Shown here: positions 1-36,541 of the stretch, one piece after another
How positions within the stretch are numbered: the first letter of the stretch is position 1
Layout of the letters: each line of letters opens with the position of its first letter
NCBI GenBank assembly: GCA_023250955.1
Contig: JAHEZQ010000037.1
Location: forward strand, 1-36,541
Length of the DNA: 36,541 nucleotides
Direction: 5' to 3'
From: Melioribacter sp.
Lineage (GTDB): Bacteria; Bacteroidota; Ignavibacteria; Ignavibacteriales; Melioribacteraceae
Position numbers and translations under genes: made by a program
The notes under the pieces: model-generated
The model's database searches: none
The model's input: the letters and a program-made list of their open reading frames with translations, nothing else
Told to the model about the DNA's origin: nothing

Positions 1-1
1 T

Positions 2-328
2 GCATACTCACTTGCTGAGCGCAACATTCGGCTGCAGGAAGCATTAACTATGTCGAAGAAAGCAATTGATGCCGAGCCGAAAAATTCTTCATACCTTGAT
101 ACGATTGGCTGGATCTATTTCCGTCTTGGCGATTATAAAAAGGCGAAAAAAAATATAGAAGAAGCTATAAAAATAGAAAACAAGAATGCAACACTATTAG
201 ATCATTTAGGTGATGTTCATTCTAAACTTGGCGAGAAATTAAAAGCGGTTGAATTCTGGAAAAATGCTTTCGAAATAGACTCGACAAAGACTTCTATTAA
301 GACGAAAATTGAAAAAGGAGAATTGTGA
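2..328 (+). CDS. TPR-repeat protein, 3' end only
   Basis: The reading frame is open from the window edge (frame of base 2), so this is the C-terminal end of a longer protein and the ATG at 50 is internal. About 108 residues are visible. They contain tetratricopeptide units: one with the pattern NSSYLDTIGWIYFRLGDYKKA followed by an NATLLDHLGDVHSKLGEKLKA unit, each a helix-turn-helix with the usual small and aromatic residues. Such repeats bind other proteins. The stop overlaps the GTG start of the DUF4292 lipoprotein gene by 4 bases, so the two are probably co-translated. In Bacteroidetes-like genomes a large TPR protein often precedes this DUF4292/M23 pair. The full length and the N-terminal domain cannot be judged here. 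Confidence 0.85.
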   Translation, partial: AYSLAERNIRLQEALTMSKKAIDAEPKNSSYLDTIGWIYFRLGDYKKAKKNIEEAIKIENKNATLLDHLGDVHSKLGEKLKAVEFWKNAFEIDSTKTSIKTKIEKGEL

Positions 329-1113
329 AAAAAAGTTTATTTGTTTTTATGACCGCGGCACTTATCTCTCAATTCTATTTGAACGGATGCGCTCCTTCAA
401 CACCCGTTCAGGTTGACAGAATGATTTCTTCAGACCGGCTAATAAAACGACTCGAAGCTAATAGAAGAAAAATAAAAAGTTTTGTAGGCACTGGTTCGAT
501 AAGTATTAAGACTGCTGAGCTTGATGCAAAAAGCAGTTTTCAAGTTGAAATTAAAAAACCGGATACAGTTAAAGTATCTTTCTATGGACCGTTTGGAATT
601 GATCTTGCCTTTGCTCTAATAACTCCTCAGAATTTTCAGTTCTACGATGCTATCAACAACATCTATTATAAAGGAAAGGTTAAACCGGGAGTTATAAAAG
701 ACATTTTAAAAATAAATATTTCCTTTGATGAACTTATTGATGTTGCAACCGGCTCCGTGAACTTGACTGATAAATTAAGAAACGAACCGGATAAGTTTGA
801 AGCTGTGGATGATCTATATAAACTTACTTACATAGATTTGGCCAGCAGGAAGACCAGCGTATATTGGGTTAAATCCGATGAACTTGAAATACGGCAATAT
901 CAACAGAACGATTCTAATGGGAAAAATTTAATTGATGCTAAATATTCGGACTTTATGAAAGTTGAGGAAAATCCAATTCCCAAACAAACAAGTATGGATG
1001 ATCTTCTCAATAATCAAAAAATAAAAATTGAGTATCGGACAATTGAAGTAAACAAAGAAATCGGGAAGCTAAAAATTGATATACCAGACGATGCGAAAAT
1101 CATTGAACTGTAA
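325..1113 (+). CDS. DUF4292-family outer-membrane lipoprotein
   Basis: A 262-residue protein starting at GTG, with AAAGGAG five bases upstream (314-320). The N-terminus is a lipoprotein signal: basic MKKS, a hydrophobic stretch and a lipobox YLNGC with the lipidated Cys near residue 22. The mature part is beta-rich and contains a 'FVGTGSISIKT' segment followed by alternating hydrophobic strands. This fits the DUF4292 family of Bacteroidetes/Chlorobi, which is thought to have a LolB/LolA-like fold. A role in handling lipoproteins or lipids at the outer membrane is an inference from that fold. It overlaps the TPR gene upstream and the EnvC-like gene downstream by 23 bases, so the three form an operon. 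Family assignment is fairly sure; the biochemical function is unknown. Confidence 0.75.
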   Translation: MKKSLFVFMTAALISQFYLNGCAPSTPVQVDRMISSDRLIKRLEANRRKIKSFVGTGSISIKTAELDAKSSFQVEIKKPDTVKVSFYGPFGIDLAFALITPQNFQFYDAINNIYYKGKVKPGVIKDILKINISFDELIDVATGSVNLTDKLRNEPDKFEAVDDLYKLTYIDLASRKTSVYWVKSDELEIRQYQQNDSNGKNLIDAKYSDFMKVEENPIPKQTSMDDLLNNQKIKIEYRTIEVNKEIGKLKIDIPDDAKIIEL

Positions 1114-2323
1114 ATCAATATTAATATTTCTTGTAATCACATCAGCAATTCTCAACGGACAAACTTCCGATAGCATCCGCACAAAGAATCAAGAATTAGA
1201 CCGCATCAAGAAAGATATTTCTGCACTGGAAAAAGAACTTCAGGCAAAAACAAAAAAAGAAAGAGAATCACTTCAAGCGCTTGAAAATATCAATCAGCAA
1301 AATCTGCTTCTGAACAAATTAATTAACAATCTTCTTGCCGATGAAAAAGACAAAGAGATTTTGATTAAAGAGATAGAAGATGAGATCAGCAAAGTGGAAT
1401 CTCGTGTAAAAGATTTAAAAGAAAAATATTCACGATACATTGTTTGGATCTACAAAAATCGCGGACTTTCCATGTGGCGTTTTATTCTTGATGCTGATTC
1501 CTTCAATCAGGCTATCAAACGTTACCGTTATTTAAAATATATCTCGGAACAGAATGAGAGAACTTTAAAACAGCTCAACTCAAATAAATTTCAGCTTGGT
1601 CAGCTTAAGAATGATTTGGAAGGAGAACGGAAAGAAAAAGCTCAATTAGCTCAACAGAAGATGAGTGAACAGGACGCTTTGGAAAAGAAAGAACAGGAGA
1701 AAAAAGACCTGGTAAAACTCCTAAAGAATGATAAAAAACTTATTGCTCAGGAAATTGAAGCAAAGAGAAGGGCGGAAATTGCAATCAAAAGTATGATTGC
1801 AAAGTTGATTGAGATAGATCGCGAACGCAAAGCTCAGCTTCATGAAAAGAAAGCAACAGATAAAAAAAGTTTAGCATACAAAAAAAATATTCAATTTTTT
1901 GATTACAGCGCGTTTGAAAATTTTGCACTGTTGCGCGGCAAACTCGGCTGGCCGATACATGAAGGAAAAGTTGTCCGTCCGTTCGGTGAAAATAAAAATG
2001 AACGCCTCAATACAGTTACATTGAATTATGGAATTGATATTGCAGTCAACGGTGAACAAAATGTTTTATCGGTTGCTGAAGGAATTGTTTCTGCGATAGA
2101 CTGGATACCGGGTTACGGCTCAATTGTAATTGTAACTCACCGTGATGATTACAGAACCGTTTATGGACACGTTGCAAATATTACGGTGAAAGAAGGCGAG
2201 AAGGTTAAAGGCGGCAGTGCAATCGGTAAAGTAAATGAAAGTCTTGAGGGGAAAATCTTACACTTCGAAATCTGGAACGAACGGAATTATCAAAATCCGG
2301 AAATTTGGCTGGCAAGAAAATAA
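1091..2323 (+). CDS. EnvC-like coiled-coil protein with degenerate M23 (LytM) domain
   Basis: A 410-residue exported protein. I place the start at ATG 1091, because it gives a normal signal peptide (MRKSLNCK, then ILIFLVITSAILNG); the upstream TTG at 1076 only adds a poor leader. Residues about 25-255 are a long Lys/Glu/Gln-rich coiled coil and about 290-405 a LytM/M23 domain. In active M23 enzymes zinc is held by HxxxD and by the second His of HxH. Here the first position is Asn312 (N-Y-G-I-D, Asp316 kept) and the first His of HxH is Ile389 (I-L-H, His391 kept); His360 in YGH is present. The domain is therefore probably not a peptidase. As in E. coli EnvC it could activate cell-wall amidases during division. 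It overlaps the DUF4292 gene. Confidence 0.85.
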   Translation: MRKSLNCKSILIFLVITSAILNGQTSDSIRTKNQELDRIKKDISALEKELQAKTKKERESLQALENINQQNLLLNKLINNLLADEKDKEILIKEIEDEISKVESRVKDLKEKYSRYIVWIYKNRGLSMWRFILDADSFNQAIKRYRYLKYISEQNERTLKQLNSNKFQLGQLKNDLEGERKEKAQLAQQKMSEQDALEKKEQEKKDLVKLLKNDKKLIAQEIEAKRRAEIAIKSMIAKLIEIDRERKAQLHEKKATDKKSLAYKKNIQFFDYSAFENFALLRGKLGWPIHEGKVVRPFGENKNERLNTVTLNYGIDIAVNGEQNVLSVAEGIVSAIDWIPGYGSIVIVTHRDDYRTVYGHVANITVKEGEKVKGGSAIGKVNESLEGKILHFEIWNERNYQNPEIWLARK

Positions 2324-2330
2324 ATTTACA

Positions 2331-2420
2331 ACTGTCATTGTGAATCCATACGAAGTATGGGTGAAGCAATCTAAAATTTATGAGATTGCTTCGTCCACTG
2401 TGTTCGCTCGCAATGACAGT
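2331..2420. repeat. Imperfect inverted repeat (REP/MITE-like)
   Basis: The outer arms ACTGTCATTG (2331-2340) and CAATGACAGT (2411-2420) are perfect complements. A second inner pair, GAAGCAATCT (2363-2372) and AGATTGCTTC (2383-2392), pairs across a 10-base AT-rich centre. The left arm holds its own small hairpin, CCATAC-GAA-GTATGG. The element sits exactly between the convergent EnvC-like and HAD genes. The sequence resembles the GC-richer 'TCATTGCGAGC...GAAGCAATCT' palindromes found dispersed in many environmental bacterial genomes. It encodes nothing convincing and may also stop transcription from both sides. Copy number cannot be judged from one window. Confidence 0.7.
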
Positions 2421-2429
2421 ATTGAGTTT

Positions 2430-3080
2430 TTACTCTAAATTCTCTTTTAAAAACTTCATTAGCTCATCAACTGTTTCGAAGACGTAATCGCTATTCATTT
2501 CTAAAATTTTCTGCTTAGCATAGCTATCCCAAACAACGGATGCAATTTTTACTCCTGCATTTCTTGCAGCAATAACATCTGCGGGCGCATCGCCAATCAT
2601 TAAAACTTTATCGCGGTTCAAATTAAATTTTTGTACAAACATATCTATTCCTTCCGGTGAAGGTTTATGACCTTCAATATCATCGCCGGTAACTATCATA
2701 TCGAATAGATCATACACACCAATTTTCTTTAACGTTATATCTGTCGAGCCGCGTCCTTTGCCTGTATAAATCGAAAGTGGAATGTTCTTAGACTTTATAT
2801 ATAGAAGTGCTTCTTTAATTCCGGGGTAGACATCAGCCATTGCATGATGTTTAGCTTCATAGAAAGCCATATAATCTTTTCTGGCTTCTTCATAATCTTC
2901 TTTCATCAACTCTTTTAAGATTACATCTTCAGTCGGTCCGAAGAGCGCTATAATCTCTTCATCCGTAACTTTTTTGTTGAGATATTTTTCAGCAACATGC
3001 CGGAAAGTAGCAAAGATAAGTTCGTTTGTTGATGTGAGTGTTCCATCAATGTCAAAAATGATTCCTTCAAAAATTTTCAA
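2430..3080 (-). CDS. HAD-superfamily hydrolase, phosphoglycolate phosphatase-like
   Basis: A 216-residue soluble protein of haloacid dehalogenase subfamily IA. Motif I is FDIDGTLT near residues 9-16, with the nucleophile and acid/base Asp pair. A helical cap follows (about 18-90). Motif II is YTGKG, the motif III Lys is in GHKPSPE and motif IV is GDAPAD. These point to a phosphomonoester phosphatase such as Gph or a beta-phosphoglucomutase relative; the substrate cannot be read from sequence. The start is TTG at 3080, with AAGGTAA just upstream. It lies three bases after the stop of the PQQ-like gene and is probably its co-transcribed partner. Confidence 0.88.
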   Translation of the reverse strand: MKIFEGIIFDIDGTLTSTNELIFATFRHVAEKYLNKKVTDEEIIALFGPTEDVILKELMKEDYEEARKDYMAFYEAKHHAMADVYPGIKEALLYIKSKNIPLSIYTGKGRGSTDITLKKIGVYDLFDMIVTGDDIEGHKPSPEGIDMFVQKFNLNRDKVLMIGDAPADVIAARNAGVKIASVVWDSYAKQKILEMNSDYVFETVDELMKFLKENLE

Positions 3081-3083
3081 GAG

Positions 3084-4208
3084 TTACCTTATTGAGAAGA
3101 TTATTATTGTGTCGGTTTTATTAGAAGTTAAAAATATTTTTTTATCAATTTGCACTAATGAGCTTATAGCGGAATTTCCGTATGTAAAAACATTCTCTTC
3201 ATTAAATTTTTCATTTAAAGAAAAAACGGAATTCCAATTGGTAAAAAGAATTTTCTTTTTATATTCCAACGGAGAAATGTCGTCGCTCTCAAAAAGTTGA
3301 TTACGTTTAATACCTTTCAAAACTTTGCCGCTTACAGTAGAGAGAATAAAAAATTTACTATACAATCCTTTAGCGTATATTTTTTTCTTATCGGTTGAAA
3401 TTCCAATTGCACCGAAAACCTTTGCAGAAGATTTCCATGTAAAATTTCCTAAAAGCAAATCAATTGAGAAAAGCGAATTCTCATTATCAATCACAAAAAC
3501 TTTGTCCCCATCGCTCTTTATCTGTGAATTTGAAAAGTCAGTTTCAGCTTTTTCTTTCCACCGCCAATTTAATAATCCATCTCGTGTATCAATGCAGTAG
3601 AGGAATCCATCCGTACTTGTAAAGAGTAATTTATTGCCAACAACAATTGGTTCTGTTTTGATCATTCCTTTAGCATCATTGTTGTGCCAATATTCCTGCA
3701 GAGTTTCGAGATCATAGCAAAAAATTTTACCGCTGTTTGTCCCGAATATTAGAGCAGATCTTGATTCAGATGTTTTAGGTATCATCAATTCTTTTCTGCC
3801 TGCATACTGAAGCAAAATCAGATTTGTTGTGATACTATCGTCAATTCCAAATGATTGTATTTGGGTTCCCTTCTCTAAATTATAAGTGATGATTTCATTT
3901 TTACTATTTGATGTGCATAATATATTATCAGCTATAACCAATCTTGATTGAAGTTTGTTTGAAGTGCTGCGGTTCCAAATTTTCTTTCCGGATATATCAA
4001 AACATGCTATTACTCCGATTTGATCTGAAGTGTAAATTCTATCTTGATAGAATAATGGTGGAGAAGCGAGATGGGAATTTAGATGAATCTTCAAGACAGT
4101 ATCAATTTGTGAGGTGTTTGTTGTTGAAGACGAAGATATACTATTGTTCTGCGGAAATAGAACAGTAATAAATAATCCCAGAAAAAATATTATTTGCTGA
4201 ATTCTCAT
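3084..4208 (-). CDS. Exported PQQ-like beta-propeller repeat protein
   Basis: A 374-residue protein with an N-terminal signal (MRIQQIIFFLGLFITVLF). The rest is repeated beta-blades of the PQQ/WD-like kind: ACFDISGKKIWNRS, FCYDLETLQEYWHN, YCIDTRDGLLNWRW and FSIDLLLGNFTWKS. Each is a [Y/F]-x-[I/L]-D-x-x-x-G-x-x-x-W variant spaced about 40-50 residues apart, as in BamB and PQQ-dependent dehydrogenases. No catalytic PQQ-binding pattern stands out, so a structural or scaffolding role in the periplasm is likely. No lipobox Cys is seen, unlike canonical BamB. It is the first gene of a minus-strand pair with the HAD phosphatase and is divergent from lepA. Confidence 0.8.
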   Translation of the reverse strand: MRIQQIIFFLGLFITVLFPQNNSISSSSTTNTSQIDTVLKIHLNSHLASPPLFYQDRIYTSDQIGVIACFDISGKKIWNRSTSNKLQSRLVIADNILCTSNSKNEIITYNLEKGTQIQSFGIDDSITTNLILLQYAGRKELMIPKTSESRSALIFGTNSGKIFCYDLETLQEYWHNNDAKGMIKTEPIVVGNKLLFTSTDGFLYCIDTRDGLLNWRWKEKAETDFSNSQIKSDGDKVFVIDNENSLFSIDLLLGNFTWKSSAKVFGAIGISTDKKKIYAKGLYSKFFILSTVSGKVLKGIKRNQLFESDDISPLEYKKKILFTNWNSVFSLNEKFNEENVFTYGNSAISSLVQIDKKIFLTSNKTDTIIIFSIR

Positions 4209-4321
4209 TTCTTAATCCTTAAACAAAAATAATAAAAAGACCAGTTACATTTCGATCTTTATACTCTTGATATTCAAAGAAAATTTAACGCGAATCAGCT
4301 TCGTGTGTCCCCACCATCAAA

Positions 4322-4350
4322 TTGTAATACCCCCTCTATTTTCATATATT
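4322..4350 (+). promoter_or_regulatory. Promoter candidate for lepA
   Basis: TTGTAA (4322-4327) and TATATT (4345-4350) are separated by 17 bases. Transcription would begin near 4357, leaving a leader of about 16 bases before the ATG at 4373. No clear Shine-Dalgarno lies before that ATG. The 164-base gap 4209-4372 must also carry the promoter for the divergent minus-strand pair, for which I see no distinct boxes. Confidence 0.5.
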
Positions 4351-4372
4351 TTCGCACCAAAATTTAAAAAGT

Positions 4373-6166
4373 ATGATTGATATTCGTAATTTTTGCATAA
4401 TTGCCCACATAGATCACGGTAAATCTACAATAGCAGACTGTCTGCTTGAGTTCACCCACACAGTTTCTAAAAGAGAAGCAAAAGAACAGCTACTTGATAG
4501 CTTAGATCTTGAACGTGAACGCGGTATTACAATTAAATCGCACGCAATTCAGATGAAGTATCCAGCACATGATGGCAAGATTTATGTTCTAAATTTGATT
4601 GATACTCCGGGACACGTTGATTTCTCTTATGAAGTCTCACGCTCACTTGCTGCTTGTGAAGGCGCAATTTTAGTTGTTGATGCTGCACAAGGTGTTGAAG
4701 CACAAACCATCAGTAATCTTTATATGGCAATAGATGCCGGGCTTGAAATTATTCCCGTCGTTAATAAAATTGATCTGCCAAGTGCAATGGTTGATGTTGT
4801 GAAGAAACAAATCATTGATTTAATCGGCTGCAAAGCTGAAGATATAATTTCTGTTAGTGCGAAAGAAAGAATTGGCATTGAAGAAATGTTGGAAGCAGTG
4901 GTCAAAAGAATTTCTCCTCCCCAGGGAGATGAGAATGCACCGCTTCAAGCATTAGTATTTGATTCGATCTTTGATTCTTACCGCGGTGCCGTTGCCTACG
5001 TTCGTATATTTAACGGAGTGATGAAAGAAAAAGATGAGATTAAATTTTTTGTAAATGATAAAAAATGTCTTGCTGAAGAAGTAGGTACATTACGTCTGGG
5101 TAGAATTCGTACAGGGGAATTAGCTGCGGGAAATGTTGGATATCTTATTGCCGGAGTTAAAGATGTACACGATACAAAAGTTGGCGATACGGTAACTCAT
5201 TTTAGAAACGGATCTGAATCAGCATTGCCCGGTTATAAAGAAATTAAACCGATGGTTTATAGCGGACTTTATCCTACCGATACAGATGAATATGAAAATC
5301 TTCGTGAAGCACTTGAAAAATTTCGTCTTAACGATTCAGCATTAAGTTACACTCCAGAGACTTCAACAGCACTTGGATTTGGATTCCGCTGCGGATTTCT
5401 TGGTATGCTTCATATGGAAATTGTTCAGGAAAGATTGGAACGTGAATATGATCAATCTATTGTTACCACACTTCCAAACGTTGAATACTGGGTCTTCAAA
5501 AAGAATGGAGTTAAGGTTGTTGTTGATAATCCGGCTGATATGCCGACTGTTGGCGATATAGATCGCGTAGAAGAACCTTATGTAAAAGCACAAATTGTAA
5601 CGCCAAGCGAATATGTCGGGAACTTAATGCAGCTTGCGATTGAAAAAAGGGGAGTATATAAGAATACAACGTATATTGATCCGACTCGTGCAGATATAGA
5701 ATTTGAATTTCCACTTGCAGAAATCATTTTTGATTTTTATGATAAACTGAAGTCTATATCGCGCGGTTATGCTTCTTTTGATTATGAGTTTATTGGTTAC
5801 CGCGAATCCGATCTTGTAAAAATTGATATTTTGTTAAACGGAGAAAAAGTTGATGCGCTTTCTATTATCTGCCATGAAAAAAAGTCTTTTACTTGGGGAC
5901 AGAAAGTATGTACTAAACTTAAAGACTTAATCCCAAGACAGATGTTTGAGATTGCAATACAAGCTGCTATCGGATCAAAAGTCGTATCAAGAACTACTGT
6001 GAAAGCGATGCGTAAAAATGTTTTGGCAAAATGTTACGGCGGAGATATTACCAGAAAGAGAAAACTTCTTGAGAAGCAGAAAGAAGGAAAGAAAAGAATG
6101 AAGCAAGTTGGAAACGTAGAAATTCCGCAAGAAGCATTTTTGGCAGTTTTACAAATTGATGATTAA
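4373..6166 (+). CDS. lepA: Elongation factor 4 (LepA), ribosome back-translocating GTPase
   Basis: A 597-residue translational GTPase, the normal LepA length. The G1 loop is AHIDHGKST (11-19), G2 includes the RERGITIK segment (48-55), G3 is DTPGH (77-81) and G4 is NKID (131-134). The C-terminal signature of LepA is present: a basic tail with [21 protein letters not shown] and the ending [10 protein letters not shown]. This C-terminal domain, and the absence of EF-G domain IV, separate it from EF-G. LepA acts on the 70S ribosome in translation or ribosome assembly and associates with the membrane in some species. It is followed 34 bases later by lepB, a pairing conserved in many bacteria. Confidence 0.97.
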
Positions 6167-6200
6167 AATAATTTCAACTCGCAATTAAAAATGGTTTGAT

Positions 6201-7127
6201 ATGTCAATTTTCAAAAAGTCCGAAAAGAAAGAAGAATCCGTCGAGAAGAAGAAGCCGGTTATAAGAACTCCTCAGCAGAAATTTTGGGAGTTCTGGAAAA
6301 ATTTATTATTTGCCGCTATAGCTGCGTTTTTAATAAAAACTTTTCTGATCGAAACTTCCCGTGTTCCAACCGGATCAATGGAAAAAACAATTTGGGTCGG
6401 AGATTTCCTTTTCGTAAATAAATTTGTTTACGGTTCCTCCTCGCCAAGGAATATTCCATTCACAAATATTTCATTACCGTATTTTCAAATGCCGGCTTTA
6501 CACGAACCAAAACACGGCGACATAGTTGTTTTTGAATTTCCCGGTGACAAAGATGAATTGGCTCCTGCAGAATTAAGTAATTATGTTAAAAGATGTATTG
6601 GTGTCCCGGGTGATACGATTAAAATTGTTGACGAAGTAGTTTTTGTTAACGGAAAAGAAGCACCCCGCGCTCCGCAAATTCAATATGATAATTATGTAAG
6701 ACCAATTAATGATATTGAAAATAGAATATTTCCGAAGGGCAGTGCATTTAATGAAGATAATTACGGACCAATTGTAATCCCTAAAAAAGGTGATGTAATA
6801 AATTTAACCTTGGATAATGTAGAACAATGGCGCACAATTATTGACCGTGAATTTGGTAAACGTGTAGTAACTGTTGAAGGCAATCAAATTATGATTGAAG
6901 GGAAAGCGGTTAATTCATACACACTAAAAGAAGATTATTATTTTATGATGGGTGATAACCGTGATGATAGTTTGGATAGCCGATTCTGGGGTTTTGTCCC
7001 ACGTAGTAAAATTATTGGCGAAGCGTTTTTGATTTATTGGTCATGGGATCCAAGCATACCGTTCTCTGATTTTTTCAAACTTCTTGGATCAGTTCGTTTA
7101 GGCAGAATAGCCAAAATAGTTCATTGA
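6201..7127 (+). CDS. lepB: Signal peptidase I
   Basis: A 308-residue type I signal peptidase (S26) that removes signal peptides at the outer face of the inner membrane. A Lys/Glu-rich cytosolic tail (1-30) precedes one membrane segment (about 34-50). The nucleophile is Ser59 in the box PTGSMEKT and the general base is Lys130 in YVKRCIGVPGD. Box E is GDNRDDSLDSR (251-261). An insert between boxes D and E (about 155-240) makes it longer than the Gram-positive enzyme and similar to those of Bacteroidetes. It is co-oriented with lepA and ends at a strong terminator. Confidence 0.96.
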   Translation: MSIFKKSEKKEESVEKKKPVIRTPQQKFWEFWKNLLFAAIAAFLIKTFLIETSRVPTGSMEKTIWVGDFLFVNKFVYGSSSPRNIPFTNISLPYFQMPALHEPKHGDIVVFEFPGDKDELAPAELSNYVKRCIGVPGDTIKIVDEVVFVNGKEAPRAPQIQYDNYVRPINDIENRIFPKGSAFNEDNYGPIVIPKKGDVINLTLDNVEQWRTIIDREFGKRVVTVEGNQIMIEGKAVNSYTLKEDYYFMMGDNRDDSLDSRFWGFVPRSKIIGEAFLIYWSWDPSIPFSDFFKLLGSVRLGRIAKIVH

Positions 7128-7153
7128 GTTTAAGCGGATTATTAGTTTAATTC

Positions 7154-7196
7154 AAAGTGCGGGTAAGTATAAATTCTTATTTCGCACTTTTTTATT
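7154..7196 (+). terminator. Rho-independent terminator after lepB
   Basis: AAAGTGCG (7154-7161) pairs with CGCACTTT (7183-7190); an inner TAAG/CTTA pair extends the stem. It is followed by TTTATTTTATT. It separates the lepA-lepB operon from the subtilase gene. Confidence 0.8.
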
Positions 7197-7231
7197 TTAT
7201 TATTTGTTAGAGAATGATAATCGAGGTTTTT

Positions 7232-9199
7232 ATGAAAAAAATATCCATTCTATTTCTTCTTTTTATTATTTCAGCATCTATAAATTCACAAACAAAATAT
7301 CTAATCTATTTCAAAGATAAAGGCGTCTCTCCAAATAATTCTTTACAGAAATCATCAGCACTTTTCAAGTTGGCTGAAAAAGAATTATCACAAAGAGCAA
7401 TTGAAAGAAGAAAACAAGTTATGGGTGAGGATAATTATATCACCTATGAAGATATTCCTCTAAATGAAAATTATGTTAATCAAATCGAAAACCTCGGAAT
7501 CAAAATTGAGAACAAGTTGAAATGGTTTAATGCTGTTTCATCATACTTAACTGATAGTCAATTAAATATTATTAAGAAGCTTTCATTTGTAGAAAGAGTA
7601 AATCCGGTTGCAATCTTAAAGGGAATTAAAGATCTAAGTTTTCAATCAACTGAAAATCAAGAAAAAACCGGTTCATTAAAAAAAACAACCTCTCTTGACT
7701 ACGGTGGATCATTCACACAAAATGACCGTTCCGATATACCAGCTGTTCATGATTTGGGAATTACAGGAACCGGTGTTTACATAGGAATTCTAGATGACGG
7801 ATTTTCTCCAAGTACATATAATTCATTAAAAACGAGAGTTGTGGTTCGAGATTCGGATTATGTTCATCACCTTCCTCATGTTTCAAATCAGAGTGGTGGT
7901 CATGGATCGAGCGTGTTCTGTCTTATGGCGGGTTATGATCCCGGAAATGCAATTGGTCCTGCTTATAATGCAAAATTCTTTTTAGCAGAAACTGAAAATG
8001 ATGCAAGCGAAACCCACGTTGAAGAAGATAATTACGCGGCCGCTCTTCAAGATATGGAAAGTGCCGGAGTTGATATTACAAGCAGTTCACTCGGTTATAC
8101 ATTATTTGATGCAGGACAAACTTCCTATACTTATGCTAATATGAATGGCACAACTACTATTGTTGCCCAAGCAGCAAATGTTGCTTTTCAAAGAGGCGTA
8201 ACAAGTTTTACTGCGGCTGGGAATTATAATAATGATGGCTGGTTGATTATCAATTCACCGGCAGATGCATTGAATATAATTTCGGTAGGAGCTGTAACTT
8301 CTGGAAATATTTTGGCTTCATTCAGTTTGCCAGGACCTACTGCTGATGGAAGAATCAAACCGGAAGTGGTTGCTATGGGGCAGGATAATTATATTGCATT
8401 AACTAATGGGGTTAGTTATGGTACTGGAAGTGGAACTTCATTTGCAACACCGATTGCGGCAGGAATCGCTGCATTGCTCAAATCATGCTGGACTCATCTA
8501 ACAAATGTCCAAATAAGAAAAATATTTCTTGAGTGCGGAGATAATTCCGGTAATCCAACTAATGGTAGAGGCTGGGGATTAATTTCTGCAAAGAGAGTTA
8601 TTTCTTACCCAAATCTAAGTGCGGTTGATAGTGTTTACAGAGTACTCAATAAAATTTTCATTAATAGTAACGGTGTAAATCCTTCGACAGTAATGTTATA
8701 TTATAGAATTGGTAGCGGCTCTTATCAGAGTACTGCCATGAATTACGATGGAACCTTAAAATATAATTTTACGCTTCCTTCTTCATCTAACGGTACAACA
8801 GTTGAGTTTTATTTTACTTATAAAACAAGTTCCGGAGGATCGGTTCAAGAACCAACAAGCAGCACATATAAATTTTCTTACGGCAGTAACGATATTCTAA
8901 CATCAGTGAATGAGAGAAATGAAATCCCAGTACAGTTTGATCTCTCACAGAACTATCCTAATCCGTTTAATCCAAGTACGGTAATTAGTTACAGGATATC
9001 AATTATTAGTAAAGTCACCTTAAAAGTTTATGATCTCCTTGGTAGAGAAGTATCTACGCTTGTTAATGAAGAACAACAACCGGGTGTTTATAATTCTCAA
9101 TTCTCAATTCTCAACTCTCAATTATCAAGCGGTGTTTATTTTTATAGATTACGAGCGGGAGATTTTTCTGAAACCAAGAAAATGATTTTGATTAAATAA
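7232..9199 (+). CDS. Secreted subtilisin-like serine protease (S8) with T9SS type A sorting domain
   Basis: A 655-residue protein. I prefer ATG 7232 over 7214: GAGG lies five bases upstream and the protein then begins with a clean signal peptide (MKKISILFLLFIISASINSQ). Residues about 25-130 form an inhibitor/propeptide-like region and about 165-460 the S8 domain. The catalytic triad is Asp188 (GILDDG), His224 (GGHGSS) and Ser403 (GTSFATP), with Asn331 as the oxyanion residue. From about residue 565 there is a type IX sorting domain with SQNYPNPFNPST, VYDLLGREVSTLVN and SSGVYFYRL, so it should be exported through the T9SS and anchored or released at the surface. The linker at 621-632 is encoded by a 7-base tandem repeat. 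Substrate unknown. Confidence 0.93.
   Translation: MKKISILFLLFIISASINSQTKYLIYFKDKGVSPNNSLQKSSALFKLAEKELSQRAIERRKQVMGEDNYITYEDIPLNENYVNQIENLGIKIENKLKWFNAVSSYLTDSQLNIIKKLSFVERVNPVAILKGIKDLSFQSTENQEKTGSLKKTTSLDYGGSFTQNDRSDIPAVHDLGITGTGVYIGILDDGFSPSTYNSLKTRVVVRDSDYVHHLPHVSNQSGGHGSSVFCLMAGYDPGNAIGPAYNAKFFLAETENDASETHVEEDNYAAALQDMESAGVDITSSSLGYTLFDAGQTSYTYANMNGTTTIVAQAANVAFQRGVTSFTAAGNYNNDGWLIINSPADALNIISVGAVTSGNILASFSLPGPTADGRIKPEVVAMGQDNYIALTNGVSYGTGSGTSFATPIAAGIAALLKSCWTHLTNVQIRKIFLECGDNSGNPTNGRGWGLISAKRVISYPNLSAVDSVYRVLNKIFINSNGVNPSTVMLYYRIGSGSYQSTAMNYDGTLKYNFTLPSSSNGTTVEFYFTYKTSSGGSVQEPTSSTYKFSYGSNDILTSVNERNEIPVQFDLSQNYPNPFNPSTVISYRISIISKVTLKVYDLLGREVSTLVNEEQQPGVYNSQFSILNSQLSSGVYFYRLRAGDFSETKKMILIK
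9094..9128 (+). repeat. Heptanucleotide tandem repeat (TTCTCAA x5) in coding sequence
   Basis: Five consecutive 7-base units: TTCTCAA three times (9094-9114), then CTCTCAA (9115-9121) and TTATCAA (9122-9128), each of the last two with one change. It encodes NSQFSIL-NSQL inside the T9SS sorting domain. Since 7 is not a multiple of 3, gain or loss of one unit would shift the frame. Confidence 0.9.
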
Positions 9200-9216
9200 A
9201 AACTGCGTACATAAAA

Positions 9217-9858
9217 ATGTCTAATATCTTATATGATGATCAGGTTAAGTATTTAACTTTGTTCAGGAATGAGTCTGAGCTTTTAACTAAAGAAATGGAA
9301 GTTTATGCGGCAAAGAATAAGATACCAATTTTAGATTGGATGTCGGCAGAATTTCTTGAGCAGCTGATAACCATTAGTAAACCAAAAAACGTTTTAGAAA
9401 TCGGTACAGCTATTGGCTATTCATCAATCCGAATTGCAAGTAAGCTTCGCAAAAAAGGATCGCTTGATACAATCGAAAAAAGTAAAAACAATATTAAACT
9501 TGCCCAAGAATATATCAGACGCGCAAAGCTTACGTCTTCAATAAATATTTTGGAAGGTGATGCGCTAGAAATTATGCCCCGTATGGATAAAAAATATGAT
9601 CTAATTTTTCTTGATGCCGATAAAGAAGATTACGAGAAACTTTTTTATTACTCGCTAATGCTTCTAAAAAAAGGAGGCGTTCTTTTTGTAGATAATCTTT
9701 TATGGCATGGTTATGTAGCAGCCAATTCAGTTCCGGATTCATTTAAGAAATCAACAAAGTTCATTCGCGAGTTTAATAAAATGTTTATGAACTCTACTGA
9801 ACTTCAATCTACAATTCTTTCAATAGGTGACGGGATTGGTCTTGGAGTTAAATTATAA
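9217..9858 (+). CDS. Class I SAM-dependent O-methyltransferase (TrmR / caffeoyl-CoA OMT family)
   Basis: A 213-residue cytosolic methyltransferase. The SAM-binding motif I is VLEIGTAIGYSSIRIA near residue 60. The metal-binding residues of the cation-dependent O-methyltransferase family are in LIFLDADKEDY and VDNLLWHG. The VDNxLWxG box is typical of bacterial members such as TrmR/YrrM, which methylates 5-hydroxyuridine at the tRNA wobble position. That function is plausible but small-molecule catechol methylation cannot be excluded. It follows the subtilase by 17 bases and lies two bases before the next gene, so it is probably co-transcribed with it. Confidence 0.85.
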   Translation: MSNILYDDQVKYLTLFRNESELLTKEMEVYAAKNKIPILDWMSAEFLEQLITISKPKNVLEIGTAIGYSSIRIASKLRKKGSLDTIEKSKNNIKLAQEYIRRAKLTSSINILEGDALEIMPRMDKKYDLIFLDADKEDYEKLFYYSLMLLKKGGVLFVDNLLWHGYVAANSVPDSFKKSTKFIREFNKMFMNSTELQSTILSIGDGIGLGVKL

Positions 9859-9860
9859 TT

Positions 9861-10289
9861 ATGAATGAATTATTCGCAGATGTAAATAAAATATTAACAG
9901 CAGTTGAAGAACTTTCTAATAATCATCTCTATTTTAGAGATGATTTAGAAATATTGATAAAGATTGCACAACAAAGTGAAAATCTTATTTTGTTAGAAGA
10001 ATTATCCTTCCATGCAAAATTCTCAAATGGGTTGTTAAAAGTTATTCAAAGAAAAGACCCGATAATTGAAGAAGCATTTTTACTCAAAGCATCCAACGAA
10101 TATAAAGATAGTCTTCAAAAAGTTGTAAAATTATTGGAAGATTTACTGAAAGAGGGAAATGATTTTATTAAAACGATCTTTAAGGAAAAATATTTAGGAT
10201 TAAATCAGCAATGTCTACTTAATCTTAATAATTTTTGTTCTGATCTCAGTTATTTAAAATTATATTTTAATGATTTGAAGGATTTGTGA
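9861..10289 (+). CDS. Unrecognised acidic all-helical protein
   Basis: A 142-residue protein I do not recognise. It is predicted cytosolic: no signal peptide and no membrane segment. It is rich in Leu, Glu, Lys and Asn with amphipathic heptad-like stretches, for example EDLEILIKIAQQSENLILLE around residues 25-45 and SLQKVVKLLEDLLKEG around 95-110, so a helical bundle is likely. It begins two bases after the methyltransferase stop and ends at a terminator, so it is translationally linked to that gene. A partner or regulatory role is only a guess. The frame looks like a real gene: it is in tight operon spacing, and its codon use matches its neighbours. Confidence 0.7.
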   Translation: MNELFADVNKILTAVEELSNNHLYFRDDLEILIKIAQQSENLILLEELSFHAKFSNGLLKVIQRKDPIIEEAFLLKASNEYKDSLQKVVKLLEDLLKEGNDFIKTIFKEKYLGLNQQCLLNLNNFCSDLSYLKLYFNDLKDL

Positions 10290-10302
10290 ATACGGGAATA
10301 AA

Positions 10303-10335
10303 AAAAGGACTTGATGTTTAGTAGCAAGTCCTTTT
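10303..10335. terminator. Bidirectional terminator
   Basis: AAAAGGACTTG (10303-10313) pairs perfectly with CAAGTCCTTTT (10325-10335) around an 11-base loop. A-rich and T-rich flanks on the two sides suit termination on both strands between the convergent genes ending at 10289 (plus) and 10356 (minus). Confidence 0.85.
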
Positions 10336-10355
10336 AGTAATAACAAAAACAAGAA

Positions 10356-10784
10356 TTATTTAGCTTTTCTCAAAGTCTCTAAATATTTTTCCGCAACATC
10401 TTGCACTGACCTACTTGAAATAAGATTATAGATTTTATTTCTTAATTCAGCCCATTCTTCATGCAACGGACAGGGTGTTTCTTCTGAACATTCTTTTAGA
10501 CCGGTTACACATTTTAAATTTATAACAGGTCCTTCAACTCTCTCTACAATTTCCAGAATAGAACTCTTTTTAGCAAGTTCCGTAATCTTAAATCCACCAC
10601 CTCTACCTTTAAACGAATCAACGTATCCATATTTAGCCATTCTCTGCAGAATTTTTGCTAGATAATGAGCCGGAATGTCTTCACTTTTTGCTATTTCTGA
10701 AGACATTATCAAGCTATCTTTGGATTGGCGAGCCAAGAACAAAATTGCTCTTATTGCGTATTCTCCCGTTTTAGTATAAATCAT
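10356..10784 (-). CDS. Rrf2-family regulator, IscR-like, probable [2Fe-2S] protein
   Basis: A 142-residue DNA-binding protein. The winged helix-turn-helix is in residues 1-70 (MIYTKTGEYAIRAILFLAR, then SEDIPAHYLAKILQRM and the wing GRGGGFKI). Three cysteines, Cys92, Cys99 and Cys105, lie where IscR has Cys92, Cys98 and Cys104, the ligands of its [2Fe-2S] cluster; here the first spacing is six residues instead of five. It could sense iron-sulfur status, nitric oxide or redox. No isc/suf genes are adjacent. A good Shine-Dalgarno (AGAGGAA) precedes the ATG, and the promoter contains a perfect palindrome, suggesting autoregulation. Confidence 0.9.
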   Translation of the reverse strand: MIYTKTGEYAIRAILFLARQSKDSLIMSSEIAKSEDIPAHYLAKILQRMAKYGYVDSFKGRGGGFKITELAKKSSILEIVERVEGPVINLKCVTGLKECSEETPCPLHEEWAELRNKIYNLISSRSVQDVAEKYLETLRKAK

Positions 10785-10847
10785 TTATTTCCTCTTTATT
10801 AAATATTAATGTAATTGAGATTTAAGGGAGCCTCTTATCTTATGATC

Positions 10848-10876
10848 AAATTAAGTAAAAGAGTACTCTTTGTCAA
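10848..10876 (-). promoter_or_regulatory. Promoter with embedded palindromic operator upstream of the Rrf2 gene
   Basis: On the minus strand a perfect TTGACA (10876-10871) is followed after exactly 17 bases by TAATTT (10853-10848). The perfect 14-base palindrome AAAGAGTACTCTTT occupies 10858-10871, filling most of the spacer and touching the -35 box. A dimeric regulator bound there would block RNA polymerase. The expected leader before the ATG at 10784 is about 55 bases. Confidence 0.6.
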
Positions 10877-10902
10877 TAATTAGGATTAATAATGATCTAT
10901 AT

Positions 10903-11535
10903 TTAGATATTAAGATAAAATAAGTCATTTGTGATTCTTAAAACTAAATTCGGATTGTAGTTCTGATTTAACTCAGACGAGATCTCATTTACTCTTGATG
11001 CTTTAATTGAACAGTACATCATGGGGGACAATTCGAACAAACTTTTGTTTACAACTAATTCGAATTTCGATATCAGATGATGTACAAATTTAGTCTGCTC
11101 AAATTTATATTCTAATTCTATTCTCTGATAAAGTTCTTTCTGAATTTTCATAGAAGCTTCTAAATTTTGTATTGCTGCTTCATAATAAGCTTTTCCTAAG
11201 GGACCAACACCTAATTTAACTCCACCAAAATACCGGACGACAATTGTAATAATGTTTGTGAGTTCAAAATGATTTTGTGCATTATGGATTCTAATTCCTG
11301 CGGTTCCGTTTGGCTCGCCATCATCAGAATACTTGAATAATCCATTGGCTAATTTATATGAGAAACAATGATGTGTTGCATCATAGAATTTTTTCTTAAC
11401 AGAATTCAAAAAATTAATTCCTTCTTCCTCTAAATTTATCGGCGATGATAATCCAATAAACATAGATCCTCTCTCTTTGAATCTGAACTCAAATTCCGCA
11501 GCTATTGTTTTTATCTGATGTGGTAGATTAGACAT
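10903..11535 (-). CDS. YigZ / IMPACT family protein (UPF0029)
   Basis: A 210-residue cytosolic protein with the IMPACT N-terminal domain. Diagnostic segments are FKYSDDGEPNGTAGIRI (residues about 67-83), VVRYFGGVKLGVGPLGKAY (about 97-115), and an early acidic and aromatic core. The C-terminal third is the smaller UPF0029-type domain. Bacterial members are structurally characterised, but the biochemical role is unsettled; the eukaryotic relatives bind GCN1 and affect translation control. It is divergent from uvrA across about 80 bases and is upstream of the Rrf2 gene on the same strand, but the latter has its own promoter. Confidence 0.88.
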   Translation of the reverse strand: MSNLPHQIKTIAAEFEFRFKERGSMFIGLSSPINLEEEGINFLNSVKKKFYDATHHCFSYKLANGLFKYSDDGEPNGTAGIRIHNAQNHFELTNIITIVVRYFGGVKLGVGPLGKAYYEAAIQNLEASMKIQKELYQRIELEYKFEQTKFVHHLISKFELVVNKSLFELSPMMYCSIKASRVNEISSELNQNYNPNLVLRITNDLFYLNI

Positions 11536-11614
11536 TATTTTTATTCTCGCTAAAAATTGATTTTCAAACTGCCAATGCTTACAATAACATTTTGAACTGC
11601 GGAAATTTATCTAT

Positions 11615-14446
11615 TTGAACTCTATAAATAAAATAATAATCAAAGGGGCTCGGGAACACAATCTCAAAAATATTGATTTAGAGATTCCCCGTGATTCACT
11701 CGTTGTTATTACCGGATTATCCGGTTCCGGAAAATCTTCCTTAGCTTTTGATACAATTTATGCTGAAGGACAACGCAGATATATTGAATCACTTTCTGCT
11801 TATGCTCGGCAATTTCTTGGCGTACTTGAAAAACCTGATGTTGATCTGATCGAAGGATTAAGTCCGGCAATTTCTATTGAACAGAAATCAACACACGGCA
11901 ATCCACGCTCTACTGTTGGAACAGTAACAGAAATTTATGATTATCTAAGACTTCTATACGCACGAGTCGGAACGCCTCATTGTTATAATTGCGGAAGACA
12001 AGTAGAAAAACAATCCAGCGATCAAATTATTGATACTATCTTAGAAAAATTTAACGATAAAAGAATAATAATTCTTGCACCGGTTATTAGAGGAAGAAAA
12101 GGACATTACAAAGAACTCTTTCAAGAGATTTTAGCAGATGGTTTTATTCGTGTACGTGTTGATCAAGAAACTTATGATTTGAATGAACCAATAAAGATTG
12201 ACCGCTACAAAATTCATAACATAGAGATAGTTGTTGACAGAATAAAAGTTAACGAAAAATCAAGATCAAGAATTGCCGAATCTATTGAAGTAGCACTGAA
12301 TTACGGGAATGGAAATGTTTTAATTAATGATGGTCAAGAAGATATAACATTCAGCCGCAATCTTGCTTGTGTTCATTGCGGAATTAGTTTTCAAGAACTG
12401 GCTCCAAATTCTTTTTCGTTTAATTCCCCTTATGGATCCTGCCCTGATTGCGACGGGCTTGGTGAAAAGAAAGAACTTGATATCAACTTAATTATTCCGG
12501 ATTGGGATAAAACAATTAACGAAGAGGGATTATCCCCACTGGGCAGACCGAGAACAGTATGGTTTTTTAATCAACTCGAAATAATCGCTAAGAAATTTAA
12601 TTTCGATTACGACACTCCTCTAAAAGATCTTACTAAAGAACAATTGGATATTCTCCTAAACGGAACTAAAGAAAAAATTCCGTTTACTTATACTTATGGC
12701 GGAGGAAGAACAGTTACATATCAGCATAAATTTACAGGTGTAATAAATTATATTAAACATTATTACGATAACACTTCATCAAATAAAATTCGTGAGTGGG
12801 CTGAATCATATATGAATACACTTACATGCTCAACTTGCAATGGAGGAAGATTAAAGAAGGAATCACTTTTTGTTACGATAAATGGTAATAATATTTCACA
12901 AGCAACCGCATTTTCGATAGTTAAAGCCAAAAAATTATTTTCTTCACTAAAACTCAGCAAACGAGAAGCAATAATTGCACAACAAATCTTAAAAGAAATT
13001 AATTCTCGACTCGATTTTTTATTAAATGTCGGTTTAGATTATTTAACTCTGAGCAGATCTGCACGAACGCTTTCAGGTGGTGAATCACAGAGAATAAGAT
13101 TGGCAACACAAATTGGCTCGCAGTTAGCCGGAGTGCTTTATGTTTTAGATGAACCGAGTATTGGGTTACATCAAGCTGATAATATTAAACTTATAAATTC
13201 ACTTAAAGATCTCCGCGATCTTGGTAATACAGTGATTGTTGTTGAACACGACCGCGAGACTATTGAAAGTTCGGATTTCATTGTTGATCTTGGACCATTT
13301 GCAGGTGAACATGGCGGCGAAATTTGTTTGCTCGGCAATACTAAAACAATTGTAAAATCCGCAAACGGTAAAAATTCATTAACTATTGATTATCTCCTAA
13401 ATAAAAGAAGAATTGAATTTAAACCGGAGCGGAGGAAAGGGAATCTCAAATTCATTGAACTGAAAGGTGCAAGTGGAAATAATCTGAAAGAAATAAATCT
13501 AAAAATTCCGTTAGCAAGTTTTATCGCAGTTGCTGGCGTAAGTGGTTCAGGAAAATCTTCATTGATAAATGAAACACTAGTAAAAATTCTAATGAAGAAA
13601 ATTTACGACTCGAAAGTTGTACCGCTTCCATACAAATCAATTAAAGGATTAGAACACATTGATAAAGTAATTGAAATTGATCAATCTCCAATTGGAAGAA
13701 CACCACGTTCTAATCCTGCAACTTATACGGGATTGTTTACTCATATCCGTGATTTATTTGCTCAACTTCCTGAATCTAAAATGAGAGGTTATGCGCCGGG
13801 AAGATTTAGTTTTAATGTAGCAGGAGGAAGATGTGAAGGATGTGAAGGTGACGGCTTAAAAAAAATTGAAATGAATTTTCTGCCCGATGTTTACGTGTTG
13901 TGCGAAGTTTGTAATGGAAAAAGATATAATCATGAGACTCTCGAAATATTATATAAAACAAAATCAATTGCCGATGTTCTTGATATGAGAGTTGAGGCAG
14001 CGGTTGATTTTTTTGAAGATCTTCCTGCACTTCGAAGAAAAATAAAAGCACTTAACGATGTTGGTCTGGGTTACATTAAACTTGGTCAGCAGGCAACAAC
14101 ACTTTCAGGCGGTGAAGCTCAAAGAGTGAAATTAGCAACAGAATTGAGTAAAGTTGGAACAGGAAAAACTATTTATATTTTAGACGAACCAACTACAGGA
14201 CTTCATTTTGAGGATGTTAATATTTTACTTAGGGTTTTGAATCAACTTGTGGATAAAGGGAATACTGTGATTGTTGTTGAACATAATTTGGATGTTATTA
14301 AAGTTGCGGATCATGTTATAGATTTAGGCCCCGGCGGAGGTGAATACGGCGGAGAAATAATTGCTTTTGGAACACCTGAAGATATTGCTGAAAATAAAAA
14401 CAGTATAACAGGAAAATATCTTAAGAAAGAGCTTAATAGATTGTAG
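11615..14446 (+). CDS. uvrA: Excinuclease ABC subunit A
   Basis: A 943-residue UvrA, full length for the family. It recognises DNA damage as a dimer and loads UvrB in nucleotide excision repair. Two ABC ATPase halves are visible: the first Walker A is GLSGSGKSS (about 34-42), with ABC signature [12 protein letters not shown], and the second is GVSGSGKSS with signature [12 protein letters not shown]. Walker B segments are [10 protein letters not shown] and [10 protein letters not shown]. Zinc-finger cysteine pairs include CVHCG...CPDCDGLG and [10 protein letters not shown]...CEVCNGKRY. The start is TTG at 11615, which puts the conserved [19 protein letters not shown] right at the N-terminus. 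uvrC lies elsewhere in this window, on the other strand. Confidence 0.97.
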
Positions 14447-14456
14447 GAGATTGAAA

Positions 14457-14819
14457 ATGAAATCAACTGTAAATGAATTCCGCGCTTACCGGAAAGAAAT
14501 GAATGATAGAATACTGAATTCAGGATTTCGTGATTATAACAAATTTTTTGCGTTAGATAATAAAGCTTATGTCAACGGTGCATTAAGTTCAAAGACAAAA
14601 GAACTAATGGGACTTTCTTCTTCAATGGTTTTGCGATGCAATGATTGCATACTTTATCATATTGATCGTTCGATTGAGGAAGGCGCTACGCAAGAAGAAT
14701 TATATGAAACATTTAATATCGCTTTAATTGTGGGCGGTTCGATAGTTATACCTCACTTACGTTATGCAATTGAGAAGATGGATGAAATATTTGCAGAGAA
14801 AAATAAAAATGAAGCCTAA
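14457..14819 (+). CDS. AhpD-like / carboxymuconolactone decarboxylase-family protein
   Basis: A 120-residue helical protein. I choose ATG 14457, which has AGGAGA six bases upstream (14445-14450); the TTG at 14451 adds only two residues. The core is the AhpD-like signature CNDCILYHIDRSIEEGA with a CxxC pair and a downstream His, as in peroxidase partners of the alkylhydroperoxidase family. It probably has a thiol-dependent antioxidant role, although many family members are uncharacterised. It follows uvrA by 10 bases and overlaps the amidohydrolase start by 11 bases. Confidence 0.85.
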   Translation: MKSTVNEFRAYRKEMNDRILNSGFRDYNKFFALDNKAYVNGALSSKTKELMGLSSSMVLRCNDCILYHIDRSIEEGATQEELYETFNIALIVGGSIVIPHLRYAIEKMDEIFAEKNKNEA

Positions 14820-16155
14820 ACTTTTAATTCCAAAACAAATAGTAACTGTTAATTCTAAGAATGAGGTTCTTCATAACCATGCAGTTGAAATAATTGATGG
14901 GAAAATTGAAAGAATCGTTTCACTTAAAGATTTAAAAACATCAGAATACAATGGGGACATTTTAGATTTTCATAACTACACACTTGTTCCCGGATTCATT
15001 CAAACCCATATTCATCTTTGCCAAACATTGTTCAGAGGATTGGCAGATGATCTGGAGTTATTAGATTGGCTGCAAAAAAGAATTTTCCCTTACGAGAATT
15101 CTCATACAAAAAATTCTCTTCGTGCATCGGTTCGATTAGGTCTTCACGATCTTCTAACAGGTGGCACAACAACAGTACTTGATATGGGAACACTCCGGAA
15201 TCAAGAAATAATTTTTGAAGAACTGATAGCTTCTGGAATCCGTGCCTTTGCCGGAAACTGTATGATGGATAAGAATGAATTGTATCCGACATTTTGTGAT
15301 ACCTCTGATTGGAATCTCAAATCATCTTATGATTTGGCAAAGTCATTTCATAACTCAAACAATGGTAAAGTGAAATACGGTTTCGCTCCTCGTTTTGTTC
15401 TATCATGTTCGGAACGACTTCTTAAAGAAACAAAAGAGATGATGAAAGATTTTTCCAGTTCCGTTTTCCATACCCATTCTTCGGAAAATAAATCAGAAAT
15501 TGAAACCGTTAAACGAATGACCGGGAAAGAAAATGTAGAATATTTTGAATCAATTGGAATCCTTGATCAAAATACTGTTTTAGCTCACTGTATCCATCTG
15601 AATGATTCTGAAGTAAAAACATTAAAGACAAACTCAGTAAGAGTTGCACATTGTCCTTCTTCAAATCTAAAACTTGGCTCCGGTATTGCAAATATCCCGC
15701 GTTACATTAAAGAGGGCATTTCGGTTTCACTCGGTGCAGACGGATCTCCTTGCAACAATGGATTAAATATTTTTAATGAGATGCGGCTTGCTGCATTGAT
15801 CCAAAAACCAATTCATGGTTCAACAGTGATGGATGCTTTAACAGTTTTCCGACTTGCTACAATAGAAGGTGCAAAAGCTCTACATATCGAAAAAGAAGTT
15901 GGAAGTATTGAAGTCGGCAAGAAAGCTGATTTAGTTTTGTTAGATCTCGACAAAGCTGATCAGCCATTACTAATTAATGATGAAGGAATTTATTCAAGCA
16001 TTGTTTATTCTGCATCAAAAGAAAATGTAAAATCAGTTTTGATTGACGGTAAGTTGGTGATGGATGATGGAAGATGTTTGATGTTTGATGAGGATGAATT
16101 ATTAAGTATTGGTAAAAATGAATTACAACAATTATTAAAGCGGGTAAGTATTTGA
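14809..16155 (+). CDS. Amidohydrolase of the SAH/MTA deaminase - chlorohydrolase family
   Basis: A 448-residue metal-dependent hydrolase. I start it at ATG 14809 inside the end of the AhpD-like gene; the upstream frame from 14764 merely reads that gene in another phase. Metal and active-site motifs are in order: HIH (67 and 69) in FIQTHIHLCQTLFRG, the HTHSSENKSE box, the AHCIHLND His, and the SLGADGSPCNNGLN Asp. This is the pattern of MtaD/SsnA/TRZ-ATZ enzymes that deaminate S-adenosylhomocysteine, methylthioadenosine, 5'-deoxyadenosine or guanine. The exact substrate is not readable. It overlaps rdgB by 4 bases, which fits purine metabolism. Confidence 0.88.
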   Translation: MKPKLLIPKQIVTVNSKNEVLHNHAVEIIDGKIERIVSLKDLKTSEYNGDILDFHNYTLVPGFIQTHIHLCQTLFRGLADDLELLDWLQKRIFPYENSHTKNSLRASVRLGLHDLLTGGTTTVLDMGTLRNQEIIFEELIASGIRAFAGNCMMDKNELYPTFCDTSDWNLKSSYDLAKSFHNSNNGKVKYGFAPRFVLSCSERLLKETKEMMKDFSSSVFHTHSSENKSEIETVKRMTGKENVEYFESIGILDQNTVLAHCIHLNDSEVKTLKTNSVRVAHCPSSNLKLGSGIANIPRYIKEGISVSLGADGSPCNNGLNIFNEMRLAALIQKPIHGSTVMDALTVFRLATIEGAKALHIEKEVGSIEVGKKADLVLLDLDKADQPLLINDEGIYSSIVYSASKENVKSVLIDGKLVMDDGRCLMFDEDELLSIGKNELQQLLKRVSI

Positions 16156-16733
16156 AACTAATCTTTGCAACTCAAAATATTGGTAAAGCAAAAGAAGTTA
16201 AAGCAATCTTTGCAAACACATCAATTGAAATAGTCTCACTTTATGATCTTGGAAACAATATTGATATTGAAGAACATGGATCAACATTTAGTGAAAATGC
16301 TTTCATCAAAGCTAAAACTGTTTATGATATTTATAGAGAACCGGTTTTAGCAGATGATTCCGGACTTTCAATTGATCAATTGGATGGAAGACCTGGCGTT
16401 TATTCAGCTAGGTATGCTGCAGAAAATTGCACTTACGAGGACAACAATTTAAAAGTTATTAATGAGTTGAAAGAACTTCCAGAACCCCACAAAGCAAAAT
16501 TTATTAGTTGTGCTGTTTTTTATGATGGCAAAAATAAGATTGAAACATTTGGTGAACTGCACGGCAGAATGATCATGGAACAACGTGGTAAGAACGGATT
16601 CGGCTACGATCCGATTTTTATTCCTGACGGATATGAAAAAACTATTTCTGAATTTGAATTTGAAGAAAAAAATAGGATTAGTCACCGTGCAATGTCATTC
16701 AACTTACTGAAAGAAAAATTATTTGATTTATAA
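16152..16733 (+). CDS. rdgB: XTP/dITP pyrophosphatase (non-canonical purine NTPase)
   Basis: A 193-residue Ham1/RdgB enzyme that hydrolyses dITP, ITP and XTP to the monophosphate and so keeps deaminated purines out of nucleic acids. Signature segments: FATQNIGKAKEV (residues 4-15), the metal-binding LADDSGLSIDQLDGRPGVYSARYA, and GKNGFGYDPIF with the C-terminal ISHRAMSF. The start is TTG at 16152, overlapping the TGA of the deaminase gene as TTGA, a typical re-initiation arrangement. Length and motifs are normal. Confidence 0.96.
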   Translation: MKLIFATQNIGKAKEVKAIFANTSIEIVSLYDLGNNIDIEEHGSTFSENAFIKAKTVYDIYREPVLADDSGLSIDQLDGRPGVYSARYAAENCTYEDNNLKVINELKELPEPHKAKFISCAVFYDGKNKIETFGELHGRMIMEQRGKNGFGYDPIFIPDGYEKTISEFEFEEKNRISHRAMSFNLLKEKLFDL

Positions 16734-16821
16734 TTTCGTTGATATTGACTAAAACTATTCATTTATTTAATGAGTTATTGTAGCATACTGTTGCTTCTAT
16801 TAATAAATGAGGTTGTTCTAA

Positions 16822-18018
16822 ATGGAATGGATCCTTCTAATATTATGGCTTTCAATAATTAATGGGGCTTTAGGCGGGCAGTATGTTCTTAACTGGATGG
16901 GGAACCAGGAAAGATTTGTTGGCAACCAACCGGTAGGTGTTTCTCCCGGTGTAATGACATGGTGGAGAGAACTTTCAAAATTAGTTTGGGCTTTAATTGC
17001 AGTAATTATAGAAGTTATTCGAGGCAAGAAATTAAAGTATTTGTGGCCCGGTTTAATTTCTATGGCAACAATTATGATTTGTGCATTTACCGGTGTGATT
17101 GAAAACATCGGATTCTTTTATTTACCAAGATATTATTCTCCTCACCTCTTTGCCCCTTATGTAAATATTTATTTAGCACTACTTCCTTTTTTTGGAAAAA
17201 TATTATTTAACGCTCCAATAAGAAAAGCCCATTGGATTGGAGTATTCTTAGTCATTATAGGTTTAACGATTCCATATCTTCCACGCATTTTGGGAGGAGT
17301 TGTTGACCCAAAGTCTATTCTTGATGGATCTGCGATTATTTGGATAATCATAATTAATTGTTGTCTCTTTTCTCAACAAATTCTTAATAACAAAACTGTT
17401 CAGACAGCATTTAAGGGAGTTGGACCAAACGCGTTGGTAGTATGGCGCGAGATTTGGAAGATGGTATTTATTACCTCTGCACTTTTTATTATTCCATTAA
17501 TTGGTGATTTGATGAATGTAAATATTCCTGATAATATAAAAGCAAATACATTTGAGACAAGAGTATTAGCAAAAGTAGACTCAGCAAAAAAAGCATACCT
17601 TCTAAATTGTTATTATGAAAAAGACGGTTCTTATATTCAAAAAGAAAATCTTGATGAAGTAACAAAAGAAAATATTAAAAAAATATTCGCATCAACTGAG
17701 TATCACAGATTTTTTTCCCTCTTCCAGGGTTCAATAATTCCTAAAAATTGGTGGCCGATATTATTTGTGGTACTAGCCGGATTCACCGGATATATCTACA
17801 GTTTTGGATTTTTCAAACTTGCACGCTTCTCAGCACACTTTTGGGTCCCTTATACAAATGTTTACCTGGCAATAATTCCTTTTGTGATGTTTTTGTTCGG
17901 CCAAAATGTAACTACCTATCAGATCATCGGAGCTGTTATTACAACTGCCGGATTGATGGTGGGAGTCTCAGATTATAAGAAGAATAAAATTGAAGAGATA
18001 GAAAAAAAATATAAGTAG
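16822..18018 (+). CDS. DMT/EamA-like membrane protein with internal duplication
   Basis: A 398-residue integral membrane protein with about ten hydrophobic segments in two homologous halves. The first half has TWWRELSKLVW and IGFFYLPRYYSPHLFAPYVNIYLALLPF; the second has VVWREIWKMVF and FGFFKLARFSAHFWVPYTNVYLAIIPF. This repeat is the layout of drug/metabolite (EamA) transporters. Between the halves, about residues 230-300, is a hydrophilic insert (LAKVDSAKKAYLLNCYYEKDG...) not usual in EamA proteins. The substrate is unknown. ATG 16822 begins the first membrane helix. It lies 88 bases after rdgB and may have its own promoter. Confidence 0.78.
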   Translation: MEWILLILWLSIINGALGGQYVLNWMGNQERFVGNQPVGVSPGVMTWWRELSKLVWALIAVIIEVIRGKKLKYLWPGLISMATIMICAFTGVIENIGFFYLPRYYSPHLFAPYVNIYLALLPFFGKILFNAPIRKAHWIGVFLVIIGLTIPYLPRILGGVVDPKSILDGSAIIWIIIINCCLFSQQILNNKTVQTAFKGVGPNALVVWREIWKMVFITSALFIIPLIGDLMNVNIPDNIKANTFETRVLAKVDSAKKAYLLNCYYEKDGSYIQKENLDEVTKENIKKIFASTEYHRFFSLFQGSIIPKNWWPILFVVLAGFTGYIYSFGFFKLARFSAHFWVPYTNVYLAIIPFVMFLFGQNVTTYQIIGAVITTAGLMVGVSDYKKNKIEEIEKKYK

Positions 18019-18019
18019 G

Positions 18020-18065
18020 ATAATTTCCACTGCCTGGAGCGCATGGGGGAGGCTGGATTATTTTT
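18020..18065 (+). terminator. Probable terminator after the DMT-like gene
   Basis: ATAAT (18020-18024), CCA (18027-18029) and GCCT (18032-18035) pair with AGGC, TGG and ATTAT (18050-18061) across two small bulges, with a G-rich loop. A TTTT run follows. It overlaps the last codon and stop of the convergent ubiE gene. The stem is imperfect, so confidence is moderate. Confidence 0.45.
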
Positions 18066-18756
18066 CTGCTACGACAATTTGTACTAGACCAAATGTCAGT
18101 GAGTATTTTTTAACTCTGGAAAAACCACACTCATTAAAAAGTTTAACCAGATTAACCTTTTTATCAAACTCGCCAACCGATTCAGGAAGATAAGTATAAG
18201 CTTCTTTGTCTTTGGAAATTAGTCTTCCGATAAATGGTAAAACTTTATTGAAGTAAAAGAGATAAAAATTTCTTACAAGAAGATTTGAAGGAAGGCGAAA
18301 TTCGAGAACTGTAACTTTCCCATTTGCGGAAAGGACATGATGAAAAGTTTTAAATGATTGAGATATATCGTAAAAATTACGCACACCAAACGCCACAGTA
18401 ATATTTGTGAATGATTCATTCTTAAATGGTAAGTGCTCTGCTACTGTTTCAACTACTTTGCCGTTAATCCAATCAACTTTTTTGTTGAAGAGTAAAAGCA
18501 TATTAAATGAAAGATCAGCGCCAAAGATTTTTTCAACACCAAATTTTTTAGCTGTGATTGCAAAATCACCTGTACCGCAAGCAATATCCAGTAATTTCGA
18601 TTCGGATGACATCCCGGAAAGTTTGATCGCTTTTTTACGCCAATAAAGATCTACTCCTGCACTTAGAAAATGATTTAAAAAATCATATCTATGAGAAATG
18701 GAATCAAAAATCCTTCTAACCTGAGTTTTTTTATTTGTGCCTTCCATCTTTGCCAA
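18058..18756 (-). CDS. ubiE: Demethylmenaquinone methyltransferase (UbiE/MenG)
   Basis: A 232-residue SAM-dependent methyltransferase for the last step of menaquinone (or ubiquinone) synthesis. The N-terminus has the family segment VRRIFDSISHRYDFLNHFLSAGVDLYWR, motif I is LLDIACGTGDFA and the post-I/II region is TVAFGVRNFYDI. The C-terminus ends in GLVQIVVAEK. In this group the product is most likely menaquinone. The start may be TTG 18756 (as given) or ATG 18747 three codons later; neither has a convincing Shine-Dalgarno. It is divergent from the Cys-rich small gene across 40 bases. Confidence 0.93.
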   Translation of the reverse strand: MAKMEGTNKKTQVRRIFDSISHRYDFLNHFLSAGVDLYWRKKAIKLSGMSSESKLLDIACGTGDFAITAKKFGVEKIFGADLSFNMLLLFNKKVDWINGKVVETVAEHLPFKNESFTNITVAFGVRNFYDISQSFKTFHHVLSANGKVTVLEFRLPSNLLVRNFYLFYFNKVLPFIGRLISKDKEAYTYLPESVGEFDKKVNLVKLFNECGFSRVKKYSLTFGLVQIVVAEK

Positions 18757-18796
18757 CTAATTGGTAATTTTTCTTTTGTATTAACAAGGCAAATTT

Positions 18797-19120
18797 ATGG
18801 ATAAATATTTTAAAGCATTAAAACAAAATGTATGTTCGATATGTGTCGATTCCAGCGAAAAAGGTAACTGCACATTAAATGAAAAGGAATCATGTGCGGT
18901 TGAATTATTTCTACCTCAAATTATTGCTGTAATCCATAATACTGATTCTGATAATATGCAGGAGATTCATCAAAAATTAAAAGACACAGTTTGCGTTGAA
19001 TGCCGTGCACAAGAAAACGGTAACTGTTATTTACGTGAAGATGCAAATTGTTCATTGGATAGATATTTTTGGTCAATAATTGAAACAATCCAAAAAGTTG
19101 ATGCAGGTTTAATCTATTGA
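18797..19120 (+). CDS. Small duplicated eight-cysteine protein, function unknown
   Basis: A 107-residue cytosolic protein built from two copies of one unit. Copy 1 has Cys13, Cys16, Cys25 and Cys33 (CSIC...GNC...ESC); copy 2 has Cys66, Cys69, Cys77 and Cys85 (CVEC...GNC...ANC). The four Cys recur with an offset of 52-53 residues, and each copy is followed by a hydrophobic helix (AVELFLPQIIAVI; SLDRYFWSIIETI). All eight cysteines of the protein are in these motifs. Two metal sites, either zinc or [4Fe-4S], are the natural reading. It is not a standard 2[4Fe-4S] ferredoxin, because CxxCxxCxxxC is absent. It is divergent from ubiE, whose promoter region it shares. I do not recognise a named family. 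Confidence 0.85.
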   Translation: MDKYFKALKQNVCSICVDSSEKGNCTLNEKESCAVELFLPQIIAVIHNTDSDNMQEIHQKLKDTVCVECRAQENGNCYLREDANCSLDRYFWSIIETIQKVDAGLIY

Positions 19121-19159
19121 ACTTGCCCTTTTATTGAATTATTAATAACAATGATAACT

Positions 19160-20095
19160 TCACAAATACTTTTTTTTACGAATTCTTAACCACCAGTTAT
19201 AAATAAATTTTCCACTCCACAATGTAAAAATCATAAAGAATAATCCGCCAATTAAATCTACAACATAATGGTAACGCAAATAAACGGTTGCAAAAATTAA
19301 AAATGAACCGTTTATAATGAAAAACCATTTTAACTTGCTTCTAAATTTTATTGAAAGGAACATAACGAGCAATGTCATTTGTGTATGTCCGCTTGGAAAT
19401 GCATCGCGCTGAACAATCAAAGCCGAGTTAAGTGTTCCGGCCGGAATGGATTCTCCGCTATTGACGATCTCACGTAAAAAATTTGTAATAAATAATCCAG
19501 GCAGTTCGATATTGTTCGTTTCGAAATTATGTAGTGTAAAACGTGGGCCGATTGCTGGGACTAAAATGTATCCTATATAAGATAGAGCGAATCCATAAAC
19601 AATTATGAAAGCAGAGTAGTTAAATTCTTCGGATTTCTTTTGTCTGATCAAATCAATACCAAGAATTACAGGAAGGAAAAAGAAAGTTCCATAAACAATT
19701 TGTAAAAGTTCTGTAAGGAATGGATTCGCAATCTTGTACAATTCAACTGTCGGGTCAAATCTAAAGATAAAACGGTCAATCAGAATCAATATATCATCAT
19801 AAATTATCCCACGGATCGGTTCGACCATCCCATACAATTCTTTGAAAAAAATAAATATCAGGGGGACTAAATACCATAAATGAAGTTGCTTCCAAATAAA
19901 ATTCTGAGTTTTTATTTCTTTATAAACAGTTATCAAAATAAATTCGATGATTATTGTATTCATCAAGATATGGAAATACCATAACGTAACTTTTTGGAAG
20001 AAAATTAAATTTAGGAGGGAAAGAAAAAGACAAAATACAACAACAATAAAATCTACAGGTAATAAATTTTTAATAGATGACTTAAGAAAATTCAT
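19160..20095 (-). CDS. PAP2-superfamily membrane phosphatase / phosphotransferase
   Basis: A 311-residue protein with about six membrane segments. It has the two best-conserved PAP2 motifs: PSGHT (234-238, His237) and RYHYVVD (274-280, His276 and Asp280). The LVPAIGPRFTL segment near 178-188 probably provides the first motif in degenerate form. The arrangement resembles the PAP2_3 / inositol-phosphorylceramide-synthase-like group, so it may remove or transfer a phosphate on a lipid such as undecaprenyl pyrophosphate or a phospholipid. The exact lipid is unknown. It begins 17 bases after ksgA and is probably in the same transcript. Confidence 0.82.
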   Translation of the reverse strand: MNFLKSSIKNLLPVDFIVVVFCLFLSLLNLIFFQKVTLWYFHILMNTIIIEFILITVYKEIKTQNFIWKQLHLWYLVPLIFIFFKELYGMVEPIRGIIYDDILILIDRFIFRFDPTVELYKIANPFLTELLQIVYGTFFFLPVILGIDLIRQKKSEEFNYSAFIIVYGFALSYIGYILVPAIGPRFTLHNFETNNIELPGLFITNFLREIVNSGESIPAGTLNSALIVQRDAFPSGHTQMTLLVMFLSIKFRSKLKWFFIINGSFLIFATVYLRYHYVVDLIGGLFFMIFTLWSGKFIYNWWLRIRKKKYL

Positions 20096-20112
20096 GTTTC
20101 TAGAATAATTAA

Positions 20113-20901
20113 TTAATTCAACTTATTTTGATAATTCTTTATAACCTTTGTCAGCTCAACAAACTCCATAATTGTTAATTCTTCAGCACGTCTTGATAGA
20201 TCAAAATTGCAATCATCAAAAACTATATCTGTAAAAATACTATTGCTAAGAGAATTTTTTAATTTCTTTCGTCTGTTTCCAAATGCTGCTTTTACAACTT
20301 GAATAAAAAGTTTATCATCAATGTCGTTTGGAAGTTTCTTTGTAAAATTAAGATGAATTATAGCTGATTCAATTTTTGGTTTGGGATAAAAAACATTCGG
20401 AGAAATTTTGAAACATAACTTTGTTTCGGTAAAATAATTAAGAAGCACGCCAAGTATTCCGTAATCATAGCTTTTTTCTTTGGCAGTTATTCTTTTTGCT
20501 ACTTCTAATTGAACCATCAACATCGCATCAGAAACCAGAGAACGATTCTCGATCAGCTTAAATAATATTGGTGATGTAATGTTGTAAGGAATATTGCCGA
20601 TGACTCTTATAGGAGATTCATCAGCTACAAAATTTAAATCCATTTTCAGAAAGTCTTGATTAATCACAGTTACAACTGGAAATCCCAAAGCTAAGCTCTC
20701 AACAACTCTTTTGTCTATTTCAACGGCATAGAGTTTTTTAACTGAATTCATCAACTCGGTTGTTAAGGCACCTGTACCGGGGCCGATTTCAATAACAACA
20801 TCAGTTCTTTGCGGATTGAATTCCCGGACAATTTTTTGAATGATATTCTTATCAATTAAATAATTTTGTCCAAACCGCTTTAATGGTTGTAATTTTGACA
20901 T
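20113..20901 (-). CDS. rsmA: 16S rRNA dimethyladenosine transferase (KsgA/RsmA)
   Basis: A 262-residue enzyme that dimethylates two adjacent adenines near the 3' end of 16S rRNA during small-subunit maturation. The N-terminus KRFGQNYLIDKNIIQKIV is the family start, SAM motif I is VIEIGPGTGALT (36-47), the acidic motif II is AVEIDKR and the catalytic motif IV is NIPYNITSPILFKL (103-116). The C-terminal domain carries FYPKPKIESAIIHL and FGNRRKKLKNSL. The start is ATG 20901. It leads a minus-strand pair with the PAP2 gene and is divergent from the glycosyltransferase. Confidence 0.96.
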   Translation of the reverse strand: MSKLQPLKRFGQNYLIDKNIIQKIVREFNPQRTDVVIEIGPGTGALTTELMNSVKKLYAVEIDKRVVESLALGFPVVTVINQDFLKMDLNFVADESPIRVIGNIPYNITSPILFKLIENRSLVSDAMLMVQLEVAKRITAKEKSYDYGILGVLLNYFTETKLCFKISPNVFYPKPKIESAIIHLNFTKKLPNDIDDKLFIQVVKAAFGNRRKKLKNSLSNSIFTDIVFDDCNFDLSRRAEELTIMEFVELTKVIKNYQNKLN

Positions 20902-20993
20902 TAACTTTTTGTTAAAATTTAAATTTACATGTGCAATATAAATTTCTTCGCTTTAACTTATAACTATGATTTTACTTTTAAAGGTTAATTAAG

Positions 20994-22088
20994 TTGCTGT
21001 TCGAAATCATTTTCTTAGTCGGGCTTTCGCTCTATTTTACCCAACTTGTGGTATTTACTATTGGGGCATGTAAGAAGTATCCTAAAATACCAGAAGATAA
21101 ATATCCGCTAGCTACTGTAATTGTTGCAGCACGCAATGAAGAAAATAATATCCTCGATTGTTTACAGTCTTTAGATAATCTTATTTATCCTGAAGGTAAA
21201 CTTGAAATAATTATTGTGGATGATCATTCTACAGATTCTACCGGGGAGATTATTGAATCATTCATAAAAGATAAACCAAAGTTTAAGTGCATTGTTCCGA
21301 ATGAGTCAATCAGTTCGTTAAAAGGGAAGACTAATGCGCTTGCTAATGCAATCAAGATTTCAAAAGGAGAAATTATACTTACTACAGATGCAGATTGTAT
21401 TGTCTCCCGTGAATGGGTCAGGACGCATGTATCATATTATAAGGAAGACATCGGTTTTGTAGGCGGATTTACCACTCAACAAGATCAAAGTTCATTTTCT
21501 GGAATGCAGGCGATAGATTTTGTTTATCTTCTTGCTGTTGCAGCCGGTTCAATAAATCTTGGTAAGCCGTTAAGCTGTATAGGAAATAATATGTCTTACA
21601 GGAAAAGTATTTATAAAGAAGTCGGTGGTTATGACGGGTTACCTTTTTCGGTTACGGAAGATTTTAATTTATTGATGGCAATTCACGATCTAAAAAAACA
21701 TAAGATAATTTACCCCCTGGATGTTGGCGCATTAGTCACATCAAAAGCCTGCCCAGATTTGAAGACTTTATACTGGCAAAAGAAACGTTGGGGTGTTGGG
21801 GGAATGGAAAGTGGTTTGTTCGGTTATTCGGTTATGGTCTGGGGATATATAGTTCATGCAGCGATGTTGTTGCTTCCTTTCATCTTCTCGATGACGGGAT
21901 TATATTTAAGCATATTTAAAATATGTATCGATTATTTTTTCGTTAAACCTGTATTTAATAAATTGAATCTAAAGATGAAATTTTCTCACTTCATTGCTTT
22001 TGAAATTTACTTTATCATTTATGTCTTAGTGCTTCCATTTATTGTTCTTCCTAACAGAAAAGTAAAATGGAAAGGAAGAACCTTTTAA
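20994..22088 (+). CDS. Membrane-bound family 2 glycosyltransferase
   Basis: A 364-residue processive-type glycosyltransferase. One N-terminal membrane segment (about 2-24) is followed by the GT-A domain, with IVAARNEENNILDCLQSL, the nucleotide-binding IIVDDHSTDSTG, the metal site TTDADC, the acidic VTEDFNLL and the QKKRW box. Two or three membrane segments close the protein (about 280-355). The layout is that of enzymes such as PgaC/IcaA and N-glycosyltransferases that extend or transfer sugars at the inner membrane. The sugar is unknown. The start is TTG 20994, the first usable start after an in-frame stop at 20979, with AAAGG about nine bases upstream. Confidence 0.88.
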   Translation: MLFEIIFLVGLSLYFTQLVVFTIGACKKYPKIPEDKYPLATVIVAARNEENNILDCLQSLDNLIYPEGKLEIIIVDDHSTDSTGEIIESFIKDKPKFKCIVPNESISSLKGKTNALANAIKISKGEIILTTDADCIVSREWVRTHVSYYKEDIGFVGGFTTQQDQSSFSGMQAIDFVYLLAVAAGSINLGKPLSCIGNNMSYRKSIYKEVGGYDGLPFSVTEDFNLLMAIHDLKKHKIIYPLDVGALVTSKACPDLKTLYWQKKRWGVGGMESGLFGYSVMVWGYIVHAAMLLLPFIFSMTGLYLSIFKICIDYFFVKPVFNKLNLKMKFSHFIAFEIYFIIYVLVLPFIVLPNRKVKWKGRTF

Positions 22089-22109
22089 CAATCAACTGGT
22101 ATTTATTTT

Positions 22110-22931
22110 ATGAAAAAAATATTCTTCATTATTCTCATTTTTAGTTCGGTACTGAGTGCGCAAAAAAATATTGAATATTTTCCGAGTGGATTAACAATCC
22201 ATCCATTTGCTGCAAATTCTTTAGAACCTAAACTTGGATCCATATTCAAAATAAATAGTAATGAACTGCTCTTGAATATTGGTAATTCCATGGATCTTGC
22301 AAGAATCCAAATAAATAACCAGACATTTTCTGTCGGAGCTGATCTTTTCACTTGGACACTTTTAAGAAAAGAAAATAATTTTCATTTTCCTGTTGATGCC
22401 GTTGATTATCTATTCGGATTGAATTTCGGTTACAAGAGAGTAATGCACAATTTCAGTGTTGGTGCGCGTGTTAGATTAAGTCATATCAGCGCACATCTTG
22501 TCGATGGTCACTATAACGGAACTCTTAATGAATGGAGGGACGGGCATTATCCGCGCGTTTACAGCCGAGAATTTATTGAAGCTCTAGCTTACGTTAAATA
22601 TAAAAGACTTAGAATTTATGGCGGTATGACTTATTTATATCATGTGGATCCTGTAGAGATTAAAAAAGATAATTATCAATTTGGATTCGATTACTTTTTC
22701 AATAAATATTTTGGCGACGGTATTATACCTTTTGTTGGTTATGATCTAAAACTGGTTCATCTTTCAAAATATACCGGTAATAATTCTTTTACTGCCGGTG
22801 TTAAGATCGGTAAAAGAGAAGGTAAAGGATTATCACTTGCTTTCAATTACTACTCAGGTTATAGTATTCACGGTGAATATTATGACACTGTGGAAAAATA
22901 TTCTTCTTTAAGTATTAATTTGGATCTTTAG
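22110..22931 (+). CDS. Exported outer-membrane beta-barrel protein, DUF1207-like
   Basis: A 273-residue protein with a signal peptide (MKKIFFIILIFSSVLSAQ). The mature part is alternating beta strands rich in Tyr and Gly, ending in a YSSLSINLDL strand, as in outer-membrane barrels. The segment RVRLSHISAHLVDGHYNG and the next EFIEALAYVKYKRLRIYGG resemble DUF1207 proteins, in which a His/Ser-rich 'SSHLGD' stretch is conserved. I assign the family tentatively from memory. It begins 21 bases after the glycosyltransferase and ends right before the M50 gene with no gap, so the three are likely one operon. Confidence 0.65.
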   Translation: MKKIFFIILIFSSVLSAQKNIEYFPSGLTIHPFAANSLEPKLGSIFKINSNELLLNIGNSMDLARIQINNQTFSVGADLFTWTLLRKENNFHFPVDAVDYLFGLNFGYKRVMHNFSVGARVRLSHISAHLVDGHYNGTLNEWRDGHYPRVYSREFIEALAYVKYKRLRIYGGMTYLYHVDPVEIKKDNYQFGFDYFFNKYFGDGIIPFVGYDLKLVHLSKYTGNNSFTAGVKIGKREGKGLSLAFNYYSGYSIHGEYYDTVEKYSSLSINLDL

Positions 22932-23927
22932 ATGTCAGAAAAAATATTTGAGACTTTCACAAAATCCTTCCGCGAAAAAAAATATAAGCATAATTATATT
23001 CTTCACATCTTATTGTTTGTTGTTACATTCATAACAACTTTGCTTGCCGGTATTGAATGGACTACTGGTAAAATGGGCCCATATCAATTAAGTGATTTAG
23101 CATTGGGATTACCGTATTCTCTCTCAATATTATTTATTCTTGGAGTTCATGAGTTCGGACATTTTTTTGCAGCAGTTTATCACAAAGTAAAAGTTACGTT
23201 ACCATTTTTCATTCCATTTCCGCCCATTAGCGGTTTTTTGAATTTCGGAACTATGGGTGCAGTAATAAAAACGAAAGAACCCATTCCCAATAACAAAGCA
23301 ATGTTTGATATTGGAGCCGCCGGTCCAATCGCCGGATTTGTTGCATGCTTAATTGTATTGATCTATGGCTTTACTCATTTACCGCATGCAGAATATATTT
23401 TGCAAATCCATCCTGATTATTATTCACCAGATTATGGTAAAAATGCAATTGGGTTAGCATTCGGAGACACACTTTTATTTTCTATGTTAAAGTTTTTATT
23501 TACTAATGCATCACAGTTCGTTCCACCAATGTCTGAAGTTTATCATTATCCGTATTTGTGCGTAGGCTGGGGAGGATTGTTCATTACATCAATGAATTTA
23601 ATTCCGGTGGGACAATTAGACGGTGGTCATGTTATTTACAGTATGTTTGGCGAAAAGAAACATGAGGCAATTGCGAGTATAGCAATGATATTATTGTTAT
23701 TACTGGGAGTATTCGGAATATTGGAATCATTTCTAAATTTTGGTATAACCATTGGATGGAGCGGCTGGTTATTTTGGTCTTTAATACTCTTTTTCGTTAT
23801 TAAGGTTAAGCATCCACCTGTATATCAGTTTGAAAATTTAGATTGGAAGAGAAAGACTGTTGGCTATATAGCAATTCTAATCTTCATCTTATCATTCTCA
23901 CCATCACCAATTATAATTTCGCTTTGA
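22932..23927 (+). CDS. Site-2-type intramembrane metalloprotease (M50)
   Basis: A 331-residue membrane protease with about seven hydrophobic segments. The zinc motif HEFGH (73-77) lies in a membrane helix, and the third ligand is Asp230 in NLIPVGQLDGGH (222-233). These are the two signatures of the S2P/M50 family. No PDZ domain is inserted between them, so it resembles the shorter EGY/sll-type members rather than RseP. The substrate is unknown; family members cleave membrane-tethered regulators. ATG 22932 follows immediately after the TAG of the barrel gene. Confidence 0.88.
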   Translation: MSEKIFETFTKSFREKKYKHNYILHILLFVVTFITTLLAGIEWTTGKMGPYQLSDLALGLPYSLSILFILGVHEFGHFFAAVYHKVKVTLPFFIPFPPISGFLNFGTMGAVIKTKEPIPNNKAMFDIGAAGPIAGFVACLIVLIYGFTHLPHAEYILQIHPDYYSPDYGKNAIGLAFGDTLLFSMLKFLFTNASQFVPPMSEVYHYPYLCVGWGGLFITSMNLIPVGQLDGGHVIYSMFGEKKHEAIASIAMILLLLLGVFGILESFLNFGITIGWSGWLFWSLILFFVIKVKHPPVYQFENLDWKRKTVGYIAILIFILSFSPSPIIISL

Positions 23928-24003
23928 ATTGAGAGTTAAAGATTACTCTTGATTATATTATCAAACATCTATTAATTTACAATCAAGAAAATGGGAAAAG
24001 ATT

Positions 24004-24064
24004 ATAGAGAACTCCGCTACTGTTATTTTTTGATTTTTATTAAGTAGGATAGCAAATTCTCTAT
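24004..24064 (+). other. Possible structured leader (long hairpin) upstream of the lipoprotein gene
   Basis: ATAGAGAA (24004-24011) pairs with TTCTCTAT (24057-24064). Within it GCTA pairs with TAGC and CTACT with AGTAG, leaving an AT-rich apical loop. It lies 77 bases before the preferred start at 24141. The gap 23928-24140 otherwise shows only a weak pair TCTTGATT/AATCAAGA at 23947-23988. Confidence 0.3.
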
Positions 24065-24140
24065 GATGTTTTCTTTTTTTATACATACCGATGATAAATC
24101 CAATTATTCAAAGATTCATATCTCATTAATCCTCTTACAC

Positions 24141-24977
24141 ATGAAAAAAATTGCAATAAATATTATAAGTCTATTATTATTTATCTCAGCATTTATCTCA
24201 TGCGATAAAATCCCCGATGGGATAGTTGAAACTAAATTGGTAGAATATAAAGTCGTTGCTATATCAGCTCCAACAACATTCTCAACAAACTCTTCTGATT
24301 CAGTTATAACGACTTCAGTGGAACTTCAAAAAGCTACAACAATTAACGCGGTTTGGTGTAGTGTAAAACTGAATAATGGTTCAGAGACAAAATATTCCCG
24401 TGTAAATTTACTTGATAGTGGAGATTTGCAAAATAACGGCGATCAACGAAAAGATGATGGAATATTTTCCGGGAAGTTTGTAATGAGTAAAAAATATTCT
24501 AACGGCAATTATCAAATAGAATATTTTGTTGAGGATAATATTCGTACTTCTCCTAATAATTTACAGAAAGTGGGAACGTGTACATTTATATTTGATAACG
24601 GACAGATAAACTTTGCCCCTGTATTATCTGACCTTGTAATTCCCACATCGGTAAATAGAGGAACAATTTTTACTTTCACAATTAAAGCCGTAGATCCAAA
24701 CGGCTTAACAGATATTGCTTCTGTGTTTTATAGACTTTATAAACCGGATGGGACATTGGTAGTCAATAGTCAAGGTATCTCGGAATTTCCAATGTTTGAC
24801 GATGGTAACACTGCAAACGATGGAGATCAAACTGCTGGTGATGGGATCTATTCGGTTGTTCTCAATTTCCCAGCAAGTCAGCCAACAGGATCCTGGAAAT
24901 TTGAATTTCAAGCTAAAGATAAAGGTACACCTTTTAAACTAAGCAATACGATAACATTTACTTTGGTAGTTAATTAA
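24141..24977 (+). CDS. Lipoprotein with two calcium-loop-like Ig-type repeats
   Basis: A protein of about 278 residues from ATG 24141, where a lipoprotein signal begins (MKKIAINIISLLLFISAFISC, lipidated Cys21). An upstream in-frame ATG at 24063 would bury this signal and lies in a hairpin, so I reject it. The mature part has two beta-sandwich-like units, each containing an acidic loop: NNGDQRKDDGIFSG and NDGDQTAGDGIYS. Such loops suggest calcium binding in extracellular Ig-like domains. It starts a cluster of four surface genes and overlaps the next start by one base. The role is unknown; anchoring or displaying partner proteins would fit. Confidence 0.75.
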   Translation: MKKIAINIISLLLFISAFISCDKIPDGIVETKLVEYKVVAISAPTTFSTNSSDSVITTSVELQKATTINAVWCSVKLNNGSETKYSRVNLLDSGDLQNNGDQRKDDGIFSGKFVMSKKYSNGNYQIEYFVEDNIRTSPNNLQKVGTCTFIFDNGQINFAPVLSDLVIPTSVNRGTIFTFTIKAVDPNGLTDIASVFYRLYKPDGTLVVNSQGISEFPMFDDGNTANDGDQTAGDGIYSVVLNFPASQPTGSWKFEFQAKDKGTPFKLSNTITFTLVVN

Positions 24978-26560
24978 TGAGAAAGATTTTTATTATATAT
25001 TTATTTGTAGCTCTAGCTATTAATCTATTTGCCCAGCAGAAGCCATTAAGATATGTTCTTGAAAAGAAGAATGATAATATATCAAACGATGTAACACAGT
25101 CCAGCAACACAATCGAGAAAATATTATTTCAGGATAATGTTGTTTGGTTGGCAACTTCAAAAGGATTAAGTAAATCAACAGATAATGGCACCAGTTGGAC
25201 TAATTATTATAATGTTCCAGAATTCGGAACCGAAAGTGTATCATCAATTGGATATGCAAACGGTGTAATATGGGCAGCTACTTGGCATTTTCAATTTGAA
25301 CTCGGAAGCAATGTTCCAGTAGGAACGGGTATTAAATATTCTACCAATCAAGGACAAACTTGGAATAAAATTCCTCAACCTGTTGATGATCCTGGAGACT
25401 CAAGTATAGTTTATGGAATAAATAAAATTCGTGCATTACCTGTTACTGTTCCTGAACAAAATTTTATTTATGATATGGCTTTTACTAATAATACAATTTG
25501 GATAGCAACGTTTTCAGGAGGTTTGCGTAAGTCAACTGATATGGGGCAAACTTGGAAACGAGTTGTTCTTCCTCCGGATAATCTAAATTCAATTAAACCG
25601 ACAGACACACTTCATTTTTCATTACAGGTACAATCGGGAAAGTTCGGTCAGGAATCATATTTAAATCATAGGGTATTTTCAATTCTAACAATTGATGACA
25701 ATACAATATATGTAGGTACGTCCGGCGGCATTAATAAAAGTACAGATAGCGGAGTTAGCTGGATAAAATTTAATCATACGAATCAAACTAATCCTATCAG
25801 CGGAAATTTTATTTTATCTCTTGAAAAAAATGATTACGACAATTCAATCTGGGCCGGAACGTGGAAAGCTGATGGTAGCACAGAATATTGGGGTGTAAGT
25901 TCCTCAAACGACGGTGGACAAAATTGGAAAACTTATCTTGCCGATGAACGAGTTATGGATTTCGGATTCAAATATTTTGGTAATCCAGGAAATTATATTA
26001 GTGCAGATATTCTTGTTGCTACGCAAAGTGGTTGTTATAGATCTAGTAATAACGGTTCAACTTGGATTGCTGCACCTGAAATTATTGATGATAATAAAAA
26101 TGTTAGTTTGACTACAAAACATTTTCGTTCGGTTAAAGTAAAACATAATCAAGATAATTCCACTGACATTTGGCTTGGTACCTTAAACGGTTTAGCAAAA
26201 TTGAAAGAAACGACAGGATTTTGGAGTGGTAATTGGAAAATATTTCTTGCTTCAGAAAAACTTGCATCTGTTAATGATACTTATGCTTTTCCAAATCCTT
26301 TTTCACCGGATGAAGAAAGCATCAGAATTAAATACTCGATTTTTCAATCAGCAAATGTTACGATCCGCATTTTTGATTTCGGAATGAATCTTGTTAAAAC
26401 ATTAATTCAAAATGTGAATAAAAATATCAACAGTGAAAATTTTGAATTATGGAATGGTAGAGACGAAAGTGGAAAGATTGTTCCAAACGGAGTTTATTTT
26501 TACAGAATAGATATTGGCGGAAGCAAACCGTTGTATGGTAAAATTATGGTGATGATGTAA
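24977..26560 (+). CDS. Secreted Asp-box beta-propeller protein with C-terminal T9SS sorting domain
   Basis: A 527-residue protein with signal peptide (MRKIFIIYLFVALAINLFAQ). Six Asp-box repeats of the S-x-D/N-x-G-x-x-W type (67-74, 122-129, 186-193, 255-262, 310-317, 356-363) define a sialidase/sortilin-like propeller. No sialidase active-site set is evident, so binding rather than catalysis is likely. From about 435 the C-terminus (YAFPNPFSPDEES, IRIFDFGMNLVKTL, GVYFYRIDIGG) is a FlgD-like type A sorting domain, so the T9SS should export it. It overlaps the lipoprotein gene and the PorV-like gene by one base each (TAATG). Confidence 0.88.
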   Translation: MRKIFIIYLFVALAINLFAQQKPLRYVLEKKNDNISNDVTQSSNTIEKILFQDNVVWLATSKGLSKSTDNGTSWTNYYNVPEFGTESVSSIGYANGVIWAATWHFQFELGSNVPVGTGIKYSTNQGQTWNKIPQPVDDPGDSSIVYGINKIRALPVTVPEQNFIYDMAFTNNTIWIATFSGGLRKSTDMGQTWKRVVLPPDNLNSIKPTDTLHFSLQVQSGKFGQESYLNHRVFSILTIDDNTIYVGTSGGINKSTDSGVSWIKFNHTNQTNPISGNFILSLEKNDYDNSIWAGTWKADGSTEYWGVSSSNDGGQNWKTYLADERVMDFGFKYFGNPGNYISADILVATQSGCYRSSNNGSTWIAAPEIIDDNKNVSLTTKHFRSVKVKHNQDNSTDIWLGTLNGLAKLKETTGFWSGNWKIFLASEKLASVNDTYAFPNPFSPDEESIRIKYSIFQSANVTIRIFDFGMNLVKTLIQNVNKNINSENFELWNGRDESGKIVPNGVYFYRIDIGGSKPLYGKIMVMM

Positions 26561-27558
26561 TGATTAGAAAAATAATAATTCAAATATTAGTATTATCATC
26601 GCTCGTGTTTGCTCAGGCATCAACTTCAGAAATTAGCAGTATGCCCGGTGCATTCAGCAGAATGGGTTTTGGTGCGCGCGGAACCGGAATGGGAAATGCT
26701 ATGTCTGCTGTTAAGGAAGGTAATCTTGTTTCATATTACAATCCTGCTCTGGTTCCGTTTCAAGAGGGGAATTCATTTCAAACTTCTTATACTTTTCTCT
26801 CTTTAGATCGTTCTCTTAATTTTTTAAATTTTACAAAAAGATTTGAATTAGGTAAAAAAGAAAACGCCGATGGAACCACCAAACCGAGATCAGTAGTAGG
26901 TTTAAGTGTCGGTTTGATTAATGCTGGTGTCTCAAACATTGATGCACGTGATAGCGAAGGAAGAAAAACTGGTGGCCTATCAACGAGTGAGAATCAATTT
27001 TTCATTGCAGTGGCAAATCGTTTCTCAGAAAAACTTTCGATCGGAATCGCATTCAAATTTTATTATTATAAATTATATCAGGATGTAACTTCATCAGGGC
27101 TTGGATTTGATCTTGGGGCTTTATATTCCTTAAATAACGAAATGACTTTATCATTTATGGTCTCAGATATTAATAGTAAGTACGAATGGGATACAGGAAA
27201 ATTATATGGTGCGAACGGCAACATCACAAAGAATAAATTTCCTTTATTGAAAAAGATTGGGTTCTCATATAAGTTCAATGAACCAAAAATTATTGCGGCT
27301 GTTGAATTTGAAAACAGTGACGGCGGAACCAATTTAATTCGTGCCGGTGGTGAATATAATATTTATGAGAATCTTTTTTTACGTGTCGGATTTGATAAAT
27401 TGAACATAAGTAATTTTGATCTTCCAGTCCGCCCATCATTCGGATTTTCATATTTTTACTCGCTCAATGCATTAAGATTTGGAATTGATTATGCTTTTGT
27501 CATAGAACCTTATTCATCCAGTGATCAACATATAATAGGGATCAATGTTAACTTCTAG
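26560..27558 (+). CDS. PorV/PorQ-family outer-membrane protein, first copy
   Basis: A 332-residue outer-membrane barrel with signal peptide ending at VFAQ (about 19). The N-terminus of the mature protein, FSRMGFGARGTGMGNAMSAVKEGNLVSYYNPALVPF, is the hallmark of PorV/PorQ proteins. PorV is the T9SS component that shuttles cargo with type A sorting domains. It immediately follows a gene for such a cargo, which fits. The protein ends in a strand pattern HIIGINVNF with a terminal Phe, as in outer-membrane barrels. It overlaps both neighbours. Confidence 0.85.
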   Translation: MIRKIIIQILVLSSLVFAQASTSEISSMPGAFSRMGFGARGTGMGNAMSAVKEGNLVSYYNPALVPFQEGNSFQTSYTFLSLDRSLNFLNFTKRFELGKKENADGTTKPRSVVGLSVGLINAGVSNIDARDSEGRKTGGLSTSENQFFIAVANRFSEKLSIGIAFKFYYYKLYQDVTSSGLGFDLGALYSLNNEMTLSFMVSDINSKYEWDTGKLYGANGNITKNKFPLLKKIGFSYKFNEPKIIAAVEFENSDGGTNLIRAGGEYNIYENLFLRVGFDKLNISNFDLPVRPSFGFSYFYSLNALRFGIDYAFVIEPYSSSDQHIIGINVNF

Positions 27559-28468
27559 AAAAGAAAATATTGCAATAAAAATTCTTGTTTTATTATTCAT
27601 CAGTTCTGCTATTCTTGCTCAATCAGCTGGAGAGAGCGGATTGGCATTCCTAAAATTTGGATTTGGTGCCCGCAATATTGCCATGAGTGATTTGGGTGTT
27701 GTCTCAGTTAATGATTTATCTGCATTGAATTATAATCCTTCATTAATTGCTCTCAATAATAAAACTCAACTATCGTTCTCACACAATTCCTTATTCCAAG
27801 ATCTTAATTCTGAAATGTTCGGTGCAAGTTTTTCGATTTTCGGTCTACCAGTTGCAGTTGGAGTAAATACAACCACAGTTGCAAATATTGAAGTACGTTC
27901 TCAACCTGGCGATGTAGAATCAGTTTTCAGCGCACATTATTTTGCTGGAAGTATCTCGACAGCTTATGAGATAATAAATAATTTCTATGCCGGCGCTACA
28001 GTAAAATATCTTTATGAAAATATTTTTTCTGATGATGCAAATGGATTAGGATTTGATTTTGGAATATCATACCAAGGATTAGTAAATGGACTTTCACTTG
28101 GCGCTGCACTGCGTAATATCGGTTCTATGAATGAACTTCGTGCTCAACCAACAAAACTACCAACGGATTTACGTATTGGCGCTGCTTATAATTATTCTCT
28201 TATAAACTCAAGGCTAGATTTTACATTACTCGCCGGCTTCCAGAAATATTTAGAACAAACAGATTCACATCTTCATGCGGGCGGGGAAGTTGTTTACGAT
28301 AAGATGTTAGCTTTGCGAGTTGGATATGTGAGCGGTTACGATTCAAAAAGTATTTCTACAGGATTCGGAATCAAGTGGAAAGGAATAAATCTTGACTATG
28401 CATTCGTTCCGTTTAAGTATGGTTTGGGCGATTCACATATTCTCTCTTTCATTTATACATTCGAATAA
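27545..28468 (+). CDS. PorV/PorQ-family outer-membrane protein, second copy
   Basis: A 307-residue paralogue of the preceding gene. Its signal peptide ends near AILAQ, and the mature start LAFLKFGFGARNIAMSDLGVVSVNDLSALNYNPSLIAL has the same family pattern. The two proteins differ extensively, so the duplication is old. It starts 14 bases inside the end of the first copy and ends in HILSFIYTFE. It may serve as a second cargo shuttle or as the PorQ-type partner. This gene ends the tight four-gene cluster; an 85-base gap follows. Confidence 0.83.
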   Translation: MLTSRKENIAIKILVLLFISSAILAQSAGESGLAFLKFGFGARNIAMSDLGVVSVNDLSALNYNPSLIALNNKTQLSFSHNSLFQDLNSEMFGASFSIFGLPVAVGVNTTTVANIEVRSQPGDVESVFSAHYFAGSISTAYEIINNFYAGATVKYLYENIFSDDANGLGFDFGISYQGLVNGLSLGAALRNIGSMNELRAQPTKLPTDLRIGAAYNYSLINSRLDFTLLAGFQKYLEQTDSHLHAGGEVVYDKMLALRVGYVSGYDSKSISTGFGIKWKGINLDYAFVPFKYGLGDSHILSFIYTFE

Positions 28469-28553
28469 AATTATTTTAAAACAATTATGGTGAATATGTA
28501 AAATTGATTTGTACTGCTTCAGATTAATAATAACAACTTAAAGGAGGTATGTC

Positions 28554-29096
28554 ATGTTAGTTAAAAAGCAGTATAAATTAGCAACAATTATTATTTCCTT
28601 TCTTTTCTTTACCTCAACTTTTGCTCAAATATATAATAAAGAACCTAAACCCCAACTTTCTTTAAGAATTGTCCCGACTAAAATTGATAGTACTGAACTA
28701 TATCAAAAAATTAGTAAATGTTTTGTAGATGTTTTAAAGTCTAAAAAAATCTCTATTGTTTATGAGGCAAATCTTGAATTATCCGTTGCAGTAAAAGATA
28801 TTCCAGAAAAAGACGAAATAATAATTTCGTTTACCAGAAGTTTTGCTTTACCAGAAAATGTTATTAATCTGACTATTGAGAACGAAGCTTTCTATAAAGA
28901 TGTTTCTGATAAGGTGAAATATCCTCCTGAAGGGAAAGAGATAAGGAGAATGATAACAAGAGAATTTATATATAGTTATAGAACACCGTGGGAAAGTGAA
29001 ATATTTATTGTAAAAAAATCAGAATTGGTAAAATTCTGTAGAGATTATATAACGTCATTTGTAAATCGATATTATAATATTGAAAAAGAGATGTAA
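28554..29096 (+). CDS. Exported protein of unknown function
   Basis: A 180-residue protein I do not recognise. A signal peptide (MLVKKQYKLATIIISFLFFTSTFAQ) precedes a Lys/Glu-rich mature part of about 155 residues without membrane segments. The centre alternates strands and helices (IIISFTRSFALPENVINLTI), and two cysteines remain (in SKCFVDV and KFCRDY). It is preceded by the strongest Shine-Dalgarno I noticed in the window, AAGGAGGT at 28541-28548, five bases before the ATG. That suggests high expression. It stands alone, with gaps of 85 bases upstream and 64 downstream. Periplasmic location is inferred. Confidence 0.75.
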   Translation: MLVKKQYKLATIIISFLFFTSTFAQIYNKEPKPQLSLRIVPTKIDSTELYQKISKCFVDVLKSKKISIVYEANLELSVAVKDIPEKDEIIISFTRSFALPENVINLTIENEAFYKDVSDKVKYPPEGKEIRRMITREFIYSYRTPWESEIFIVKKSELVKFCRDYITSFVNRYYNIEKEM

Positions 29097-29160
29097 TGCT
29101 GTTATACACAAATTGATTATTTTAGCTGAGTGAAAATCTTCAATCTTAATTTGGATACAA

Positions 29161-30120
29161 ATGGAAATCATCAAATATTCTGAAGAATGGAAATTAAAGT
29201 GGGATGAGTTTGTTATCAATTCAAATAATGGGACAATGTTTCATCTGCAAAAATTTTTCGATTATCATACACCGGGTAAATTCAAATTCGATCATCTTAT
29301 TTTTTTAAGGAATAACAAAATTGCAGCGCTTCTGCCCGGCAAATTAACAAACGGAATTTACGAATCACCAATCGGTGCAAGTTACGGCTCAATTGTAACC
29401 GGCGATATAAAATTTGCTGAAGCAATGGAAATTGTTACAGCATTACTGGAATATGGACGTAAGAATAATATAAAAGAATTTGAGTTAACCCCTGCGCCGA
29501 TGATTTATGAAAAATATCAGAATCAAAATCTTGAATTTGCAATGAGGTGGCTTGGGTTTTCATACAAACTTCATTATATCTCTAGCGCAATTAAATTAGG
29601 CAGAGATGATGATTACCTTTTAAGGTTTACTCCGACTACAAGAAGAAATGTAAGAAAGACTTTTCGCATTAAAGAGTTAAGGGTGGAAATTAATGAACGC
29701 TATGATGAATTTTATCCCATTCTTGTTGAGAACAAAGCCAAGCATGATGCCAAACCCACGCACTCTTATGAAGATCTGCTTCGCTTAAAAGAACTTATGC
29801 CGGACAATTTAAAACTTTTCATGATTTATCTTGGAAGTAAACCGATCGGCGGTTCGTTAATGTTTTTTGCAAACAAAAGTGTAGCTCTTTGTTTCTATAA
29901 TATGATGCTTTATGAATATGCGGAATACAAACCGATGCACCGCATAATGTATGATGTAGTTAATTATGCAACAGAGAATGGATATTCTTACGTTGATATT
30001 GGTGTTTCTCAGGATACTAAAGCAGAAAACCCGATGACACCAAGTATGAGTTTAATTGAATTCAAAGAACAGTTTGATGCAAAAACGATTATGAGAAATA
30101 CTTTCCATATTAGACTTTGA
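29161..30120 (+). CDS. GNAT/FemAB-like acyl- or aminoacyltransferase (Acetyltransf_6 type)
   Basis: A 319-residue soluble protein. The N-terminal half has the FemAB/BioF2-like beginning (WKLKWDEFVINSNNGTMFHL, then FKFDHLIFLRNNKIAALLPG). The C-terminal GNAT-like half carries TRRNVRKTFRIKE, IGGSLMFFANKSVALCFYNMM and YVDIGVSQDTKAENPM. Such proteins transfer acyl or aminoacyl groups to cell-wall or polysaccharide precursors. The acceptor cannot be told. It overlaps the GT4 gene by four bases, and a GT9 gene follows, so it probably modifies a surface glycan made by them. Confidence 0.75.
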   Translation: MEIIKYSEEWKLKWDEFVINSNNGTMFHLQKFFDYHTPGKFKFDHLIFLRNNKIAALLPGKLTNGIYESPIGASYGSIVTGDIKFAEAMEIVTALLEYGRKNNIKEFELTPAPMIYEKYQNQNLEFAMRWLGFSYKLHYISSAIKLGRDDDYLLRFTPTTRRNVRKTFRIKELRVEINERYDEFYPILVENKAKHDAKPTHSYEDLLRLKELMPDNLKLFMIYLGSKPIGGSLMFFANKSVALCFYNMMLYEYAEYKPMHRIMYDVVNYATENGYSYVDIGVSQDTKAENPMTPSMSLIEFKEQFDAKTIMRNTFHIRL

Positions 30121-31253
30121 GCGATTCGGAATGTATGGAACGAATAAAAAAAATCCACATATCATTTCTAGGAAATCCGCGTTTCGACTCACGCATCACT
30201 AATCTATCTAATTCACTTCGAGAGGATGGTTGCATAGTTTCGGTTCTTGGTTTTGATTGGTTCATTTCTTCAGAAGATTATTCCGGCGAAGAGCTAAAAA
30301 TATTTGCGATCAAAAAAGGTAAGGTTAGTTTATTCTTTTATTTACAGTTTGCTTTTATATTAATTAGTGAATTGGTTAGATCAAATGCAGATATCTATTT
30401 TGCGGAAGATCTTTACACGCTTCCTTTCGTAACCACAATTGCAAAAATAAAGAAGGCCAAAGTTTATTATAACAGTCGTGAGATTTATGCCCACCTCGGA
30501 GGATTGCGGAATCGTCCAACGCTTCAAAACATTGTGAAGTCAATCGAGAAATATTTTATAAAAAAGGTAGACTTAGTTCTTACAACTGGACTGCTCGATT
30601 CCGAGTACATAGAAAAATTATATAAAATTAGTGATACTTTGGTTGTAAGAAACATTCCACTGTATCAAAAAACAATTCCCAAAATTGATCTTAGAAAAAA
30701 ATATCAGATAGACCAAGACAAATTAATTCTTATTTATCAAGGTGTAGTTTTATCAGGGAGGGGATTGAAACAAATAATTAATACAGTTGCAAAGCTCCCT
30801 AAAACAGTCTTAATAATTTTTGGTGATGGTGAGAAGAAAAATAATTTTATAGAACTTGCCAGTAAGTTGAATATATCGGATAGGGTAATCTTTGCAGGTT
30901 CGATTGATCAAAAAGAATTGATAAATTATACCGCGGGAGGGGATGTTGGTCTTTCCTTGATTGAAAATATCAGTATTAGCTACTATCACGCACTACCCAA
31001 TAAATTATTTGAATATATAATGGCTGGGCTTCCGGTTCTCTGCAGCGATCTTCCGCAAATGAAAGCAATTATTGAAAAATACAATGTTGGTGAAAGTATT
31101 AATATAGATAATGATGAGAATATCTTCTCAATATTAAATAAGTGGTGTGGAAATCCAAATCTTCTTGATACTTATAGAATCAATTGTGTGATGGCAGCTA
31201 AAGAATTAAACTGGCAAGAAGAGTACGAAAGAGTTAGATCAAAACTGATTTAG
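30117..31253 (+). CDS. Family 4 glycosyltransferase
   Basis: A 378-residue GT-B glycosyltransferase. The C-terminal domain has the GT4 nucleotide-sugar site: GVVLSGRGLKQIINTV, then IIFGDGEKKN, RVIFAGSIDQKELINY and PNKLFEYIMAGLPVLCSD with the conserved Glu. The N-terminal acceptor domain starts with IHISFLGNPRFDSRI. The start is either TTG 30117, overlapping the previous stop as TTGA, or ATG 30135 six codons later. Substrate unknown. The neighbouring GNAT-like and heptosyltransferase-like genes suggest lipopolysaccharide or capsule assembly. Confidence 0.87.
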   Translation: MSDSECMERIKKIHISFLGNPRFDSRITNLSNSLREDGCIVSVLGFDWFISSEDYSGEELKIFAIKKGKVSLFFYLQFAFILISELVRSNADIYFAEDLYTLPFVTTIAKIKKAKVYYNSREIYAHLGGLRNRPTLQNIVKSIEKYFIKKVDLVLTTGLLDSEYIEKLYKISDTLVVRNIPLYQKTIPKIDLRKKYQIDQDKLILIYQGVVLSGRGLKQIINTVAKLPKTVLIIFGDGEKKNNFIELASKLNISDRVIFAGSIDQKELINYTAGGDVGLSLIENISISYYHALPNKLFEYIMAGLPVLCSDLPQMKAIIEKYNVGESINIDNDENIFSILNKWCGNPNLLDTYRINCVMAAKELNWQEEYERVRSKLI

Positions 31254-32261
31254 ATGGCAAAACAAAAAAGAATATTAATTGTTCGTCCTGATAGAATAGG
31301 AGATGTTGTTTTATCTACTCCGATTCCTCGAGAAATAAAAAAAACTTATCCCGATAGTTTTGTCGCAGTACTTCTTCGTAAATACACACAAGACATTTAC
31401 CTGAATAATCCCTTTGTTGATAAAATAATTTTAATTGATGATAACATTAGTAATTCTTTCTGGGAAAAAGTTAAAGAGATTAGAAAATATAATTTCACAC
31501 ATTCACTTCTTCTATTGCCTACAGAACGATTGAACTATCTTTTATTTTTTAGCGGAATTCCTTATAGAATTGGTGTAGGTCATAAATTTTATCAGTTCAT
31601 TACTTTTACGCGTTATGTTGATCGTAAAAAATATATACCATTGAGGCATGAAGCTGATTATTGTATGGATTTTGCAAGAAAGATTGGTGTTGATTCAAAC
31701 AATCTTAATACAGAAATATTTTTAACGGATGAAGAAAAACAGAAAGTTATTCAAACACGTGAAAAATTATTAAAGGGGAAAAAATATTTAATTGGAGTTC
31801 ATGCATCTAGCGGCAATTCTTCTCCAAATTGGGAAGTTGATGAATACCGAAAATTAGTTTCTAGCTTAACTAAAGAAGATGGAATTAGTGTTGTTATAAC
31901 AGATAATATAATTCCGGAAAAGCTCAAACAGATTGAAGGTGTGTCATATCCAAATGAAAATAAATCTTTAAGAGAATCAATTATCAATTTTGCTTTTCTT
32001 GATCTGTTAATTTCTTCAAGCACTGGACCAATGCATATTGCCGCTGCCTTAAAGGTAAAAACACTATCAATGTTTTGTCCGTTAACCGCGTGTTCGCCAA
32101 AACTTTGGAGACCACTTGGTAACGAATCTAAGATTATCTTACCTCAAGAAAATTATTGTCAGACTGTTTGTCCAGGTGATCCAAAGAGATGTACATTTAG
32201 TGGGCAAGGCGGTATTGATGCTGAGAAAGTTTTAGAAGAGACAAAAAAATTTCTATATTAG
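31254..32261 (+). CDS. Family 9 glycosyltransferase (ADP-heptose:LPS heptosyltransferase-like)
   Basis: A 335-residue GT-B enzyme. The N-terminus ILIVRPDRIGDVVLSTPIPREIK is the GT9 signature for the acceptor side, and SSSTGPMHIAAALKVKTLSMFCPL the nucleotide-sugar side. Members transfer heptose to lipid A core or similar glycans. Late CQTVCPG and KRCTF cysteines occur in many GT9 proteins. ATG 31254 follows directly on the TAG of the GT4 gene. The 3' end contains the probable promoter of the SRP RNA gene. Confidence 0.88.
   Translation: MAKQKRILIVRPDRIGDVVLSTPIPREIKKTYPDSFVAVLLRKYTQDIYLNNPFVDKIILIDDNISNSFWEKVKEIRKYNFTHSLLLLPTERLNYLLFFSGIPYRIGVGHKFYQFITFTRYVDRKKYIPLRHEADYCMDFARKIGVDSNNLNTEIFLTDEEKQKVIQTREKLLKGKKYLIGVHASSGNSSPNWEVDEYRKLVSSLTKEDGISVVITDNIIPEKLKQIEGVSYPNENKSLRESIINFAFLDLLISSSTGPMHIAAALKVKTLSMFCPLTACSPKLWRPLGNESKIILPQENYCQTVCPGDPKRCTFSGQGGIDAEKVLEETKKFLY
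32232..32259 (+). promoter_or_regulatory. Promoter candidate for the SRP RNA gene
   Basis: TTAGAA (32232-32237) and TATATT (32254-32259) with a 16-base spacer lie inside the last codons of the GT9 gene. Initiation near 32266 would put the 5' end just before the first paired base of the RNA at 32274. Confidence 0.45.
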
Positions 32262-32273
32262 CACCCCAAATTT

Positions 32274-32371
32274 TGCCAGGCACTGATCGGCAAGTTTATA
32301 CCCAATCCCGCCAGATCCGGAAGGAAGCAACGGTCAGTATGTAACTTGGGTGATTGGTTGTCTGGCATTTT
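32274..32371 (+). ncRNA. ffs: Signal recognition particle RNA (4.5S-type, small bacterial form)
   Basis: The conserved domain IV core reads CCAGATCCGGAAGGAAGCAACGG (32311-32333 region), with the GGAA tetraloop and the A-rich internal loop bound by Ffh. The arms pair over the whole length: TGCCAG (32274-32279) with CTGGCA (32362-32367), and GCAAGTT (32290-32296) with AACTTGG (32343-32349). A TTTTT run follows the helix and acts as terminator. The RNA is about 95-100 nucleotides, with no Alu domain. It forms the SRP with Ffh for co-translational membrane targeting. The 3' arm overlaps the last codons of uvrC on the other strand. Confidence 0.95.
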
Positions 32372-34178
32372 TATAATGCTCAATAATTAATTTTGCTTTT
32401 GCTTCACCAATAACTTCTGCTAATTGTTCATGTTCAGCTTTTTTTATCTCATCCAAACTAAGCTTAGATAGTAGTTTCTGCGCAACTTTTTCACCTATTC
32501 CTTTTATATCAAGTAATTCGCTCGTGATCGTTCTTTTGCTTCTTCGTTCACGGTGAAATGTAATTGCAAAACGATGAGCTTCATCTCTTATATGTTGCAG
32601 AAGTTTTAAACTTGATGATGTTTTCGGAATAGATTGCGCTTCAGACTCTCCCGGAAGAAAAACTTCTTCCAAACGTTTTGCCAATCCAATGATCTCATAA
32701 TTTTTAGTCCCCAGACCGTCTAAAGATTCAATCGCACTTGAGAGTTGTCCTTTCCCACCATCAACCATAATTAAATCCGGGAAAGGCAATTTTTCTTCTT
32801 TTACTCTGTTGTAACGACGAGTAATAATTTCTTGCATGCTGGCAAAATCGTCTGGTCCCACAACTGTTTTAATAATAAACCTACGGTACAGGCTTTTCTT
32901 TGGTTTGCCATCAACGAAAACAACCATGCTTGCAACAGCATCCGTTCCTTGCAAGTTACTGTTATCAAAACATTCAATTAATCGTGGAAGTTTTTTCAGT
33001 CGTAAATCTCTCTGCAAAGCTGAAAGTACAAACGGAACATTGCCTTCTTTTTTCATTTTCTGAAGCTGAATTTCTTTTAGCTGGAATTCCGCGTTATGCT
33101 TACACATTAACATCAGAGATTTTGTATCACTCTGTCTTTGCGGAATGACGAATTTACATTTCTTAAATGCTTTTGAATTCAACCATTCGATTAGAGTTTC
33201 AGAATCTTCCGGTTCAATTTCTAAAATAATTTCTTGTGGTACTTCAACATACTCATTGTAATAAAATTTTATGATAGCAGAATAGATCTGTCCTAACTCT
33301 TCGTTTTCTTCAATGCTCAAATTAAATTGGCGTTTGCCCACTAGTTTTCCTGAACGGATATTTAGAATTGTTGCGGCAGCATCTTTACCTTCATAAGCAG
33401 CGCTGATAACATCCCGGTCTTCAAGATCATTTGTAACAATTTTTTGTTTTGATGAATAAATCTGCAACTGATCAATTCTATCACGCAATTCAGCAGCTTT
33501 CTCAAACTCATATTTTGCTGATGCGCTCTCCATTTGTGTTTTTAATTCCGTAATAAGTTCATCGGTTTTTCCACGTAATACTTTTATAACCTGATTAACC
33601 ATTCCGTTGTAATGTGCCTGAGTAACCAACCCTTCACAAGGTCCTTCACATTTTTTAATGTGGTAATCCAGACAAACCTTAAATTTTTTCTTATCAATTG
33701 CCTCTTGAGTAATATCAAGCTTACAACTTCTAATTTTGAAAAGTTTGTTCAAGAGACGAAGAGAATTTTTCATGTTTTTAACATCAGTATAAGGACCAAA
33801 ATATTTGGAGCCATCTTTAACAACATTTCTTGTCGGAAAGATTTGAGGGAACATTTCATTTGTAACACGAATGTACGGGAATGATTTATCATCCTTAAGA
33901 GTAATGTTATAGCGGGGTTTAAATTCTTTGATAAGATTATTTTCGAGAACTAATGCTTCAATCTCAGAATCAGTTACAATTAATTGAAGATCAAAAACTT
34001 TTGAAACAAGAATTTCGGTCTTTGGTGAATCAACTTTACTCTTGAAATATGATCGGACTCTATTGCGAAGATTTTTAGCTTTACCTACATAAATCACTTT
34101 CCCTTTTTCATTGAGAAATTGATAAATGCCCGGTAATGAAGGAAGCGAATTAAGTTTATCTTCTAAAACACTATTCAT
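32334..34178 (-). CDS. uvrC: Excinuclease ABC subunit C
   Basis: A 614-residue UvrC, normal length, which makes both incisions in nucleotide excision repair with UvrA and UvrB. The N-terminal GIY-YIG nuclease has LPGIYQFLNEKGKVIYVGKAKNLRNRV (residues about 14-40). A Cys-rich segment (CKLDI...CLDYHIKKCEGPCEG) may bind iron-sulfur, the UVR domain is near 205-240 (KYEFEKAAELRDRIDQL), and the RNase H-like domain has the catalytic ECFDNSNLQGTDAVASMVVF and LIMVDGGKGQL. A C-terminal helix-hairpin-helix (LLDIKGIGEKVAQKLL) completes it. Its last 11 or so codons overlap the SRP RNA gene. Confidence 0.96.
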   Translation of the reverse strand: MNSVLEDKLNSLPSLPGIYQFLNEKGKVIYVGKAKNLRNRVRSYFKSKVDSPKTEILVSKVFDLQLIVTDSEIEALVLENNLIKEFKPRYNITLKDDKSFPYIRVTNEMFPQIFPTRNVVKDGSKYFGPYTDVKNMKNSLRLLNKLFKIRSCKLDITQEAIDKKKFKVCLDYHIKKCEGPCEGLVTQAHYNGMVNQVIKVLRGKTDELITELKTQMESASAKYEFEKAAELRDRIDQLQIYSSKQKIVTNDLEDRDVISAAYEGKDAAATILNIRSGKLVGKRQFNLSIEENEELGQIYSAIIKFYYNEYVEVPQEIILEIEPEDSETLIEWLNSKAFKKCKFVIPQRQSDTKSLMLMCKHNAEFQLKEIQLQKMKKEGNVPFVLSALQRDLRLKKLPRLIECFDNSNLQGTDAVASMVVFVDGKPKKSLYRRFIIKTVVGPDDFASMQEIITRRYNRVKEEKLPFPDLIMVDGGKGQLSSAIESLDGLGTKNYEIIGLAKRLEEVFLPGESEAQSIPKTSSSLKLLQHIRDEAHRFAITFHRERRSKRTITSELLDIKGIGEKVAQKLLSKLSLDEIKKAEHEQLAEVIGEAKAKLIIEHYKNARQPITQVTY

Positions 34179-34253
34179 ATATTTTTTTGAATTAGTATCT
34201 CTTAATTAAAAAATGAAAAGGTGAATTGCAATTAGCGGGTAGAAAATATTTTA

Positions 34254-34281
34254 GTAAAGACGGGATGTACCCCGTCTTTAC
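34254..34281 (-). terminator. Perfect 11-bp hairpin, terminator of glgC or REP-like palindrome
   Basis: GTAAAGACGGG (34254-34264) pairs with CCCGTCTTTAC (34271-34281) around six bases. On the minus strand it lies just after the glgC stop and is followed by TAAAATATTTT. The sequence is more GC-rich than its surroundings and resembles dispersed 'GACGGGGTAC..CCCGTC' palindromes of other bacteria. Confidence 0.7.
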
Positions 34282-34284
34282 ATT

Positions 34285-35523
34285 TTATTTAAATACATAA
34301 TTTTTAGGAATCACAACAATACCCGTATCCGAGACTGTGAATTTCTTTCTATCTGATTCGGGATCAAACCCGATCTCCGTTCCTTCAGGGATTACAACGT
34401 TTTTATCAACAATTGTTCTTCTAAGTCTGGTATATCTACCGATTTTACAATTATCAAAAATTATGGAATCAGTAATGTAAGAGTAACTATTAACACGTAC
34501 ATTAAAACCTACTATGGATCGTTCAACTAATCCACCCGAGACAATTGTTCCATCGGATACAAGAGAATTGATAGCTCGTCCTACACGTTCTCCTTCATGA
34601 GAAACTGTTTTAGCCGGTGGATATTGTTGCTGTTGTGTTCGTAATGGCCAGTCATAGTCGTATAAATTAAAATGCGGACTAACATTGATCAGATCCATAC
34701 TTGCAGCATAATAGCTGTCAATTGTACCCACATCGACCCAATACGGTTTATCTTTTTTGTTCTCATCAATAAATCTATATGCCTGAACGTGATAATCATT
34801 CTTCAACATAAACGGAATTATATCTTTCCCAAAATCATGATCGGGAATTTTTTCTTTTTCCATTTTAGCAAAAACTTCTTTTAAAGCTGCGATATTAAAA
34901 ACATAAATTCCCATATTAACAAAGGAGTAATCTTGTTTATCCGGTATAACAGGAGGCAATTTCGGTTTTTCAATAAAGGAGGAAACTCTATAATTAGGGT
35001 CAATACCAATTACTCCAAAACGCGAAGCCTGTTCTTTTGGAACTTCAATTGCAGCTAAAGATAAATGTGCTTTCTTTTCAATGTGATACTGAATCATTTT
35101 TAAATAATCCATCTTATAGATATGATCGCCGGATAGAATTAAAAGCCATTCGTAATGTTCATCTTCAAGCAGATTGAAATTTTGACGGATTGCATTTGCA
35201 GTGCCCATATACCAGTTGTTACTAATTTTGAATTGGGGCGGAATCGAATAAATAAATTCTCTTAATTCAGGATTAAAAATATTCCACGCTTCGTAAAGGT
35301 GACGGCTAAGTGAATCTGATTTGTATTGAGTTAAAACAAAAATTTTTCTAAAGCCTGAGTTTAAACAATTGGAAAGTGTGAAATCAATTATTCTATATTT
35401 CCCGCCGAAAGGAACGGAAGGTTTTGTCCTATCTTTAGTTAGAGGGAATAATCTTTCGCCTTGTCCACCTGCTAAAACCATTGATAATGTTTTTCTTAGA
35501 ATCGTTGAACCTGTATATGCCAT
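34285..35523 (-). CDS. glgC: Glucose-1-phosphate adenylyltransferase
   Basis: A 412-residue ADP-glucose pyrophosphorylase that makes ADP-glucose from glucose-1-phosphate and ATP, the committed step of glycogen synthesis. The N-terminal nucleotidyltransferase has MVLAGGQGERLFPLTKDRTKPSVPFGGKYRIIDF (about 15-48) and the catalytic loop LSGDHIYKMDY, with the glucose-1-P site FIEKPKLP. The C-terminal part is the left-handed beta-helix with hexapeptide-like repeats (SYITDSIIFDNCKIGRYTRLRRTIVD). ATG 35523. It is separated from uvrC by a hairpin and has its own promoter. Confidence 0.95.
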   Translation of the reverse strand: MAYTGSTILRKTLSMVLAGGQGERLFPLTKDRTKPSVPFGGKYRIIDFTLSNCLNSGFRKIFVLTQYKSDSLSRHLYEAWNIFNPELREFIYSIPPQFKISNNWYMGTANAIRQNFNLLEDEHYEWLLILSGDHIYKMDYLKMIQYHIEKKAHLSLAAIEVPKEQASRFGVIGIDPNYRVSSFIEKPKLPPVIPDKQDYSFVNMGIYVFNIAALKEVFAKMEKEKIPDHDFGKDIIPFMLKNDYHVQAYRFIDENKKDKPYWVDVGTIDSYYAASMDLINVSPHFNLYDYDWPLRTQQQQYPPAKTVSHEGERVGRAINSLVSDGTIVSGGLVERSIVGFNVRVNSYSYITDSIIFDNCKIGRYTRLRRTIVDKNVVIPEGTEIGFDPESDRKKFTVSDTGIVVIPKNYVFK

Positions 35524-35548
35524 AGCAATCCCATTGGTATTTAATTAA

Positions 35549-35577
35549 AATATATCTAATTAGTAATTGATTGGCAA
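35549..35577 (-). promoter_or_regulatory. Promoter of glgC
   Basis: On the minus strand TTGCCA (35577-35572) is followed after exactly 17 bases by TATATT (35554-35549). This predicts a leader of about 20 bases before the ATG at 35523. Confidence 0.6.
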
Positions 35578-35622
35578 TTAAAGAAATTGTTAACTTTGAA
35601 ATGAAATTCATACTTAACCTCT

Positions 35623-35628
35623 TATAAT
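35623..35628 (+). promoter_or_regulatory. TATAAT -10 box close to the M1 peptidase start
   Basis: A perfect TATAAT ends eight bases before the ATG at 35637, so a transcript from it would be leaderless or nearly so. The nearest -35-like TTGAAA (35596-35601) is 21 bases upstream, too far for a standard promoter. Confidence 0.4.
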
Positions 35629-35636
35629 TTTCTTAA

Positions 35637-36541
35637 ATGCTTAAACGAAAAAATATTCTATTTGCTGGTCTTTCAATATTTGCAATAATAGTATTGATTC
35701 TAGGGTATTTAGTAATAAAATGGGCTTTAAATAATTTAGATCCGCTTAGAAAAGCTCAACAAGCAATCTCCCTTGCTGTTCAAATGAAAGATTATAATGA
35801 AAAAGAACTTGAAGTTTATAATCCCAAAAGTCAACGGGCTATTGATGTAATACATTATCTTATCAATCTTGATCTTTACCCTGAACAAGAAAAAATATTT
35901 GGTGATGTTACAATTAGCTTAAAAATAAATGATAAGCAATCTGATAGATTCGAGATTAATCTTTATGATAATTTTAATATTAGAGAAGTTCAAATAAATG
36001 ATGAACATGCAAATTATGAACAAACAGAAAAAGTATTAACAGTTCTGAAAAAAAACAAAGAGCTTGATTCGGCAGACGTAAGAATTAAATATGAAGGAAC
36101 TCCAAAGAGTTTAGGCTTCGGTTCATTCAGATTTGTTGAGGTAGACGGACATTTACAGACTTATACTTTAAGTGAACCGATCTTTGCTTCAACATGGTTT
36201 CCATGCATTGATTTGCCTGATGATAAAGCGTTACTTGATATTTATGTAACAAATGATTCTTCCAATATTTCACTTTCAAACGGGAAATTGCTTGATGTTA
36301 AATCAAACCAAGCACGAAGGACTTATCATTGGAAGACATTTTATCCGATCGCTACTTATTTGATAGCAGTTTATTCCGGTAACTATAAAACTTTTTCTGA
36401 AAAATATAGATCGGTTTCCGGAGACTCTCTTAATATTGCCTACTATGCTCTTCCCAAAGATATTGATAATGCAAAAAAAGATTTTTCGGGACATTCTTCA
36501 TATATAAAGGTTTTTGAAGAATTATTCGGACCATATCCGTT
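35637..36541 (+). CDS. M1-family aminopeptidase, N-terminal part, cut by the window edge
   Basis: The frame is open from ATG 35637 to the end of the window, 301 residues. It begins with an N-terminal membrane anchor (MLKRKNILFAGLSIFAIIVLILGYLVIKW). A beta-sandwich domain follows with the M1 features YLINLDLYPEQEKIFGDVTISL, then SEPIFASTWFPCIDLPDDKALLDIYV, which matches the 'QP...R.WFPC.D.P..KA' segment of M1 peptidases, and SNGKL. The catalytic GAMEN and HExxH motifs would be just downstream, outside the window. In related bacteria such proteins are anchored in the membrane and trim peptides. The upstream gap 35524-35636 separates it from the divergent glgC. Confidence 0.87.
   Translation, partial: MLKRKNILFAGLSIFAIIVLILGYLVIKWALNNLDPLRKAQQAISLAVQMKDYNEKELEVYNPKSQRAIDVIHYLINLDLYPEQEKIFGDVTISLKINDKQSDRFEINLYDNFNIREVQINDEHANYEQTEKVLTVLKKNKELDSADVRIKYEGTPKSLGFGSFRFVEVDGHLQTYTLSEPIFASTWFPCIDLPDDKALLDIYVTNDSSNISLSNGKLLDVKSNQARRTYHWKTFYPIATYLIAVYSGNYKTFSEKYRSVSGDSLNIAYYALPKDIDNAKKDFSGHSSYIKVFEELFGPYP

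Follow-up and report, generated by a model that had tools for sequence, protein, structure and literature searches.

The window analyzed here is a stretch of 36,541 nucleotides from a Melioribacter genome (contig JAHEZQ010000037.1). On its forward strand, an open reading frame running from ATG to stop at positions 18797 to 19120 encodes a protein of 107 amino acids, here called C8, whose assignment is based on the reading of the frame and on conservation across a family. The protein is made up of two units. Unit 1 (residues 1 to 49; 18797 to 18943, forward strand; alignment A3) carries Cys 13, 16, 25, and 33 in the pattern C-x2-C-x8-C-x7-C, followed by a predicted helix at residues 34 to 48. 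Unit 2 (residues 54 to 107; 18956 to 19117, forward strand; alignment A4) carries Cys 66, 69, 77, and 85 in the pattern C-x2-C-x7-C-x7-C, followed by the residues SLDRY and a predicted helix at residues 88 to 102. Matching cysteines of the two units are 53, 53, 52, and 52 residues apart. The chain ends 22 residues past the last cysteine, and leucine-rich variant repeats are absent.

On the reverse strand at 18058 to 18756 lies a divergent open reading frame that resembles ubiE/menG-type methyltransferases, a name given from reading the sequence by eye; this neighbor is kept in three of the family's lineages (f1, f3, and f13). An initial annotation had described two four-cysteine patterns, 52 to 53 residues apart, in a gene divergent from ubiE, and this description was borne out. 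The 40-base space between the two frames (18757 to 18796) holds an AT-rich stretch, TTGGTAATTTTT, which was also seen by eye approximately 30 bases upstream of C8 in several relatives and is perhaps the promoter of the gene. An FNR or CRP site upstream of C8 was considered and rejected, as the consensus with up to one change was found in none of the 34 upstream stretches searched.

Extent of the family and conservation of the cysteines

C8 is a real, conserved family and not a chance pattern, since relatives were found at E ≤ 0.01 in 91 of the 294 sampled genomes of its own class, Ignavibacteria, and the full set of eight cysteines is present in 91 of 97 distinct sequences. A profile search likewise placed C8 in 91 of 288 genomes of the class, with two marginal matches (G155 and G188) and one fragment (G223). 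In a sample of the whole phylum, class members included, 34 of 395 genomes carried the gene, and all 34 belong to the class. A single-sequence scan of genome contigs, which reaches close relatives, recovered six loci from records titled Melioribacter, Ignavibacteriales, or Bacteroidetes. Among plasmids, neither the window protein nor the L040 protein gave a match as query, and the C-terminal half of the L043 protein gave four rows only, at chance level at an E value of 10. Viral contigs yielded no C8 relative with the L040 query.

The initial annotation had proposed two four-cysteine sites and had noted that homologues without conserved cysteines would speak against them. The cysteines proved to be conserved. 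All eight were present in 56 of the 57 rows first gathered, and in each of the six exceptions among the 97 distinct sequences the loss is limited to a single unit. In alignment A2, which comprises 48 of the 57 rows at 21 to 91% identity to the window protein (the nine left out include the degenerate row), the invariant columns are exactly the eight cysteines and no others. Alignment A5, with its 90 rows, shows six of these cysteines as invariant columns and the remaining two as nearly invariant ones. Four of the exceptions affect unit 2: the second copies in L039 and L050 keep unit 1 intact and have lost all four unit-2 cysteines, and the paralogs in L088 and L092 keep unit 1 and have lost three of the four. 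Two others affect unit 1: L095 has lost two of its cysteines, and L110, which is cut short at its N-terminal end, lacks three. Among the 97 sequences, loss never extends to both units, a pattern consistent with two separate four-cysteine sites.

The unit-2-degraded paralogs (L039:3144-3470, L050:1900-2226, L088:7505-7834, and L092:7559-7888) all belong to lineage f5, and their four losses may represent few events. A tree of 90 C8 sequences was built from few columns, and 33 of its 87 inner branches are left open; no argument here rests on it. Tandem C8 pairs lie behind the genes for subunits of 2-oxoacid:ferredoxin oxidoreductase (KOR) at L041:5950-6676 and L048:5900-6597, and their second copies form long branches in this tree.

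Internal duplication and predicted structure

Judging from their sequences, the two halves of C8 are the products of an ancient duplication. First, alignment of the N-terminal with the C-terminal half covered 49 columns with an hhalign probability of 99.2 and an E value of 3.4e-19, which refers to that single comparison. Second, a profile of the C-terminal half also detected the N-terminal half of the same proteins. When this profile was run against 146 genomes, 54 were matched. In 52 of them the match covered the two units of a C8 protein, whereas G595 and G613 gave weak partial matches; G638, one of the 52, had an extra weak partial match elsewhere. Proteins with a single unit, about which the initial annotation had asked, were not clearly found among the 146 genomes, yet one unit is degraded in five paralogs and the L110 protein is truncated.

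Structure prediction with AlphaFold2, using either 48 or 90 sequences, placed helices at residues 2 to 11, 34 to 48, 54 to 70 or 71, and 88 to 102, so that both models contain the helix that the initial annotation had placed after each cysteine unit. Mean pLDDT was 66.9 with 48 sequences and 68.3 with 90. Confidence was lowest in the cysteine loops, and residues 17 to 32 fell below 50 in both models, which counts against reading C8 as an electron carrier (see below); low confidence would also be expected of a predicted loop that folds around a cofactor, and it proves nothing either way. Searches with these low-confidence models were uninformative. The best Foldseek E value was 2.5, which is not usable, and every row of a VIA search stayed below Z 6 (best Z 5.8, rmsd 3.0, 73 residues aligned). 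The eighth VIA row, chain C of 4-hydroxybenzoyl-CoA reductase (1rm6_C; Z 4.4, rmsd 2.9, 71 residues aligned), is too weak to use.

Relation to known metal-binding proteins

Searches of Pfam, NCBIfam, and PDB sequences gave no significant match to C8 at the thresholds used. The earlier impression that the protein matches no named fold therefore holds at these thresholds, beside a sub-threshold resemblance to the LRV_FeS domain; a clear hit to an established domain family would have told against it, and the three collections gave none. In 48 members, searched whole and as halves, Fer4 and HIPIP stayed unmatched at E ≤ 0.1, and no DNA-binding domain of Pfam was matched in C8 members. A literature search found no paper naming the family. 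The family and its arrangement appear to be new; a small cysteine-ligated metal protein for electron transfer is a known kind of thing.

LRV_FeS (PF05484; PDB 1lrv) is a domain with a [4Fe-4S] cluster that occurs in leucine-rich repeat variant proteins linked to nif. Its profile reached sub-threshold scores in four of 48 whole C8 proteins, five of 48 C-terminal halves, and one of 48 N-terminal halves; the best score was 17.6 bits, for the C-terminal half of L043, against a cut-off of 27, and the window protein gave no row at E ≤ 0.1. The number of members matched is weak evidence, as Cathelicidins, an unlikely family, reached nearly as many at the same level (four of 48 whole proteins and four of 48 C-terminal halves). 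Across the four cysteines, the alignments of L043, L046, and L054 to LRV_FeS contain no gaps. In the C-terminal half of L043, replacing Cys 1 or Cys 2 with Ser, or RY with AA, abolished the match, a result that concerns a sub-threshold match in one sequence; replacing Cys 3 or Cys 4 with Ser reduced the score to 13.4 or 12.1 bits, respectively, and two control changes gave 17.6 and 16.2 bits.

For comparison with genuine members, two LRV-like probes were composed; they scored 55.8 and 70.5 bits against LRV_FeS. One of them retrieved 1lrv from the PDB together with three plasmid proteins, from Rhizobium, Methylococcus, and Paraburkholderia, all of which adjoin nif genes and two of which are annotated as 4Fe4S-binding. 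A search of seven plasmid records for LRV_FeS proteins gave one weak match, under the cut-off. Like C8, the LRV sequences have a C-x2-C pair, a third cysteine often preceded by G-x, a fourth cysteine, and a charged stretch that looks helical. There are three differences. First, the LRV loops read C-x2-C-x10-12-C-x5-C, whereas those of C8 are mostly C-x2-C-x7-8-C-x7-C. Second, DRY follows the last cysteine in only one of four LRV sequences, whereas C8 of the window has SLDRY there. Third, LRV proteins have one unit fused to repeats, whereas C8 has two units and nothing else. Alignment of C8 with four real LRV sequences by hhalign was not significant (probability 3.7 for the C-terminal half, 0.2 for the N-terminal half, and 1.6 for the whole protein). 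At the level of sequence, C8 would thus resemble LRV_FeS in motif, with scores under the family cut-off, the fusion to repeats missing, and kinship unsupported by profile comparison. No homology is claimed because of the different loop lengths, the rarity of DRY, and this lack of significance.

Compared to two-cluster bacterial ferredoxins, including those that form a subunit of 2-oxoacid oxidoreductases, C8 has approximately the same size, duplicated sites, and genes in oxidoreductase operons. The classical ferredoxin motif is C-x2-C-x2-C-x3-C. It is missing in C8, which in addition is unmatched by Fer4 and has a secondary structure predicted to be all-helical. A second point of comparison is the high-potential iron-sulfur protein (HiPIP) Iro, whose [4Fe-4S] ligands are given as Cys24, 27, 36, and 49 (PMC10654088). 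Iro and unit 1 of C8 are alike in belonging to small proteins, in having four cysteines for each cluster (a putative one in C8), and in starting with C-x2-C-x8-C; the fourth cysteine follows after 12 residues in Iro and after seven in C8, which also has two units per protein. In a study of Aquifex enzymes (PMC10052474), the epsilon subunits are described as ferredoxin-like with two [4Fe-4S] sites. The same study describes Aq_1163, a small uncharacterized protein that was captured with the Aquifex 2-oxoglutarate oxidoreductase and whose gene is adjacent, to which C8 can be likened by description only.

The eight cysteines would suit two Zn(Cys)4 sites, and C8 could be a zinc protein in which two structural sites build a small adaptor, or a regulator, that acts on genes of anaerobic metabolism. 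Sub-threshold matches point in this direction: RecR_ZnF was reached by five of 48 N-terminal halves (best E 0.0068), as many members as LRV_FeS among C-terminal halves, and zn-ribbon_14 scored a weak 11.6 bits in L043 against a cut-off of 34.9; no zinc ribbon or zinc finger profile gave anything over its cut-off. Zinc ribbons usually have paired CxxC knuckles, whereas each C8 unit has just one CxxC. In addition, a regulator would fit poorly with the lack of a Pfam DNA-binding domain, and the neighbors of C8 in other lineages are mostly iron-sulfur and heme redox genes. A zinc protein is considered unlikely. In the authors' judgment, the metal is likely to be iron-sulfur rather than zinc, given the motif resemblance to LRV_FeS, the Iro-like start, and the redox gene context.

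Genomic context

The menG-like neighbor was found in lineages f1, f3, and f13, at 36 of the 36 loci L001 to L036 (some genomes occurring twice) and at L056 and L120 to L122, and many of these loci have PAP2-like and ksgA-like open reading frames beyond it. The arrangement occurs at none of the 19 loci L037 to L055. The initial annotation had taken the menaquinone gene as a hint of a redox or metal-related role. The direction of this hint was supported by oxidoreductase and cytochrome neighbors elsewhere; the menG neighbor itself is confined to three lineages.

In nine of the 11 other lineages (f4, f5, f10, f12, f14, f19, f20, f22, and f31), redox genes lie near C8, though not at every locus. 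They encode 2-oxoacid:ferredoxin oxidoreductases, Rieske/cytochrome b proteins, cytochromes c, CcmF, and HypAB; some neighbors were named by Pfam and others by sequence clusters joined to those or by eye. KOR genes lie upstream of C8 at L041, L042, L043, and L048. The gene for the long form of pyruvate:ferredoxin oxidoreductase (PFOR) adjoins C8 or shares its locus at L039, L045, L049, L050, L054, L087, L090, L105, and L106. At L051, L091, L094, L097, and L108, C8 has Rieske or cytochrome b genes on its flanks. Genes for multiheme cytochromes together with CcmF are near C8 at L046, L099, L100, and L102 to L104, CcmF alone at L052, L055, and L123 to L126, cytochrome c554-type genes at L044 and L047, and a cytochrome c gene at L107. 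At L038 (4946-6303), C8 is followed directly by HypA and HypB-type genes (Pfam HypA and cobW). With this exception, Hyp maturation genes were rejected as recurrent neighbors, as Pfam identified the candidates as CcmF, ferredoxin, alanine dehydrogenase, and acetyl-CoA hydrolase/transferase.

Same-strand near neighbors were collected from 36 of the 38 loci that remained after 17 of 55 had been dropped as near-duplicates. Of the 92 Pfam families found in these 116 genes, the 25 commonest mostly belong to redox or 2-oxoacid/CoA metabolism; they include cytochrome c7, radical SAM, POR, Fer4, cytochrome c, CcmF, Rieske, and cytochrome b, as well as acetyl-CoA hydrolase/transferase and hemerythrin. 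The 104 genes further out at the same loci are mixed: response regulators and sigma-54 activators occur there alongside cytochrome c7, CcmF, and Fer4, and the recurrence of the latter three means that this control lies partly inside the same clusters.

Linkage was also counted for POR_N in 24 C8-bearing genomes that were chosen by hand, some known to be linked and some not, so that both the choice and shared ancestry inflate the figures. POR_N lay within 3, 5, and 10 kb of 12, 16, and 19 of 39 C8 copies, compared to 0.29, 0.48, and 0.96 expected under uniform placement. At 10 kb, 15 of the 24 genomes were linked, from f5, f14, f19, f20, and f31, and four f1/f13 genomes were unlinked; POR_N occurs in all 24, which makes its mere presence uninformative. 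Across the class, the EKR domain of the long PFOR was found in 72 of 89 C8 genomes and 124 of 199 others (p 0.0017, kinship ignored); the two marginal C8 matches were left out of this count, and both 288-genome sets were taken as identical.

Several observations count against a carrier that serves these enzymes. The EKR domain is missing from 17 of the 89 C8-bearing genomes. In the window genome, C8 lies on a different contig from any POR_N gene. No redox neighbor was recognized at four f18 loci or at L053 (f12), and at L117 (8188-9579, f7) the gene downstream of C8 encodes a protein of 464 residues without a Pfam match at 1e-6. This f7 protein had been considered as a radical SAM enzyme, which was rejected because no Pfam family was matched at that threshold. 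At L109 (f12), the sole redox sign near C8 is an open reading frame at 8129-8857 with a heme-type CxxCH, seen by eye.

Proposed function

Because the genes of its relatives often sit among electron-transfer genes, C8 is probably best read as a cytoplasmic carrier with two iron-sulfur clusters, a reading to which a probability of roughly 0.5 is given. In such a protein, two tandem units, each composed of a helix, a four-cysteine loop, and a second helix, would form a small metalloprotein in what is probably the cytoplasm, and each unit would most likely hold one iron-sulfur cluster, probably [4Fe-4S]. C8 would then act as a low-molecular-weight electron carrier, or as an electron-accepting side partner, of oxygen-sensitive anaerobic oxidoreductases. 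Its partners may be pyruvate- and 2-oxoacid:ferredoxin oxidoreductases; elsewhere in the family, they may be Rieske/cytochrome b, cytochrome c, and hydrogenase systems. In the lineage of the window, a lone C8 gene beside menG may serve the same redox pool without sharing an operon with its partner. A more specific proposal, which is tentative and has the odds somewhat against it, is that C8 represents an undescribed two-cluster carrier, neither ferredoxin nor HiPIP, in which stand-alone LRV-like [4Fe-4S] units stand in tandem on a four-helix frame and, throughout the class, have been adapted within each lineage to operons for oxidoreductases, cytochromes, and hydrogenases.

Since CcmF, HypA, and HypB are maturation proteins, the strongest functional rival is that C8 is not an electron carrier but a maturation or repair factor that serves oxygen-sensitive enzymes by donating clusters or as a metallochaperone. 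CcmF overlaps the start of C8 at L124 (f10), the HypA and HypB-type genes at L038 follow it directly, and MoaA-like and HemN-like open reading frames, named by eye, lie near some loci; furthermore, some paralogs retain a single complete site. However, the close partners of C8 include many catalytic genes (PFOR, KOR, Rieske, and cytochrome b), and the retention of all four ligands in both sites would be more usual for stably bound clusters. A role in maturation seems unlikely.

Alternatively, C8 could sense redox state or oxygen and tune neighboring enzymes through oxidation of a cluster or of its thiols. Hemerythrin-type genes of cluster 27 stand beside C8 at L042, L088, L092, and L110, Pfam Hemerythrin accounts for four of the 116 near neighbors, and sigma-54 activator domains occur in five of the 104 genes further out. 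Against this, C8 proteins of the class showed neither a fused output domain nor a DNA-binding domain, all 34 upstream stretches lack the FNR/CRP consensus, and two complete conserved sites would hardly be needed. This possibility is regarded as very unlikely.

Returning to the carrier with two clusters, paralogs of one genome occupy different redox surroundings in G204, G287, and G200, which fits carriers matched to their partners. L042 already carries what by eye is a ferredoxin-like KOR subunit, so C8 is not simply a replacement for it. In M. roseus, the PFOR alpha subunit is among the proteins suppressed under aerobic conditions, according to the available part of the report (PMC5492636), and C8 is unnamed in that part.

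If this reading is true, C8 would be a new family of small redox proteins, widespread in the class, that joins anaerobic carbon metabolism, and it would explain a recurrent unnamed gene of many genomes. It is generally assumed that ferredoxins serve as carriers for pyruvate and 2-oxoacid oxidoreductases, and C8 would stand beside them.

A further small open reading frame (cluster 17) lies next to C8 at six f5 loci (L037, L054, L087, L090, L098, and L106), downstream of it in four. At L037:5977-6237 and L054:6352-6612, it encodes 87 residues each.
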